Source: a virus
IMG/VR virus record: IMGVR_UViG_3300035183_001064
Span: 1 to 53,321 of that record
DNA length: 53,321 nucleotides
Strand: one strand, 5' to 3'
Of this stretch, positions 1 to 53,321 are shown piece by piece (positions within the stretch are counted from its first letter, which is position 1; every line of letters starts with the position of its first letter). Below the pieces are notes generated by a model. It was not told where the DNA came from, searched no databases, and saw nothing but the letters and a program-made list of their open reading frames with translations. A program made the position numbers and the translations under genes.

Positions 1-415
1 ACGTTGTAAGTGCGCGAAATCATTGATGTTTTGGGGTACTTGCGTCACAATTTGTTCGGAGCTACAAACATGCCCATCGCGAAAGTTAAACTTTTTGTAA
101 CTTTTTGCAAAACTTTCGCGACACACACGCGTTAGCGTGTCGTCCAGGGAAAAAAATCTGGACGTTAAGCGATACAGATAGCAGTTGTCTCTGAGCCCCA
201 ACCAGAGACAACAAGAGCGGAAAAACTCTAGGGGATGCTTGCAGCCCTGACCACAAGTACGCTCCGTAAGACGAGCCGAACGTGCACGAGCTAACGCTTG
301 CTATCGAGGAGTAGGCCAGAACCAAGCCCGCTTGGTGACACAAGTCCCCCAGGGAGGACTCATCCCGAGTCTCGCACCAAGCCGCCTTGGACACGCTAAC
401 CTGTAGCCTACTGTC
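1..415 (+). ncRNA. candidate large structured RNA, copy 1
   Basis: Non-coding leader upstream of the gene at 473, also present as a diverged copy at 51440-51842. Visible helices: 77-87 with 111-121 (11 bp), 125-130 with 135-140, 142-147 with 158-163 (10-nt loop), 184-192 with 204-212 (9 bp), and an outer helix 310-316 with 406-412 that closes a domain holding the small hairpins ACCAAG-CCCG-CTTGGT and CCAAG-CCGC-CTTGG. Between copies several stems change on both sides while loops stay conserved. Copy 1 has stop codons where copy 2 has an accidental ORF, so it is not coding. I could not assign it to a known class. The 5' end is cut by the window edge. Confidence 0.7.
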
Positions 416-472
416 CCAAAAAAGTTTGTTAATTCCATCAACAAGAAAAAAAACAACAATAGGAGGATGCCC

Positions 473-1063
473 ATGGCAGCAGCAGCAAAGAAAGGTACAC
501 AAAACATTGAGTTTGTGAAAGAGAGCGTCAAATTGACGCAAGAAGATATTAAGAAAATAAAGGGTTGGAAATGGTATGACACTGATCCCTTTGCAGGACA
601 GTGTCTGCTGACTCAATGTTCTCCAAAACTCGGTGTGCTGCTAGAGCAGCTCACCAACGCGTATCGTGCCAGTGAGCCGGTACGCGTTAGAAAAAGCCGC
701 TGGTCCGAAGAGAAAGAGGTAATAACCCCACAGGAAGCAATAAGCCGCTTTGGCGGCTTCTCGCTACGCTATAGCAAATTAACCGTCTTCCCTGGCGCGC
801 CAACGCCGGAAGCGGTTTTAAAAAGCAAAAATCCGGCGTGCCAGCACATATGGCGCGCCTTAAAAGAGCTCGAGTTTTTGCGCCCTGATTTAATCAGGGT
901 GACTAAAGGCGGCGTTGTGCGCCTTAAAGGCCACGATCCCAATTTTAACGATAAGACAAGTGTTGGTAGCCGCTCTAAGGCTGCTATAGATCCAGCAGCC
1001 TTAGACAGTGTCCTAAGTCAATATACTTTGAAAGCGGCTTCTGGAAAGGGGAAAGGCAAATGA
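473..1063 (+). CDS. hypothetical protein, family A copy 1
   Basis: A 196-residue soluble protein of unknown function, first gene after the structured RNA. The start at 473 is chosen over 467 because AGGAGG at 461-466 abuts the upstream ATG and is correctly spaced for the second; the paralog at 51899 starts at the equivalent point. The C-terminal half (from about APTPEAVLKSK on) is almost identical to the paralog at the DNA level whereas the N-terminal half is clearly diverged, which suggests gene conversion. The stop overlaps the next start (ATGA). No recognised domain. Confidence 0.8.
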   Translation: MAAAAKKGTQNIEFVKESVKLTQEDIKKIKGWKWYDTDPFAGQCLLTQCSPKLGVLLEQLTNAYRASEPVRVRKSRWSEEKEVITPQEAISRFGGFSLRYSKLTVFPGAPTPEAVLKSKNPACQHIWRALKELEFLRPDLIRVTKGGVVRLKGHDPNFNDKTSVGSRSKAAIDPAALDSVLSQYTLKAASGKGKGK

Positions 1064-1245
1064 CAATCACAACCAGAGTGCTGCACTACGCAGCAAAAGG
1101 TTGGGGCTTGCGTGAGGCTATCACGCAGGCTCAAAAAGACGCTGACGAAGATGCGCGCACAATAGCGCGCACAAAGCGACTACTGGCATGTTACAGATAC
1201 ACGTCAGTAGTGCAGAGCCGATTACGGCACCAAAGAGACGAATAA
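1060..1245 (+). CDS. small helical protein, family B copy 1
   Basis: A 61-residue charged, probably all-helical protein of unknown function, translationally coupled to the preceding gene by an ATGA overlap. It is nearly identical to the product of 52515-52703. A nested inverted repeat runs across its stop codon in both copies. Always sits between families A and C, so the three form a duplicated cassette. Confidence 0.75.
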   Translation: MTITTRVLHYAAKGWGLREAITQAQKDADEDARTIARTKRLLACYRYTSVVQSRLRHQRDE

Positions 1246-1268
1246 GCATTCGTTTTGTGTTTGGTGCC
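1226..1268 (+). other. nested stem-loop across a stop codon
   Basis: GGCACCAAA (1226-1234) pairs with TTTGGTGCC (1260-1268), enclosing ACGAAT-aagc-ATTCGT. The TAA of the upstream gene is in the structure. It is conserved exactly in the second cassette, where the intergenic DNA is otherwise free to vary, so an RNA processing or stability role is plausible but only inferred. Confidence 0.5.
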
Positions 1269-1296
1269 ATTCCGTGGCAAATCAACAATTTAACAA

Positions 1297-1326
1297 GCTC
1301 CTGCCAAAAAGGCAGGAGCAAGGAGG
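1297..1326 (+). promoter_or_regulatory. hairpin abutting Shine-Dalgarno
   Basis: Perfect 9-bp stem GCTCCTGCC-AAAAA-GGCAGGAGC followed at once by AAGGAGG and the ATG at 1332. First of a series of such hairpin-SD junctions in the early operon; the equivalent at 52755-52786 has the same stem and a longer loop. Confidence 0.65.
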
Positions 1327-1331
1327 AAAGT

Positions 1332-1745
1332 ATGTTTACAGTAAAGTTTGTGGGTTTGAACGCTAATAGCCACGTTGTGTGCATCCAGGAGCCCCCCGCG
1401 GGGCTTAGCGCCTTGGACGCAGCACGTGCCCAATTGGGTTCGGACATTCTAACGGTAGAGCCCCCTTTGGGGTTCTACAAGTATGAGGTTACTTGCTCTT
1501 TAACGGAAGAGCAAGCAAGACAAGCCCCCCATCAGTTTTCCAACCATTGGGGTGCTTGCGTTCGCGTTTTACAAGGGGCTTTCAACAATTGCGTTCTATA
1601 CGCGTGGAATCGGCTTCAGTCTGATTCTACATGCGCAATGCTAAGCTATGATGTTGATCGAGATACGATAGTGGAAGCTTGGCTAGAAGCAGGGGCACCC
1701 ACAGATTGGGTGCCCCCACAAGAGGAAACTACCGAAGCAGAATAA
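1332..1745 (+). CDS. hypothetical protein, family C copy 1
   Basis: A 137-residue protein of unknown function. The start at 1332 follows AAGGAGG by 5 nt and matches its paralogs. It shares the pattern MF(T/S)VKF...PPAGL.ALDAARA.LG near the N terminus, a (L/V)(T/S)EEQAR motif, and a C-terminal VEAWL.(A/D)GAP..W.PP motif with products at 2259, 3611 and 52792. The four paralogs lie in the same block, so the family has been amplified by local duplication. No catalytic motif is obvious; soluble, cytoplasmic by composition. Confidence 0.8.
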   Translation: MFTVKFVGLNANSHVVCIQEPPAGLSALDAARAQLGSDILTVEPPLGFYKYEVTCSLTEEQARQAPHQFSNHWGACVRVLQGAFNNCVLYAWNRLQSDSTCAMLSYDVDRDTIVEAWLEAGAPTDWVPPQEETTEAE

Positions 1746-1780
1746 GCCTAACCAGTAGCCGCGTTGTTTTGCGCAATGAA

Positions 1781-1824
1781 GGCCAATTCCGCAAGGCTCT
1801 TGCGGGGCTGGCCTTTTCTGTTTT
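1781..1824 (+). terminator. Rho-independent terminator
   Basis: A 15-bp stem with one mismatch and two G-U pairs (1781-1795 with 1799-1813), loop GCT, followed by TTTTCTGTTTT. It ends the first cassette. The same element, with a different perfectly paired stem, follows the second cassette at 53228. Confidence 0.75.
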
Positions 1825-1855
1825 GTGCAATGGAGGCCAGTTTAGCGAGGCTCTT
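1781..1855 (+). repeat. 54-bp repeat, one and a half units
   Basis: GGCCA... recurs at 1781 and 1835, spacing 54 bp, as at 53228/53282. Read in frame, a unit gives GQF(S/R)(E/K)ALA(K/G)LAFSVLCNGG, resembling the C-terminal tail GQFSEALTELRR of the next gene (1881-2210). The repeat therefore looks like a duplicated 3' gene end now acting as a terminator. Confidence 0.5.
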
Positions 1856-1880
1856 CACTTTTACCAAAACGGAGGAACGC

Positions 1881-2210
1881 ATGACGAAATCGGAGCTACT
1901 GATTGCGCTCGATTGCGTTCGTATCGCAATCGAGCAAAATCGGATAATGACTGCTGACTCTCACGCCACAATGTGCGAGTACGGAGCCGAATGTCATCAG
2001 CATTCGTGCACCCTAGGCATGTTTCTGAGGGCTTTGGGCGTGACGGAAATTGAAGACGGATTTCCATTTGTCTCTGATGTTGAATTGCTGTTTGGCCAGC
2101 AGGGCCTTGACGGCCTTGCGTCTGTCGTCGCCCGCGTTGTTTACTTGAACGACAAGGGCCAGTTTAGCGAGGCGCTTACGGAATTGCGGCGCGGAATCGA
2201 ATCTTGTTGA
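1881..2210 (+). CDS. small His/Cys-motif protein, family D copy 1
   Basis: A 109-residue protein preceded by GGAGG. Near residue 30-50 it carries H-x3-C-x5-C-x2-H-x-C, conserved exactly in the paralog at 3153-3485, which suggests a bound metal ion. The C-terminal tail GQFSEAL is the probable source of the 54-bp repeats just upstream. Function unknown. Confidence 0.75.
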   Translation: MTKSELLIALDCVRIAIEQNRIMTADSHATMCEYGAECHQHSCTLGMFLRALGVTEIEDGFPFVSDVELLFGQQGLDGLASVVARVVYLNDKGQFSEALTELRRGIESC

Positions 2211-2221
2211 CAACGTCATAA

Positions 2222-2252
2222 GCCCCCGCCACGAGGCGCCGGGGCAAGGAGG
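2222..2252 (+). promoter_or_regulatory. hairpin abutting Shine-Dalgarno
   Basis: GCCCCCGCC-ACGA-GGCGCCGGGGC (one bulge) runs straight into AAGGAGG, 6 nt before the ATG at 2259. Confidence 0.55.
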
Positions 2253-2258
2253 TACGGC

Positions 2259-2699
2259 ATGTTTTCTGTGACATTTCGCGGCAATTCTCCAGACGCATAT
2301 ATCATTCGCGTCTCTCCGCCTGACGGTCTGGCGGCGCTAGATGCGGCTTGCGCCGCTCTAGGCCCACAAGTCGATTTTGTGGCGCGGCAAGCATACGACT
2401 TCTGCGAGTTTGAGATATGCTGCCGTGTCTCGGAGGAACAAGCCCGCAAGGCGTTCTTCCAGAGCGGAGCATTTGGGGAGTCACGACAAGTGACGGTCAA
2501 AGTGCCGCCAGAAGCACTAAACCGCTGGACATGCGGTTCCTGGCGGCTCATGCCAGGCAGCGATACCATAGCGGAATGGATTCCAAGCATCCGCTATGCG
2601 GATATCGTGGAAGCCTGGCTTGCTGACGGCGCTCCGCTGGAGTGGACGCCATCCGGCTATGAGCCGTCAGCTACGCCTGCAAAGGACGACAATCAATAA
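2259..2699 (+). CDS. hypothetical protein, family C, divergent member
   Basis: A 146-residue member of the family also encoded at 1332, 3611 and 52792. It keeps the N-terminal MFSV.F, the PPDGLAALDAA segment, SEEQAR and the C-terminal VEAWLADGAP motif, but the middle is rewritten and it has an extra acidic tail. Strong SD and hairpin upstream. Function unknown. Confidence 0.8.
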   Translation: MFSVTFRGNSPDAYIIRVSPPDGLAALDAACAALGPQVDFVARQAYDFCEFEICCRVSEEQARKAFFQSGAFGESRQVTVKVPPEALNRWTCGSWRLMPGSDTIAEWIPSIRYADIVEAWLADGAPLEWTPSGYEPSATPAKDDNQ

Positions 2700-2713
2700 C
2701 CGAAACCTTTAAC

Positions 2714-2748
2714 TGGCTCCCTGCTCATCAGCAGGGAGCCAGAAGGAG
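2714..2748 (+). promoter_or_regulatory. hairpin abutting Shine-Dalgarno
   Basis: Perfect 12-bp stem TGGCTCCCTGCT-CATC-AGCAGGGAGCCA, then AAGGAG, before the ATG at 2755. Confidence 0.65.
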
Positions 2749-2754
2749 CGCACC

Positions 2755-3156
2755 ATGGCAACAGCATCATCGTCACACTACCCGAAAAGCAGAAGCAGGG
2801 TATATACCCTGCGCGTCTATGACGTGTGGGGCAATTATCAAGACGGATTTACCGTCAACGATGCCTATACGGCGGGCGAAATCCGGATTCGGTGCCGGGC
2901 CCACGTTTATAACGAGGGCACGCCCAATGAGTTTGTGGAATATACGCCTACCGAACGCCAGTTAGCGAGAGCGGTAGGGGAACGGGGACTTGTGTGGAGC
3001 GGAGAGTCCGATTATACGCTGTACGCGGAGACTCTCCGTGGCAAACCTGTCTGCGAGCTGGTTTTCGAGCGGTTCGCGGATGGGCCGGAAGGAGAATCGA
3101 ACCCCTTAATCGCACCATGCCGTGAATCGGCATGGGCCAGGAGGAAACTATCATGA
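2755..3156 (+). CDS. hypothetical protein
   Basis: A 133-residue protein, start fixed by AAGGAG 6 nt upstream. The body (residues ~15-105) looks like a compact mixed alpha/beta domain with many aromatic residues (VYTLRVYDVWGNY). The stop overlaps the next start (ATGA). The last ~20 codons coincide with the hairpin-SD of the next gene, so the C terminus may be shaped by that RNA element rather than by protein function. No family recognised. Confidence 0.7.
   Translation: MATASSSHYPKSRSRVYTLRVYDVWGNYQDGFTVNDAYTAGEIRIRCRAHVYNEGTPNEFVEYTPTERQLARAVGERGLVWSGESDYTLYAETLRGKPVCELVFERFADGPEGESNPLIAPCRESAWARRKLS
3115..3144 (+). promoter_or_regulatory. hairpin abutting Shine-Dalgarno
   Basis: Perfect 8-bp stem CCATGCCG-TGAAT-CGGCATGG, then AGGAGG at 3139-3144, before ATG 3153. 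It lies inside the end of the upstream CDS. Confidence 0.6.
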
Positions 3157-3485
3157 TTACAAAAGGCGAATTGAAAGCCGCTCTAGGGGCCGCACAATGG
3201 GCCGTCGAGCATGGGCAAGTTATGGCGTGCCCTTCTCACGACAAGGCGTGTCCCCATGGTCAGGCATGTACAACGCATATGTGCGTCATGGGCGCATTCA
3301 TGCGCGCATTATTCTCATCGTCGTCTCTTTATGGGTTTCCAACGTTTGTGGATCTGGACAGGGTTTTTACTGCTGAAGGTTTCAAGCCTGTCGCAAAAGC
3401 GGCGCCCAAAATTATGTGGCTCAATGATACAGGCCGGTTCGGCGATGCCCTTGCCGAATTGAAGGCAGCAGTAGAATGTAGCTAG
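3153..3485 (+). CDS. small His/Cys-motif protein, family D copy 2
   Basis: A 110-residue paralog of the 1881-2210 product. It keeps H-x3-C-x5-C-x2-H-x-C exactly, the following MRAL segment and the C-terminal WLND.G.F..AL.EL. Start chosen at 3153 for AGGAGG spacing and for the match with the paralog. Function unknown; a structural metal site is inferred from the invariant Cys/His. Confidence 0.75.
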   Translation: MITKGELKAALGAAQWAVEHGQVMACPSHDKACPHGQACTTHMCVMGAFMRALFSSSSLYGFPTFVDLDRVFTAEGFKPVAKAAPKIMWLNDTGRFGDALAELKAAVECS

Positions 3486-3580
3486 GGCTTATCGGAATGG
3501 ACGGGTGCGCCGGATTCGCCTTGGCGCTAAGGCGGGCGCTTCAGCATCTTGAGCGCCCAATTAGGCAATAACCAGTAACC

Positions 3581-3605
3581 GCTCGCCGAAAGGCGGGCAA
3601 GGAGG
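3581..3605 (+). promoter_or_regulatory. hairpin abutting Shine-Dalgarno
   Basis: GCTCGCC-GAAA-GGCGGGC (7 bp with one G-U, GNRA-type loop) is followed directly by AAGGAGG and ATG 3611. Confidence 0.65.
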
Positions 3606-3610
3606 CTCTT

Positions 3611-4033
3611 ATGTTTACGGTGAAGTTTTCTTGTGTGCAAGCCAGCAAGCATGTCATTGAAATTATCCATCCTCCGGCGGGGCTTCAGGCGCTCGATGCA
3701 GCCAGGGCTGCGCTTGGACCGGACATTGTGCGGGTAGAATACCCACAAGGGTTCTACTACTACGACGTGGTGTGTGACCTTACCGAAGCGCAAGCGCGTC
3801 TAGCGCCCCATCAATTCGCGGGCCATTGGAATGCAACCGTCAAGGTGCTCCCCGGGGCGCTCAATGGGTGCGTCATATACAAGTGGCGACGGCACCCGCG
3901 TATCGCTACTTGCGCCACGCTCGATTATGAGATCGATCGAGCCGCCGCCGTTGAGGGGTGGCTCGCTGCTGGTGCACCCTCCGAATGGATCCCACCAAAG
4001 GAGCCTGAAAAGGTGGAAGCGAAAGAGGCCTAG
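3611..4033 (+). CDS. hypothetical protein, family C member
   Basis: A 140-residue paralog of the 1332 and 52792 products with the same length and all family motifs (MFTVKF, PPAGLQALDAARAALG, LTEAQAR, VEGWLAAGAP). Function unknown. Codon use is GC-richer than the cassette copies, so it is probably the older resident of the block. Confidence 0.8.
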   Translation: MFTVKFSCVQASKHVIEIIHPPAGLQALDAARAALGPDIVRVEYPQGFYYYDVVCDLTEAQARLAPHQFAGHWNATVKVLPGALNGCVIYKWRRHPRIATCATLDYEIDRAAAVEGWLAAGAPSEWIPPKEPEKVEAKEA

Positions 4034-4114
4034 CCAGCAGTCCCCGGGGCAACCCCTGGGGCCGGGTTGATCGGGTCAAGGCGTTTTTGGATTTTTGCCT
4101 TTTTTCTAAACGCT

Positions 4115-4144
4115 GCGCGGCTCTCAGCGCCGCGCGCATGGAGG
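4115..4144 (+). promoter_or_regulatory. hairpin abutting Shine-Dalgarno
   Basis: GCGCGGC (4115-4121) pairs with GCCGCGC (4129-4135), then GGAGG at 4140-4144, 7 nt before the GTG start at 4152. Confidence 0.55.
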
Positions 4145-4151
4145 TTTTAGC

Positions 4152-4331
4152 GTGTATGGACTACTCTCGGGGGGGTCACTCCTTGTGACCCTCCTGCTGC
4201 ACAACGTCACAGGGATAAAACCGGGCTATGGCCTTGTCTTTGCGGCCCTGCTAGGGCTTCTGTCCCTTGCTCCTCCCAACGGGGAGGAGAAAAAAACCAC
4301 AAGGAAGGAGCAAAAGAAACGTGACCTATAG
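4152..4331 (+). CDS. small two-helix membrane protein
   Basis: A GTG-started 59-residue ORF preceded by GGAGG at ideal spacing. Two hydrophobic segments (about residues 4-18 and 27-42) are separated by a short polar loop with HNVTGIKPG, and the C terminus is strongly basic and charged. It overlaps the next gene by 11 nt. Likely an inner-membrane peptide; holin-like or accessory roles are possible but nothing specific is visible. Confidence 0.6.
   Translation: MYGLLSGGSLLVTLLLHNVTGIKPGYGLVFAALLGLLSLAPPNGEEKKTTRKEQKKRDL
4270..4311 (+). promoter_or_regulatory. hairpin upstream of Shine-Dalgarno
   Basis: CTCCTCCC-AAC-GGGGAGGAG, then AAGGAAGGAG before the GTG start at 4321. The 5' arm could pair with the SD itself, so it may modulate translation. 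Confidence 0.5.
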
Positions 4332-4905
4332 GGAGCTATACAACCTTTGTGATCCCGCTGTAAAACAAGCCGGTTCGCAATGGTACGCCGTTGCTCATGC
4401 GCAATGCCGGGCGATAGGGAGCGAAACAGGCTACGATGTTAATATCGTGGCCGCTGTCGTCAGCGCCCTGTCCCCGGGCGTGAAATGGGCCGATAACCTG
4501 CAATGGGCTGCCAAGCTCCTAAGCGCCGCAAGCGCGGCACAAGGAGCGGAAGCCATCGCCGGGTATACAGGTTATAAGGCAAATGCCCACAAAGCGTGGG
4601 CCATTGCGCGCAAGGAGTGCAAGCCAGAAGACGCCTTTGGTGAACAAAAATCACCCAAAACGTGGGCGTTTTGGCGGAATCTTCGGGATCCTGGGGAGTG
4701 GCGTCCAGTGACCATTGATCGCTGGATGTTGCGGATTCGTGGGTTTCACAAAAACCTCACGTGGAAAGCATATAACGCTTTAGCGGATGAGATCCGCGAA
4801 ATGGCGCGGGAGTGCGGCGCGGTGCCCAATGCGGTGCAGGCGGCATTGTGGTGCGTTGCCCGCGAACGCGGGACAAAGCAAAATGCCGCTATGGAGCAGA
4901 CATAG
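4321..4905 (+). CDS. phage HhH-like protein (DUF7178-like)
   Basis: A 194-residue protein. GTG at 4321 is preferred over the TTG at 4267 because of the AAGGAAGGAG just upstream. The pattern AALSP...W..N, KA.AIA..., SPKTWAFWRNL and VTIDRWMLR matches a phage family I recall as DUF7178, which resembles helix-hairpin-helix DNA glycosylase folds. A DNA-binding or base-recognition role is inferred, not shown. Confidence 0.6.
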   Translation: MTYRELYNLCDPAVKQAGSQWYAVAHAQCRAIGSETGYDVNIVAAVVSALSPGVKWADNLQWAAKLLSAASAAQGAEAIAGYTGYKANAHKAWAIARKECKPEDAFGEQKSPKTWAFWRNLRDPGEWRPVTIDRWMLRIRGFHKNLTWKAYNALADEIREMARECGAVPNAVQAALWCVARERGTKQNAAMEQT

Positions 4906-4907
4906 CC

Positions 4908-5168
4908 ATGGCGACGAACCCAACGGCGCGCAAAGTGTTGCTGACGAACATTGATCCGGACATTTTGCGCGCTATCAAAAAGCTGCGAAAGCAGCACCAC
5001 ACAACAATGTCGTTTCTGGTTAATATGGCAATCCGTTTAGGATTGCCTACCCTGGTGCGGCAACTCAAAGCAGCGGAAAAGGATGCTGCTTCAGTTATTG
5101 CCGAATATCAACTGAAAACCCATGCCCAATACTGGCATGGCCCAAAACTGAAGAAGGAGGATCTATGA
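4908..5168 (+). CDS. small RHH-like protein
   Basis: An 86-residue basic protein. The segment RKVLLTNIDPDILRAIKKL followed by FLVNMAIRLGL looks like a ribbon-helix-helix: a short beta strand then two helices. The stop overlaps the next start (ATGA), so it is coupled to the Cas4-like nuclease gene and could regulate the operon or assist the nuclease. Start at 4908 is the first ATG after the upstream stop; its SD is weak (GGAG, 12 nt away). Confidence 0.6.
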   Translation: MATNPTARKVLLTNIDPDILRAIKKLRKQHHTTMSFLVNMAIRLGLPTLVRQLKAAEKDAASVIAEYQLKTHAQYWHGPKLKKEDL

Positions 5169-6271
5169 GCCGCCCGCAATATGGCGTGCTGGTTATGGAT
5201 ACCAGCATGGTCAGGTTAGCCAAGGAGTGCTCCTCCCTGGCGTATTTTGAGGGGGCGCGGGGCCTGCGCGTCCGAGGCGCAAACACGAACGCGCTGGCGT
5301 GCGGCACCGCAATACACGAGGCGCTGGCCGTATACTTGAAGACCGGATCGGCGCAAAAAGCCATCCGGAAGTTTCACAACCTGTATTATGAGGCTGGATC
5401 GGCGGCGGCCCGAGCAGACCCGAAATCGCGGCACGGATACGAAAACGTGCGCGACATTCTTCAAGAGTGGTTCCGCGTCCATCCCGTAGCGCCACAGCCC
5501 GAGGCGCGTCCGGGCTTACGGTTCAAAAATCTGCCATATGAGTTTTATCCGGGCCTGATTGAAGTGCCGTTTGGCATGCTTCTTCCAGCGGTGCCGGAAG
5601 AGCAGGTCTGGACGCTGGTCGTGGGCGTTCTGGACGCACTGGCGCGGAGCACCAGCACCGGCAACTGGGTGGTGCTGGACCACAAAACGGTGGCCCATGT
5701 GGACGCGCAATATCGGGCGGGCATCCATACGGACCCGCAATTTACCGTGTATTGCAAAGCTGCTGAGGCGCATTTGGCGTCCCTTCCGCCTGGGACGCGG
5801 GGTCCAGACGGATCCACGCGGCGGGTGGTGGAAGGGGCGGTTGTGAATGCGATGGAGATAGGGCTTTTGCCCGGCTCTGACAAGCGATGCGCCCGGCACG
5901 GAGCGCCCTACCAGCAGTGCCGCCTGCTGCATTGCGTGTTCGATGTCATTGCCACTGAGCGGGATGCGCAGGAAGCGCAGCGGTGCATGGACACGTTTGC
6001 CCATGTAGTGCGGCAATACTGGCGCGTCGCGCAAACGCAGGATATCCGGCAGGTGCCGCTGGACGGGCGCTTCGTGCGCGGGTCTTGTCCCCGGTGCTCG
6101 TTCAGCCCGGTATGCAACATGGCGGACCGGGACCGGGCGCTTGCGGCCATCACGGAACCGAACCCGTGGCGTCCGTATCCGCAAGCGCCAGCGCCGGGGT
6201 CCGTCCTGTGGTTTCCGGACCAGGACCAGTTTGCCCAATATACATCGCAACACATTCACATTCACATATAG
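5165..6271 (+). CDS. PD-(D/E)XK exonuclease, Cas4/RecB-like with Fe-S cysteines
   Basis: A 368-residue nuclease of the PDDEXK_1/Cas4-like group. Visible: C22, GTAIHEAL (H51) as motif I, D157 in GVLDALA as motif II, D172-x-K174 in VLDHKTV as motif III, and C308-x2-C311-x5-C317 near the C terminus. With C22 these can form the Fe-S cluster of AddB/Cas4 enzymes. It probably resects DNA ends to make the single strands used by the recombination ATPase (9201) and SSB-like protein (11135) of the same operon. The last residues are a His/Ile-rich tail of unclear meaning. Confidence 0.8.
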   Translation: MSRPQYGVLVMDTSMVRLAKECSSLAYFEGARGLRVRGANTNALACGTAIHEALAVYLKTGSAQKAIRKFHNLYYEAGSAAARADPKSRHGYENVRDILQEWFRVHPVAPQPEARPGLRFKNLPYEFYPGLIEVPFGMLLPAVPEEQVWTLVVGVLDALARSTSTGNWVVLDHKTVAHVDAQYRAGIHTDPQFTVYCKAAEAHLASLPPGTRGPDGSTRRVVEGAVVNAMEIGLLPGSDKRCARHGAPYQQCRLLHCVFDVIATERDAQEAQRCMDTFAHVVRQYWRVAQTQDIRQVPLDGRFVRGSCPRCSFSPVCNMADRDRALAAITEPNPWRPYPQAPAPGSVLWFPDQDQFAQYTSQHIHIHI

Positions 6272-6277
6272 GGGGGC

Positions 6278-6436
6278 ATGCGTTTGGCGGATGCATCGCA
6301 CCATGCCGAACAGATTGCGAGGCAAAAAGGCCACGGAGGCATTTTTGGCGCGGCTCTTACGCGCTCCGCCGGACCTTTCCGGGGCCAGGCGGAGAAGCAA
6401 CAGGCGGCAATACAATTGATTTCCGGCGCTGAATGA
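6278..6436 (+). CDS. small hypothetical protein
   Basis: A 52-residue ORF filling the gap between two solid genes on the same strand, with GGGGGG just before the ATG. The product has an amphipathic C-terminal helix (AEKQQAAIQLISGAE). No family recognised. The main support is position and a plausible composition; it may be non-coding. Confidence 0.4.
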   Translation: MRLADASHHAEQIARQKGHGGIFGAALTRSAGPFRGQAEKQQAAIQLISGAE

Positions 6437-6455
6437 CGGCGCAAGGAGGATAACG

Positions 6456-7136
6456 ATGGAAACGATTACTTTAGAGACGCTGGAAGATTTGCTTGTAACG
6501 CGCTTTGCGGGGGTTTTGCGCTCTGGCTACCACGCGCCAGCGAGCGGGGAATGCTGCGCATTGGAGCTTTTGTCAGCGGCGCAAGGCCGGGAATGGACGG
6601 ATGACCCGGAGGTTGTCCGGACCTTTGATCTTCGGTTGATCAATGACATTCCTGTGACCAATGAGGTGCGGACCCAGTATTTGCTGCCGGTTCTGGTCGC
6701 GTATGCCGGGTCGCTGGACTGGCCGCTGGCTCGCCAATGGCGTGTGGCGGATCGGCTCCTCATTGAGACGACCCGGCGGTTGCTCAGCATCCTGCCAGGC
6801 CTGACGGAAGCCACCAGGGAGCAGTGCCGCAACGCCTTTACCGTTTCGGCGGCGCGGCGGGCCGTGCTGGCCGTGGGTTTGGAGGCGAGGCCAATGGCGC
6901 TGGTGGCGCGGGAAATGGAGGCCGTGACGTCGCCGCTGAGGGCGGCAAAAGGGGCTGCCGAAATGGCGATGGTGGTGGCGCGGGAAGTGGGACAGCAGAC
7001 GTTGCGGAAGGCAGGGAAGATGGCTGCGGCGGTGGAGGCGCGGGAAGCGGCGTTTATCACCGCCTGTGAAATCTGGCTTGAGGCGGCGGGTGCGGAAGGG
7101 GCAGAGGAGGGAGGCGAAGGCGGAGCGAAAGCATAG
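6456..7136 (+). CDS. hypothetical protein with G-x-H...C-x-LE domain
   Basis: A 226-residue protein with a strong AAGGAGG. Residues ~23-65 (GYHAPASGECCALELLSAAQ, then WTDDP.VV) match a pattern seen in many uncharacterised phage and bacterial proteins (G-x-H...C-x-(M/L)-E...G...(S/T)D.P). The C-terminal third is Ala/Glu-rich and helical. The last codons run into a 48-bp repeat shared with the next gene. Confidence 0.7.
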   Translation: METITLETLEDLLVTRFAGVLRSGYHAPASGECCALELLSAAQGREWTDDPEVVRTFDLRLINDIPVTNEVRTQYLLPVLVAYAGSLDWPLARQWRVADRLLIETTRRLLSILPGLTEATREQCRNAFTVSAARRAVLAVGLEARPMALVAREMEAVTSPLRAAKGAAEMAMVVAREVGQQTLRKAGKMAAAVEAREAAFITACEIWLEAAGAEGAEEGGEGGAKA

Positions 7137-7175
7137 AGTCCCAGCCAGTAGCATAATTGTAGCAGGTGCGCAAGG
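7128..7175 (+). repeat. gene-tail repeat, copy 1
   Basis: A ~45-bp segment starting AGCATAGAGTCCCAGCCAGT recurs at 8113-8160, each time overlapping the 3' end of a gene. In copy 1 it begins at the stop codon; in copy 2 it encodes the last residues KSIESQPVTQM. Confidence 0.6.
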
Positions 7176-7268
7176 GCAGTGCAATGTCCTTGCAGAGGGC
7201 GTTCTTTTGACTTGGCCCGCGGCAGCGGGGGTCCATCGCAGAAAATTACAGTGCAAGGAGGTTTCCGT

Positions 7269-8147
7269 ATGGCGTTTTCACTTACACCTTTTGGGCGTGG
7301 CGGCGTGGTTCTTCGGGCGCACCAGGGAAAGACGCTTGAGCTGGATGCAATCCGGCAGCATGCTCCGGCCATTTTCGCGAAGAACAAGCATGCGTCCCGG
7401 TCGGACAGATATGCGTATATTCCAACTGCTGGTGTTCTGGGCGCTATGATGCGGGAAAACTTTTTGCCGGTTGAAATCCGGCAGGGAGGAAGCCGGGATG
7501 AAAGCAAACGGGGCTACACCAAGCACCTTATCCGGTTCCGCCCGCCTGGTGTCGTTGCCGTGGTGGACGGCACGTTTCCGGAAATTGCGGTGCTGAATGC
7601 GCATGATGGTACGAGCAGCTATAAGGTCTTTTCCGCCTGGTTCCGCTTTGTGTGCTCCAATGGGCTGTATGTTTCGGAGCAGGCAGGACCGTCGCTGGTG
7701 GTTCCGCATAGGGGCCAGGTGTACGGTGTGGTTGAGGCGTCGTACAAAGTGGCGGAAGAGTTGCCCAAACAGGCGCAGCAGATTGAGCGGTTTCGGAAGG
7801 TGCAGTTGACGGAGCAGGAGGCGGTGGATTTTGCCAGGGCGGCCATTGCCTTGCGGTGGGAATCCGGGGTGCAGCCCGAACAGGTGTTGCAGCCAAGAAG
7901 GCCGGAAGATGCCGGTGCGTCCTTGTGGGCCGTATTCAACCGGTTGCAGGAGAGCATTACGGGCGGCGGCATTGTCATTGCGGGGCCTACCACAAGGCGG
8001 CGGTTTTTGGTTCGGCAATCCCGCGCTGTCCATGCCGTGCAGCAGAACATCCGGCTGAATCAGGCGTTGTGGTCGCTGATGGTGCAGATGGCGGAGGCCA
8101 AAGAGGGTCAAAAAAGCATAGAGTCCCAGCCAGTAACACAAATGTAG
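7269..8147 (+). CDS. DUF932 family protein
   Basis: A 292-residue protein with the features of the DUF932 phage/plasmid family: a long alpha/beta core with the segment PEIAVLNAHDGTSSYKVF and FRFVCSNGL, followed by helices. Start at 7269 follows AAGGAGG. DUF932 proteins are common beside phage recombination genes and were once linked to anti-restriction; no activity is established here. The C terminus is encoded by a repeat also found at 7128. Confidence 0.75.
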   Translation: MAFSLTPFGRGGVVLRAHQGKTLELDAIRQHAPAIFAKNKHASRSDRYAYIPTAGVLGAMMRENFLPVEIRQGGSRDESKRGYTKHLIRFRPPGVVAVVDGTFPEIAVLNAHDGTSSYKVFSAWFRFVCSNGLYVSEQAGPSLVVPHRGQVYGVVEASYKVAEELPKQAQQIERFRKVQLTEQEAVDFARAAIALRWESGVQPEQVLQPRRPEDAGASLWAVFNRLQESITGGGIVIAGPTTRRRFLVRQSRAVHAVQQNIRLNQALWSLMVQMAEAKEGQKSIESQPVTQM

Positions 8148-8160
8148 CATAGATGCAAGG
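8113..8160 (+). repeat. gene-tail repeat, copy 2
   Basis: Second copy of the element at 7128-7175, covering the last codons and stop of the DUF932 gene. Confidence 0.6.
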
Positions 8161-8485
8161 GTTTGGCAAGCAGAAATGGGGTGTATGGGGGCGCTATGGC
8201 GGCATCCAGAAGGTGGAAAGGGCGAAAAACCGGAACCCAGCGCCTGGTGCGATGGGTGGCGGCGATACGCCCGCAGCGCGCCACGCGGAGGGCGGGCGTC
8301 GCCGCCCGCACCCCATTTTTGGGTGTGACCGCCCACCCATTTTTCTTATTGGGCGGTGGGCGGGCGTTTGGCGCGCAAAGCAGGCCAGAGGGCCAAAATG
8401 AGAGGCTATAGTCCGTCCCGGACAGGCGAAGCGGTTGCGTTGCTGGCTTCGGTTCGTTGACCGGGCGGGTTGAAGAACATAAAAC
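8161..8485 (+). other. GC-rich intergenic stretch with hairpins
   Basis: No gene I can defend; two overlapping 82-codon frames exist but neither has an SD or protein-like composition. Contains ACCGCCCA (8329-8336) pairing with TGGGCGGT across an AT-rich loop, and GGGCG-TCGC-CGCCC type repeats. Similar GGGCGG/CCGCCC hairpins occur at 47.0-47.2 kb. Confidence 0.4.
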
Positions 8486-8513
8486 GGGCGAATCGCCCTA
8501 CAGAGCAAAGGAG
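8486..8513 (+). promoter_or_regulatory. hairpin upstream of Shine-Dalgarno
   Basis: GGGCG-AAT-CGCCC followed by AAAGGAG before ATG 8520. Confidence 0.45.
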
Positions 8514-8519
8514 AGTGCC

Positions 8520-8816
8520 ATGGTTATTATTTCTAGTCCGTTGGGATTTGCCGGAACGACGGTGAGGTTTGAGGAGGTCGCATTTCCCCAGAGCCTTGAA
8601 GGGGCTATTTCGTATGTGGGGCATCCCTCAACAAGGGCCTTGCTAGAAGCGTTGGGTGCGGAAACGCGCACGGGGCGGTGGGAAGGTCCAGCGGTGAATG
8701 AGAGCTATTTGGCCGTTCCGCTTGCCCAAAATGCGCGGGAAGGCGGATGGACTCGCGATGTTGCGATAGAGTCTGTTCGGGAGCTACGGGCAATTCGCTG
8801 TACACGGATTGCGTAG
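8520..8816 (+). CDS. DUF1874-like protein (AcrIII-1 / STIV B116 fold candidate)
   Basis: A 98-residue protein. The pattern (V/I)-I-(S/N)-x3-G at the start, AISYVGHPSTRALLEALG (H35) in the middle, and LAVPLAQNAREGG near residue 68 follow the DUF1874 family typified by STIV B116 and the viral ring nuclease AcrIII-1, which cleaves cyclic tetra-adenylate to blunt type III CRISPR. The His of GH is kept and the Glu before the final Gly is present, but the Arg expected two to three residues earlier appears to be Asn. Fold assignment is moderately safe; ring-nuclease activity is only inferred. Confidence 0.55.
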   Translation: MVIISSPLGFAGTTVRFEEVAFPQSLEGAISYVGHPSTRALLEALGAETRTGRWEGPAVNESYLAVPLAQNAREGGWTRDVAIESVRELRAIRCTRIA

Positions 8817-8863
8817 GGTGCGGGCAGGCAATGCGAGAGGCGTTTGTTTGATGGAGGGAAATT

Positions 8864-9037
8864 ATGGCCGGGAAAAGCAGGGTTTGGCGAAGGATAAAGG
8901 CAAAAGTGTGTCCTGAATGCGGATCTCCCACGGACCTGACGCTGATGGGGCTGGATTGGGAGGTGGAGATTTGCGAGGAGTGTGGGTGGGAGGAGCCGCT
9001 AGAGCGATATGTCCTCAACGGAGCGGATCCGCCATGA
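8864..9037 (+). CDS. small zinc-ribbon protein
   Basis: A 57-residue protein with GGAGG 5-10 nt before the ATG. Two knuckles, C-P-E-C-G (residues 16-20) and C-E-E-C-G (37-41), form a classic four-Cys zinc ribbon. It lies between the DUF1874-like gene and the Sak4-like gene. Probably binds nucleic acid or a protein partner; nothing more specific is visible. Confidence 0.75.
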   Translation: MAGKSRVWRRIKAKVCPECGSPTDLTLMGLDWEVEICEECGWEEPLERYVLNGADPP

Positions 9038-9200
9038 GCGTAGCGCGGGGGCTTTCCGTAGTGGACAGGCGTATGAGGGCATGATACAACGTGGTGCGGA
9101 CCGCCTCTGGTTGGGGGTGGTCCGTGATTGAGGCGCTCGGGAAGGGCGCTATGGCGTAGGGCCAGCAGGCCCGGGTGTACAGGAGAAGGAGTGATATACG

Positions 9201-10019
9201 ATGATTGCGGCGAAAAAAGAAAAAGGGGTTCCGGCGGTAGCGGTGCATACAACGCGGAAATCGGGAACGTTGTTATACCGGATAGAGCGGTATTACGAGG
9301 AAGATCCCGAACGGCCTAAAGGGATGCGCCGCACGCGCGCGCGTCTCAAAACGCTGACGGAGGATGTGGAGCGGGACGGGTTCCAGACGGTGGTGCTGGA
9401 CACGGTGACGGCGTTTGAGATGCAGGGGCGATTTCAATCGCAGTTTGTTGATAAGGTTGGATCGCCCGAACCCCGCCAGTGGTTCGCGGATAGTACGGAC
9501 TGGGTGGAGCGCATGGTCATGGTGCGTATGCCCTCGCTGGTGACGAAGTTGGGGGTGTATGGGATTGTTATTGCGCATACAGCAAGCGATCGGGATAAGG
9601 ACGGCAACGTGCTGAAATATACGCCGGACATGCCAGGGCGGTGCGCGACAAGACCGGGGTCGTTTTATAATGAGATTTACTATGTGGAGAAGAACGAGGA
9701 TGGGGAGGCCCGGTTCTTTGTGTCAGACAAGAATTATACGGCGACAACGGGGATTGGGCTGCCAAATGGGTGCCCCGCCCGGTGGTCGGAGGTGAAAGCG
9801 GCGCTGGATGCGCTGGGAATGCCTGAGTTGCATTTTTGCTGGATGTTCCATGGGCGATATGGTGCGGGTAAATCGACGGCGGCGGCAACCTGGCCTACGC
9901 CAACACTGGTGCTGCTGTTTGATTCGCCCGGAAAAGATTTGCCGTATTTGAAGCGCGGTTCCACGAGGAAAGAGGTCCAGGGGCCGGATGGCCTGCCAAC
10001 CATTGAGGTGTATTCCTGA
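9201..10019 (+). CDS. circularly permuted Sak4-like RecA-fold ATPase
   Basis: A 272-residue protein, SD AGAAGGAG. The halves of a phage Sak4/AAA_24-type recombination ATPase are present in reverse order. Residues 24-205 hold the normally C-terminal half (linker YEEDPERPKG, Walker B TVVLDTVTAF with D67, IVIAHT with the sensor His, then substrate loops). Residues 207-272 hold the normally N-terminal half (WMFHGRYGAGKST, K224, then LLFDSPGKD...TIEVYS). M207 would be the ancestral start. If functional, it would act with the Cas4-like nuclease and SSB in strand annealing or recombination. Confidence 0.75.
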   Translation: MIAAKKEKGVPAVAVHTTRKSGTLLYRIERYYEEDPERPKGMRRTRARLKTLTEDVERDGFQTVVLDTVTAFEMQGRFQSQFVDKVGSPEPRQWFADSTDWVERMVMVRMPSLVTKLGVYGIVIAHTASDRDKDGNVLKYTPDMPGRCATRPGSFYNEIYYVEKNEDGEARFFVSDKNYTATTGIGLPNGCPARWSEVKAALDALGMPELHFCWMFHGRYGAGKSTAAATWPTPTLVLLFDSPGKDLPYLKRGSTRKEVQGPDGLPTIEVYS

Positions 10020-10978
10020 TGAGCGTGCACCAAACGTACTCCATCGATTTGAAGGGCCGTGACATTACAATCATTCCGTTTGCGTGTGTCCACGCAGGGA
10101 GTCCAGGACACCATGCGTCGTTGTGGCGGCGCTTTTTGCAGCGGGCGCAGCAACCGGATGTGTACACGCTGGGGGTGGGTGACTATATGGACTTTGCGCG
10201 TACTTCGTACCGCAAAGCGGTCGCCCATGCGGGGAGTGATGAAAACTCGGTGGAGGCGTTGGATTTTTATGCGGCAAGCACGGCGCGCCAATGGGCCGAT
10301 GAGTTTATGGATATGGGCCGTGCTGAGCGGTGCATAGGATTGCTGGAGGGTAATCATTATTGGACCTTTCAGACAACGTATGCGGAAGGAGGGTTCCTGG
10401 CGGGGCAGACCACCACGCAGTTTATGGCCCAAAGGATGGGTGTACCGTATTTGGGCCACACAGCGGCCATTGTTCTTCACCTGACGGATACTGAGAGGTG
10501 GGGCGCATTGGCTGCTGATACGTATAAGATTATTGCGAATCATGGGTACGGATCGGGTGGTTCTTCGGCAAGCGCCGATTTAGGGCGGATGGAGCGTATT
10601 ATTGAACCGGCCTTCGATGCGGATCTGTACGTCACGGCGCATACCCATAGAAGGCTGGCGTATTTTATGCCCCGCCTCGCGCCGACTCTGGTGGAGTTTG
10701 CCGAAAAACCGCACCTTCTGGTGAAAGCTGGATCGTTTTTCCGCACTTACGTGCCACAATATACGACGTATGCGGACCAAAAGTTTATGCGCCCGGTGGA
10801 TTTGGGGTGGGTGGAAATACGTCTGGTCTACGAACCGCCTGGCGGAGGTGCGCCGGATCGGTGGGAGCGCCGCACGGCTGTTTGCATGGCGGCGCATGAG
10901 TTGCGGAGCGTGGCGCGGTTTGCACGGCCAGAAAAGAGGCGAAGGCGCAAAGCAAAGGGGGTGATTGTCAAAAAGTAG
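10019..10978 (+). CDS. calcineurin-like metallophosphoesterase
   Basis: A 319-residue protein whose ATG overlaps the previous stop (TGATG). Metallophosphoesterase motifs in order: ACVHAG (residues 22-27, the D-x-H motif with the Asp replaced), GVGDYMDFA (GD), EGNHYW (GN-H-D position), IIANHGYG, and VTAHTHRR (G-H-x-H variant). The missing first Asp is unusual. By context a DNA phosphodiesterase of the recombination module, analogous to SbcD/Mre11, though substrate is unknown. The C terminus is very basic. Confidence 0.75.
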   Translation: MSVHQTYSIDLKGRDITIIPFACVHAGSPGHHASLWRRFLQRAQQPDVYTLGVGDYMDFARTSYRKAVAHAGSDENSVEALDFYAASTARQWADEFMDMGRAERCIGLLEGNHYWTFQTTYAEGGFLAGQTTTQFMAQRMGVPYLGHTAAIVLHLTDTERWGALAADTYKIIANHGYGSGGSSASADLGRMERIIEPAFDADLYVTAHTHRRLAYFMPRLAPTLVEFAEKPHLLVKAGSFFRTYVPQYTTYADQKFMRPVDLGWVEIRLVYEPPGGGAPDRWERRTAVCMAAHELRSVARFARPEKRRRRKAKGVIVKK

Positions 10979-11041
10979 TTGTAGGGTATGGTGCGTGCAC
11001 CATTGGCGCGGTCACATCGTGTTTTGGTTTTTTACACTTTT

Positions 11042-11108
11042 GCTCTGGGGCTACAGAGCATCCGCATGCGCGGTAGAAGCCCACGACTGAAGGCGTGGGA
11101 ATAGCCAC
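11042..11108 (+). ncRNA. omega-RNA-like structured leader element A
   Basis: Hairpin GCTCTGGGGCTACAGAGC, then CCGCATGCGCGG, then AGAAGCC and a third hairpin CCCACG-ACTGAAGG-CGTGGG, ending ATAGCCAC. Two related copies lie on the - strand at 38705-38771 and 44812-44878. All three stand just upstream of a start codon (here 11135). The architecture resembles the right end/omega-RNA scaffold of IS605-type TnpB elements, but no transposase is adjacent. Confidence 0.6.
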
Positions 11109-11134
11109 ACAACAATGCTAGAATGGAGGCATAT

Positions 11135-11686
11135 ATGGCCAAATTAGATTGGTCCCATGTAAAGAGCAACTTTCTGTATCCTAAAGGCGTGTATCATGCG
11201 ATTATTAGCGGGGCCGAATACATCGAAGTGAAAAACGGAAAGATCGCGTTGCGTGTTCCGTTTCTTATTACGGCTCCGGCCCAGTACGAGGACAAAAAAT
11301 ACAGCGAGTTGTTTGTGATTGGGACGGATGATGATCCGAACGCCGAAGAGCCGGAAACGTGGTACAACTCGCCTGGCGCGGGCGGTATCAAGCGGTTGCT
11401 GTCGTATGGCGGGGAGGACTTTCCGGAAGACACGGATGATATTCCGGGGCTGATAGAGGGCTGGAACGTTGGCTTTTTGCTGGGCCAGCGGAAGCGCAAG
11501 GACACGGGCGATCTGGCTAACCAGATTATGAAATATGTGGATCCGGCGGATGTGGAGGCTTTTGTGGAGGAGCCAGAGGAGGCAAAGGCGTCCGCCAGGG
11601 GTCGAGCCGCCTGGGGTGAAGAGGATGAGGATGAGGAGCCGAAACCCAGGGGCAAAGCGCCGCAGGCAAAAAAGGTGCGACGCTAA
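11135..11686 (+). CDS. DUF669-like single-strand DNA-binding protein
   Basis: A 183-residue protein; start at 11135 has GGAGG at correct spacing. An OB-like beta-rich core (YHAIISGAEYIEVKNGKIAL, LFVIG, followed by a helix and LIEGWNVGFLLGQRK) is typical of phage DUF669 SSB-like proteins. It ends in a long acidic stretch (GEEDEDEE) plus a basic tip, as in many SSBs. It would coat single-stranded DNA during replication and recombination and sits in the DNA-metabolism operon. Confidence 0.65.
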   Translation: MAKLDWSHVKSNFLYPKGVYHAIISGAEYIEVKNGKIALRVPFLITAPAQYEDKKYSELFVIGTDDDPNAEEPETWYNSPGAGGIKRLLSYGGEDFPEDTDDIPGLIEGWNVGFLLGQRKRKDTGDLANQIMKYVDPADVEAFVEEPEEAKASARGRAAWGEEDEDEEPKPRGKAPQAKKVRR

Positions 11687-11726
11687 ATAGATAGCCCTTC
11701 ACACCCTCCCTCCCTACAGGAGTTTT

Positions 11727-11749
11727 GCGCCGGTGCCATGCATCGGCGC
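11727..11749 (+). promoter_or_regulatory. stem-loop in intergenic leader
   Basis: GCGCCG (11727-11732) pairs with CGGCGC (11744-11749), loop of 11 nt. It lies 55 nt before ATG 11804, farther from the SD than the other early hairpins. Confidence 0.4.
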
Positions 11750-11803
11750 ATTACTCACAGCAACCCAGAACAAATGCAATGCGGCCTAGAAGGAGAAACG
11801 AGT

Positions 11804-12133
11804 ATGATGAGTTTTGCCAAGGCTGATGTGGTGCAGGCGGAGGACTTCAAGGTGCTGTTGGACCTTAATTCACACCTTCACATAGCGAACCATCTGGCGC
11901 ATTGGCCTAGCCCGCAGGTGCAGATGACTGAAGGGCTGGTCACTGGCGGCCTGCTTGTTGCGCTGGCGGAATTGTTGTTGCGGTCAGGGCTAAGCACGCT
12001 GACCATCAACAGGGCGGACATTGAGCAGATGTGTGAGGACAATTTGCAGATTGGCATTGCTGGTGGAGAATCGCTTACGGTGACTCTGCAAACACGGCAA
12101 CAAACAGCGCCTGCACAAGGGAGAACACACTAA
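11804..12133 (+). CDS. hypothetical protein
   Basis: A 109-residue mostly helical acidic protein; start at 11804 follows AAGGAG. Its stop overlaps the next ATG (TAATG). It has no recognised motif. It belongs to a run of three coupled unknown genes between the SSB-like gene and the polymerase. Confidence 0.7.
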   Translation: MMSFAKADVVQAEDFKVLLDLNSHLHIANHLAHWPSPQVQMTEGLVTGGLLVALAELLLRSGLSTLTINRADIEQMCEDNLQIGIAGGESLTVTLQTRQQTAPAQGRTH

Positions 12134-12531
12134 TGCTTGTATTGGGAAAAGATTCTTTTGATTACAATCCGGATCTTGCCCTGGCGACCTTAACTATGGA
12201 CAGTACGGTGCGGATGCAGCTTGTTCTGGAAGAGCTGCATTGCGAGGAAATGTCACATTGGGTGGACATGCTTTTGATGGAGTGTTTTGTATTGTCCATC
12301 ATTGCCAGGTTGTTGCAGCACTATGGCAATGGCGCTCCAATAGAAATACCCATAGCGGTGCAGGCCGCAGAGCCAGGACGTGCGCCGGGCAAGGCCATGC
12401 CCGAGCCGTTGGGGCTGTTGAAGGCGGCGTTTGATTGCCGGGCGGGGCGTCTCCGATTGTGGTTGGATGGTATGAACACACAGAGCACGGAAACAGAGGG
12501 AAAACAGACGGAGGAAAAAACCCATGAGTAA
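12133..12531 (+). CDS. hypothetical protein
   Basis: A 132-residue protein overlapping both neighbours (TAATG start, 8-nt overlap at its end). The N-terminal 70 residues are helical and Leu/Met-rich (MLLMECFVLSIIARLL); the C terminus is polar and Glu/Thr-rich. Unknown function. Confidence 0.65.
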   Translation: MLVLGKDSFDYNPDLALATLTMDSTVRMQLVLEELHCEEMSHWVDMLLMECFVLSIIARLLQHYGNGAPIEIPIAVQAAEPGRAPGKAMPEPLGLLKAAFDCRAGRLRLWLDGMNTQSTETEGKQTEEKTHE

Positions 12532-13036
12532 TACACAGACGTCGAAGGTACAGGCTATTCGGGGCGGTGAAAGATCGGGATCGGTGCAGCGGTGGAACGA
12601 CACGTGGAACCGGAAGGAAAATGCGGAGTTGGAGCAGGAAATGGGCGCGCAAGTGCATATAAGCCTGTCTGTTCCGGCGGAGTGGGCGTGGACGGAAGCG
12701 CATGAAGAGTCCATGCGAAGAAAGCTGGACCTGGTGTCTGCCGCAGCCGTGCGGATGGCGGCGGGCATGGCGAAAGGGACAATGAAATACAAAGTTGACT
12801 TTTCCCAGTATAGCTTGCAGGAGTTTGTAGAGTTTGTGTTTGATGAAACGGCGGATCTCATGAACCTCGTAAGCGCCTTGAAAGAGGCTGTGATGCAGCG
12901 CGCGGGGAAGGCTTCCGGGTCCATCTCCGTGCGGCCTGCCGCCACTGGCGAGGAGGCTTTGGGGGACAGGCCTGGGCTTGAGGCGGCCCGGTTGTCGGAG
13001 GCGCTGGCGGCATTGGAGCAAACGGAAAAAGCGTAG
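12524..13036 (+). CDS. hypothetical protein
   Basis: A 170-residue protein with GGAGG upstream of ATG 12524, overlapping the previous gene by 8 nt. The N terminus is basic and Trp-rich (RWNDTWNRKE), the middle is an amphipathic segment, and the C terminus is a helix rich in Glu/Ala. Immediately precedes the polymerase gene, so a replication accessory role is possible; no family recognised. Confidence 0.7.
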   Translation: MSNTQTSKVQAIRGGERSGSVQRWNDTWNRKENAELEQEMGAQVHISLSVPAEWAWTEAHEESMRRKLDLVSAAAVRMAAGMAKGTMKYKVDFSQYSLQEFVEFVFDETADLMNLVSALKEAVMQRAGKASGSISVRPAATGEEALGDRPGLEAARLSEALAALEQTEKA

Positions 13037-13049
13037 GAGCATTGCATGC

Positions 13050-13071
13050 GGTGGGGCCGTATGGCCCCACC
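13050..13071 (+). promoter_or_regulatory. hairpin before polymerase gene
   Basis: Perfect 9-bp stem GGTGGGGCC-GTAT-GGCCCCACC. No T-run follows, so a processing or translational role is likelier than termination. Confidence 0.5.
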
Positions 13072-13097
13072 ATCTTGCTTAGGGCCTGGGGGCAGGT

Positions 13098-14771
13098 ATG
13101 CCTGTACATGTACCAAACGAGATACGACCATTCGCACCCGTCGTGGTTATTGGGGAATCGCCCGGAGAGTGGGAGATTATGCGAGGCGCGCCCTTCGTTG
13201 GCCCGGCGGGATCACTCCTTGAACAGTTTTACAAAAGTGCGGGGCTGACCAGGGAGGATATATCGTTTTTGAATCTTGTTCCGATGGAGCTGCATGGTTC
13301 GGCGCTGCAAGAAGCGGCCCGATCGGCGGAAATGCAAAAAGAGCTGCACCGCAGTTTACAGCGGTGCAAGGGCGCCCGTGTGATCGTGCTGTGTGGAGAT
13401 GTTCCTTTGCGGGTGCTGTTGAACATGCAGGGTCACGAAGGCATTACGGCGTGGCGGGGAACCATCTTTGCCCCCGCTTTATACAACCAGAAATTGCAGA
13501 AGTTGTGTCCCGTGCAGTCCGGCTTGCTGGCGGTGCTCCCTGTCTACCATCCGGCGTACACGCTGCGAATGCCGCGCACGGCGGCTGCGCAGTTTCGGGA
13601 CTGGTCTGTTGTGGCTCAGATTCTGAAGACGGGGCGTGCGCCAGAACCGCCACAGCGGAGGCATATTACGTATCCGTCCCGAGCAGAAGTGGAGTGGTTT
13701 ATGGATTTTGTCCGCTCGTTTCCGGTCAGTACGCCTCTAGCGTTTGATATTGAAACGATTCCTTCCCTGGGCCGCATTGTGTGCATTGGGTTTGCCGTGC
13801 GCACGACGGAATCGTTGGTGCTGGACTGGAGCGTGAAATGGCAGCGGGAGGCGGCGAGGGCCTTGTTGCAGTTGCCCAATCCTAAGCTCGGGCAGAATGG
13901 GCACTACGATTTGTTTTATTTGTATACGGATGAGCATCCTACGCCTGTACGCAATTATTGGTGGGACACGATGTATTTGCACCACCAGCTTCATACAACG
14001 GAGCCGCATTCCCTGGCGTACCTTGCGAGCATGTACACGTACACGCCGTATTACAAGCATGAGGGTCGGGCCAGTGGCCGGGGTATTGGGGACTTGAATG
14101 TGAAACTGGCGGAATATTGCGGGCTGGATTGCTGCGTGCAGGTGGAAGTGTTCAATGCGTTGCACGCGGAGCTTGTGGCGGCGGGGCCGCAAGCCCTGCG
14201 GTTTCACAAGGAGCATTATCAGGAGATGTATGCGCCCCTGTTGGATGTATCGCTTGCAGGATTGCGGGTAGACTCCGCCTTTTTGGGTAATACCGGGGCG
14301 CAAATGGAAAAATCGCTGGCGGCGCTGCGTGCGGAAATTGAAAAGGACGCGCCGGTGTTTGGCAAAAACAGCATTTCCAACGAAAAGTTGCGGACGTGGC
14401 TCTACACCACCCACGGCATGCCGAAGGAGTGGGGCAAAGAAAGCGAAAAAACGGGCGACAAGAATCTCAGTGTGAGTGAAGCCACATTGCGGCGGCATAT
14501 GCTGCGGGATACGAAGAAAGCGCAGAGGCTGGCCCCGGTGTTGGAGCGCATTTTGAAGTTTCGGGAGTTGCATACGTTGTCGCGCTTTTTCGTGAAAAAG
14601 GATCTGATTGATCCTGATGGGTACGTGCGGGCGCAATATTCGTTGAATACGGAAGCTGGACGCTGCTCATCGAAAGCAAATCCCCGTTTGCGGGGGCGCA
14701 ATTTACAAAACATTCCGCCAGAAGTCCGCCCCGGTTTTGTGCCGGATGTGGAGATTCGGCGGGGTGTGTGA
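13098..14771 (+). CDS. family A DNA polymerase, N-terminal subunit: UDG + 3'-5' exonuclease + thumb
   Basis: A 557-residue product. Residues ~12-170 are a uracil-DNA glycosylase family 4/5-like domain (GESPGEWE, GAPFVGPAGSLL, then VYHPAYTLR), as fused in SPO1-type polymerases. Residues ~210-350 are a DnaQ-like exonuclease with intact DIET, NGHYD and YCGLD motifs. The rest is the thumb region and the T-x-x-G-R...LQNIP segment. It stops just before motif A; the catalytic palm and fingers are in the gene at 15095. Both parts would need to assemble for activity. Confidence 0.85.
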   Translation: MPVHVPNEIRPFAPVVVIGESPGEWEIMRGAPFVGPAGSLLEQFYKSAGLTREDISFLNLVPMELHGSALQEAARSAEMQKELHRSLQRCKGARVIVLCGDVPLRVLLNMQGHEGITAWRGTIFAPALYNQKLQKLCPVQSGLLAVLPVYHPAYTLRMPRTAAAQFRDWSVVAQILKTGRAPEPPQRRHITYPSRAEVEWFMDFVRSFPVSTPLAFDIETIPSLGRIVCIGFAVRTTESLVLDWSVKWQREAARALLQLPNPKLGQNGHYDLFYLYTDEHPTPVRNYWWDTMYLHHQLHTTEPHSLAYLASMYTYTPYYKHEGRASGRGIGDLNVKLAEYCGLDCCVQVEVFNALHAELVAAGPQALRFHKEHYQEMYAPLLDVSLAGLRVDSAFLGNTGAQMEKSLAALRAEIEKDAPVFGKNSISNEKLRTWLYTTHGMPKEWGKESEKTGDKNLSVSEATLRRHMLRDTKKAQRLAPVLERILKFRELHTLSRFFVKKDLIDPDGYVRAQYSLNTEAGRCSSKANPRLRGRNLQNIPPEVRPGFVPDVEIRRGV

Positions 14772-14788
14772 AATGGGGGGAACAAGAG

Positions 14789-15070
14789 ATGACGGTGGAA
14801 GAAACGGCAGTGTTTTTTGGCATGTTGCACCGGGATGCCAGCGCCCCGTGGCCGTATAATTGGCGGGAAGCGCCAGTGCGCTATGTTATTCCGGAAGAGC
14901 AGGAGTATGATGGGGAGGGGCGGCCCTGTGGGCCGATGCCGCAATACCGCCTTGTTGGGTTGTGGGCGTTCGATGAGGCCACCCAAACAGTGCAGGTGGC
15001 GCTGCGTCGCGTTGGGGCCGAGCCGGAGCCTGAGCCGCACCAGCAGGAGGGTGTTGCCGTGGCGGCATAG
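14789..15070 (+). CDS. hypothetical ORF inserted between polymerase halves
   Basis: A 93-residue acidic protein (100 if the GTG at 14768, which overlaps the polymerase stop as GTGA, is used). It separates the two parts of the polymerase. The sequence has a WPYNWREAPVRYVIPEEQEY segment and a Glu/Pro-rich tail. It has no homing-endonuclease (HNH, LAGLIDADG, GIY-YIG) or intein motif. It could help the two polymerase parts assemble, or be a neutral insertion; unknown family. Confidence 0.65.
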   Translation: MTVEETAVFFGMLHRDASAPWPYNWREAPVRYVIPEEQEYDGEGRPCGPMPQYRLVGLWAFDEATQTVQVALRRVGAEPEPEPHQQEGVAVAA

Positions 15071-15094
15071 CGCCGCATGTCTGGGGGAAGGCAA

Positions 15095-15952
15095 ATGAAA
15101 ACGGTATTTCTAAATATGGACTTGAGCCAGGCAGAGCACCGGGTGGTGGCCTTGCTGAGCGGCGATGAGACGTTTATGCAGGAGGCGTTTCGCCCCCTTG
15201 AAGGCGGCATTGATACGCATAAAGAAACGGCTGCCCTGATTTTTGAGGTGCCATATGACCAGGTGAATGCGGAGCAGCGATATGTGGCGAAAAAGGTGGT
15301 CCATGGCTCTGAACGCCTGATGGGCGCACGAAAATTGGCGTCTACCATGCGGAAGGATGGATACAATATCAAGGAGCACCAGGCGCAACGGTATCTGATT
15401 CAATTGCTCAAAAAGAAACCGGGCCTTATGATGTACATTCGGCGCGTCAAGCGTGCGATTCATGAAACGCGGACCCTCACGAATCCTTTTGGGCGGCGCA
15501 TTTATTTTGAGTGGGATCGTTTGGACGATGCGCTGTATCGGAAGGCAATGAGTTTTTTGCCCCAGTCTACGGTGGCGGATATTGTGAATGTTCTGTTTTG
15601 GAAGCGCCTGTATAAGTGGTTTGCGGAGAATGGATACGGGCGCGTCAATCAGCAAGGGCATGATTCCCTGCTTATGAGCGTGCAAATCGTGCGCGTGTAC
15701 GAGACCATGCAATATATTGCGGAGGAGCTGGCTCCCGCGCAGGCAAAAATCAAGTACCGGCTGCCAGATACAGGGGAATATCTACCGCCCATGATTATTC
15801 CTGTGGAGTTTTCCGTGGGGTGCAATTGGGGAGCTTTGACCTTGAAGTATACGGCGCTGCCCACAAAAAAGCAGTGCACACAAGACTTGCGGGCGCTGCT
15901 TCAGGCGGCGCGTGGAGCTGGTGGCAAGGCACATTCATTTGGGGGCAAGTAG
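15095..15952 (+). CDS. family A DNA polymerase, C-terminal palm/fingers subunit
   Basis: A 285-residue product, start at 15095 after GGGGGAAGG. It begins just before motif A (NMDLSQAEHR, D9). Motif B around residues 63-85 (RYVAKKVVHGSERLMGARKLA without one end residue) has His where E. coli has F762 and Arg where it has Y766. Motif C is QGHDSLLMS (H189-D190). All catalytic carboxylates are present, so the split protein can be active with the product of 13098. The His at the 762 site occurs in some phage groups from memory; the Arg is unusual. Confidence 0.85.
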   Translation: MKTVFLNMDLSQAEHRVVALLSGDETFMQEAFRPLEGGIDTHKETAALIFEVPYDQVNAEQRYVAKKVVHGSERLMGARKLASTMRKDGYNIKEHQAQRYLIQLLKKKPGLMMYIRRVKRAIHETRTLTNPFGRRIYFEWDRLDDALYRKAMSFLPQSTVADIVNVLFWKRLYKWFAENGYGRVNQQGHDSLLMSVQIVRVYETMQYIAEELAPAQAKIKYRLPDTGEYLPPMIIPVEFSVGCNWGALTLKYTALPTKKQCTQDLRALLQAARGAGGKAHSFGGK

Positions 15953-16078
15953 CCAGCAGACGGGCAATCAGGCTGGGGCCGCCGTCAAACGGCTCGCGCG
16001 CTTGCTGCTGCAAATGCTTGCGGATCCCTGGCGGCAAGGTGCGAATCTCCGATAGCCTTTGGGGGACGGCATCCTTCT

Positions 16079-16127
16079 GGCCTGTTCACGGGCGGGGCCT
16101 GGCGTCAGGGCTGGGACAGGCCTTTTT
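16079..16127 (+). terminator. terminator at the convergent point
   Basis: GGCCTGT (16079-16085) pairs with ACAGGCC (16116-16122), followed by TTTTT. It would end the early + strand operon after the polymerase and overlaps the 3' end of the convergent virion gene. 15953-16078 holds no gene I can support. Confidence 0.55.
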
Positions 16128-19100
16128 GTAGGGTGCGGGAAAGTCCGCGTTGTTGCAGACGGGGGAGTGCTGGTCGCCTTGGCGCGCTGAGGGGGGGACG
16201 GGCAATGGGACCATCCAGCGGGCTGGCCCCGTACAATTGCACCATAAGGGTGTCGAGGACAGGAAACAGGCGACGAGCCGCTCTGTTGCGCTTCTCGTAT
16301 TCTCCTTGCGCCCAGTAGGCCAGAATGGCCCCGAGGCGGTCCAATTGGGACCAGGCGGGGGGCAAATGGCCGATAGCAAACTCGCGGCCCAATTGGGCGG
16401 TGCGGTCCCGCTTGAGAGAGCTCATGACATCCTGGGCGATTTCACCTTGCATTCCGAGGAGGCCGCTCATAAAAATGCTTTGCGCCAGTAAATCCATATA
16501 CCCCTGATCGCGACGATCCCGTTGGTGGATCGTGTCTTTAATGTAATCGTTCAGGGCCATTGTGGAGGTAAGGCCGAATACCAGGCGGGTGATAGGCTTC
16601 CAGTTGCCTCGTCGCGCCTGTTGCGCCATCAGGCTTGCGAGCGTGCCCAATGAGCGGACAATGCTGGTAAAGGCAAAGACCGCGCGCAAGGCCGGATGCG
16701 TCATTGGGCGTCTTGTATCCACAGCCAGGCTGTACATGGCGTTGGACCGCGATATAAACACGCGGGCGGCCCAGGCGCGATCTTCTTCGGTCAGGCCCGT
16801 GTTCAGCACACGGTTTACATGCTCTGGACTCCAGTGTAGAAAATCCGCCAGGTCGGCCAGCATTTGAGGCTGTTTGTTTTTTGCTGCTGCCAGCGCCTCA
16901 TCAAGGGCGTCATTGACGGCAATGGCCCCGAGCTTGTTGATGTCCCGGTTAATGGCGTCTACGCCTGTCACCTTTGTCACAACCTGGCCGCTTTGACGAG
17001 CCAATTGGCGCGCGGGGTGCGCCTCAAGCACGGCGCGAATGCCGGTTTGTGCACCTTTCGCGTACTGCCGTTGCGAAAGGGGGATTGTTGCGGATGGTCC
17101 CAGCAGCCCTTCGAGGTAGCCTTGTTTGAGCCACAGGCCAAACTTGTCGCCCATTTGCAATATTTCGTCTATTTGATCCTTGCGAACGCCTTGCAAAAGG
17201 CCCAGGCGGGCCGCATGGATGTCCTTCATGATGCCGAATGCTTTGCTCAATCCCCGAAGGGCTGCCGCAGGAACCCACCCGGCGAGCGCGTTGGGTATGG
17301 CGCTCTCAGTAAGCAGCCCGCTATTGAGCAGATCAACAAACCAGTCGCCTTTTTTCAGAAATCGGGCAGCCGCATCGTCGTATTCAACGCCTTGGAGCAA
17401 CTGTACGGTCGATTTAAATTGCTTGCTGGCGACCTCCCAGTTCGCGCCTGCGCGGTCGATGGTGAGGGCGTGCAATTTGTCAAAAAAATCTTGTGTGTTT
17501 GGGCCTCCTACCATGGCTGCGCCAATGCGACGGGCGGCCATCCGCACGTATTGGCGGGGCACGTTCAAACCGTCTACATCGAGCACCTGGACGCGCTTGC
17601 CATTGACCACGACCGATTCCGGAAGTTGCAACTGGCGCTCTCGTTCAAGCGGCCCGTAGTGCCGGGTCGTAAGCTCGTCATAAAACAAATCGTTCAGCTT
17701 TTGCTCGATGGTCCATGCGTCTTTTTCGGCCACGTTTGAGGCTTTCAAAATGGCTTCGCGAAGCGCAGGGTTGGCGTTTTTCGAGATGAGCGCCTGGCGC
17801 GCCGCTGGCGTCAGTTTCTGGGTAAAATACTGTGGGTCATAGTTGGTGTCGAGACGCCCCGGACCGCGAGCCATTGCATGGACATCGTTCATAACGTCTT
17901 TGTAGACGCCCATGTAGACGCGCAAATTGGGCATGTTGTCTGGTATTGCGGTAGTGCCGCGGACAAGCCCCCGCCCGTTGTGGCGGAGAAAAGACAGCTC
18001 GGCGGGGGTGAGGTACTGGGCGGCATTGGTCAGGGCGGTGTCCCATTTTTGTGCAAGCAGAAATTGGTTCATGTCAATTTCTACAAGCGGATTGACAACT
18101 TCCTTGGGAAGCGTGCCCACCTTTGTGATGCCCCGCAGCGTAGCCCACGCGATGGCTGCGCGATCTTCCAGCTCAGCAAGGGTGCGGCCTGATGGCCCAA
18201 ATGGCCGGGTCTCTGGGCTCAGACGGCCTTTCAGGCGGGTAAGGGCGTCGCTAATATACGCGCTCATGTCGCTGATGATTGTGGTGCTGCCGGTTTCGTC
18301 CCCAAACACTTTTGCAACGCTCAGCGGGGTATCTTGCAGCGCGTTGAATACCCGTTTCAGCACGAGATTTGTTTTTTCTCCGCGCACGGATTGTTGGGCC
18401 AGAAAGTCGGCTAACTTTCGCGTGTCCCTGATTTCCGAGGGGAGGGTGTTTGCGGGCCCGCCAGTCAGACCGTAAATCTCCAGGTTGTCTGGGTGGATGG
18501 GCAGCCCGTGTTCCAGCGCGGCCTGTACGCCGTCACGATGGGCCATAAACGCCTTGTTGCTGGCGCGCGTCAGCATGGCGCGGCCCCCGCGCGTCATATT
18601 GGCGCTCATTAAGGAATTGAGGCGAGCCATGCGCTCCGCGCGAATATACTCGTCGAGCGGCACCTGGGCCAGCAGGGCTTTGGGGGGCGCACCCAGATCC
18701 TTCGCTTGTGCGGCGCTATCTGCAAGGGCCATTGTGGTTGGCCCCTCTTTCAGGGCTTGCCCAACAGGAATGACCTCTTCGCTCGGCCCCAGCAGTTGCG
18801 AAGGTTTGTGTGGCGGAAGGGCGCTGAGTTGCACCCGGCCCGTTGTGGGGTTAATGGGGCCTTCAGCCGAAGCGCGGGCTATGGCGCGTTCTGCGGCCAG
18901 CGTGGACGGGCCTTGGGGCGGCGTAGGCGCCATGGCGCGTCGTGCTCGGAGAAAGGCAGTGGCCAGCGCCTCGTCCGGTAAATCGCCGACTTTGGTTAGT
19001 TTGGTGGGGTCGCTGCTCAGGCCGTAGGGGGCGTCAGGGCCGCCCAGGGCTTTCGCCATGGTCAGGCGCTCTGTCGCCGTGAGAGGGGTCTCTTGGGTGC

Positions 19101-21015
19101 GGCCAATAACACGCTGCGCCGCCTCAATCGTGACCGCGTCTTCAGGAGTAGCGCCCCGGGTGCCGGTTGGGGCCGGTGCAGTACGACCGCTGAGGCCCTG
19201 CAAGTATTCTTCTGCGGCTTTGCGCCCTTGAGATTGCAGAATAGCCTGCACGTCCCACAAGGTGTCTGCATCGTGGGCAAAGTCCGGGCTGTCCGGGTAG
19301 TATTGCCTGTAGAGATCCCGCGCGCTATTGCGGTAGGCTCGCGCAACGGCGGCGGACACGCTGCTGGGCTGCGGCTGCGCACTGGGTGGGGGCGCGCTGG
19401 GCGGCAAGTCCTTCCACTTCCTTTGGTCCTGCGCGGCGGGCTGCGGTTGACTGGTTTCCGGCGGGCGCTGCTCCAACGCGGCCTGTGGCGTCGGTTCGGC
19501 GGCCCCGGAGGCCTGGGGCGCAGCCCCGGATGGTCCCTTGCCCTGCATGGCTGCGCGCTCCTCGATATATCGCCGAAGGGCGCTGGCCTTGTCTATATCT
19601 GTCGGTGCGATGGCAGAGCCGTAGGTGCGGCTTGCTACGGCTGCCTCGTCATTAAGACTGCGCTGCTCTCTTTGTTGTTGGAGGAGCGCCTGGGTTTCCG
19701 CCTCAATGCGTTGTGCATTGGTTTGTGCTCGGGGAGCCCCAATCTTTGGATCTTGTTCCATTGTGGCTGCGCGCTCTTCAATATACTGCTGAAGGGTGCG
19801 GGCCTTGTCCATATCCGTTGATGCGATGGTAGAACCGTAGGTGCGTCTTGCGGCTGCCGCTTCGTCATTGAGACTGCGTTGCTCGCTCTGTTGCTGTAGA
19901 TGTGCTTCGTAGCCCGCCCTGGCTTCCTCTGCAATGCGTTGTGCATTGGGCTGTCCTTGGGCCCCACCCTTTTGGCCCTTGCCTGGCGTTGCTGCGAGCT
20001 CATCGATATACTGCTTAAGGGCGTAGGCCTTGCGCATATCCGTCAATGCTACGGCAGGGCCGTAGGTGTGGTTTGTTACTGCCGCCATCTCGTCATTGAG
20101 CTTGCGTTGCTCGCGCTGTTGTTGGAGGAGCGCCTGGGTTTCCGCCTCAATGCGTTGTGCATTGGTTTGTGCTCGGAACCCCCTCTGTGGCTCCTCTTCC
20201 ATCGTTGCGGCGCGCTCCTCTATATATCGCTGAAGGGCGCGGGCCTTGTCTATATTTGTCGATATGGCAGGAACGCCGTAGGTGTGCCTTGCTTCCGCGT
20301 TAGCTTCCAATTGGCGCTGTTCGCTTTGGCGTTGCAGATATTCTTCGTGGCGCGCCCTGGCCTCCTCTGCAATGCGCCGTGCATTTTCGGCATTCTCTGC
20401 ATCGATTTCCGCTTGTATTCGCGCCGATCGTTGCGCTTGCCGTTCGGCGTTGAGCGCGGCTCGCTGCGCCTCCCGCTGCGTTTTCAAGGCCTGACGCTGC
20501 TTGCCTCTCACAATATAGCCGCCGAGTCCGCCCGTAGCGGCAGAGAGCGCCACGCCAGGCCCCATGTCGGAGAGCGGTACGCCCTCACTGGCCTGGTACA
20601 AAGCGTTTTCTGCTGCCGCAGTAAGCGCGCCTTTTGCAACAGCGTACATTTTGGACGCCGCCGGTCCGGCAGGGCCAATGGTAGCGCCCCCCATCGCAAT
20701 GGCGGTGCCAAGAAGGTTTCTCTTTTCCCGCTGCTGTGTGGCAAGTTCAATTTCTTGGGCCACCTGCTCGCCAATACCAGCACCAGCAATAAGGCCGGGA
20801 ACGCCCGCAAGAACGCTACCGACCAGGGGTCCGGCCAGGCGGGCGGCTGTGGGCGACCATTTTTGCACGGTGGTAAGCCGAGGCTTCGGTGCTGGTGCGG
20901 GCGGTCCTTGCGGCTCTAGAGCGCGAAGGGTTTCAAGAATGGTTTCTTCCGTGTCATTATCGCCAAACTCGATATACGCGCCCGGCTCATAGGGGTGCTC
21001 AACGTACTTCGGCAT
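16105..21015 (-). CDS. giant internal virion / DNA-ejection protein with coiled-coil repeats
   Basis: A 1636-residue protein, by size and position equal to the large internal virion proteins of podoviruses that enter the cell with the DNA. After an N-terminal acidic stretch and two Gly/Ala hydrophobic helices (residues ~57-125), residues ~213-495 contain four ~70-residue repeats built on RI.AE..A...QQ..EQR.LN, TYG..IA.TD.DKA..L and YIEERAA. A Pro/Ala/Gln-rich linker follows, then a long alpha-helical body. No transglycosylase motif was spotted; that activity is supplied by the gene at 34644. Starts 1 nt after the stop of the previous gene. Confidence 0.75.
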   Translation of the reverse strand: MPKYVEHPYEPGAYIEFGDNDTEETILETLRALEPQGPPAPAPKPRLTTVQKWSPTAARLAGPLVGSVLAGVPGLIAGAGIGEQVAQEIELATQQREKRNLLGTAIAMGGATIGPAGPAASKMYAVAKGALTAAAENALYQASEGVPLSDMGPGVALSAATGGLGGYIVRGKQRQALKTQREAQRAALNAERQAQRSARIQAEIDAENAENARRIAEEARARHEEYLQRQSEQRQLEANAEARHTYGVPAISTNIDKARALQRYIEERAATMEEEPQRGFRAQTNAQRIEAETQALLQQQREQRKLNDEMAAVTNHTYGPAVALTDMRKAYALKQYIDELAATPGKGQKGGAQGQPNAQRIAEEARAGYEAHLQQQSEQRSLNDEAAAARRTYGSTIASTDMDKARTLQQYIEERAATMEQDPKIGAPRAQTNAQRIEAETQALLQQQREQRSLNDEAAVASRTYGSAIAPTDIDKASALRRYIEERAAMQGKGPSGAAPQASGAAEPTPQAALEQRPPETSQPQPAAQDQRKWKDLPPSAPPPSAQPQPSSVSAAVARAYRNSARDLYRQYYPDSPDFAHDADTLWDVQAILQSQGRKAAEEYLQGLSGRTAPAPTGTRGATPEDAVTIEAAQRVIGRTQETPLTATERLTMAKALGGPDAPYGLSSDPTKLTKVGDLPDEALATAFLRARRAMAPTPPQGPSTLAAERAIARASAEGPINPTTGRVQLSALPPHKPSQLLGPSEEVIPVGQALKEGPTTMALADSAAQAKDLGAPPKALLAQVPLDEYIRAERMARLNSLMSANMTRGGRAMLTRASNKAFMAHRDGVQAALEHGLPIHPDNLEIYGLTGGPANTLPSEIRDTRKLADFLAQQSVRGEKTNLVLKRVFNALQDTPLSVAKVFGDETGSTTIISDMSAYISDALTRLKGRLSPETRPFGPSGRTLAELEDRAAIAWATLRGITKVGTLPKEVVNPLVEIDMNQFLLAQKWDTALTNAAQYLTPAELSFLRHNGRGLVRGTTAIPDNMPNLRVYMGVYKDVMNDVHAMARGPGRLDTNYDPQYFTQKLTPAARQALISKNANPALREAILKASNVAEKDAWTIEQKLNDLFYDELTTRHYGPLERERQLQLPESVVVNGKRVQVLDVDGLNVPRQYVRMAARRIGAAMVGGPNTQDFFDKLHALTIDRAGANWEVASKQFKSTVQLLQGVEYDDAAARFLKKGDWFVDLLNSGLLTESAIPNALAGWVPAAALRGLSKAFGIMKDIHAARLGLLQGVRKDQIDEILQMGDKFGLWLKQGYLEGLLGPSATIPLSQRQYAKGAQTGIRAVLEAHPARQLARQSGQVVTKVTGVDAINRDINKLGAIAVNDALDEALAAAKNKQPQMLADLADFLHWSPEHVNRVLNTGLTEEDRAWAARVFISRSNAMYSLAVDTRRPMTHPALRAVFAFTSIVRSLGTLASLMAQQARRGNWKPITRLVFGLTSTMALNDYIKDTIHQRDRRDQGYMDLLAQSIFMSGLLGMQGEIAQDVMSSLKRDRTAQLGREFAIGHLPPAWSQLDRLGAILAYWAQGEYEKRNRAARRLFPVLDTLMVQLYGASPLDGPIARPPLSAPRRPALPRLQQRGLSRTLQKGLSQP

Positions 21016-21016
21016 G

Positions 21017-22522
21017 TTACTGGCCCTGTTCTTCGGACGCGCCTGGGGGCAGTTGGGACATCCCTTGTTGCAGTTGGAGTCCCTGAACAGTACGCTTGCC
21101 CGTCTTTGGATCGATGCTGATTTTCGGCTTGTAGATTTTCACGGCTTCCCCCACCAGGTTTCCTGTCGGCCCTTTTACCGGCGCGGGATTGGCCCCCGGC
21201 GTGCCTGGGGGAGCTATGGGGCCGAGGGGCCGGGCTTCATAAAAACCGGTCTTTTCGTTCTGCTGCAAATCAAATCCGTAGGAACGAAGCGTGCGAGCGG
21301 CGGCGGCAACAAGATTTTCCAAGTCCTGGAACGTGTATTGTTTTGTCTCTTTGGTTTTGGGATCGGTGACGGTGACTGTTGTTTCCTCCAAAGGCGAATC
21401 CTGAAACCGGCCTTTTGACGCAGCCGCAAGCTGTTCCAGCAAATCGTTTACTTCGTCAACTACACCAAGCAGTTGATAGGACTTTTCCCCCAGGGCCGCA
21501 ATGTTTTTCTGCTTGGTCGCGAGACGGTCCTGCACGTCCACAGCAAGCGGCACGGCAGTCTTTACTTTCGCCTCCCGCTCTTTTATGATCGCCTTTTGTT
21601 GCTGTTCGATTCCCCGAAATGCGCCCGCCGGAGTGGGCCCCGCCACCTCACGGCGTTCTATGCCTTGCCCCTTCGCAAGGGGATCAATGATGTAGACCGA
21701 ACCGTCAGTAGGGTCAATCTGGTACGTCATGCCCTTTTGGAGGGCCTCACGTATGGCGGCGTCCGTTTGCACGCTAACAGGCACACCCGCCTCGATCATT
21801 TGTTTTCGTTGTGCTTCCCATGTGGCAATTTTCTTTTGCGCCAGCTCTTCTGGATGCAACTCACGTGCACGCTGTTCACGGCCATACGCGCCGAGGGCTT
21901 CCGCGCCATACTTCTCGATCAGGGCCTGTTCTTTTCGCATTTTGAGGGGCTGTAGAGCTTCCTCCATCCGCAACTTTTGGAGTTGCCTTGCTTCAATGGC
22001 CGCATCCCGCGCCCGGCTTGCTTCGACTGAGCCTTGATGTATACCCATTTCTATAAACTTCAGGGGAAGCTGCGGGTCATACTGCCCCATCTCAGCGGCG
22101 GCGCGGTTGAACGCCTCTTGTGTAGTCAGTGTATTTGCAAGCTCCCCATATTTCGCACGGATGCCCGCCTGAATGGCCGCGTCTTTCCATGGGGCGAAAA
22201 TATCATTGGCTAAACGCTCGATGTGGCCCTCGTGTTTCGCCAGGGGTTGGGCTTTTCGGAGAATGTCCAACTCTTTGTGAAACGAACCGGTAATGTCACC
22301 GTCCGTGAGCATTTTGTAATAGGCGTCCAGGTCCGGTTGCAGTTTTTTCTGTAGTTGTTTGTAGTCCCACTCGTCCGCTTCCCTGTCTGTGGCGAACAGG
22401 CCGCCAAGAAAGCCCATGCCGCCTTCTTCTTCAGGCTTTGTTATTCCGGACTGGGCGCGCCTGTAGCCCCTTCCAAGCCCCTCAAAAAACCCACCGAGGT
22501 CTACACCCGTAAGGTCAGCCAT
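21017..22522 (-). CDS. internal virion protein
   Basis: A 501-residue, strongly helical and charged protein directly before the giant internal protein. The start at 22522 has GGTGGTGGAG at good spacing and overlaps the previous gene by 8 nt. Long predicted coiled-coil stretches (e.g. AIEARQLQKLRMEEALQ) and a Pro/Gly-rich C terminus. By position, a member of the internal core/ejectosome set; no enzymatic motif. Confidence 0.65.
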   Translation of the reverse strand: MADLTGVDLGGFFEGLGRGYRRAQSGITKPEEEGGMGFLGGLFATDREADEWDYKQLQKKLQPDLDAYYKMLTDGDITGSFHKELDILRKAQPLAKHEGHIERLANDIFAPWKDAAIQAGIRAKYGELANTLTTQEAFNRAAAEMGQYDPQLPLKFIEMGIHQGSVEASRARDAAIEARQLQKLRMEEALQPLKMRKEQALIEKYGAEALGAYGREQRARELHPEELAQKKIATWEAQRKQMIEAGVPVSVQTDAAIREALQKGMTYQIDPTDGSVYIIDPLAKGQGIERREVAGPTPAGAFRGIEQQQKAIIKEREAKVKTAVPLAVDVQDRLATKQKNIAALGEKSYQLLGVVDEVNDLLEQLAAASKGRFQDSPLEETTVTVTDPKTKETKQYTFQDLENLVAAAARTLRSYGFDLQQNEKTGFYEARPLGPIAPPGTPGANPAPVKGPTGNLVGEAVKIYKPKISIDPKTGKRTVQGLQLQQGMSQLPPGASEEQGQ

Positions 22523-24584
22523 TTTGGTTTGCTCCACCACCGAAAAGGTATCTTAAACCGGCTCCGGCAATTGAACCAAGAGGTCCGCCTCCTAAATCAA
22601 GCTGAAAACCGGGGTTTTGGCTACTTTCGCTTTTGTTGTAGCTAAACGCGCCCACCTGACCCATAAGAGTCAACTGTTTGCTCATGACGTCGAACAGAGT
22701 GGCTTTTGCCGCATCGGACCGGGTCAAGCCCACTTCACCTGTACGAACCAATGCATCGAACAAATTGCGCTGCGATTTAATGTCCTCGATCATGCCGCCA
22801 AAAATGGTGCTGGCCATATTGACAGCGGCGTTCATGGTGTTGGTCGCAGCGCCCATCTGTGTTTGATACACACCAAGGTTGTATTGGTCCGCTGCGGCTG
22901 CCGCTCTCTGGCCAACTTCAGCAAACCCTAATGCGGCCTGTTGCCGCGCCGCGTATGTTTGTGCGAGGAACCCAGCCTCTGTACTGAACAACGAGGCGTT
23001 GTAGTTATCGATGCCTTGCTTGGCCTGGCGCATAATGTCCGCCATACTGACCATCGCCTGGTTGTATTTGGCAATGGCGTCGGCGGTAATGCCATACGTT
23101 TGCAGATCCCGAGTCCACCCGCTTTCAACGGCGCGCTCAATATAATCGGCCATTGTGAATACCCGGTTGCGCATATCAAGGACTTCTTGCTGTGACATTT
23201 GTGCGCGCGCCGTGGTGGCTGACGCAGCAGCAGTCCGTGATTCGCTCAGTAAACGGGCAGCCACATCCCCATCGAACCGTGCAAGCTGTGCTTGGGCAAC
23301 CGGGTGGGACGGGTTTATGCCGCTCAGCGCAAGGGCATCCATCAGGCGGCTGCGATCCTGCTGCGCGACACGCTCCGTTTCAAACCGCTGAGGCTCATAG
23401 AGGCTTTGGTACATGGATTCGCTGAGGGCTCTCATCGGCGCGCTGTTGAACGTGCGTTCCAGGGCGTCCGGACCCATGTACTCCTCCATACCCCGCTGGA
23501 CAAAAGGGGAAAACTGCTTTATGAAAGATTCTTCATAATGCGGTGCGTTCGGAATGTCCCGCAGATCAGGCGTCTGAAACCCCGTCAGGGCGCTTGGCCC
23601 TGGGCGATTCAGCGTCGGAATGGCCTCCGGACCGCCCACACCGCCTCCCGCAAGACCTGCGGAAAGGCTGCCCGGCGGAGGAGCCACACCGCTGTGAAAT
23701 CCAGAGGTAAACCCCTGCGCCATTTGGAGCGCGTCGGTTGGCGACATGCCCTGAAACGGTCCCTTAAAATATTGTGCGCCCAGGGCGGATACATCCATGA
23801 GAGGTGGTAGCCCTGTCGTCGTGTCAAAGGCTCCAGGCCCCATGCGCATAATGGCGTCAAGGTGTCGCTGCCCGGCAACCGGTTGTCCATAGATATACGT
23901 TTGTCCCGTTTCCGGGTCCGTGATAAGTTGCGCTGTACCGGGCGCTGCTGCGGTCCATTGCTGGGTTTGGGGGTTCCAGCGGTACCCCGGCAGCTTTTTT
24001 TGCATTTCCGGGGAAAGCGTATCAGGTGGTTGCGGCCCAGTACCGGCCTTCTTTTTCCCGGCTCCCCACGTAGCCTCAAACTGCTTGCGCGCCTGATCCT
24101 CCAGCTCTAACTGCGCTTCTGCAAAACTACGCGCCCCTTCGGCGACGCCTTTGGACCGCCCGCTTAAGCCCGCCGCACGCACTGCCGCGTCCCACTGGTC
24201 CATGGTAAACTCGTTACCAAGGTGCCCCCGGCTAAGAATGCGGGTGATGTCTTGTTTCTTTTGGGGATCGTGGGAATCGTAGTATTGAATAATGTCCTTC
24301 GTGGTGAAAAGCGGCTGCCCGTCTTTGTCCGTTTTCCGTGGCGGAGCTATCAGTCCCGCTTCCACAGGATCGATATCGGCATACACGCCCAGAGGTGAAG
24401 CTGATACGGATGGTATCCCGTAGGGACCAGTGCCTCCCAAACCGCCCAAAATCCCGGCAATGCCACCCAAAGAGAGCGGCCCAAACCCGGCGCGCATCAC
24501 CGAATCCACAAAAAAAGGATTGAAGGTGGTGCCTTGCAGGCTCATGCTTGAGCTTTTTTTGCCGCCGCCAAACTGAAAACCCAT
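22515..24584 (-). CDS. internal virion protein with Gly/Pro-rich N terminus
   Basis: A 689-residue protein. Residues 1-60 are Gly-rich (GGIAGILGGLGGTG), the centre is Pro/Gly-rich with scattered helices, and the C-terminal ~250 residues are long helices (YQSLYEPQRFETERVAQQDR and onward). Fits the second internal virion/ejection protein. SD AAAGGGG upstream. No known enzyme motif. Confidence 0.65.
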   Translation of the reverse strand: MGFQFGGGKKSSSMSLQGTTFNPFFVDSVMRAGFGPLSLGGIAGILGGLGGTGPYGIPSVSASPLGVYADIDPVEAGLIAPPRKTDKDGQPLFTTKDIIQYYDSHDPQKKQDITRILSRGHLGNEFTMDQWDAAVRAAGLSGRSKGVAEGARSFAEAQLELEDQARKQFEATWGAGKKKAGTGPQPPDTLSPEMQKKLPGYRWNPQTQQWTAAAPGTAQLITDPETGQTYIYGQPVAGQRHLDAIMRMGPGAFDTTTGLPPLMDVSALGAQYFKGPFQGMSPTDALQMAQGFTSGFHSGVAPPPGSLSAGLAGGGVGGPEAIPTLNRPGPSALTGFQTPDLRDIPNAPHYEESFIKQFSPFVQRGMEEYMGPDALERTFNSAPMRALSESMYQSLYEPQRFETERVAQQDRSRLMDALALSGINPSHPVAQAQLARFDGDVAARLLSESRTAAASATTARAQMSQQEVLDMRNRVFTMADYIERAVESGWTRDLQTYGITADAIAKYNQAMVSMADIMRQAKQGIDNYNASLFSTEAGFLAQTYAARQQAALGFAEVGQRAAAAADQYNLGVYQTQMGAATNTMNAAVNMASTIFGGMIEDIKSQRNLFDALVRTGEVGLTRSDAAKATLFDVMSKQLTLMGQVGAFSYNKSESSQNPGFQLDLGGGPLGSIAGAGLRYLFGGGANQNG

Positions 24585-24598
24585 AGTCTACTGCCCCT

Positions 24599-25078
24599 TT
24601 ATTCGCCCTTGCTGTCGGTGGCATTGACCTTAAAGCTGAATACGTGGCCCACTACTTTTGCTGCTGGAAATACGCGCTGGGCAAGGCGCTCAACACTCCG
24701 TTGCTGTTTGGGGTTAAAAATGGTGGTGACGATTTCGTTGTAGTGCTCCTGCTGCGCCCAGGTGCGTACAGCCGAAAGCAAAGCGTCCCGCACCGCGTGC
24801 TCATGTGTAGGATTGTACAGCATAGCCAGCTGGGGAAGGGGATACACATCCACGCCGTGCACCATCAGGGCATAGCCTTTGGGCAGCCCCCGTTGGAAAC
24901 ACCCAAAGGTTGCGGCATCGCCCGCCGTCAAGCCTTCCAGCATGACACGCACCAGACCATGCGCGGTAAACACCGGATGGTTTTTTACACTGTCATGCAC
25001 CATCTCCTGGAACACAGGAGACAAAATGCCCGCAGGATTATTTATTTGGAAGGTTTCGTAGTTGTTCACGCACTTCAC
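24599..25078 (-). CDS. GNAT-like small virion protein (T7 gp13-like position)
   Basis: A 159-residue protein, GTG start, overlapping the previous gene by 41 nt. The layout (helix-helix, then GYALMVHGVDVYPLPQLAML, then a helix and EIVTTIFNPKQQRSVERLA) recalls the GNAT-like proteins encoded beside internal core genes in T7-like phages. The acetyl-CoA loop R/Q-x-x-G-x-G/A is not clear, so enzymatic activity is doubtful. A shorter start at the GTG 9 nt later is possible. Confidence 0.5.
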   Translation of the reverse strand: MKCVNNYETFQINNPAGILSPVFQEMVHDSVKNHPVFTAHGLVRVMLEGLTAGDAATFGCFQRGLPKGYALMVHGVDVYPLPQLAMLYNPTHEHAVRDALLSAVRTWAQQEHYNEIVTTIFNPKQQRSVERLAQRVFPAAKVVGHVFSFKVNATDSKGE

Positions 25079-25280
25079 CCAGCACCTGAATGAGTTCCTT
25101 TGTTGTGGCCTCCACCGATCTCAGGGCATCCGCAACCTGCCCGTTGAGCATTTGCTGCGAGTGTTCCATCGCAGCAAAGAACCGGTCAATGATGGGTTTG
25201 ACCACGACAGACAGCACAAGGGCGCTGAAACCAGCGCCCCCCAACGCCGCAACCTCCGGAGGAACGGTAAAGCCGTCCAT
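25038..25280 (-). CDS. putative holin-like membrane protein
   Basis: An 80-residue protein with one membrane segment (GGAGFSALVLSVVVKPIID, residues ~15-33) followed by a long amphipathic helix ending in NLPNK. Size and topology suit a small class II/III holin or a tail-associated membrane protein; there is no paired endolysin next to it, though a transglycosylase lies at 34644. SD is AGGGCGG inside the previous stop region. Confidence 0.5.
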   Translation of the reverse strand: MDGFTVPPEVAALGGAGFSALVLSVVVKPIIDRFFAAMEHSQQMLNGQVADALRSVEATTKELIQVLGEVREQLRNLPNK

Positions 25281-25281
25281 C

Positions 25282-26355
25282 TTACACCGCCCTCATGGGC
25301 ATTCTGGTGGGCGGCCTTTGTCCACGCGGAGCACCTGGTACAACAGGTCTGCGGGGCTGTCTGCCGCCCCAACCAAAGGCAGGGGGATTTCCCCCATACA
25401 TGCCGCCACCTGCACCGCCCCAACCAAACGCAGGCGGGTTGTTCGCCATGCCGCCGGAAAGGCCAATAGGAGCAAAAATGTTGCCTCTAAACACAGGGCT
25501 GTAAGGGCCGCCTGAAGGGGGGAGGGCATCGATGGTGGGCATGTTCGTGTTAAATCGCCCTCTGGGGTTCGAAGGCATCCCAGACATCGCACCACCTCCA
25601 GCGCCAGGATCGCCTTGTGCAACGCCAGGGGGGAGCGCATCAATGGTGGGCATATTCGTATTAAATCGCCCTCGCGGGTTTGATGGCATTCCAGCCGTCG
25701 CACCACCTCCAGGGTAGTTCGATGTGACGCCAGGAGGGAGGGCATCAATGGTAGGCATGTTCGTATTAAATCGACCTCGTGGATTTGGCGGCATTTCGCC
25801 CGTGGCGTTGCCTCCGGGGTAGTGCTGTATGACGCCAGAGGGAGGTGCATCGATGCCGGGCATGTTCGTGTTATACCGACCTTTGGGGTTCGCTGGCATT
25901 CCTTCCATTGCACCAGCGCCAGAGTAGCCTTGGGCGACGCCAGGAGGAAGTGCATCGATAGTGGGCATATTTGTGTTGTACCGCCCCCCTGGAAAAGGAA
26001 GCGCATCTATGGTGGGCATATTCGTGTGATATTCGACCCCAGGCCCTGTGGGGAAGCCATTTGTGTAGCCCCCTGGCTGCATTGTCACGACATCGCCGCC
26101 ACTAAAGCCCGCGCCTCTAAAACCTGAATACTGGTTATTGCCAGAAGGATTCCACTGCGTCACATCGTTATAAGCGCCCGTGTATGGGCCGGGGATTCCA
26201 TACCCGCCGAATCCACCGCCTCCACCAAAAGGAACACTGGCCTGGACCGCACCATTCAGACCGCCTGCATACCACATGGATGGACTATACCCGTAGGCGC
26301 TTTGGGCTGCGAAGGGTCCGCCGATACTCGCGGGAAAATACATTGAAGCTGCCAT
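25282..26355 (-). CDS. Gly/Pro-rich repeat virion protein
   Basis: A 357-residue low-complexity protein. Residues ~108-278 contain six to seven copies of a ~36-residue unit built on G(M/E)P.NP(R/K)GR(F/Y)NTNMP(T/G)IDALPPGV followed by a Gly-rich spacer. It has no Cys, few charges and no predicted helices, so it is probably extended or disordered. It is coupled to the upstream gene (TGATG). Role unknown; a structural strand or adhesive virion component is possible. Confidence 0.7.
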   Translation of the reverse strand: MAASMYFPASIGGPFAAQSAYGYSPSMWYAGGLNGAVQASVPFGGGGGFGGYGIPGPYTGAYNDVTQWNPSGNNQYSGFRGAGFSGGDVVTMQPGGYTNGFPTGPGVEYHTNMPTIDALPFPGGRYNTNMPTIDALPPGVAQGYSGAGAMEGMPANPKGRYNTNMPGIDAPPSGVIQHYPGGNATGEMPPNPRGRFNTNMPTIDALPPGVTSNYPGGGATAGMPSNPRGRFNTNMPTIDALPPGVAQGDPGAGGGAMSGMPSNPRGRFNTNMPTIDALPPSGGPYSPVFRGNIFAPIGLSGGMANNPPAFGWGGAGGGMYGGNPPAFGWGGRQPRRPVVPGAPRGQRPPTRMPMRAV

Positions 26356-26624
26356 CAGTTGTCTTCCTCCATATCAGGTTCCATCTCACATTCCACGTCA
26401 CAGCCGGTGTACAACGGACCGTACTCTTGCAGTTCCTTTTGAAGATCCCGCACCAGAATACGCCGCGTGCGCCACTCCTGCTCCTGCTCCCATACAGCGG
26501 CATCTCGGTCCTGCACCTGCCGGATATTGGTACGAAGGCTGGTCGGTGTGTCGCCCTGCACGAAATCGCCGAAACGAGAAAACAGCGAAACGAACACGTC
26601 TGTAGTCTTTTTGGTTTTACGCAT
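26355..26624 (-). CDS. hypothetical charged protein
   Basis: An 89-residue protein with an N-terminal basic stretch, a helical centre and a Glu-rich tail with two Cys. ATG 26624 is chosen because a promoter -10 box lies at 26652-26657, which would place the alternative TTG start at 26681 upstream of the transcript. SD is weak. It is the first gene after that promoter. Confidence 0.55.
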   Translation of the reverse strand: MRKTKKTTDVFVSLFSRFGDFVQGDTPTSLRTNIRQVQDRDAAVWEQEQEWRTRRILVRDLQKELQEYGPLYTGCDVECEMEPDMEEDN

Positions 26625-26651
26625 TATCCACACACTATTCCCTTCGGCGCT

Positions 26652-26681
26652 ATTGTACCATACGCACGGGGGATCAGGCAA
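26652..26681 (-). promoter_or_regulatory. sigma70-like promoter, extended -10
   Basis: TTGCCT - 18 nt - TACAAT, with TGG before the -10 (extended -10, TGN). It would drive the block 26624 to 16105 (internal virion genes). Confidence 0.55.
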
Positions 26682-26874
26682 GTCCTATGCCGCATCTTTG
26701 ATCAGGGGAAAAGGTAAAATCCACAAGGCGGGGAACCTGCCGGGCGACGTTGTCCGCGTCGCTCCAGCGAACCCCGAAAATGTCCGTCTGCCCGCACACA
26801 TCCAACAGCGCCGTTCTCCTGCTGGGTATTTTGGGCGTTTTGGTTGGACCTTCGCGCGTGGGGGGAAATCGCAC
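26674..26874 (-). CDS. small hypothetical protein (GTG start)
   Basis: A 66-residue ORF with CAGGAG four bases before the GTG; it starts 2 nt after the stop of the gene above it. Segment LLDVCGQTDIFGVRWSDADN looks protein-like. No family recognised; the promoter for the next operon lies in its 3' end. Confidence 0.4.
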   Translation of the reverse strand: MRFPPTREGPTKTPKIPSRRTALLDVCGQTDIFGVRWSDADNVARQVPRLVDFTFSPDQRCGIGLA

Positions 26875-26875
26875 G

Positions 26876-27001
26876 CTACTCCTGCAAGGGCCATGTACGG
26901 GTGGTGGTGCCGGAAGCGCCCGCATCAGGACTGATTTTCGGCGCCATGTCCATACCGGCAACCTTTTGCGCCCGGACGGCGAATTGTTCCAGGCAATCCA
27001 T
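26876..27001 (-). CDS. very small hypothetical protein
   Basis: A 41-residue ORF starting MDCLEQFAVRAQK, ending 1 nt before the GTG of the next ORF, as expected for coupled translation. AGGGTGG lies very close to the ATG. Supported only by spacing and composition. The stretch 27002-27166 beyond it shows nothing. Confidence 0.35.
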   Translation of the reverse strand: MDCLEQFAVRAQKVAGMDMAPKISPDAGASGTTTRTWPLQE

Positions 27002-27166
27002 CCACCCTATTGCTTGTGTCCGGGCTTTTTGCTATAACCGCCTGTACTGCTATCATAACTATATGATTCAATGGGGGCATAGTGGTCTTGGTTGTGGGGG
27101 GAAGCGCCCTTCAGCAAAGGGCTATCTGGAAGCTACACACCCCGCACAGGCGCAAACGGGCGGATG

Positions 27167-27433
27167 CTATTGCGCTGCCTGCGCCGACGCCAGGCAGGCA
27201 TCAAAAAAGGTTTCAAGGGCGCGATGTTCCGCGTCAATACCGGCCAGGACCGTTGGATCCTTCACCAGCGAATGCATCAGCTCATAGTGCCGTTCGTGGT
27301 CTGCCTTCAGCGCCGCGCAACCTGCCTGTTTTTGGGCTTTCACTTCCGGCGTGGCAAGCCACGCGCTTGTTGCGGAACATCCGGCCACCAGGCAAGAAAG
27401 GACTAACGCACATCGCAATACTGTCGTTCTCAT
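27167..27433 (-). CDS. small lipoprotein, spanin-like
   Basis: An 88-residue protein with GGAGGAA before the ATG at 27433. Signal peptide MRTTVLRCALVLSCLVAGC with lipobox LVAGC, cleavage before the Cys at residue 19; the mature part is short and helical. This suits an outer-membrane lipoprotein such as an o-spanin or an exclusion lipoprotein, which implies a Gram-negative-type envelope. A truncated homolog lies just upstream (27453-27671). Confidence 0.65.
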   Translation of the reverse strand: MRTTVLRCALVLSCLVAGCSATSAWLATPEVKAQKQAGCAALKADHERHYELMHSLVKDPTVLAGIDAEHRALETFFDACLASAQAAQ

Positions 27434-27452
27434 GGGCAAAGTTCCTCCATCA

Positions 27453-27671
27453 TTAACGCCATGGTCCGTGGTGTCCGGTTCTACCGTGCGGTTTGGGATG
27501 GGCACCTGAACGGTGGCCGTCGGAATGCCGCTCGTGGTCCGCCTTCCGCACCGCGCGGCCTGCGTAGTTTTGGGCTTTCGCTTCCGACTCGGCAAACCAC
27601 GGGCACGGTGCTGAACACCCGGCTATCAGGCAAGAAAGGAATAATACACACCGTAATACTACCATTCTCAT
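27453..27671 (-). pseudogene. truncated lipoprotein paralog fused to a gene fragment
   Basis: The first ~50 codons match the lipoprotein at 27167 (MRMVVLRCVLFLSCLIAGC, then AKAQNYAGRAVRKADHERH). The reading then runs out of frame into DNA homologous to part of the 27736-28083 gene: the other frame gives GIPTATVQVPIPNRTVEP, matching GITTATVQVSISNSPTKP. The arrangement suggests a tandem duplication of both genes followed by an internal deletion. The 72-residue product may still be exported. Confidence 0.6.
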
Positions 27672-27735
27672 GGGCAAAGTCTCTTCACCCCGTTCGCCAG
27701 GCCGATAGCAACACTCCCGGCGAATAACGAACCAG

Positions 27736-28083
27736 CTAGACCTGCTGCAATTCTAAATCGGCATTGATGGAGCCGCTGGTGTAGGCTGTTACCCGCGCTT
27801 TGATCCAGCGGGCGGGCAAGAGGTTATTCAAATTGACCATGCCGTTAGCGGTGAGCGCCGATCCGGCATTAACGCCGTGGTCCGTTGGTAGCGGTTTTGT
27901 TGGGCTGTTTGAAATGGACACCTGGACGGTAGCCGTTGTAATGCCGCTCACATGCACTGAACCTGCCGTAAACCCCCGAGCCTCAACCCACTCGCCATTG
28001 CCAGTCCCAGTGGCTGCCGAGAGTAACTGCACGGACATGTTTGTTCGGCCAAATACGTTCTGGTACGTTGGCGTTAGGGCCAC
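27736..28083 (-). CDS. small structural (decoration-like) protein
   Basis: A 115-residue, beta-rich, Ser/Thr/Asn-rich protein (GSVHVSGITTATVQVSISNS), GTG start immediately after the stop of 28084-28293. Composition suggests a beta-sandwich virion component. A fragment of it is duplicated inside the lipoprotein region. Function inferred only from composition and position. Confidence 0.6.
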   Translation of the reverse strand: MALTPTYQNVFGRTNMSVQLLSAATGTGNGEWVEARGFTAGSVHVSGITTATVQVSISNSPTKPLPTDHGVNAGSALTANGMVNLNNLLPARWIKARVTAYTSGSINADLELQQV

Positions 28084-28293
28084 TTACATGTTCTCCTCTT
28101 CGTCGTCGAGGCTCATACGGGGCTTTCCAGCCTTTTCCTTGGGCAGCGTTTTGGTTTCGGAGCCGCTTTGGGACTCACCATCTTTCGCCGTGCGCCCGGA
28201 GGTGCCGGAACCCTGATAGCCGGAATCAATTGTGTAGGGCTCGGGCATGACCTTCTTGTTTCCCCCGCTCTTTTTCTCGTCCATTTTCGGCAT
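28084..28293 (-). CDS. small disordered charged protein
   Basis: A 69-residue protein rich in Lys, Glu, Ser and Gly with no hydrophobic core, likely disordered. GGATGGAAG precedes the ATG, which lies about 17 nt after a predicted transcription start. Unknown function. Confidence 0.6.
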   Translation of the reverse strand: MPKMDEKKSGGNKKVMPEPYTIDSGYQGSGTSGRTAKDGESQSGSETKTLPKEKAGKPRMSLDDEEENM

Positions 28294-28316
28294 ATTGCTT
28301 CCATCCTTTCGTGAAG

Positions 28317-28325
28317 ATTATAGCA
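28317..28325 (-). promoter_or_regulatory. extended -10 promoter
   Basis: TGC-TATAAT, a perfect -10 with the TGN extension, 24 nt before ATG 28293; no convincing -35. Confidence 0.5.
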
Positions 28326-28330
28326 CCATA

Positions 28331-28801
28331 TCACTTTTTGTGCGGATGTACAACGGGATCAGACGCCTTTTTTTCCTTCTCGCGCTGGCGCGCTGCTAGG
28401 AGGGCGCGTCGTTGCGCCCCTGGGGTTTTTCGGGGCGGTCCGGGAAGGCGTTGCATCACCTCCGCGAAAAAGGGTTCGCAGGTAGGACACCGATGGTCCA
28501 TGTAGGGAACATCCGGCTGCTCCGGGCAAGAGCACCAACTGTAGGCCGGAAGATTTTGAAACCACCGCACCCGCTCCAGAACAGGCAGGCCATCCTCATC
28601 GACAGCGCCCGTATAGCGGGCAACGCACATACCGCCGGTTTTAATGACGCCATCAAGGTCTCTGTGGTGGCGACACACGTGCGTCTCCGCGCAGTGTTCA
28701 CACGCCACATCACAACAGGAGCACCAGCAGGCGCTTACGTCATGCACCGCATGGTCCCCAGAAAAACAATGGACCGTAGAACCGTCAAATACTAGAAGCA
28801 T
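28331..28801 (-). CDS. Cys/His-rich protein
   Basis: A 156-residue protein with a dense run of Cys and His in the first ~60 residues (HCFSGDHAVHD, CWCSCCDVACEHC, HVCRHHRD) and two more pairs later (WCSCPEQ, RCPTC). This suits two or more zinc-binding modules. It is unusual within a virion gene block and could be a regulator or a structural zinc protein. SD GAAGGGAAAG. Confidence 0.65.
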   Translation of the reverse strand: MLLVFDGSTVHCFSGDHAVHDVSACWCSCCDVACEHCAETHVCRHHRDLDGVIKTGGMCVARYTGAVDEDGLPVLERVRWFQNLPAYSWCSCPEQPDVPYMDHRCPTCEPFFAEVMQRLPGPPRKTPGAQRRALLAARQREKEKKASDPVVHPHKK

Positions 28802-28841
28802 AGCATCTTTCCCTTCTGTATCTTGCGCCGTGCGCCCACCG

Positions 28842-29306
28842 CTATCCTTCCCGAAGTTGCACTTTCCCGTTGCTCAGGATCCACCGGGACGCCCGTGGTC
28901 CCGGTCCCGTGTTGGGTTGGTGGGACGGTGGCGGCGCCGTGCGCTTGGCTTTGCGCCATTGGCGCATCACCATAATATCGTGGTCCAGTTCAAGCTCCTC
29001 TCCGTCCTCATCTTTCAATACGCGCTTAAACTCCCACTGTCCGTTCTGGTTCCGCCTGATCCGCAAAGATCTTGCATCCTTATGCAACTCCATCATTTCC
29101 TGGGGCGTTAGCGCCTGTTCAAGATCCAGTACAACACTGCGCTCAGGCGCGTGAGACACCACATCAACAACGTTGCCGTCCCGGTCAAGCACGTGGGTCA
29201 TGGGTGCAATTTCGTCAACTTCAGCCTGGGGATCGCCCCGCGTGAAAATCCACGCGGGTTTTCCGGTATCAAGGTCAATGAGCATGCCATGGCGAGGAAG
29301 TTTCAT
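28842..29306 (-). CDS. hypothetical virion-region protein
   Basis: A 154-residue protein. The first half is beta-rich (GMLIDLDTGKPAWIFTRGDPQ...HVLDRDGNVVDVV), the second is charged and ends in a Pro-rich segment. Adjacent to the tail fibre gene, so a fibre chaperone or tip protein is possible. Confidence 0.6.
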   Translation of the reverse strand: MKLPRHGMLIDLDTGKPAWIFTRGDPQAEVDEIAPMTHVLDRDGNVVDVVSHAPERSVVLDLEQALTPQEMMELHKDARSLRIRRNQNGQWEFKRVLKDEDGEELELDHDIMVMRQWRKAKRTAPPPSHQPNTGPGPRASRWILSNGKVQLREG

Positions 29307-29312
29307 TGTGTG

Positions 29313-32297
29313 CTACCACCTGTAAACGGAAATGGGGCCGGGGTCTATGGTCGTGGTCGAATTGGCATTCCAGAAGCGTGTGTACAACGTAGTGGTCGAT
29401 ATGCCCGAAACGCCGCCTAAAATCCAAATCTGTTGGGTGTTATAGCCCGCTGTAGCAATCACGGTATCAGCCACACCGTTAGTAAACGATTGTTGTTGGA
29501 TGGAGTTCGGTAAGATTGCTGGGGGGTCCACGGTATCTGCATTGATGACCTGACGCTTGGGCGAAGTGATGCCCCGGTCGTCCACTTTCGGCGTCGTAAC
29601 GTTTTTGTCTTCAAGACCCCCCGTTCTGACGGTATAGTCGGCTGCAACATTCTTCCACGCACTGACTTGCTGGAGCGGGCCGGTTTCCATCCCTTTGGCC
29701 GTATTGCGATAGGTCGCAATGCCGTAGCTCACGACAGAACCAGCCGCCAGGGACCATTCAAACGTGAGAGCGCGACTGGCGATGTCAAGCTTCATTTGGT
29801 GCTCATTGGGTGTGGCGGTGTTTGCCGCCTGGTAGTAGAGAATAAAACCATCTGCCAGTTTGTTGTCCCCGGTAAGCGCCGGTTGTGTATACGCCCAGGT
29901 CAGGCGGTGTGTACGGTTGCCCGTAGCAATGGTGGTGTTGGTAATGCCCAAAGACGTCGGGTTATTGGTCGGAACGCCCGGAACCCGTGTTGGATGCCAG
30001 CCAATCCCCTGTAATGCGATAATATCCGCGTCCTGTGTTTGAAAAGCCAGCTCCGCCCGCGCCGCCGGATCATTGGCAATTTTTCCGGCATACCGCTCCA
30101 GGCCGTTGCCCTCACCACAGTCTATTTTCCCAACAAGCACGTAGGCCGACGCAGACTGCACAACGCTGTTCAGCAGCGTGCGCGTCGCGCCCCAATAGGT
30201 CAGCGCGTCAACCAGCCCATTGAGCGAAAGGTTGGGTAGTGGATCTCTGAGGGTGTACAACAGCAGCGCAAGATTATTGAGGGCAGCGCCGGCCCGCAGG
30301 GCTGTGACAGCAGTGTTCAGCACCATCGCCAGGGATGCCGTGCCCCGCAGGCCATTTATCCAATATGCTACGTCCCCTGTTTGCAGCCAGCCCCTGGCGT
30401 ACTCCTGAAAATGCCATACAGCGGAGTTTGCCGATAGTTGATACAGCGTTAAATCGGGATATTCCGTTGTGGGCACGGCAAAGCCGCCTGCCGGGCGCAA
30501 TGTTGCGCTACTCACAATGAGTTCGTCAACGGTCAGTGTGCCCTCAAATTGCCCGCTTGACGGATCATTACTATAGCCCACCACTATGGCCAGCCCCGCA
30601 GTTGCATGCGCCGTAATGTTAGGCAACGTTCCGCCTGAAGCGGTCGCTCCCACATGCACTCCATCTACATACAGGTGCAATTCGTTATCCGATTCGATTT
30701 GGACACAGACGTGCCGCCATACACCATCCCGCACGTCAGTGGAGGATGCTGGAGTTGACCAACGAGTCCCGGCGGCGTCGCGCGCGCGTCCCTGTAGCCT
30801 GCCTGCACTTGTCAGACTCAGTACGGCGGTGTCTGCAAGGGATCCAAAGTCATCGAGACCAACAATTGCGCGCCCGGCTGTCGCGCCTGGGGCAATGTTG
30901 ATCCACAAATCCACCGCCTTGAGGTGCTGGTACCGCGTGGAAGTTGCAGCCGTGGCCAGGTATGCTGTTTGTCCTGCTGTTGCAGTAATCTGCGCACCGC
31001 GACCAAACTTGCCGTTTGCCGTCGTAATTACCGATCCACCAGACGCCTCAACGGACCCCATACGGTCCGCGTCGTCCACTGTTTGCGAAGTCTGTACGCT
31101 TTCAAAGGTGTGGGCATAGACGGCGCTCTTTGTACCAAGGTCATACAGCAGGACATTCAAGGTTTTGTAGATTACCCCCGCCGTATACGTGAATCTGGAG
31201 TCCGCTGCTGGCCAGCTTAATGGCGCACCATCTTTGGTCATGCCAAAACCAAGTGTGTTGGTGGCATGTTCGCCTGTGGAGACAATGGTAAAATTGTGCT
31301 GCTCTTTCCCCCACACAGTCCCCACATAGTTTGGGGTTCCCAAAGACACATTGTCCCAGTCGGGAGCACTGGTGGATCCGACAATGGCGCCAATTTCCGT
31401 GGCGTTGTCCGTGCGCCGATGCGCCGCCACTCCAAACGTAAGCCCCACGTTTGAGGGCAGACCCCGCAGGGTGAATGCATACGTTAGCGGTCCATCAGTT
31501 GCACGCGCAGACATTCCGAAATGGGGATCGGAGAGGGCGGGCGTTCCAGAACCCGTTTTCCACCACACGAAAAACCCGTCTGCCTTTTTCGCCCCTTGCG
31601 TGTATGACCATGTCAAGGTGAAATCGGCAGAACCGTCATCGCGGCCCACAACGGAAAAGCCCGAAGGGCTGATAGACGCTGTGGGTGCTCCCGTAGACCG
31701 GTAGTTTACCGTGCCGTCGAAACTGGTTTTTCCGTCCGCCGCATTTGCCACGACGGTGGCGGCGGGCGTACCGCCAATGCGTGCGGTGTAATCACCCGTC
31801 GCAGAAATGTCCGCCCAATCTGGCGTACTTGTGGGAGCCACGACGTTGCCCGCCACATACGACCCGGCAATGGAGCTTTTCCTTGCTGCGGCAATGGCAA
31901 ATCGATAGTTGCTGTTCGGGTTCCACCCCTGAAAGGTAAAGGCCGTGGCCGTGGCCAGCACTGCTACCGCTTTGTCGGCTGTCGTTGGGGCGCTCAACGG
32001 TGCGGAACCCTCTTTCCATAGCAGGATAAACACATCCGCCGGAAGCGCCCCCTGCGTGTAGTCCCATGTGAGCGTAACGTTGAATGACCCGTCTGCGTTG
32101 ATCGTGACGCTCAGTCCTGTGGGGACTGGCTGGTTTGTGGGCGCTAACCCCGTACTGTCCACCGCACCGTGTGCAAACAGCACGTCAAGATCGGTCACAA
32201 GGTGGATGAATTGCTGAGCCAGCCCCTGCAACGCAACGTCAGTTGCCCACGATCCGGTCGGGCTCAGTGGAATTGCCGTGCTGGTGACGCGAGGCAT
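29313..32297 (-). CDS. tail fibre / receptor-binding protein with FN3-like and LamG-like domains
   Basis: A 994-residue protein. At least three fibronectin-III-like repeats with the pattern P..L.VT...DGS..VTLTWDYTQG share a conserved WxYTQGA core near residues ~55, ~220 and ~815. Residues ~440-600 form a concanavalin/LamG-like domain (VDLWINIAPGATAG, WRHVCVQIESDNELHLYVDG). C-terminal segment is beta-rich. Carbohydrate or surface binding at the host is the natural role. Follows the nozzle gene with a 1-nt gap. Confidence 0.75.
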   Translation of the reverse strand: MPRVTSTAIPLSPTGSWATDVALQGLAQQFIHLVTDLDVLFAHGAVDSTGLAPTNQPVPTGLSVTINADGSFNVTLTWDYTQGALPADVFILLWKEGSAPLSAPTTADKAVAVLATATAFTFQGWNPNSNYRFAIAAARKSSIAGSYVAGNVVAPTSTPDWADISATGDYTARIGGTPAATVVANAADGKTSFDGTVNYRSTGAPTASISPSGFSVVGRDDGSADFTLTWSYTQGAKKADGFFVWWKTGSGTPALSDPHFGMSARATDGPLTYAFTLRGLPSNVGLTFGVAAHRRTDNATEIGAIVGSTSAPDWDNVSLGTPNYVGTVWGKEQHNFTIVSTGEHATNTLGFGMTKDGAPLSWPAADSRFTYTAGVIYKTLNVLLYDLGTKSAVYAHTFESVQTSQTVDDADRMGSVEASGGSVITTANGKFGRGAQITATAGQTAYLATAATSTRYQHLKAVDLWINIAPGATAGRAIVGLDDFGSLADTAVLSLTSAGRLQGRARDAAGTRWSTPASSTDVRDGVWRHVCVQIESDNELHLYVDGVHVGATASGGTLPNITAHATAGLAIVVGYSNDPSSGQFEGTLTVDELIVSSATLRPAGGFAVPTTEYPDLTLYQLSANSAVWHFQEYARGWLQTGDVAYWINGLRGTASLAMVLNTAVTALRAGAALNNLALLLYTLRDPLPNLSLNGLVDALTYWGATRTLLNSVVQSASAYVLVGKIDCGEGNGLERYAGKIANDPAARAELAFQTQDADIIALQGIGWHPTRVPGVPTNNPTSLGITNTTIATGNRTHRLTWAYTQPALTGDNKLADGFILYYQAANTATPNEHQMKLDIASRALTFEWSLAAGSVVSYGIATYRNTAKGMETGPLQQVSAWKNVAADYTVRTGGLEDKNVTTPKVDDRGITSPKRQVINADTVDPPAILPNSIQQQSFTNGVADTVIATAGYNTQQIWILGGVSGISTTTLYTRFWNANSTTTIDPGPISVYRW

Positions 32298-32298
32298 A

Positions 32299-33822
32299 TC
32301 AGGTCCACAGCCTCCAACCGTGTGCGCGTGTGGTTACACTAATGCGGTGGATTTCGCTTTCCCCAGCATTACCCGTCCATGAGAGGCGGACGGACCAGGT
32401 AGAACCTGTCGCACTCCAGTCGTTAATGAGCATGCGCGCCGTTTGGATGGCGTTGCTGCCCAGAGTTGAGCCAAGGGCAAAGGGCGTGACATTGTCAACG
32501 GCGCTGCCATCGTAGCGAATCCCCACCGTAAGGGGCACTTTCCCATAGTATTCCACTTCAATTTCGTGGACGCGCCCTTTGCGGGACGCGCCCTGGGCAA
32601 TGGGAAGAAAGGGCGTCTGGATGGTGTGCGTAATGGCCGCGCCCAGGTCGGTCGTTCCGTCATCAAACTGGACCAAAAAACCCTTATCCGCACCGTTGCG
32701 AACGCCGCCCACCAGGGATCCCGTGTCGCCTACGCCGGTGAAGGCCGTTGCCGCCGAGATTTCGGCCCCGGTATATCTCGCCCACAAGGCTCCACTGCCA
32801 TCAGGCAACCGGGTCAGTATGTAGGTATTGTCACCGTGACCAAACCAAAACTGCTGGCGTCGCGGATAGTACACGCCCCGGTGGGCGAATACGCCCTGCG
32901 ATGCAAAATCTAATGTGGGATTGCCCAGAAGCGGCGTGAAAAACTGGCGTAACGGGCCGGTAAGATCCTGTGTGAGGAGCTGGTCCGGCGTCCATAGGCG
33001 AATGCCTTCCACGGAAACGAGGATGATGCCCCACGGTGTGGATACGACGCTCAAAGGAAACTGCGACCCTACCTCAGCCACCCGCGCCTTCAGCCCCGGC
33101 GTGATCGGCGTGCCCGTGCACGTCCACACACTCCCATCACGGATGACAACAAGGCGATCCTGCAAAGAGACCACACCCCGAATGTTCCCGCCTTCGGGGT
33201 CATCAAACAAAAAGACGTTTGTGCCTTGTACCGAGCTTTCGTTGGACGGATCACTCAGGTACACAAACCTGTTTATATCCGCCTGCACCGTACTGACCAG
33301 GCGCGAAGCGTACACCGCCACATACGGCCCGTTGGTCTGTATGGGTGTTTGCGTAACTGCCGTTACAACACCGTTATATGCGTAGAGGCCGTTGGCCCCA
33401 TTTGCCATAAACGTGCGGTCTCGATCCGCCCAATTCACGAAAAACCAGTCAGCCCCCACCTGCGCATTAAACGCGCCAGTGGGCTGACTAAACGCCCCAC
33501 CCCCGACCGAATGATAGAGCACCCGCCGCGACGCCGTGGCGTTTCTCACCCATACCAGCGTGGCGTTCGATCCGGTCCGAGGGTAATGCCGCCATACGTC
33601 ACTTATTGTGAGGTCGGCCCCCCCTCCAATGATGGTGTTAAAATTGGCAATGCTGGTGCGCCCGCGCCGCGCCCGTATGCGCACGGGCCCCTGGGCATTC
33701 TCCTGAACATACTCAATGTTGTCAGCCACAAGCAGGGCTGTGGGGGGCAGGCCCAACGGCGCGCCTATCGGCGCTTGCCAGCCGTCCCGCCAGTCCGTCA
33801 AGTGCCAACGGAAGTCTGCCAT
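32299..33822 (-). CDS. tail nozzle protein (tail tubular B-like)
   Basis: A 507-residue beta-rich protein with repeated blades (VWRHYPRTGSNATLVWVRN, FFVNWADRDRTFMANGANGLYAYNG, VVSLQDRLVVIRDGSVWTCTG), typical of the beta-propeller nozzle proteins of podoviruses. It closes the tail tube distally. Gene order adaptor-nozzle-fibre supports this. Confidence 0.7.
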   Translation of the reverse strand: MADFRWHLTDWRDGWQAPIGAPLGLPPTALLVADNIEYVQENAQGPVRIRARRGRTSIANFNTIIGGGADLTISDVWRHYPRTGSNATLVWVRNATASRRVLYHSVGGGAFSQPTGAFNAQVGADWFFVNWADRDRTFMANGANGLYAYNGVVTAVTQTPIQTNGPYVAVYASRLVSTVQADINRFVYLSDPSNESSVQGTNVFLFDDPEGGNIRGVVSLQDRLVVIRDGSVWTCTGTPITPGLKARVAEVGSQFPLSVVSTPWGIILVSVEGIRLWTPDQLLTQDLTGPLRQFFTPLLGNPTLDFASQGVFAHRGVYYPRRQQFWFGHGDNTYILTRLPDGSGALWARYTGAEISAATAFTGVGDTGSLVGGVRNGADKGFLVQFDDGTTDLGAAITHTIQTPFLPIAQGASRKGRVHEIEVEYYGKVPLTVGIRYDGSAVDNVTPFALGSTLGSNAIQTARMLINDWSATGSTWSVRLSWTGNAGESEIHRISVTTRAHGWRLWT

Positions 33823-33835
33823 ACTGCCTGCTGGT

Positions 33836-34543
33836 TTACTGGTTGGGCGCTAATTGCGCTGCTTTTGCCAACATTGCGGCTACTTTCCGGGGGCTCATAA
33901 GCCGCTGTTCCGCGCGGGCCTGCATACGCGCTGCGCCGCTCTCATACAGCGCCTGCACCTGGGCCTGATCTTGAATAATACCCTCCGCCTGGTCCGCCGG
34001 AAGATACCGCGCCGCCCAATACAAGCACCCATTCACCAGCGTGTTGAGATCTTCAAAGCGCACTTCTGTTATTTCTGTAGCGCCGCTAATGCTCGTGGGA
34101 GGCGCAAGGTAAAACACCCGCGCACTGGCCGCAGCATTCGCCGCATCGACAGGGGGCCACATTTCCAACTGCGTTTCATTCGGGTAAATGCGCCACATAC
34201 GAGGCCGCCCATATGTCGTGTTGCCCAACTGGGCCGCGTCGAAGGTCTGTTTGTCCACTTGCACCAACACACCATCGGGGTACCCCCAAGCGGGCACAAG
34301 CAGGGCTTGCACGCGATATGGGTAGTGTGGAGCGGCCAACCCGGTAATGGTGCGTGTGTTGTACTGATACACACCCGCAGCACCCAACGTAAACGTTGCC
34401 TCCTTGGATAAGGCGGATATCGCGCCGCGCGACGCCAGATCAGCCAGCACAAAATCGAACATCTCCCCCACAATGGTGTTCAGTGTAGAGGAAATACTGG
34501 TCAACCGCCGACCCACCTGCTGAATAATGTCGTCTTTCGTCAC
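33836..34543 (-). CDS. head-tail adaptor (tail tubular A-like)
   Basis: A 235-residue protein with the layout of gp11/P22 gp4-like adaptors: N-terminal helices (IIQQVGRRLTSISSTLNTIVGEMFDFVLADLA), a beta domain with GRPRMWRIYPNETQLEMWPP, and C-terminal helices. GTG start overlapping the stop of the small gene 34540-34647; GAGGAGG is within that gene. Confidence 0.7.
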   Translation of the reverse strand: MTKDDIIQQVGRRLTSISSTLNTIVGEMFDFVLADLASRGAISALSKEATFTLGAAGVYQYNTRTITGLAAPHYPYRVQALLVPAWGYPDGVLVQVDKQTFDAAQLGNTTYGRPRMWRIYPNETQLEMWPPVDAANAAASARVFYLAPPTSISGATEITEVRFEDLNTLVNGCLYWAARYLPADQAEGIIQDQAQVQALYESGAARMQARAEQRLMSPRKVAAMLAKAAQLAPNQ

Positions 34544-34647
34544 GCGATAACCTCCTCACCGCTCAGGGCAGGCAGATCGTTCTGCGCGGATGGCCCCACG
34601 ATACGGCTGATGCGCTCGCGCTTCTGGCGGTGCTGCATGGCGGTCAT
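34540..34647 (-). CDS. 35-residue coupled peptide
   Basis: A short ORF (MTAMQHRQKRERISRIVGPS...) joined at both ends: its ATG overlaps the upstream stop (ATGA) and its TGA overlaps the GTG of the adaptor gene. It carries the SD GAGGAGG for the adaptor. Basic N terminus. May be a true peptide or just a coupling leader. Confidence 0.55.
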   Translation of the reverse strand: MTAMQHRQKRERISRIVGPSAQNDLPALSGEEVIA

Positions 34648-35165
34648 ACGGCTTCCCGTGTTGCTGCGGGCGCTCGTGGTTCCCCCAGCCCACTCACTGG
34701 TGGGGGCGCAGACGAGTGAGCCGCAGTAAGCAACTCCGTGTGTATGCGTTGCACCCGCTGAATATACACACGGGTTTCAGCCGGGATTTGTGCGGTCCAG
34801 TCCGCCTGTGTCATATTTTCCTTTTTCAAAAGCTTAAGGACGTTCCCAACGCCCCAATTATACGCGGCCAGGGCATACTCAATCGCTCCGGTGCGCTCCA
34901 ATAACCACGTCATGTAATGCGCCTGTAGCATAATTGCGTGCTCTGGATTACGCACGTCCGCGTTGGGCAGCGCCAGCCGGTTAGCCCATTCCGCCCATGT
35001 AGCGTCCGTAAACTGGGCCAGGCCCTTTGCGCCCGTCCACGATGTTGCTTGCGGGTCAAGCCCGCTTTCCACATACGCCTGCGCTTTAAGCCATTGCCAG
35101 TCGAGCGGAAACTTTCCGTTCTGAGCGTAGTACTGGAAAAGGGAATCGTATCGGGACGATATCAT
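34644..35165 (-). CDS. SLT-type lytic transglycosylase
   Basis: A 173-residue muramidase-fold enzyme: catalytic Glu E33 in YVESGLDP, then TGAKGLAQFTDATW, AIMLQAHYMTWLL and ALAAYNWGVGNV, all hallmarks of soluble lytic transglycosylase domains. It cleaves peptidoglycan glycan strands. Lying between two adaptor genes and without a signal peptide, it is more likely virion-borne for DNA entry than the lysis endolysin, though it may serve both. Confidence 0.85.
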   Translation of the reverse strand: MISSRYDSLFQYYAQNGKFPLDWQWLKAQAYVESGLDPQATSWTGAKGLAQFTDATWAEWANRLALPNADVRNPEHAIMLQAHYMTWLLERTGAIEYALAAYNWGVGNVLKLLKKENMTQADWTAQIPAETRVYIQRVQRIHTELLTAAHSSAPPPVSGLGEPRAPAATREAV

Positions 35166-35899
35166 CGGAGATTAAGCCTGTCTCGTGGGGCGTGCGCATC
35201 GCGCCGAGGCATCACGAAAATGCGTTTTGGCAACGCATCTATTTTGGCGCGTCGCACCAGCCGAAAAAGTTCCTTGTCCGCCTTCGTTGTGGGGTTGAGA
35301 AGCGGCTCTTCTGTGACCATCCACCGCATGGCGTTTGTCTCTTGCCCCGGCACATCTTCCAGCAGTAGCCCCGCAGCCGCCCAGATGATGTATTGCGCCG
35401 CATTTTCCGTAAACCAGTTGGTATCGGCATTCCCGGCCAGATCCGGCAAATACGCCCAATACAAAATCTTCACGCGGTAGTTCCCATCCGCCCAGTCACT
35501 GGCCCCATCGGGCGTGGGATACACTTTAAAGCTGGTCGGCAACTCCAAAATGACCTTTGGCTGTCCAACAATGCGGGTGTCCTCTTTGTACCGCCGTAAC
35601 ACATCCTGCTCAGTCCACCACGCATCAAACAGCTCTGTATGCTCGTTGCCGGTAAAATGCACCAGATACGGATTTCCCCGCACGCTCTTGAACCGCGCAG
35701 GTTTGTTGCCCAATGCGGTGTTCCCCTGCGTTGTCGTCAACTGTATACTCGCCTCCATACAGGGAAAATTGTACACCTGCTGGGCAATGTACACAGCGCG
35801 ATTCACGCAGGAACCGGCGTTCCTGGTCAAAAATGCATCATCCACCAGGTACGGACCCGCCTTCGACAGCACCGCCTCTACAAGGGCCCCGTAGGTCAT
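35162..35899 (-). CDS. head-tail adaptor protein
   Basis: A 245-residue protein similar in layout to the 33836 product: N-terminal helices (VEAVLSKAG...NRAVYIAQQVYNFP), a beta domain with VILELPTSFKVYPTPDG, and a C-terminal helix (AAAGLLLEDVPGQETNAMRW). Probably the adaptor that contacts the portal. Stop overlaps the next ATG (ATGA). Confidence 0.65.
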   Translation of the reverse strand: MTYGALVEAVLSKAGPYLVDDAFLTRNAGSCVNRAVYIAQQVYNFPCMEASIQLTTTQGNTALGNKPARFKSVRGNPYLVHFTGNEHTELFDAWWTEQDVLRRYKEDTRIVGQPKVILELPTSFKVYPTPDGASDWADGNYRVKILYWAYLPDLAGNADTNWFTENAAQYIIWAAAGLLLEDVPGQETNAMRWMVTEEPLLNPTTKADKELFRLVRRAKIDALPKRIFVMPRRDAHAPRDRLNLR

Positions 35900-35902
35900 G
35901 CA

Positions 35903-36517
35903 CTAGTCCTCGTCAACAAGGCCATCTAAGGCACCGGCATCCTCCCCATCGACGGCATCCGCAATGTCTTCAACATCCAGCGTAAACTTCCGCGTGGCCC
36001 TGGCTTTTCCCGTGTACCGTTTGGTCTTTGCTGCGGCTTTCGGCTCATCTGGCAGTTCTAATGCCGATCCAGCCTGCATGAACCCGCCAGAATCGCCCGC
36101 ATGAAACGGCCCTACCTGACCCGAAAGACTAACGCTCGATTCGGCGGTGGGCTTCGGAGGCGACACAAGATGGGCATGCAACTGTTCCTGCCCCCGTTCA
36201 AACTCCGCGAGCTTGGCTTTCACCTCGGCCTCAATGCGGGCATTTACTTCAGCATCAATTTTTGCACGCGCCTCAAGCAGCAATTTACTGCGAAGGGCCT
36301 GTTTGCGGCTTTCACTCACATTGAATCCGGCCTCCGCCGCCAACTCCGGGCTTACCGGCTCACCATAAATGTTAAAGTATTCCCCCGGAGAATCCTTATA
36401 CTCCGCAATATACCACCCTTGCGCGTGTTTCCGCATCCGCAGCCCCCGATTCAAATCGAGGGCGTGCTCCCTACGCAGCGGTTTTTGCGCCTGAACCGAT
36501 GTCGGTATTGTCGGCAT
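35903..36517 (-). CDS. hypothetical structural-region protein
   Basis: A 204-residue protein; ATG 36517 is preferred (GGGGTGG upstream). N-terminal ~75 residues contain WYIAEYKDSPGEYFNIYGEPVS; the middle is a long Lys/Glu/Ala helix (ARAKIDAEVNARIEAEVKAK); the C terminus is acidic. Unknown role among capsid/adaptor genes. Confidence 0.6.
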   Translation of the reverse strand: MPTIPTSVQAQKPLRREHALDLNRGLRMRKHAQGWYIAEYKDSPGEYFNIYGEPVSPELAAEAGFNVSESRKQALRSKLLLEARAKIDAEVNARIEAEVKAKLAEFERGQEQLHAHLVSPPKPTAESSVSLSGQVGPFHAGDSGGFMQAGSALELPDEPKAAAKTKRYTGKARATRKFTLDVEDIADAVDGEDAGALDGLVDED

Positions 36518-36519
36518 GA

Positions 36520-36876
36520 TTACCACCCCACAGCCTGGATAACAAGAGTTTGCGCGGCTGGATCCACACCATTCGCCACTTCAGTCCGCACACCACCAGC
36601 CGCGTCATTTGCAGCCACAAACGCATGCAAGGAATTATCGCTGCGTTTCCATGACCACCAATAGTTGCTTGCCCCGCTATCCAGTACCACAAGGCTTTCG
36701 ATTTGCCTGTAAAAACCAAGTTTTGAGAGGCTCAAGGGTACGCCTTCAGCCTGCGTATACGTTTCATTGCCTGCCCCAAAGGTCAACGTGGCAATAACCA
36801 CAGCTCGTTCACCCGTCGCACCCTCAAGGCGGCGTGAGTGCACGTTGTATGTGACGTTGGCGGCTGTAAAAGCCAT
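36520..36876 (-). CDS. small head-associated protein
   Basis: A 118-residue beta-rich protein with AAGGAG before the ATG at 36876. Contains YNVHSRRLEGATGERAVVIA and SNYWWSWKRSDNSLHAFVAA. Follows the coat operon terminator, so its expression may depend on read-through. Possibly a decoration or completion protein. Confidence 0.6.
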   Translation of the reverse strand: MAFTAANVTYNVHSRRLEGATGERAVVIATLTFGAGNETYTQAEGVPLSLSKLGFYRQIESLVVLDSGASNYWWSWKRSDNSLHAFVAANDAAGGVRTEVANGVDPAAQTLVIQAVGW

Positions 36877-36896
36877 AAGCAATACTCCTTACCAAC

Positions 36897-36931
36897 AAAA
36901 AATGGGGTGGTAACGATACGCCACCACCCCA
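36897..36931 (-). terminator. Rho-independent terminator
   Basis: On the - strand TGGGGTGGT pairs with ACCACCCCA (9 bp, 11-nt loop), followed by TTTTTT. It separates the highly expressed coat genes from downstream virion genes. Confidence 0.8.
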
Positions 36932-36967
36932 CAACAATAACACATTTACACCAAGGATGCGAGTAAC

Positions 36968-37408
36968 TTACGCATTATCGGCAACCAGCACGACATTGGC
37001 GTTTCCGGCAGCATCTTTTGCCGCCGTATTGAGGCCCCAACATTGCAACTCCAAAATGACCTGACCCGTAAGTGCGGAGCCTGCCGCCGTTGTGACCGCC
37101 ACCTGAATACGATCCCCCGCGTTCAATATATCGCTCTTGTTGGGCATAAGCGCAGGGTTCAGGTAGATCACGTCGTTGGCTTGGTGCGTTGTTTTTCCCT
37201 GAATGGTGCCGTATCGTGCGGTATCAACCGCTAGGCCATTGAGCTTCCGATGGCATTGCAATCGCAGGCTTGCCGTGGATGTGGCGTCCGGGGTATACCC
37301 CCACCGCACAATCCGCGTAGGCCCCGTGCAAACATGATCGATAAGCACCCCCGTAGCATTGAGGTTTGATGCCGGAGTGCTAAACCGAGTGCGTAAAAAG
37401 TTATACAT
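36968..37408 (-). CDS. minor head / decoration protein
   Basis: A 146-residue beta-rich protein directly downstream of the coat gene, start at 37408 after GAGGGGAGA. Contains DHVCTGPTRIVRWGY and IYLNPALMPNKSDILNAGDRIQVAVTTAAG. Together with the strong terminator after it, its position suggests an abundant capsid-associated protein such as a decoration protein. Confidence 0.65.
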   Translation of the reverse strand: MYNFLRTRFSTPASNLNATGVLIDHVCTGPTRIVRWGYTPDATSTASLRLQCHRKLNGLAVDTARYGTIQGKTTHQANDVIYLNPALMPNKSDILNAGDRIQVAVTTAAGSALTGQVILELQCWGLNTAAKDAAGNANVVLVADNA

Positions 37409-37431
37409 ACGTTTCTCCCCCTCGCCGTTTC

Positions 37432-38358
37432 TTACAGACTGGTGACATGAATAACCCGGGCTAATGCCGCCGTGTCCCACACTAGACCGGCGTCCACTTC
37501 GCCGACCCACCCCACCTCTCGGTGGCGACCAAGATCCGTGGGAATACCAGCCCGCAATTCGGGCGTGAGCACTTCGGCAAGAGCCACGGCATCCGCACCG
37601 AAGAAAACACACTCGCCACAAATGCCGTTCGTGCCAATGGTGTTGTCCAGTGCGTCGAAATGGTTGGTTTCATACAAAAGAAAACCCTCCACATCGGACA
37701 TGGAACCAGTCACAAATGGCTTTGCGGTCGTTGGCGCTTGCCAGGATTTGTATTCGGGGTCATTTTTAATGCCCCGAGCAGGGTTCGTCGTGAGGATGCC
37801 CACATACTTGCCCCCACGAAACTTCGGCACTTTGAGCGTGCCGTGCATATAATCATGGATTTCCCGCAGGTGGGCAATGGTCAGATTTGCAGCCGCTACA
37901 CTGTCAGGCGTACCATCAGTCACAAACTCCCCGGTGGTCGGCGTCAGCGGCGTATACTTTACGGGCGTCAATTTCATGGCTTCAGCAACCATGATGTCCA
38001 TGGTCAAAGACAACTGATCCCGAAGGACTTGCTGAAAAACGTTCGTAATATCGAAGTGTGTCAAATTGATTTCAAACTCGGTCATGGGAATCTTAAAGCC
38101 CCATTCCGCAGTTGGCACACTCACAGTTTGGATAATTGGACGACCGGCAGGCAACTGGTCCAGCTCGCTTACGCGGTTGGCCGGAGGGAGTTTCAGCACG
38201 CGCGTGATGGACACACTCTCACCTTTGCGGCGGCCATACCCCTCCTCGGCGCGGGCAAATGGCAGAAAAATGGTATCGGCAATAGCCTCACGCCGAATGT
38301 TGCTGGACAGTGCGTGATTTCGATAAGCCCCAGTCGCAGCATCATAAATCCACGTCAT
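37432..38358 (-). CDS. major capsid protein (N4-gp56-like)
   Basis: A 308-residue coat protein of the N4-gp56/P22 coat-like HK97 fold group. Supporting stretches: EEGYGRRKGESVSITRVLKLP, TEFEINLTHFDITNVFQQVLRDQL, RGGKYVGILTTNPARGIKNDPEYKSWQ (shortened here to its core KYVGILTTNPARG), and VFFGADAVALAEV. It has its own promoter and a ~115-nt leader; SD AGAAGGAG. The scaffold gene lies upstream as usual. Confidence 0.75.
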   Translation of the reverse strand: MTWIYDAATGAYRNHALSSNIRREAIADTIFLPFARAEEGYGRRKGESVSITRVLKLPPANRVSELDQLPAGRPIIQTVSVPTAEWGFKIPMTEFEINLTHFDITNVFQQVLRDQLSLTMDIMVAEAMKLTPVKYTPLTPTTGEFVTDGTPDSVAAANLTIAHLREIHDYMHGTLKVPKFRGGKYVGILTTNPARGIKNDPEYKSWQAPTTAKPFVTGSMSDVEGFLLYETNHFDALDNTIGTNGICGECVFFGADAVALAEVLTPELRAGIPTDLGRHREVGWVGEVDAGLVWDTAALARVIHVTSL

Positions 38359-38472
38359 ACAGCCACAAACTCCTTCTCTGTAAACTCATGACGCCAACAC
38401 GGTCATGCGCGGGAGGCAAGAATATGCACTGTCTACCCCTCCAGGTAGGGTCAGGCTATATATCCACACCAC

Positions 38473-38502
38473 ATAATATCACTCACTGTGTGTGAGTGTC
38501 AA
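38473..38502 (-). promoter_or_regulatory. coat-gene promoter with operator in the spacer
   Basis: TTGACA (38497-38502) - 18 nt - TATTAT (38473-38478). The spacer is largely an inverted repeat, CACTCAC-TGTGT-GTGAGTG on the + strand (38481-38499), matching the 21-bp repeats at 51.1-51.3 kb. A protein bound there would block RNA polymerase. Confidence 0.7.
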
Positions 38503-38539
38503 GCATGCGTCAAGCCACAGCGCAAAAAATTACAGGGCC

Positions 38540-38701
38540 TTAGCGACGCCCGCTTTTTTTCTTGGTCGAAGCGTTGTGCTTGAAAAACTCCACCTGCTGG
38601 AGCCGCTTCGTGGCCTGCTCTTTTGTGGGGTAGGGGCCGCCAAGGCGTCTTCCCGTTGTTTCCGAGCGCACTTCCCATCCATTTTTGGTTTTGCGTATCA
38701 T
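38540..38701 (-). CDS. small conserved phage protein
   Basis: A 53-residue basic protein (MIRKTKNGWEVRSETTGRRL, then GGPYPTKEQATKRLQQVEFF). The GG(P)Y.TK..A..RL.QVEFFKH pattern is common in tiny phage proteins next to head genes. Its SD (GGGAGGAG) is provided by the 3' end of the structured element at 38705-38771. Confidence 0.75.
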   Translation of the reverse strand: MIRKTKNGWEVRSETTGRRLGGPYPTKEQATKRLQQVEFFKHNASTKKKSGRR

Positions 38702-38704
38702 TTT

Positions 38705-38771
38705 GTGGCTCCTCCCACAGCTAAAGTCGTAGGCTTCTACCGCTTGCGCGGATGCTCTGGGGCTACAGAGC
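38705..38771 (-). ncRNA. omega-RNA-like structured leader element C
   Basis: On the - strand: GCTCTGTAGCCCCAGAGC hairpin, CCGC-GCAA-GCGG hairpin, AGAAGCC, then CCTACG...CTGTGGG, ending GGAGCCAC 3 nt before ATG 38701. Related to the elements at 11042 and 44812. The GGGAGGAG at its end is the SD of the next gene, so folding could control translation. Confidence 0.6.
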
Positions 38772-38784
38772 AAGAATGTGCATT

Positions 38785-39603
38785 TTAGAAAAACCCGCTA
38801 TTACGTTGTCGTTGTTTAATCTCAGCCGCCAGCGACGTTGGCGCTCCCCCGGCATCCCGGACAGGGGCCCGTACCGTCCGCGCCACGCGCCCAGACGCCA
38901 CACTATCCCGTCCCAGCGCCGGAGCCCGCACAGGCCGCGCAGCGGGACGCGGTTGTTGCGGTGCGCCATTGGCGCGTTGGCCTAAGCGACCAACCACCAT
39001 CCGCGCATCATCAGCCACCCGATTCAGCACCGTCCGCCAATTGGGACCCAAGCGCCCCCCATAATTCCCCCGAAAAATAGCGCCCAAAAGCTCCTCGTAA
39101 GGGGCAACATCAGGGTGCATTTCCTGGAACCACATCCACGCCCGTTGTGCAAATTGCTGTTGCTGCGCGTGCAAGGCTCCGCTTTGCGCTGCTCGAACCT
39201 GCATCTCCTGAATGGTGTTCTCACGTACTCGCCGTTCCCATTCAGCCAGGCGGCGTTCAAGCACCTCACCAAACCGCTCATCCGCCGGATCAATATCCGC
39301 CAGGCTGACGCTGGCCACCGGCTCTTGCGACCCACCACCGTCCGGCCTTCGCGTCCACAACGCTTCAAGAGCGCGCGCCTGTTCCTCCAACTCTCGCTCC
39401 AACGCATGGATGCGATTTTGCTGCCGCGAAATGTGCTGGTCCTTTTGGCGCAGCCGTTCAAGCTCCCGCTCTTCTTCCTGGGGATCCGCAACCGGATCTT
39501 CCGGCTCTGTCGGAGCAAGGATATACTCATCCGGGATTTGCTCTTGCGGCGGCTCCTCGGCCAGTTGTTCAAACTGCTGCTGTTGTTGTGTATCCTCATC
39601 CAT
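38785..39603 (-). CDS. scaffolding protein
   Basis: A 272-residue, Gln/Glu-rich, highly helical protein: acidic N terminus, coiled coil (REL..LRQKDQHISRQQNRIH, RELEEQARALEAL), a central domain (PDVAPYEELLGAIFRGNYGGRL, shortened), and an Arg/Pro/Ala C terminus. Location between portal and coat genes and composition match capsid scaffolds. Confidence 0.75.
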   Translation of the reverse strand: MDEDTQQQQQFEQLAEEPPQEQIPDEYILAPTEPEDPVADPQEEERELERLRQKDQHISRQQNRIHALERELEEQARALEALWTRRPDGGGSQEPVASVSLADIDPADERFGEVLERRLAEWERRVRENTIQEMQVRAAQSGALHAQQQQFAQRAWMWFQEMHPDVAPYEELLGAIFRGNYGGRLGPNWRTVLNRVADDARMVVGRLGQRANGAPQQPRPAARPVRAPALGRDSVASGRVARTVRAPVRDAGGAPTSLAAEIKQRQRNSGFF

Positions 39604-39624
39604 AGTAGCGCACCATCCTTTTCA

Positions 39625-39870
39625 TTATTCGGTTTTTTGCTGTACTCGTTTCACATCCGCACGCGCCCGGTAAAGCAGTTTTAAAAACGCGCCATACTCC
39701 GCAGCATTGAGCGCCACGGCTGTTGCGTCGGCGCGATCCTGCATAAGGGCGGCGTGTCGTGTCAGAAACTGCCGTGTAATATCACTCTGCAACACTTCCA
39801 AATATTGCAGGAGAAGAGCGCCCGACCGGCCTTTCAGCGTCTGCTGTATTGCCTGTTCCAGCGGATCCAT
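39625..39870 (-). CDS. small helical head-region protein
   Basis: An 81-residue all-helical protein (LEQAIQQTLKGRSGALLLQY, RADATAVALNAAEYGAFLKL). It lies between portal and scaffold genes. Unknown function; possibly an assembly accessory. Confidence 0.6.
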   Translation of the reverse strand: MDPLEQAIQQTLKGRSGALLLQYLEVLQSDITRQFLTRHAALMQDRADATAVALNAAEYGAFLKLLYRARADVKRVQQKTE

Positions 39871-39882
39871 CGTCCACCATCC

Positions 39883-41817
39883 CTAGGCTACGGGTTGCAC
39901 CGCTTGCGGCGGTGTTTGCTGTTGCTCTCCCGGAGGCATTTTCCCCTGGGCGAGCGCGGCCTGTTCCTGTGCGTTGTCCGATCCCATAAACACGTCTGGC
40001 GGAAGACTGTCGGCATCACGCGCAATGTTCTCTATCCGCACGCCAAATCCGCGCATCACCTCATCGAACAGCTTGAGGGGGTCCACGCGCATAATCATCG
40101 CGCGTGTCAATTCACGCGAACCGGTCACAACGGACAGCGCCGTCAGTAGCTGCTGCAACTCCACCTGCTTTTGCAGCACGCCCGAAAGGCCACGAACAGT
40201 GAATCTGTAGGGGCCTGCCAAAAGCCGAAGCCGCATTTCATAGGGAAGGTTCAAAATCTCCTCATATTCCGGCATCAACTGCTCGTATAAATCTCGTGGC
40301 AGCTCTTCTGGACTCATATGTTGCAGAGCCACCCACCATATGCGGGACAGGATAGGCTCCAGATAGCCCTGCTCAATCGATTCGGCAATGGCCGTGATAA
40401 AAGCGCCCGCACTGCCAGCCGCCGTGGTAATTTCCGTGGCGGTGCGTTCTCCCCGCCGGGGCAAATTGCCCAGCATCAAGTCATTGAGCACTCCGCCTTC
40501 CTGAATCCCGTTCTTCAGCAACCCTAAAATCTGCACGGCCCCACTATCAAGACTGCCCAGATCAATTTCCTCAATAAACTCACCTTTTGTACGGCCCGTT
40601 TCGAGCTTATAATACTTGTTCCCGTGCAATCCCTCCTTCAAATCGTCAGGATCCTGCAATACCGAAGGATCCCCCGCGAACGCCTTCATGCCCGACAACT
40701 GCGTACTGTCCATGACCTGATTAACATAATCGGTATACGCCACAACCAGGCGCTCCCACGCCTCAACATAGGAGCGGCCATACGGCGCGCCTCGAACGCG
40801 CAATACCGGAGTACACACCAGCCAGTCTTGCCCGTGCAAGAAGGGGTTTGGTTCCGGACCGCGCACGATCGTTTCCTCATTCGCCAGGACAATGTACACA
40901 TCCCGCAAATCCTCCCCCTTGTACTGCGCCACCCGCCCATCACTCGTCAGCACCGTACAGATATACTCATCGAGGACAATCGGTTTGCGGTATGTCGTCT
41001 GCTCCGTCCCAGTTTGCGTATTGCTGGATTCCTGGCGGTCTCGTGCACGCTCCGTATCCACAAACGCTTCTAGTTTATCAATGGCCTCGCGGTCCCATAA
41101 CGGGTTGCCCTCGATGTCCACCTCCTTTTCCGCCCGATCCTGCAATTCATGCAGGTCCACCTCTATGCGCCGCCTCCGGTACAATCCCCTTCCCGTGTGG
41201 TCTATCCACACCGTGCGGGGATCCACGGCCTCCACGCTAATAATTCCCTCCGGGCGCACCTCCTTTTTCATCCGCGCACTGGGCAAAGCAACTATTTCCC
41301 CCGTGTCCGGGTCTTCCACCTCGTCAATGGCGTCCTCCACGACAACAACGGGGCGCTCAAGCACCTTCCATGTGACCGTAGACGCCATCATCATGAGGGC
41401 GCCGTCTTTGAGCGATTCTTCAAACGGAACCAGAAACGACAGAGTGCCGGATGAGATCGTTTCGCCCGCCCGAGACAGCCAGTAGTCCACTACGGTGCGC
41501 ACCAGGTCCAAAAAGCGGGAAAACTTCTTGCTTGGATCTTCTACCGTATACCACCGACCCGCCTGGACCAGGGACTTTTTAATGGACCCCACAAATCGCT
41601 CTACCATGGTGGGGCCTTCCGGCATGACTAACTGGTATTGCCACGGCGCTTTTTTTGAGAAATCGTGTCGCTGCCAATACACATTCCAATTGCGCCGCCA
41701 CTGGTCATCTCTGTCCCGCCGGTTAGTTTCCGCCTCATGGTTGTAGGCCAGAAGGCATCGCACAATCGCCTGCTCATCTACCTCCCGAACCGGCTCATCA
41801 ACGTCGTGCTCCACCAT
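39883..41817 (-). CDS. portal protein
   Basis: A 644-residue P22/N4-type portal. Visible: N-terminal ..NRRDRDDQWRRNWNVYWQ, the wing (EGIISVEAVDPRTVWIDHTG), the stem/clip region (AGDPSVLQDPDDLKEGLHG, QEGGVLNDLMLGNLPRRGER, RTATEITTAAG) and a Gln/Pro-rich C terminus. Forms the dodecameric DNA channel. Lies directly after the terminase block. Confidence 0.8.
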   Translation of the reverse strand: MVEHDVDEPVREVDEQAIVRCLLAYNHEAETNRRDRDDQWRRNWNVYWQRHDFSKKAPWQYQLVMPEGPTMVERFVGSIKKSLVQAGRWYTVEDPSKKFSRFLDLVRTVVDYWLSRAGETISSGTLSFLVPFEESLKDGALMMMASTVTWKVLERPVVVVEDAIDEVEDPDTGEIVALPSARMKKEVRPEGIISVEAVDPRTVWIDHTGRGLYRRRRIEVDLHELQDRAEKEVDIEGNPLWDREAIDKLEAFVDTERARDRQESSNTQTGTEQTTYRKPIVLDEYICTVLTSDGRVAQYKGEDLRDVYIVLANEETIVRGPEPNPFLHGQDWLVCTPVLRVRGAPYGRSYVEAWERLVVAYTDYVNQVMDSTQLSGMKAFAGDPSVLQDPDDLKEGLHGNKYYKLETGRTKGEFIEEIDLGSLDSGAVQILGLLKNGIQEGGVLNDLMLGNLPRRGERTATEITTAAGSAGAFITAIAESIEQGYLEPILSRIWWVALQHMSPEELPRDLYEQLMPEYEEILNLPYEMRLRLLAGPYRFTVRGLSGVLQKQVELQQLLTALSVVTGSRELTRAMIMRVDPLKLFDEVMRGFGVRIENIARDADSLPPDVFMGSDNAQEQAALAQGKMPPGEQQQTPPQAVQPVA

Positions 41818-41822
41818 ACGTG

Positions 41823-42050
41823 CTAGCCCTCTTCAGACAGCTTGTCCGATGCTTGCTGCAAAACTTGCAGATCGTCTATAAACAACTGCAACACCAGCAG
41901 AAGCGCCTTGGGCTGCGTTAAGCCCTCTATCACCGCATCATCCAGGCGCATAGCGGATGCGTACAACCACTCCAGCAGAAACTTTTGCGCCTTTGTGAGC
42001 GTCACATCTTTATCTGCTCGTTTTTTCACGACATGTTTCGTTGTGCTCAC
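41823..42050 (-). CDS. small helical protein between terminase and portal
   Basis: A 75-residue helical protein (LTKAQKFLLEWLYASAMRLD), GTG start overlapping the terminase stop (GTGA). Unknown; its place suggests a head assembly accessory. Confidence 0.6.
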   Translation of the reverse strand: MSTTKHVVKKRADKDVTLTKAQKFLLEWLYASAMRLDDAVIEGLTQPKALLLVLQLFIDDLQVLQQASDKLSEEG

Positions 42051-43486
42051 AACTGTAACAACCTCGCGTCCTTGGGGATTCGCATCCCCGGATATGTTTG
42101 CGGGCCACCACCCGGACCGCCAGACACATAAACACCTGACACCACTCCGGCGCTGGGAATTACCAGATTTTTTCCACTATACCCCATTTTACTGACGCGG
42201 TCCAGCGGATACAATCGGGCAACAAGATACGCCAGTGCATCTGCTGGATGGCTATGCATGTCTTTCACAATGCCCCCCACGGTATTGCCAATGACGCGCC
42301 TATGCCACCCACCCCGCAAAGCGTGCCAAATGGCGCGCGCCTGATGCTTATCCACTTTCAACAAGTCATGCCTGCGCAACACCGCCCGAAGGGATTCGAT
42401 GCGGGTATACTCATCCCGTGGCCCCGCCTGATAGGAACCGCCTAACTGTTGCACCACGGACAAAGCCGCTGATCGCTTGCGGCTGGATTGATCGGGGATG
42501 CTTCCCGTGGGATCACCCACCCAAATGAGCCGGTGCCTTCGCGCATCAAACTGGTCGATCAGCACCGACCGCAGCGTTTCATCCACAAACTCTTCAATGC
42601 CCAGGCCTTCACCCACACCGCACCACAACACATGGAGCTTGCCCAGCGGCGTTTTCTGGCAAATGACCGCCGCCGGATTATGCCAAAAGTCCAGCCCAAT
42701 ATGGTACGGAACCCCCGGCATGGGCCGCAAATGGTCCACCAAATGCACCGCATCATTCCATTCCGGCGTCACTGCCTTGCCAATTTGCGTGAACCCAAAC
42801 TGCCCCTGCACCAACCGCCGCAGCAAATCGGGGCGATGCCGATATCGGCGCTCCAACGCCTCATAATAGCCAACGGGCAGATTTTTCTCGTTCTCCCGGC
42901 CATCAGTTTTGTAATAGCCCCAACCCGGTTCGCCCGGATCAACAAACCGCGTATACAAATAATGTGATTCGTCCGGCGGGTTCGCCGCCAGCTTTACCTG
43001 GTGCCATTTCATACCGGGCGCACTAATACGGCCCATGGCAAAGTCAAACACCTCTTCGGAAATACCGCCCTGATCAATTCCGGGTGCCGCCTCGTCAATA
43101 AGGATAAGCCCCGCCTCCAAAGATTGCAGTTTGCCCACATCTTTGCTGTCGTCCATGCCAAGGAACGTTATGGTGCCTTCAAGCCCCTCCATGCCCCAAA
43201 CAAACTCCCGGGCCTCAGCCCGCCACGTCCCGCAAATGCCCGGTGGAAATATACGGAAAAACGTTTTTAGCGTTGTCCGTTGCAGGTTCGTCCACGTATC
43301 GCGAATAACAATAATGGGAGCGCCGGGATTCATCCTCGTATACACATAGGCGCTCCAACACAAACCCACAGTTTTGCCCGCCCGCATCGCCCCACAAAAG
43401 AGCACGGCCTCACGCCGGTCCAACACAAACGCCTTTTGCGTCGGCGTCGGCTCAAAAACAATACGATGGACCCGAGGACTATCCAT
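42047..43486 (-). CDS. terL: terminase large subunit
   Basis: A 479-residue packaging motor. ATPase: Walker A GAMRAGKT (residues 32-39), Walker B LILIDE (D131, E132), coupling motif LAANPPDESHYLYTRF. RNase H-like nuclease: D266 in GLDFWHNP, D325 in GDPTGS, D416 in HPADALAY. Cuts and translocates phage DNA into procapsids. Upstream lies the TerS-like gene (44229) and downstream the portal. Confidence 0.9.
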   Translation of the reverse strand: MDSPRVHRIVFEPTPTQKAFVLDRREAVLFCGAMRAGKTVGLCWSAYVYTRMNPGAPIIVIRDTWTNLQRTTLKTFFRIFPPGICGTWRAEAREFVWGMEGLEGTITFLGMDDSKDVGKLQSLEAGLILIDEAAPGIDQGGISEEVFDFAMGRISAPGMKWHQVKLAANPPDESHYLYTRFVDPGEPGWGYYKTDGRENEKNLPVGYYEALERRYRHRPDLLRRLVQGQFGFTQIGKAVTPEWNDAVHLVDHLRPMPGVPYHIGLDFWHNPAAVICQKTPLGKLHVLWCGVGEGLGIEEFVDETLRSVLIDQFDARRHRLIWVGDPTGSIPDQSSRKRSAALSVVQQLGGSYQAGPRDEYTRIESLRAVLRRHDLLKVDKHQARAIWHALRGGWHRRVIGNTVGGIVKDMHSHPADALAYLVARLYPLDRVSKMGYSGKNLVIPSAGVVSGVYVSGGPGGGPQTYPGMRIPKDARLLQL

Positions 43487-43748
43487 GCAAAGATCGCGGG
43501 CTGGGGACCGCCGGCTTTAGCTGACGGAGGAAAGCCCGCTGCCTCCCGTTGCATCTATGTGTTGGCAAAATCGCACCGCCAATGCCGTTTGCGCCTGTGG
43601 GTGGAACCACAACGAAAAGAACGGGGTGCGCCTGCATCATGCCCCTTACCATTCGTGCGAAGCTGCGGCTCCCACCCTGGTCAGCGACTTGCATATTCAA
43701 GCCCGCGCCAAAGCGGAACGGAGAACCGCCAATAAGCGCCGTCTGCAT
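43479..43748 (-). CDS. hypothetical protein between terminase genes
   Basis: An 89-residue protein; ATG 43748 is preferred (GAAGGA upstream) and its end overlaps the terminase start by 8 nt. Has RFGAGLNMQVADQGGSRSFA and VLFVVVPPTGANGIGGA, a hydrophobic-Gly strand. Unknown. Confidence 0.55.
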   Translation of the reverse strand: MQTALIGGSPFRFGAGLNMQVADQGGSRSFARMVRGMMQAHPVLFVVVPPTGANGIGGAILPTHRCNGRQRAFLRQLKPAVPSPRSLHG

Positions 43749-43776
43749 AGCTGGTCCTTCGCACAACTGGCTGCCT

Positions 43777-44175
43777 TTACAGCACTTCAAACCCAACGTA
43801 CCGCTCATCCGCCATCGGGCTGGCGTGGGTTAAGGGCAATGAGCACAACGCAACAATCGTAGCGTCAGGCCCCCGAACCTCCAAAGCCCGGGCCACATGC
43901 GGCAACAAACTATCCTCAACCGAACGATACACTGGACTGTCTGCCTGTATAAACGTAGACCACAGCACGGGATACGAAAAGGACACGCCTCGCGTGAAGG
44001 GCACCGAATTGCCCGGAGGTTCCAATTTCAGTGCTGCCGCGCGCCACAGAGACCCCAGGACGGTGTTTGTATACAACCCCCGCGCCTTCTGGTATTGCCA
44101 ATATTGCCCGTCCAAAGCCACCTGCTGTTCAGTGTAGCCTTTTTGGGCATCCTTGAAATCCGCAGTCGTGTACAT
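43777..44175 (-). CDS. hypothetical protein
   Basis: A 132-residue protein with GGGAAGGAAAAGG before ATG 44175. Helical N terminus (DAQKGYTEQQVALDGQYWQY), then mixed alpha/beta. It sits between TerS-like and TerL genes. No family recognised. Confidence 0.6.
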   Translation of the reverse strand: MYTTADFKDAQKGYTEQQVALDGQYWQYQKARGLYTNTVLGSLWRAAALKLEPPGNSVPFTRGVSFSYPVLWSTFIQADSPVYRSVEDSLLPHVARALEVRGPDATIVALCSLPLTHASPMADERYVGFEVL

Positions 44176-44228
44176 AGCCTTTTCCTTCCCACAATTTGAA
44201 AGCGCCCCAACCAAGGCGGACGCCAATG

Positions 44229-44792
44229 CTACGCATCTTCGGCGTCATCCGGCGGCACTTCAACAAGCACCTCAAGCGAACCTTGGGCAAGCGCCTGCTC
44301 CGTCTGCTCCAGCGCAGCGGCCAGCGGGCTAATAATTTGCACCGCCACCGGAGGTTTTTCCCCTCGCTCAGGATAGTGACCTTTAATTTCCGCCACTGCC
44401 TTCACCGCACCCAACTGCGTTGTGTTATCTGTAAACACATCCCACCCCTTCGTTTCCGGATTCCACCGCACTGTGGAGGCGTCCATCAAAGCCTTAAACT
44501 TTGCGGCAATAAACTGGTCGGTTAATCCGGCGGCCTGAAGAATGTCCAAAAACTTTTGTCGCAAGGCCCCTCGCGACAACTTGTTCCGCAGACTGGTGGG
44601 CGACATATTCGCCGTTGCCGCCGCCTGCGCCACGGAAGCACCCTGGGCAAGAGCACCCAAAGCACGACGGTCTTGCAGCGTCACGCCCCGTTTCACAATG
44701 GGCGGTTTTTGTGGCGGCAACTTTGGCAGCAGGCTTTTCGAGCCTTTTGGCCGTCCGATTTTGCGGGCTGTTTCAGGCTGTTTTGGCGGCAT
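44229..44792 (-). CDS. terminase small subunit-like protein
   Basis: A 187-residue protein. After a basic N terminus (KIGRPKGSKSLLPK) comes a helix-turn-helix-like segment (ALGALAQGASVAQAAATANM, SPTSLRNKLSRGALRQKFLD), then an oligomerisation/acidic C terminus. This suits a small terminase that recognises packaging sites. ATG 44792 is preferred, though GGAGG is 14 nt away; the GTG at 44825 lies inside a structured element. Confidence 0.65.
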   Translation of the reverse strand: MPPKQPETARKIGRPKGSKSLLPKLPPQKPPIVKRGVTLQDRRALGALAQGASVAQAAATANMSPTSLRNKLSRGALRQKFLDILQAAGLTDQFIAAKFKALMDASTVRWNPETKGWDVFTDNTTQLGAVKAVAEIKGHYPERGEKPPVAVQIISPLAAALEQTEQALAQGSLEVLVEVPPDDAEDA

Positions 44793-44811
44793 GGTTATTG
44801 TTGTGTCCTCC

Positions 44812-44878
44812 GTGGCTATTCCCACAACTACAATCGCAGGCTTTTACCGCTTATACGGACGCTCTGTAGCCCCAGAGC
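44812..44878 (-). ncRNA. omega-RNA-like structured leader element B
   Basis: On the - strand: GCTCTGGGGCTACAGAGC hairpin, CCGTATAAGCGG, AAAAGCC, then CCTGCGA...TTGTGGG (G-U rich stem), ending ATAGCCAC 20 nt before ATG 44792. Compared with elements A and C the last stem keeps pairing through several base changes. It overlaps the 3' end of the RHH gene (44844). Confidence 0.6.
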
Positions 44879-45080
44879 GAGAATGCAAAGCCGCCCAATC
44901 CAAAGCCGCTTTGCCCACAGGCTCCCGCTCCACCCAGGTAGAATCGCCGCAAAGATCCTGACGAATCCAATTGTTGACGGCAAACCGCAATACCACATTT
45001 GCCGTTGTCGCCAGAGCCTTCGCCATATGCTGGACCCAAGCCTGCTCTTCATCAGACAAAGTTACTGTTACACGCCGCAT
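44844..45080 (-). CDS. RHH/CopG-like regulator, probably leaderless
   Basis: A 78-residue protein starting MRRVTVTLSDEEQAWVQHMA, then ATTANVVLRFAVNNWI: a beta strand and two helices of the ribbon-helix-helix fold, so a DNA-binding dimer. ATG 45080 lies 7 nt after a -10 box (45088-45093), so the message is probably leaderless. First gene of the packaging operon; a candidate binder of the palindromic repeats at 38.5 and 51.1 kb, by inference only. Confidence 0.65.
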   Translation of the reverse strand: MRRVTVTLSDEEQAWVQHMAKALATTANVVLRFAVNNWIRQDLCGDSTWVEREPVGKAALDWAALHSRSGATERPYKR

Positions 45081-45087
45081 TGCCCCA

Positions 45088-45116
45088 AGCATAGCACACA
45101 GACCCCTGCTTGACAA
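45088..45116 (-). promoter_or_regulatory. packaging-operon promoter
   Basis: TTGTCA - 17 nt - TATGCT on the - strand. Its -35 overlaps the -35 of the opposite promoter through the palindrome GCTTGACAAGC. Confidence 0.6.
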
Positions 45117-45138
45117 GCACAGTATGCCCATCTACAAT
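45110..45138 (+). promoter_or_regulatory. divergent sigma70-like promoter
   Basis: TTGACA - 17 nt - TACAAT. Transcript would run rightward, antisense to 45397-46666, with no + strand gene visible. Confidence 0.6.
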
Positions 45139-45166
45139 AGGGCCGTTATTTGTCCTCCTTCCCCAA

Positions 45167-45198
45167 AGCCTGCGGGGGCGCCTCCTCTCCCGCAGGCT
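45167..45198 (+). other. 10-bp hairpin 30 nt after the + promoter
   Basis: AGCCTGCGGG pairs with CCCGCAGGCT, 12-nt loop. On the + transcript it would be a 5' stem; on the - strand it is followed by GGGGAAGGAGG but no start codon. Confidence 0.5.
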
Positions 45199-45224
45199 CC
45201 CGTCCACTGCCCACACTACCCCCG

Positions 45225-45342
45225 CCACCCACACCAACCACACCAACCACACCATCCACACCAACCACACCAACCACACCAACCACACCACCCACAACAC
45301 CCACACCATCCACACCACTCACGCCACCCACGCCACCGTGCA
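45225..45342. repeat. 9-bp tandem repeat tract
   Basis: Roughly twelve imperfect copies of CCACACCAA. The length being a multiple of three leaves several frames open, giving artefact ORFs of repeated dipeptides or tripeptides. Stretch 45199-45396 has no credible gene. At 45355-45402 a partial relative of the leader elements (- strand AGAAAGCC...GTGGGGAAGCCAC) follows the gene 45397-45642. Confidence 0.65.
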
Positions 45343-45396
45343 AGGCAGTAAACTTTGCAAAGACCGCTGTGGCTTCCCCACGCTGAATGAGGCTTT

Positions 45397-45642
45397 CTAT
45401 ATAATGCCAATATGGCCGCCGGACGTTTGGGACGTTTCTTGGGCATCCTGCGGTTTCGGTGCGAATGCCTCTTCCGGCAACGCCCTAATCAGAGAGTCTC
45501 TGGAATGCGCCAAAAACTTTTCTAGCGGAATGGGCGGAGCCGCATGGTGCCCCCACGCATCAATGGTGGGATTCCACACATACCCGCACGCTTCCAGTAT
45601 GTCCTGCTTTGACTCATACCGCCGTAATTTTGTTCTATTCAT
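45397..45642 (-). CDS. hypothetical protein
   Basis: An 81-residue protein overlapping the end of the RepA-like gene by 8 nt. KLRRYESKQDILEACGYVWN then Pro-rich, ending GGHIGII. No family recognised; coupled to the ATPase gene, so possibly a partner. Confidence 0.6.
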   Translation of the reverse strand: MNRTKLRRYESKQDILEACGYVWNPTIDAWGHHAAPPIPLEKFLAHSRDSLIRALPEEAFAPKPQDAQETSQTSGGHIGII

Positions 45643-46666
45643 TTTGCACTCCTGGTCCGAGGGTGTAAAAATCCCCCTGTTTGATTAACACACCGGCCTT
45701 TACGGCCTCGCCCAAACGATTGCGCGTCGTGGTGACATTCACCCACCCCGCCGCCTGGGCAATCTGGTCCCGTGTCAACGGCGCATTGTGGGCGTCACGA
45801 AACGCCTGCAAGATTTTCCCAAAAGCCTTCCGCACGGTTTTGGCTTTGTATAGCTCTATCACCTCCTTTGGCAATTCTTCGTACCAGCGCCATCCACCCG
45901 GACCGACAGAAAAGTACAGGGGTTGCGCCCGCACGCCCAAGTTCGTTTTGATAAGCTCCAAAGAGCTGTACACCGTTTGTTCCACCGCTATTTGCGATTT
46001 AATGGCAATGACGGACCGAGCCCTTGCCGTAAAGCCGACAGACCCGGCGCCTCTATACTGGTCCGGCGTTTCCACGCCCTTCGTCCAATGTCGCACCAGG
46101 ACAATAGCAGCGTGCGTGTCCTTCGCCACTTTCGCCAAACCGCTCAGAAGGGGACGCACTTCCTCCTGCCTGTAGGTGTCCATCCGATCCGGCCAAAAAT
46201 CCATGACCGGATCAATCACCACAAGTGTAGCGTCTACCTGCTGGATAAGGCTTTTCAGCGTGTGTGTTTTGTCTATACACCATTGCCACCCCTCATCGGG
46301 AAGGAGCACCGTGCGGTCCAAATCTGCGTGGACCAGCTCCAACCGGGCGCGAAGCCGCCTGGGAGGGTCTTCCGTCCCCAAATAAATCGTATTTTGTGGA
46401 GCCAAAGCGCGCTGCCCTGGCAGGGCCTGGCCGCTAGATAAAGCGCCCGCCACCGCCAGCATCAAAAATGATTTTCCACTCCCCGGATTGCCCTCCACAA
46501 TCGTCACCTCTTCCCTGGGTATGTACGGTGTCCACAACCACGGCTCCGGTTCGGGTAAAACATCGGCAGCTTTCACCAACGGCCCACTATCCTCAATCGT
46601 TCGGGAGGGACGCGACGGCAATGCAATAGACGCCCCGCCAACCCTGGAAAAATCTATTCGAGGCAT
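45635..46666 (-). CDS. RepA/AAA_25-like ATPase with winged-helix tail
   Basis: A 343-residue P-loop protein of the RecA/RepA type. Walker A GNPGSGKS (residues 59-66), Walker B TLVVIDPVMDF (~residue 150), then IVLVRHWTKG (sensor-like), and a C-terminal winged helix (LTRDQIAQAAGWVNVTTTRN). The sort of protein acts as a plasmid/phage replicative helicase or helicase loader. It lies apart from the polymerase, on the other strand. Confidence 0.75.
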   Translation of the reverse strand: MPRIDFSRVGGASIALPSRPSRTIEDSGPLVKAADVLPEPEPWLWTPYIPREEVTIVEGNPGSGKSFLMLAVAGALSSGQALPGQRALAPQNTIYLGTEDPPRRLRARLELVHADLDRTVLLPDEGWQWCIDKTHTLKSLIQQVDATLVVIDPVMDFWPDRMDTYRQEEVRPLLSGLAKVAKDTHAAIVLVRHWTKGVETPDQYRGAGSVGFTARARSVIAIKSQIAVEQTVYSSLELIKTNLGVRAQPLYFSVGPGGWRWYEELPKEVIELYKAKTVRKAFGKILQAFRDAHNAPLTRDQIAQAAGWVNVTTTRNRLGEAVKAGVLIKQGDFYTLGPGVQNE

Positions 46667-46938
46667 CGCACCGCTACGGTCGTAAACGTTTTGCGCGCCT
46701 GCTTGGCGTCCTGCACCAGGCCCTGCACCCGCTGCTGCTCACCACATTGCAGCCCACACTGCGACAGGGCCGCAAAGACCGCATCTTCCGCATTCAACAT
46801 CGCCACTGCCGCCATCACCGCATCCGTGCAATTCTGCGCGCGTCCCCTTTCCCCCCGCAAAGCGACCCAAAACCCGCACATCGCATACACCATCAAACCG
46901 ACCAAAATCGGCAAAAGCCACCGTGCATATCTACGCAT
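46654..46938 (-). CDS. small membrane-anchored protein with paired Cys
   Basis: A 94-residue protein, GGAGG before ATG 46938. One N-terminal membrane segment (WLLPILVGLMVYAMCGFWVAL), then a periplasmic-looking helical domain with four Cys (NCTDAV, QCGLQCG, RCLE), perhaps disulfide bonded. Overlaps the RepA-like gene by 13 nt. A spanin or superinfection-exclusion role is possible. Confidence 0.6.
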   Translation of the reverse strand: MRRYARWLLPILVGLMVYAMCGFWVALRGERGRAQNCTDAVMAAVAMLNAEDAVFAALSQCGLQCGEQQRVQGLVQDAKQARKTFTTVAVRCLE

Positions 46939-46959
46939 AACACCTCCATAGAGCCGTTC

Positions 46960-47300
46960 AATATACCAAAACCCAATGAAAAGGCAAGCACCCGCCCAAA
47001 AACCCGACCAACCCGCCCGTTTGGGCGGTCGCCCACGAACCGCCCGGTCACACACCCCTTAAGAAACTTGGGCGGGTGTGCGCCCGCCCGGCTGCCCAAC
47101 CCTTAAGATATTTGGGCGGTCGGTCGCCCGCCCAGCCCGCGTGGGCGAGCGGAGTCACTACCGTGACTCCTCCGCACGCTCTGCGGTCGCCCTCCCCCTC
47201 CGGTTACGCCTACGGGGGCGTGCGCCCGCTCCGCGCGCATCGCACCACAGGCAATAAAACACCGTTCTACCCACCAAAACCCCAGCCTCCCATCCATCTT
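46960..47300. other. gene-free GC-rich inverted-repeat cluster
   Basis: No credible gene. Contains GGGCGGG-TGTGCG-CCCGCCC (47069-47088), GGGCG-GTCGGT-CGCCC (47114 on) and TTGGGCG-GT-CGCCCA (47022 on); the first two are each preceded by CCTTAAGA(A/T)A. Could be RNA processing, termination or origin-type structure. Confidence 0.5.
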
Positions 47301-47306
47301 CCCCCC

Positions 47307-47360
47307 TTGCACCGCCCCTTCCTTTCCGCTACAATGTGATATACACTGGGGATAGTGTAT
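47307..47360 (+). promoter_or_regulatory. promoter with inverted repeat
   Basis: TTGCAC - 17 nt - TACAAT (47330-47335), then ATACACT-N6-AGTGTAT (47341-47360) over the likely start site, an operator-like arrangement. No clear + gene follows except the tnpB remnant. Confidence 0.5.
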
Positions 47361-47469
47361 GTACGATGCGCCATGCAACCGCCCTTCCAGTCCCGGCCCC
47401 CTTCCACCACCGGCACGGCCCCGGTGCGCATACCGGAGCGGGATAGCGCCAACAGCATCGCGGTCGTTG

Positions 47470-47498
47470 TTGCGTTTTGGTCCAATTCCGTCTATAAT
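47470..47498 (+). promoter_or_regulatory. promoter of tnpB remnant
   Basis: TTGCGT - 17 nt - TATAAT, with GTG 6 nt after the -10, the same geometry as the promoter of the intact tnpB at 49699. Confidence 0.6.
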
Positions 47499-47504
47499 AC
47501 GCCT

Positions 47505-47895
47505 GTGAAACTGCCCCCGGCAAACCCAACTGCTGCCGACGCCGGAGCAGGCCGCCTCTCTCGTCGCGACGATGCGCGCCTTCCATGCAACGGCGGATTG
47601 GCTGGTGGGCGCAGCCGGAATCTGCGCGATCGCTTCGGACTGTCGGCGCAAATGGCCGTGCGCGGCAGTGCGCCGGTCCGCGAAGCCTGCAAGCGCAACG
47701 GCCAGGCGTCCCCCTTTTTCGCCCCCTTCGCCGCTATCCCCTGCAATCAGCGGCTGATGCGCGCCAAAGGGCAAGATCGCGTATCGCTGCGTGGCCTGTG
47801 GATACACTGACCATGCCGATGTGCATGCGGCCCGGAACATCCGTTCCAGGGCCAGGGCTGCCGTCAATCAGCCTGCCGTCTTGGAACCGCCCCCT
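47505..47895 (+). pseudogene. degraded tnpB of a second IS605-type subfamily
   Basis: With one base removed near 47517 the frame reads VKLPRQTQLLPTPEQAASLV, then MRAFHATADWLVG. Another frame gives LRDRFGLSAQMAVR. A third, from ~47783, gives YRCVACGYTDHADVHAARNI, the zinc ribbon and RuvC III motif of TnpB. The central catalytic region is deleted and two or more frameshifts are present. The promoter and leaderless-type start survive. It is unlike the TnpB at 48400, so two insertions occurred. Confidence 0.75.
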
Positions 47896-47901
47896 CTACC
47901 A

Positions 47902-48327
47902 CTACGGTCCCGTCGGCTCCGGCCCCGCAATGAGGCGCACTTCAGCGGGCCAGCATTGCAGCACCTGCACGTCCTTCACCGGGCGGTCCAGCCGCACGGA
48001 CAGCAACCACCGCGTGTCTTCCACCCCAATGCCAGCCCGCCGGTATCCCACAATGGTCCCCGTCGTTCCCTTGGGAATAAACGTCAGGTTTTGAGTTTCC
48101 CGCACGCCACAGGTCAACTGCACCCGGGAACCAGCAGGCATCGTCTCCTCATACGGATTTCCCACGTCCGGCCTGGTGCGAGCCACGCCAGCCGTGCCAG
48201 CCATGCCAGCCATGCAGGCCACGCCAGCCATACCCGCCGTGCCAGCCGTGCGCGCCGCATTGACATCCTCCCCGGCGCTTTCCCCCACGCCATACGCGCC
48301 TTGCTCCCGCTTCTTCCGGCCCTTCAT
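47902..48327 (-). CDS. SH3/KOW-like small protein with Ala/Gly/Met repeat insert
   Basis: A 141-residue protein, AAAGGAGGGTGGAG before ATG 48327. Residues ~22-50 are an AGMAGTAG-type low-complexity insert encoded by 9-bp repeats (48170-48260). The rest is beta-rich (AGSRVQLTCG, FIPKGTTGTIVGYRR, WLLSVRLDRPVKDVQVL), resembling small SH3/KOW barrels that bind nucleic acid. Its upstream border is the IS element's right end. Confidence 0.6.
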   Translation of the reverse strand: MKGRKKREQGAYGVGESAGEDVNAARTAGTAGMAGVACMAGMAGTAGVARTRPDVGNPYEETMPAGSRVQLTCGVRETQNLTFIPKGTTGTIVGYRRAGIGVEDTRWLLSVRLDRPVKDVQVLQCWPAEVRLIAGPEPTGP

Positions 48328-48399
48328 GCTCCACCCTCCTTTTGCTCGCCAATAATTTGACATCCTCCCCCGCCTGAAGTCGGGGGATTTCTACGGCGC

Positions 48400-49692
48400 T
48401 CAGACGTGGCATTGAGCCGCCCCCTGAGTCGCTTCGACGGGTTCCTGCTTCCGACCGCCAACGCGGTTCGATCCACAGGCCATCTGGGCTGACACAGGCA
48501 GACCACCTGCCAGCATCCCAACCGAAGCGTCGGTTGTGTCCCGCCCTTCGTCTCGCCATATTTGCATCCCGCGAGAAAGGATGTTGATTGCGCCGACCAC
48601 ATCGGCGTTGTCCTCGAACCCACATGCCACGCACACGAACCTGGCTTGCGTTCGGCGGTTGTCCGCCGAAATATGACCGCAGCACGGGCAGGTGCGGCTG
48701 GTGTTGTGAGGCGGCACCACAATGAGATGGCCGCCTTTCCACGCCAGCTTGTACGCCAGTTGGCAGCGAAACTCGTACCAGCCTTGATCAAGGATAGACT
48801 TGTTCAGGCCGGACTTGGCCCGAACGTTGCTTCCCGGCGCATCTACTGTACCTGCCGCCGACCGGGACATATTCCGCACTCGCAAGTCCTCGATGCAAAC
48901 GATCGCGTGGTTTTTGCTGATCGCGGTCGAGGTCTTGTGCAGAAAGTCGCGGCGGACATTGGCAATGCGGGAATGAATGCGCTGGACGCGGGCTTTCGCC
49001 TTCTTCCAGTTGTTACTGAGCTTGACTTTGCGGCTCATGGCCTGCTGAGCTTTGCGCAAGGCCACCTCATGCCGCTTGAAGCTGTTGATGGGGGCGTAGA
49101 ACGCGCCGTCCGAGAGCGTCGCGAACCGGGCAATGCCCATATCAATACCCACTGCCCCACCCTTCGGGATCGGCTGAGCAACCTCTCGTTTGGTCTGAAT
49201 GGCAACAAACCACTTGCCACCGCTCAGGCTGACGGTGACGTTGCGCAGATCGCCCAGCACTTTGCGGCTGTTGCGATAGCGCAGCCAACCAAGCTTCGGC
49301 AGAAAAATGCGGTTGTTGGCCTGATCGAGCTTGATTGCCTTCGGGTTTGGATAACGGAAGCTGTCCGACCGGCCCTTCTTCTTGAAACGCGGAAAGCCAG
49401 CACGTTTGGAGAAGAAGTTGGTGTAGGCCCGCTCCAAATCTCTGAGCGCCTGTTGCTGCGAATGAGCGGGAGCATCGGCCAGCCAAACCGTTTCCACGCT
49501 ATTGCGCCACCCAGTAAGCAGCTTGCACAGCCCGGCATAACCCAGTTTCTTCTCGCCTTGCTCGTAGCGATCCTTCTGCAACGCCAACGCCTTGTTGTAG
49601 ACAAACCGACACGAGCCAGCGAAGCGGTGCATCTGCCGCTCCTGCTGGCCGTTTGGCATGAGTTTGAATCTAAAGGCCTGGAACCGCTGCAT
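48400..49692 (-). CDS. tnpB: TnpB RNA-guided nuclease
   Basis: A 430-residue TnpB, the ancestor-type relative of Cas12. RuvC I D184 (GIDMGIARFATLSDG), RuvC II E268 (VCIEDLRVRNM), zinc ribbon C335-x2-C338...C354-x2-C357, RuvC III D364 (NADVVGAINIL): all intact. It uses an omega-RNA from the 3' end of its own gene and right end, and cuts target DNA next to a short motif. Start ATG lies 6 nt after a TATAAT box. The C terminus after residue ~385 is loosely conserved and overlaps the omega-RNA region. Confidence 0.9.
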   Translation of the reverse strand: MQRFQAFRFKLMPNGQQERQMHRFAGSCRFVYNKALALQKDRYEQGEKKLGYAGLCKLLTGWRNSVETVWLADAPAHSQQQALRDLERAYTNFFSKRAGFPRFKKKGRSDSFRYPNPKAIKLDQANNRIFLPKLGWLRYRNSRKVLGDLRNVTVSLSGGKWFVAIQTKREVAQPIPKGGAVGIDMGIARFATLSDGAFYAPINSFKRHEVALRKAQQAMSRKVKLSNNWKKAKARVQRIHSRIANVRRDFLHKTSTAISKNHAIVCIEDLRVRNMSRSAAGTVDAPGSNVRAKSGLNKSILDQGWYEFRCQLAYKLAWKGGHLIVVPPHNTSRTCPCCGHISADNRRTQARFVCVACGFEDNADVVGAINILSRGMQIWRDEGRDTTDASVGMLAGGLPVSAQMACGSNRVGGRKQEPVEATQGAAQCHV

Positions 49693-49897
49693 GGCTCAAT
49701 TATACTTCTGGTCTACGGGCAATGACAAGGATATTCGACATGGACGGCACTGCGTTTTCAGGATGCACGTCCATTTGGTCTTCGTGACAAAATACCGCCG
49801 TGACGTGTTCGATGGCGTCGCCATCGAACGGCTGCGCGTGATCTTCGCCAAGGTCTGCGCCGGCTTTGAACCGCCTCTGGAACGCCAGGTTGCATAG
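49691..49897 (+). pseudogene. tnpA: truncated tnpA (Y1 transposase)
   Basis: Only the N-terminal ~55 residues of TnpA remain (DIRHGRHCVFRMHVHLVFVT, KYRRDVFDG, IFAKVCAGFE), ending in LERQVA and a stop. The HUH region and the catalytic Tyr are gone; the usual length is ~135-150 residues. A deletion joins the fragment to the element's left end. Confidence 0.85.
49699..49728 (-). promoter_or_regulatory. tnpB promoter
   Basis: TTGTCA - 18 nt - TATAAT; ATG begins 6 nt after the -10, so the tnpB message is probably leaderless. It lies inside the tnpA reading frame. Confidence 0.6.
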
Positions 49898-49918
49898 TAC
49901 AGGGACAAGCCCCGGACT

Positions 49919-50350
49919 TCAGGCCGGAGTAGTTGATGCCGTCGCGCTCCCTTTTTTGCGTTCGCTCTTTTTGCCCGCCTCAAAGGTGTGAATAAACCGC
50001 CGGGCCAGGATCGTCGCGGCATATTCCTCCGCAAAATGGTCGTCCGCCCGCCAATGGTGCATCGCCTCCAGAATGGGATGCTGTAGCTCGTGGACAATCG
50101 TTAGCTCCAGGTCCGCATCCGTGCGCTTCGCGGTCACCTCACAGTTGATGACGATGTGCGCGTACTGGTACATCGCGCTGGATGTAATCTCCATCTCCAC
50201 CAGCTCGTTGGGATTTTCCGTAGGTTCCCACGCGGTGTCCGTGTACGTAAACGTAAAGTCCCAGCCGGACCAGTACCCCATGCGGTCTATCCACCGGCGG
50301 AACAAGCGCCGGACACGCGCTTTTTCCTGCGCAAACTCCTTTTTTGTCAC
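49919..50350 (-). CDS. zincin-like metallopeptidase-fold protein
   Basis: A 143-residue protein with the HELQH zinc motif (LTIVHELQHPILEAM, then EEYAATILARRF), a minimal HExxH zincin. N-terminal part is basic-helical then DFTFTYTDTAWEPT. GTG 50350 overlaps the previous stop (GTGA) with GGGAGGA upstream. The stop codon (TGA at 49919-49921) comes from the IS end, so the native C terminus was probably changed by the insertion. Could process or bind a phage or host protein; substrate unknown. Confidence 0.65.
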   Translation of the reverse strand: MTKKEFAQEKARVRRLFRRWIDRMGYWSGWDFTFTYTDTAWEPTENPNELVEMEITSSAMYQYAHIVINCEVTAKRTDADLELTIVHELQHPILEAMHHWRADDHFAEEYAATILARRFIHTFEAGKKSERKKGSATASTTPA

Positions 50351-50559
50351 GGCTGGGATCCTCCCAAATCGGAGAGGCAATGGTAGATCATGCGCCGGAT
50401 AAGGTCGCTGGTCGTAATGTTTTTCCAGGTCGCCACCCGTTGCAGTTCAATCCATGTGGGGTATGGCAACCACATATGGATCCGTTTCATTTTGCTGGCC
50501 GGAGGCAGCGAAGCGGTTGGAGGACCGCCCATACGGCGGGCCGGTTCAACTTTTGGCAT
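50347..50559 (-). CDS. RHH-type DNA-binding protein
   Basis: A 70-residue protein; start at 50559 has AAAGGAG. After a Pro-rich arm, KRIHMWLPYPTWIELQRVAT and KNITTSDLIRRMIYHCL form the strand and helices of a ribbon-helix-helix. It is close to the 21-bp palindrome array (51.1 kb), so it is the best-placed candidate to bind it. Coupled to the zincin gene. Confidence 0.65.
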   Translation of the reverse strand: MPKVEPARRMGGPPTASLPPASKMKRIHMWLPYPTWIELQRVATWKNITTSDLIRRMIYHCLSDLGGSQP

Positions 50560-50575
50560 AGACACGCTCCTTTCG

Positions 50576-50668
50576 TTATCGGTGTATGAGCCACAGGACA
50601 ACAAACATAACGGCAAAAACAGCGAGGTTGCTGACAATAAGCCACGCGGGTAGTTCCGTCACAGACAT
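50576..50668 (-). CDS. 30-residue single-pass membrane peptide
   Basis: MSVTELPAWLIVSNLAVFAV, then MFVVLWLIHR: a single membrane helix. GGAGGA lies 6 nt before the ATG. First gene of the leftward transcript from the promoter at 50718-50746. Function unknown. Confidence 0.6.
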   Translation of the reverse strand: MSVTELPAWLIVSNLAVFAVMFVVLWLIHR

Positions 50669-50717
50669 GGTGCTCCTCCTTTCGTTTGGGATCGTGCCGA
50701 CACACGCGGCGACACAC

Positions 50718-50746
50718 ATTTTGCTTTGCCGCACTTCTTTTGTCAA
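50718..50746 (-). promoter_or_regulatory. leftward early promoter
   Basis: TTGACA - 17 nt - CAAAAT on the - strand. Just downstream CGACACAC is directly repeated with CGCGG-type spacing (+ strand 50698-50718), possibly an operator. Confidence 0.6.
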
Positions 50747-50759
50747 GTCCGGCGATCAG

Positions 50760-51079
50760 CGCCGCCGTCTACGGCGCGTGCATCGGCGGGGTGCGAGGCA
50801 TTTCGTGATGATCATATGGCGCATGGCATGGCGCGCGGTGCGCGGTGCGCGGCATGCGGCGTGGTGCGGTGCATGGCGTGCGGGGCAGGGCAGGGCAGGG
50901 ATTATCGGCTTGATTTTGTTGAAATACCTGTGGCCGTTTGGAGGGGGGATCTTTTGTGCGACCCCTCCCGCGCCGGAGTCCTCCCGGAACGGATCCCGCT
51001 CCGCCCCCGGGTTGGGGCCCCCCTACAAATCTCACTCACAGTGAGTGAGAAATGGGCGGAGGACGCGGCTCACGGAACC
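50760..51079. other. gene-free region between divergent transcripts
   Basis: No credible gene. Contains CATGGCGC/GGTGCGC-type short repeats (50815-50900), GGAGGGG pairing with CCCCTCC around an AT-rich loop (50939-50967), and one isolated copy of the palindrome (51029-51051, CTCACTCACAGTGAGTGAG). Origin or control region by position. Confidence 0.5.
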
Positions 51080-51308
51080 ATCCCCTACAATGGGCGAGAC
51101 ATTCCCCATAACAGGCGATACATCACTCACAGGGTGTGAGATATCACTAACAGGGTGTGAGATATCACTCACAGGGTGTGCAATATCACTCGCAGTGAGT
51201 GAGCTATCACACACAGTGTGTGGAATATCACTCACAGTGTGCATAGTATCACTGCCAGTGTGGGAGCATCACTCACCGTGAATAGCCATCACGCACAGTG
51301 TGTGAGGC
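51080..51308. repeat. array of 21-bp palindromic iterons
   Basis: Eleven units at 21-bp (two at 20-bp) spacing, starting at 51080, 51101, 51122, 51143, 51164, 51185, 51206, 51227, 51248, 51268 and 51288. Consensus ATCACTCACAGTGTGTGAGAT, each unit itself an imperfect palindrome; the first two are degenerate. Two-helical-turn phasing suits an oligomerising DNA-binding protein. No spacers, so not a CRISPR. Same site in the coat promoter at 38481. Confidence 0.8.
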
Positions 51309-51425
51309 TCTGGTTGGGGTGCGGGCCCGGTTCGGGGAGGGTTCCGGGGAGGGAGCGGGCCCGGAGCGGGGCCGGGCGAAGAAAGGGCGAAGGGAAGGAG
51401 ACAATATCACATTTTGTTTGTCAAG

Positions 51426-51441
51426 GTGTTTTTGTAAACAC
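51426..51441. promoter_or_regulatory. inverted repeat before RNA copy 2
   Basis: GTGTTT-TTGT-AAACAC lies exactly at the left edge of the duplicated cassette. Possibly an operator or promoter part; no clear -35/-10 pair recognised here. Confidence 0.4.
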
Positions 51442-51842
51442 GTTGTAAGTGCGCGAAATCATTGATGTTTTGGGGTACTTGCGTCACAATTTGTTCGGAG
51501 CTACAAACATGCCCATCGCGAAAGTTAAACTTTTTGTAACTTTTTGCAAAACTTTCGCGACACACAAACGTGTCGCCCGGGGAAAGAAATCCGGGCGTAA
51601 AGCGATACAACCAGTAGCTGCTGCTAAGCCCCAAACTGGCAGCAGCAAAGGCGGAAGAACCCTAAGGGATATTATCCCTGACCATAAGTAAGCCCCGTAA
51701 GACGGGCTGAACGTGTACGGGCTAACGTCTACTGGTGAGGCGTGGGCCAGAACCAAGCCCGCTTGGTGACACAAGTCCCCCAGGGAGGACTCATCCCGAG
51801 TCTCGCACCAAGCCGCCTTGGATGTGAACCTGTAGCCCACTA
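51440..51842 (+). ncRNA. candidate large structured RNA, copy 2
   Basis: Diverged copy of 1-415. The first 127 nt are identical. After that, helices are kept by paired changes: 51575-51580/51591-51596 is GCCCGG/CCGGGC versus GTCCAG/CTGGAC in copy 1 with the same 10-nt loop; 51617-51624/51639-51646 is GCTGCTGC/GCAGCAGC versus GTTGTCTCT/AGAGACAAC around a conserved AGCCCCAA loop; the outer helix 51742-51747/51835-51840 is GTGGGC/GCCCAC versus AGTAGGC/GCCTACT. The GG(C/A)CAGAACC...CCTTGGA block is nearly invariant. Confidence 0.7.
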
Positions 51843-51898
51843 TGTCTCAAAAAGGCTGTTAATTTCGTCAACAAGTGAAAAACAACCAGGAGGAAAAC

Positions 51899-52486
51899 AT
51901 GGCAGCAAAAAAAGCCAAAGAAGGCTTCTGCATCTCTTTCGTTAGCGAGAAAGTCTCGCTAACAGCAGCAGAAATCGACAGGATCAAAGCTTGGAAATGG
52001 TACGACAATGATCCGTACCATGGCCAATGCTTATTGTCTCAATGTACGCCGCATTTAGGCGTACTGCTGGAGCAAATTACAAACGCTTATCGTGCCAGTG
52101 AGCCGATAAGTGTTAAAAGGGATAGATGGGGTTCCGAGAAGGAGATTATTACTCCGTCCGAAGCAATAAACCGCTTCGGCGGATTTTCCCTAAGGTACAG
52201 CAGATTAACTTCGCTTCCAGGTTCGCCAACGCCGGAAGCGGTTTTAAAAAGCAAAAATCCGGCGTGCCAGCACATATGGCGCGCCTTAAAAGAGCTCGAG
52301 TTTTTGCGCCCTGATTTAATCAGAGTGACTAAAGGCGGCGTTGTGCGCCTTAAAGGCCACGATCCCAATTTTGGCACTAAAACAAGTGTTGGTAGCCGCT
52401 CTAAGGCTGCTATAGATCCAGCAGCCTTAGACAGTATACTTTCGCAGTATACGCGGGGAGCCGCTTCAGGGAAGCGGAACCGCTAG
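51899..52486 (+). CDS. hypothetical protein, family A copy 2
   Basis: A 195-residue paralog of the 473-1063 product. ATG 51899 with AGGAGG 5 nt upstream fixes the start. From ~52225 to ~52440 the DNA is almost identical to copy 1; upstream of that identity falls sharply, as with gene conversion. Unknown function. Confidence 0.8.
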   Translation: MAAKKAKEGFCISFVSEKVSLTAAEIDRIKAWKWYDNDPYHGQCLLSQCTPHLGVLLEQITNAYRASEPISVKRDRWGSEKEIITPSEAINRFGGFSLRYSRLTSLPGSPTPEAVLKSKNPACQHIWRALKELEFLRPDLIRVTKGGVVRLKGHDPNFGTKTSVGSRSKAAIDPAALDSILSQYTRGAASGKRNR

Positions 52487-52514
52487 TGTACCTACCCATA
52501 GGGGGGGAGGAAAA

Positions 52515-52703
52515 ATGATGACGCTCACGGCAAGAGTTTTACACTATGCTGCGAAGGGGTGGGGCTTGCGTGAGGCTATCACGCAGGCTCAAAAAGATGC
52601 TGACGAAGATGCGCGCACGATAGCGCGCACAAAGCGACTACTGGCATGTTACAAATACACGCCAGTAGTGCAGAGCCGATTACGGCACCAAAGAGACGAA
52701 TAA
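52515..52703 (+). CDS. small helical protein, family B copy 2
   Basis: A 62-residue (61 from the second ATG) near-identical copy of the 1060-1245 product, GGGGGGAGG upstream. Here it is separated from family A by 28 nt instead of overlapping. The nested hairpin over its stop is unchanged. Confidence 0.75.
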   Translation: MMTLTARVLHYAAKGWGLREAITQAQKDADEDARTIARTKRLLACYKYTPVVQSRLRHQRDE

Positions 52704-52754
52704 GCATTCGTTTTGTGTTTGGTGCCATTCCGTGGCAAGTCAACAATTTAACAA

Positions 52755-52786
52755 GCTCCTGCCGGAAAAAGGCAGGAGCAAGGAGG
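52755..52786 (+). promoter_or_regulatory. hairpin abutting Shine-Dalgarno
   Basis: GCTCCTGCC-GGAAAAA-GGCAGGAGC then AAGGAGG, matching the junction at 1297-1326 with a changed loop. Confidence 0.65.
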
Positions 52787-52791
52787 AAGGT

Positions 52792-53205
52792 ATGTTTTCC
52801 GTAAAGTTTACGTGTGTCCAAGCAAATCACCACATTATTTGTATCGAGGAACCCCCAGCGGGGCTTAGCGCCTTGGATGCAGCTAGAGCCCAATTGGGTT
52901 CGGACATTCGGACTGTAGCGCCTCCTTTGGGGTTCTACAAGTATGAGATTGCTTGCTCTTTAACGGAAGAGCAAGCAAGACGGGCAACAAACCAATTTGG
53001 CAAGCAATGGAGTACTTGCGTTCGCGTTCTGCGTGGGGCTTTTAACAATTGCGTCATTCATACGTGGAATAGACTTCAGTCTAATCCCACGTGTGCAACG
53101 CTAGACTATAATATTGATCGAGATACAATTGTGGAAGCCTGGCTAGATGCCGGGGCTCCCAATTTGTGGGTTCCTCCACAAGAGGAACCCACGGAAGCGG
53201 AATAG
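52792..53205 (+). CDS. hypothetical protein, family C copy 2
   Basis: A 137-residue protein, same length as and closely similar to the 1332-1745 product, with scattered substitutions throughout. All family motifs are present. Unknown function. Confidence 0.8.
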   Translation: MFSVKFTCVQANHHIICIEEPPAGLSALDAARAQLGSDIRTVAPPLGFYKYEIACSLTEEQARRATNQFGKQWSTCVRVLRGAFNNCVIHTWNRLQSNPTCATLDYNIDRDTIVEAWLDAGAPNLWVPPQEEPTEAE

Positions 53206-53227
53206 GGTATAGGCAGCCTACGATGAA

Positions 53228-53321
53228 GGCCAGTTTAGCGAGGCTCTTGCGAAACTGGCCTTTTCTGTTTTGTGCAATGGAGGCCAGTTTAGCGAGGCTC
53301 TTGCGAAACTGGCCTTTTCTG
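53228..53321 (+). terminator. tandem terminators in 54-bp repeats at window edge
   Basis: GGCCAGTTT pairs with AAACTGGCC (53228-53236 with 53252-53260), then TTTTCTGTTT; the same unit restarts at 53282 and is cut by the window end. Read in frame the unit is GQFSEALAKLAFSVLCNG, as at 1781. Confidence 0.7.

Follow-up and report, generated by a model that had tools for sequence, protein, structure and literature searches.

Does the stretch of about 400 nt found near both ends of this phage record specify a functional RNA, and what might such an RNA do? The window analysed (53,321 bp) was a whole IMG/VR record and is classed as linear. Its gene content (large terminase subunit, head-tail connector, split DNA polymerase A, DnaB-like ATPase and Sak4-like protein) was that of an uncultured, tailed, podovirus-like phage. 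Rightward genes occupy the part between base 1 and about 16 kb; from there to about 50.7 kb the genes point leftward. The GC skew turns at about 50 kb. The best relative (L012, record G001), with a terminase 94% identical in protein and DNA about 83-84% identical, covers only 15.8-48.1 kb of the window and ends short of the RNA on either side; no close relatives spanning the record ends were found.

A sequence-only reading had placed two copies of a structured RNA at 1-415 and 51440-51842, and these coordinates were borne out by alignment. The copies have diverged by about 22%. Identity from base 1 extends over exactly 127 nt, and this block, being 100% identical, is uninformative on structure. 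The covarying core lies at about 137-412 in copy 1 and is about 275-300 nt long. The elements of the RNA are as follows.

1..127, + strand: identical block, copy 1; exact 127-nt match from the record start to 51440-51566
137..412, + strand: covarying RNA core, copy 1, from helix covariation
51570..51841, + strand: covarying RNA core, copy 2, from helix covariation
141-148/157-164 (copy 2 51574-51581/51590-51597), + strand: helix 1, hairpin; 2 double changes
177-182/300-305 (copy 2 51610-51615/51731-51736), + strand: helix 2, closing the junction domain; 4 double changes
184-193/203-212 (copy 2 51617-51626/51637-51646), + strand: helix 3; 5 double changes, 1 G-U
215-219/295-299 (copy 2 51649-51653/51726-51730), + strand: helix 4, arm; 1 double change
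226-228/288-290 (copy 2 51660-51662/51719-51721), + strand: helix 5, continuation of the arm; 1 double change
231-234/245-248 (copy 2 51665-51668/51676-51679), + strand: helix 6, small hairpin on the arm
261-264+266-267/271-276 (copy 2 51692-51698/51702-51707), + strand: helix 7, small hairpin on the arm; 1 double change in 261-264/273-276
310-316/406-412 (copy 2 51741-51747/51835-51841), + strand: helix 8, closing the 3' domain; 1 double change
314..391, + strand: 3' domain interior, 78 nt identical in both copies; fold only predicted

Compensatory changes were counted on a nested structure of 49 pairs in eight helices. Both sides had changed with pairing kept in 15 of the 49 pairs, one side had changed in 4, and 1 pair was broken; these figures rest on two sequences, too few for R-scape power. 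Column shuffles gave a mean of 7.5 +/- 2.0 compensated pairs and never reached 15 (0/500), and sliding the partners by 1-3 columns left 0-1. Since the nested structure was partly chosen from the same two sequences, stronger evidence comes from an unbiased enumeration of helices and from natural controls. All helices possible in both copies at aligned positions were enumerated with no fold assumed and compared with 1000 column shuffles in which conserved and variable columns were kept apart. The two best helices were 184-193/203-212, with 5 double changes against a shuffle maximum of 4, and 177-184/298-305, with 4; two helices had at least 3 double changes, against a shuffle maximum of one. Among 81 control windows of 305 nt, taken from the phage and its relative of about 84% identity, the best helix never had more than 2 double changes, and genes A and C of the same module, used as controls, gave best helices with 2 and 1. 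All four one-sided changes go to or from G-U on the + strand and would be A-C on the other. Folding energy z-scores were -6.7 and -6.1 for the two copies in sense, and -6.7 sense versus -4.8 antisense. An RNA on the antisense strand was rejected on the G-U direction and the folding energy. These results demonstrate an evolutionarily conserved multi-helix RNA fold on the + strand.

The three helices named in the sequence-only reading proved real (141-148/157-164, 184-193/203-212 and 310-316/406-412, with 2, 5 and 1 double changes), and 177-182/300-305, the strongest long-range helix, 215-219/295-299, 226-228/288-290 and 261-264/273-276 were found in addition. Support for structure applies to the core at about 137-412 and not to the identical block 1-127.

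The junction domain closed by helix 2 contains the hairpin of helix 3, whose loop AGCCCCAA is kept in both copies, and the arm that begins with helix 4. Unpaired motifs common to both copies are CGGAARAAC, CCGUAAGACG, GAACGU, CUAACG and AACCUGUAGCC. The segment GCUC/GCCC at 261-264 has two possible partners, 273-276 or 288-291, with equal covariation for each, so that a structural switch is possible at this point. UUGGGG at 31-36 could pair with CCCCAA at 196-201 in a loop; both are invariant and thus carry no covariation information. The outermost pair of helix 8, 310/412, is broken in copy 2. Since 314-391 is identical in both copies, its fold is predicted only, either as a long imperfect arm or as two small CCAAG/CUUGG hairpins. 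The block 1-127 has a stable predicted hairpin at 77-121 and an AT-rich stretch with a long inverted repeat. It may be the upstream part of a leader, possibly with a promoter inside; promoter prediction gave no usable or confident call in or near it.

Could the region instead be a leader ORF or other coding stretch? An ORF with a GGAG site does begin in both copies, at 70 (21 aa) and 51509 (60 aa). However, the copy 1 ORF is interrupted by in-frame TAG and TAA codons at points where the copy 2 frame stays open, and also by a 1-nt frameshift. The differences between the copies fall evenly on the codon positions (4, 6, 6), unlike those of gene A (40, 35, 73), a pattern that shows gene A to be under selection. 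Coding also fails to account for the helix covariation. This explanation, already largely refuted, was rejected on these grounds and is scarcely credible. The view that the locus holds a functional structured RNA rather than a gene is therefore well supported by covariation and the lack of a conserved reading frame.

The repeat unit proved to be larger than the RNA. It is a 1.85-kb module comprising the RNA, genes A, B and C and a terminator hairpin, and its copies sit exactly at both ends of the 53,321-bp record. The other features of the module and its surroundings are:

462..1063, + strand: Shine-Dalgarno AGGAGG and gene A, copy 1 (196 aa, ATG at 473)
51899..52486, + strand: gene A, copy 2 (195 aa, 76% identical)
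1060..1745, + strand: genes B (1060-1245, 61 aa) and C (1332-1745, 137 aa), copy 1
52518..53205, + strand: genes B and C, copy 2 (C at 52792-53205)
1776..1825, + strand: intrinsic-terminator-like hairpin, copy 1 (-26.9 kcal/mol, then TTTTCTGTTTT), ending the module
53223..53272, + strand: intrinsic-terminator-like hairpin, copy 2 (-24.7 kcal/mol), repeated at 53274-53321, the record end
51122..51306, no strand assigned: palindromic array of about nine 21-bp repeats, ATCACTCACAGTGTGTGAGAT-like

The RNA had been called duplicated; a repeat is present, and its unit is the whole module, with duplication unproven. JGI's usual metaSPAdes setting goes up to a k-mer of 127, and when a contig starts at a branch in the assembly graph, its first bases are exactly the shared k-mer. 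We therefore take the block 1-127 to be best read as an assembly branch point and not as a sign of constraint, and the copies may be alleles rather than paralogues. Two readings are about equally probable: one locus of an unclosed circular map, present as two alleles in a mixed population, or a genuine tandem duplication that the assembler broke apart. The latter stays viable because gene C has paralogues at 2259-2699 and 3611-4033, forming a family of four with 1332-1745 and 52792-53205, which shows that the region duplicates genes. The covariation argument is valid in either case. Apparent duplications at the ends of metagenomic contigs should be treated with caution, as they can be alleles of one locus.

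What, then, is the RNA for? The putative transcription unit opens the rightward gene arm and comprises, in order, leader, gene A, gene B, gene C and terminator. In both copies the RNA lies directly upstream of the ribosome-binding site of gene A in the same sense, with AGGAGG about 50 nt past the last helix. No intrinsic terminator was predicted on the + strand between the last helix (412) and the ATG at 473; each copy of the module has a strong one (about -25 kcal/mol, then TTTTCTGTTTT) after gene C. The arrangement expected in general of a cis-acting 5' leader, in sense, directly upstream of an ORF and with no terminator between, is thus present. These facts make a cis-acting 5' leader of the A-B-C unit, about 300-400 nt on the + strand and new to Rfam, the most economical reading, and about half of our confidence goes to it. 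Transcription would begin within 1-60 or further upstream, with the leader folding as it leaves the polymerase. The unpaired motifs (the loop AGCCCCAA, CGGAARAAC, CCGUAAGACG, GAACGU and CUAACG) might then bind a factor, which could be RNA polymerase, a protein from the phage or the ribosome, or a ligand. Such binding could set A-B-C output either during transcription, through antitermination of the HK022 put type, or at the level of translation. A weakness of the leader reading is that the module was copied as a unit: finding the RNA beside gene A twice counts as one observation and gives no independent support. No sequestration of the ribosome site and no terminator/antiterminator switch was evident in the sequence, and the searches turned up no homologue beyond this record that would show whether the RNA always precedes gene A.

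The size, elaborate fold and conserved large loops would also suit a free-standing, trans-acting noncoding RNA of the GOLLD/ROOL kind, released by processing or factor-dependent termination; large phage RNAs offer a precedent (PMC12286853), and helices are conserved between the copies as strictly as in a folded RNA machine. But Rfam yielded no match for the RNA, whether to GOLLD, ROOL, OLE or another family, the record has no tRNA island, and the RNA continues into the ribosome-binding site and gene A with no intrinsic terminator after it. A free-standing RNA of about 400 nt is not favoured for this last reason, and we regard it as unlikely. A tentative and somewhat unlikely proposal is a new large phage RNA class, absent from Rfam and the searched collections, whose conserved core would play an active part beyond that of a leader, by modifying RNA polymerase, sequestering a protein or catalysing a reaction, and which would possibly occur twice per genome, each copy heading its own transcription unit.

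The surroundings of copy 2 raise the question of replication. The palindromic array lies 130-320 bp upstream of copy 2 in a divergent intergenic region (51028-51306), beside the GC-skew turn near 50 kb, and its repeats are candidate origin iterons or a candidate operator array. Together with the AT-rich inverted repeat of 1-127, this would fit an origin-proximal transcript, either a primer or the leader of a replication initiator. However, the 21-bp repeats could equally be repressor operators, and gene A has no recognisable similarity to replication initiators; the winged-helix look of its C-terminus comes from a low-confidence structure model (pLDDT 55; Foldseek E>=0.13), too poor for a structure-based reading of the gene. 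A replication role is thus quite improbable. A ribozyme or mobile intron-like element would be consistent with the multi-helix core, its conserved single-stranded motifs and the repetition of the module. Yet the Rfam models of group I/II introns, RNase P and self-cleaving ribozymes gave no match, and neither a flanking exon nor an adjoining homing endonuclease was present, which makes such an element very unlikely.

Known families were sought in several collections. No Rfam family reached the gathering score anywhere in the window, and permissive filters gave only chance matches at E>3, none of them to group I/II introns, RNase P or small self-cleaving ribozymes, which were rejected within the reach of the Rfam models. 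This agrees with the earlier failure to match the RNA to GOLLD or ROOL, and the Rfam check proposed at that time returned no known class such as an intron or RNase P. A covariance model of the core, also proposed then for phage metagenomes, was run on the window and relatives and found the two known copies only. Four RNA signature patterns searched in IMG/VR gave no match or seven unrelated chance matches, and one pattern gave none in 85k GTDB genomes; blastn of the RNA against phages and plasmids gave only 22-nt chance matches. Gene A, which belongs to no known family, had no match in the 85k GTDB genomes and no homologue in phages and plasmids, and neither gene A nor gene C had one in IMG/VR. 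Gene C gave only weak partial matches in phages, to Pseudomonas jumbo phages (E 0.05, 50% coverage). These scans detect exact short matches or close protein relatives and may omit near-window records, so that a diverged family could have escaped them.

That phages carry large RNAs whose function is unknown is well documented (PMC12286853). GOLLD is likewise large and ornate, but it exceeds 800 nt in many members and often lies near tRNA islands (PMC12286853); here the core is about 275 nt and the record has no tRNA genes. ROOL, also a large multi-helix phage RNA, is often found near tRNA islands as well (PMC12286853), whereas the present RNA abuts a ribosome-binding site. Neither gave an Rfam covariance-model match, and both identities were excluded as far as Rfam models detect. 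The manA and wcaG motifs of cyanophages are structured RNAs that came to light through comparative genomics and occur in some phages (PMC2864571); they resemble our RNA in these respects but are tied to metabolic genes, and its sequence and fold differ from theirs (no Rfam match). In HK022, the put RNAs are cis-acting folded nascent transcripts of early operons that need no dedicated protein (PMC9378689). Like putL and putR, the present RNA is folded, near an operon start and possibly present twice per genome. It differs from put in having at least eight helices over a core of about 275-300 nt instead of two stem-loops in about 70 nt near an early promoter, and so is not a put RNA by definition; by analogy, it might work like one, put acting through the zinc-binding domain of RNA polymerase beta' to suppress terminators further along the transcript.

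Large phage RNAs with comparable conserved structure are rare and mostly without known function. With two copies about 22% diverged and 15 compensated pairs, a testable secondary structure is already available, and the defined unit of about 1.8 kb (leader, three small genes and terminator) is convenient for in vitro transcription, reporter and antitermination assays.

Several further features of the record were observed. A second small gene family (1881, 3153) and the gene C family lie in a repeated arrangement, and no known homologues of either family were found. The terminator hairpin sequence (1773-1855, 53220-53321) resembles the 3' coding end of these small genes (2149-2186, 3424-3461), as though a decaying gene had left its end behind as the terminator. 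Two frames make up DNA polymerase A: 13098-14771, with a uracil-DNA-glycosylase-like domain at its N-terminus, and 15077-15952; their PHROG coordinates are contiguous, and the gap of about 300 nt holds a 100-aa ORF, as in a split gene or an insertion. No Rfam intron matched in this region (13098-15952). Tandem repeats with periods of 216, 105 and 9 nt occur in structural or unknown genes at 19531-20385, 25487-26017 and 45193-45345. An IS605-type tnpB adjoins an apparently broken, IS200-like tnpA within 48400-50097, and its identity of 69-79% to proteobacterial plasmid copies hints at a proteobacterial host.
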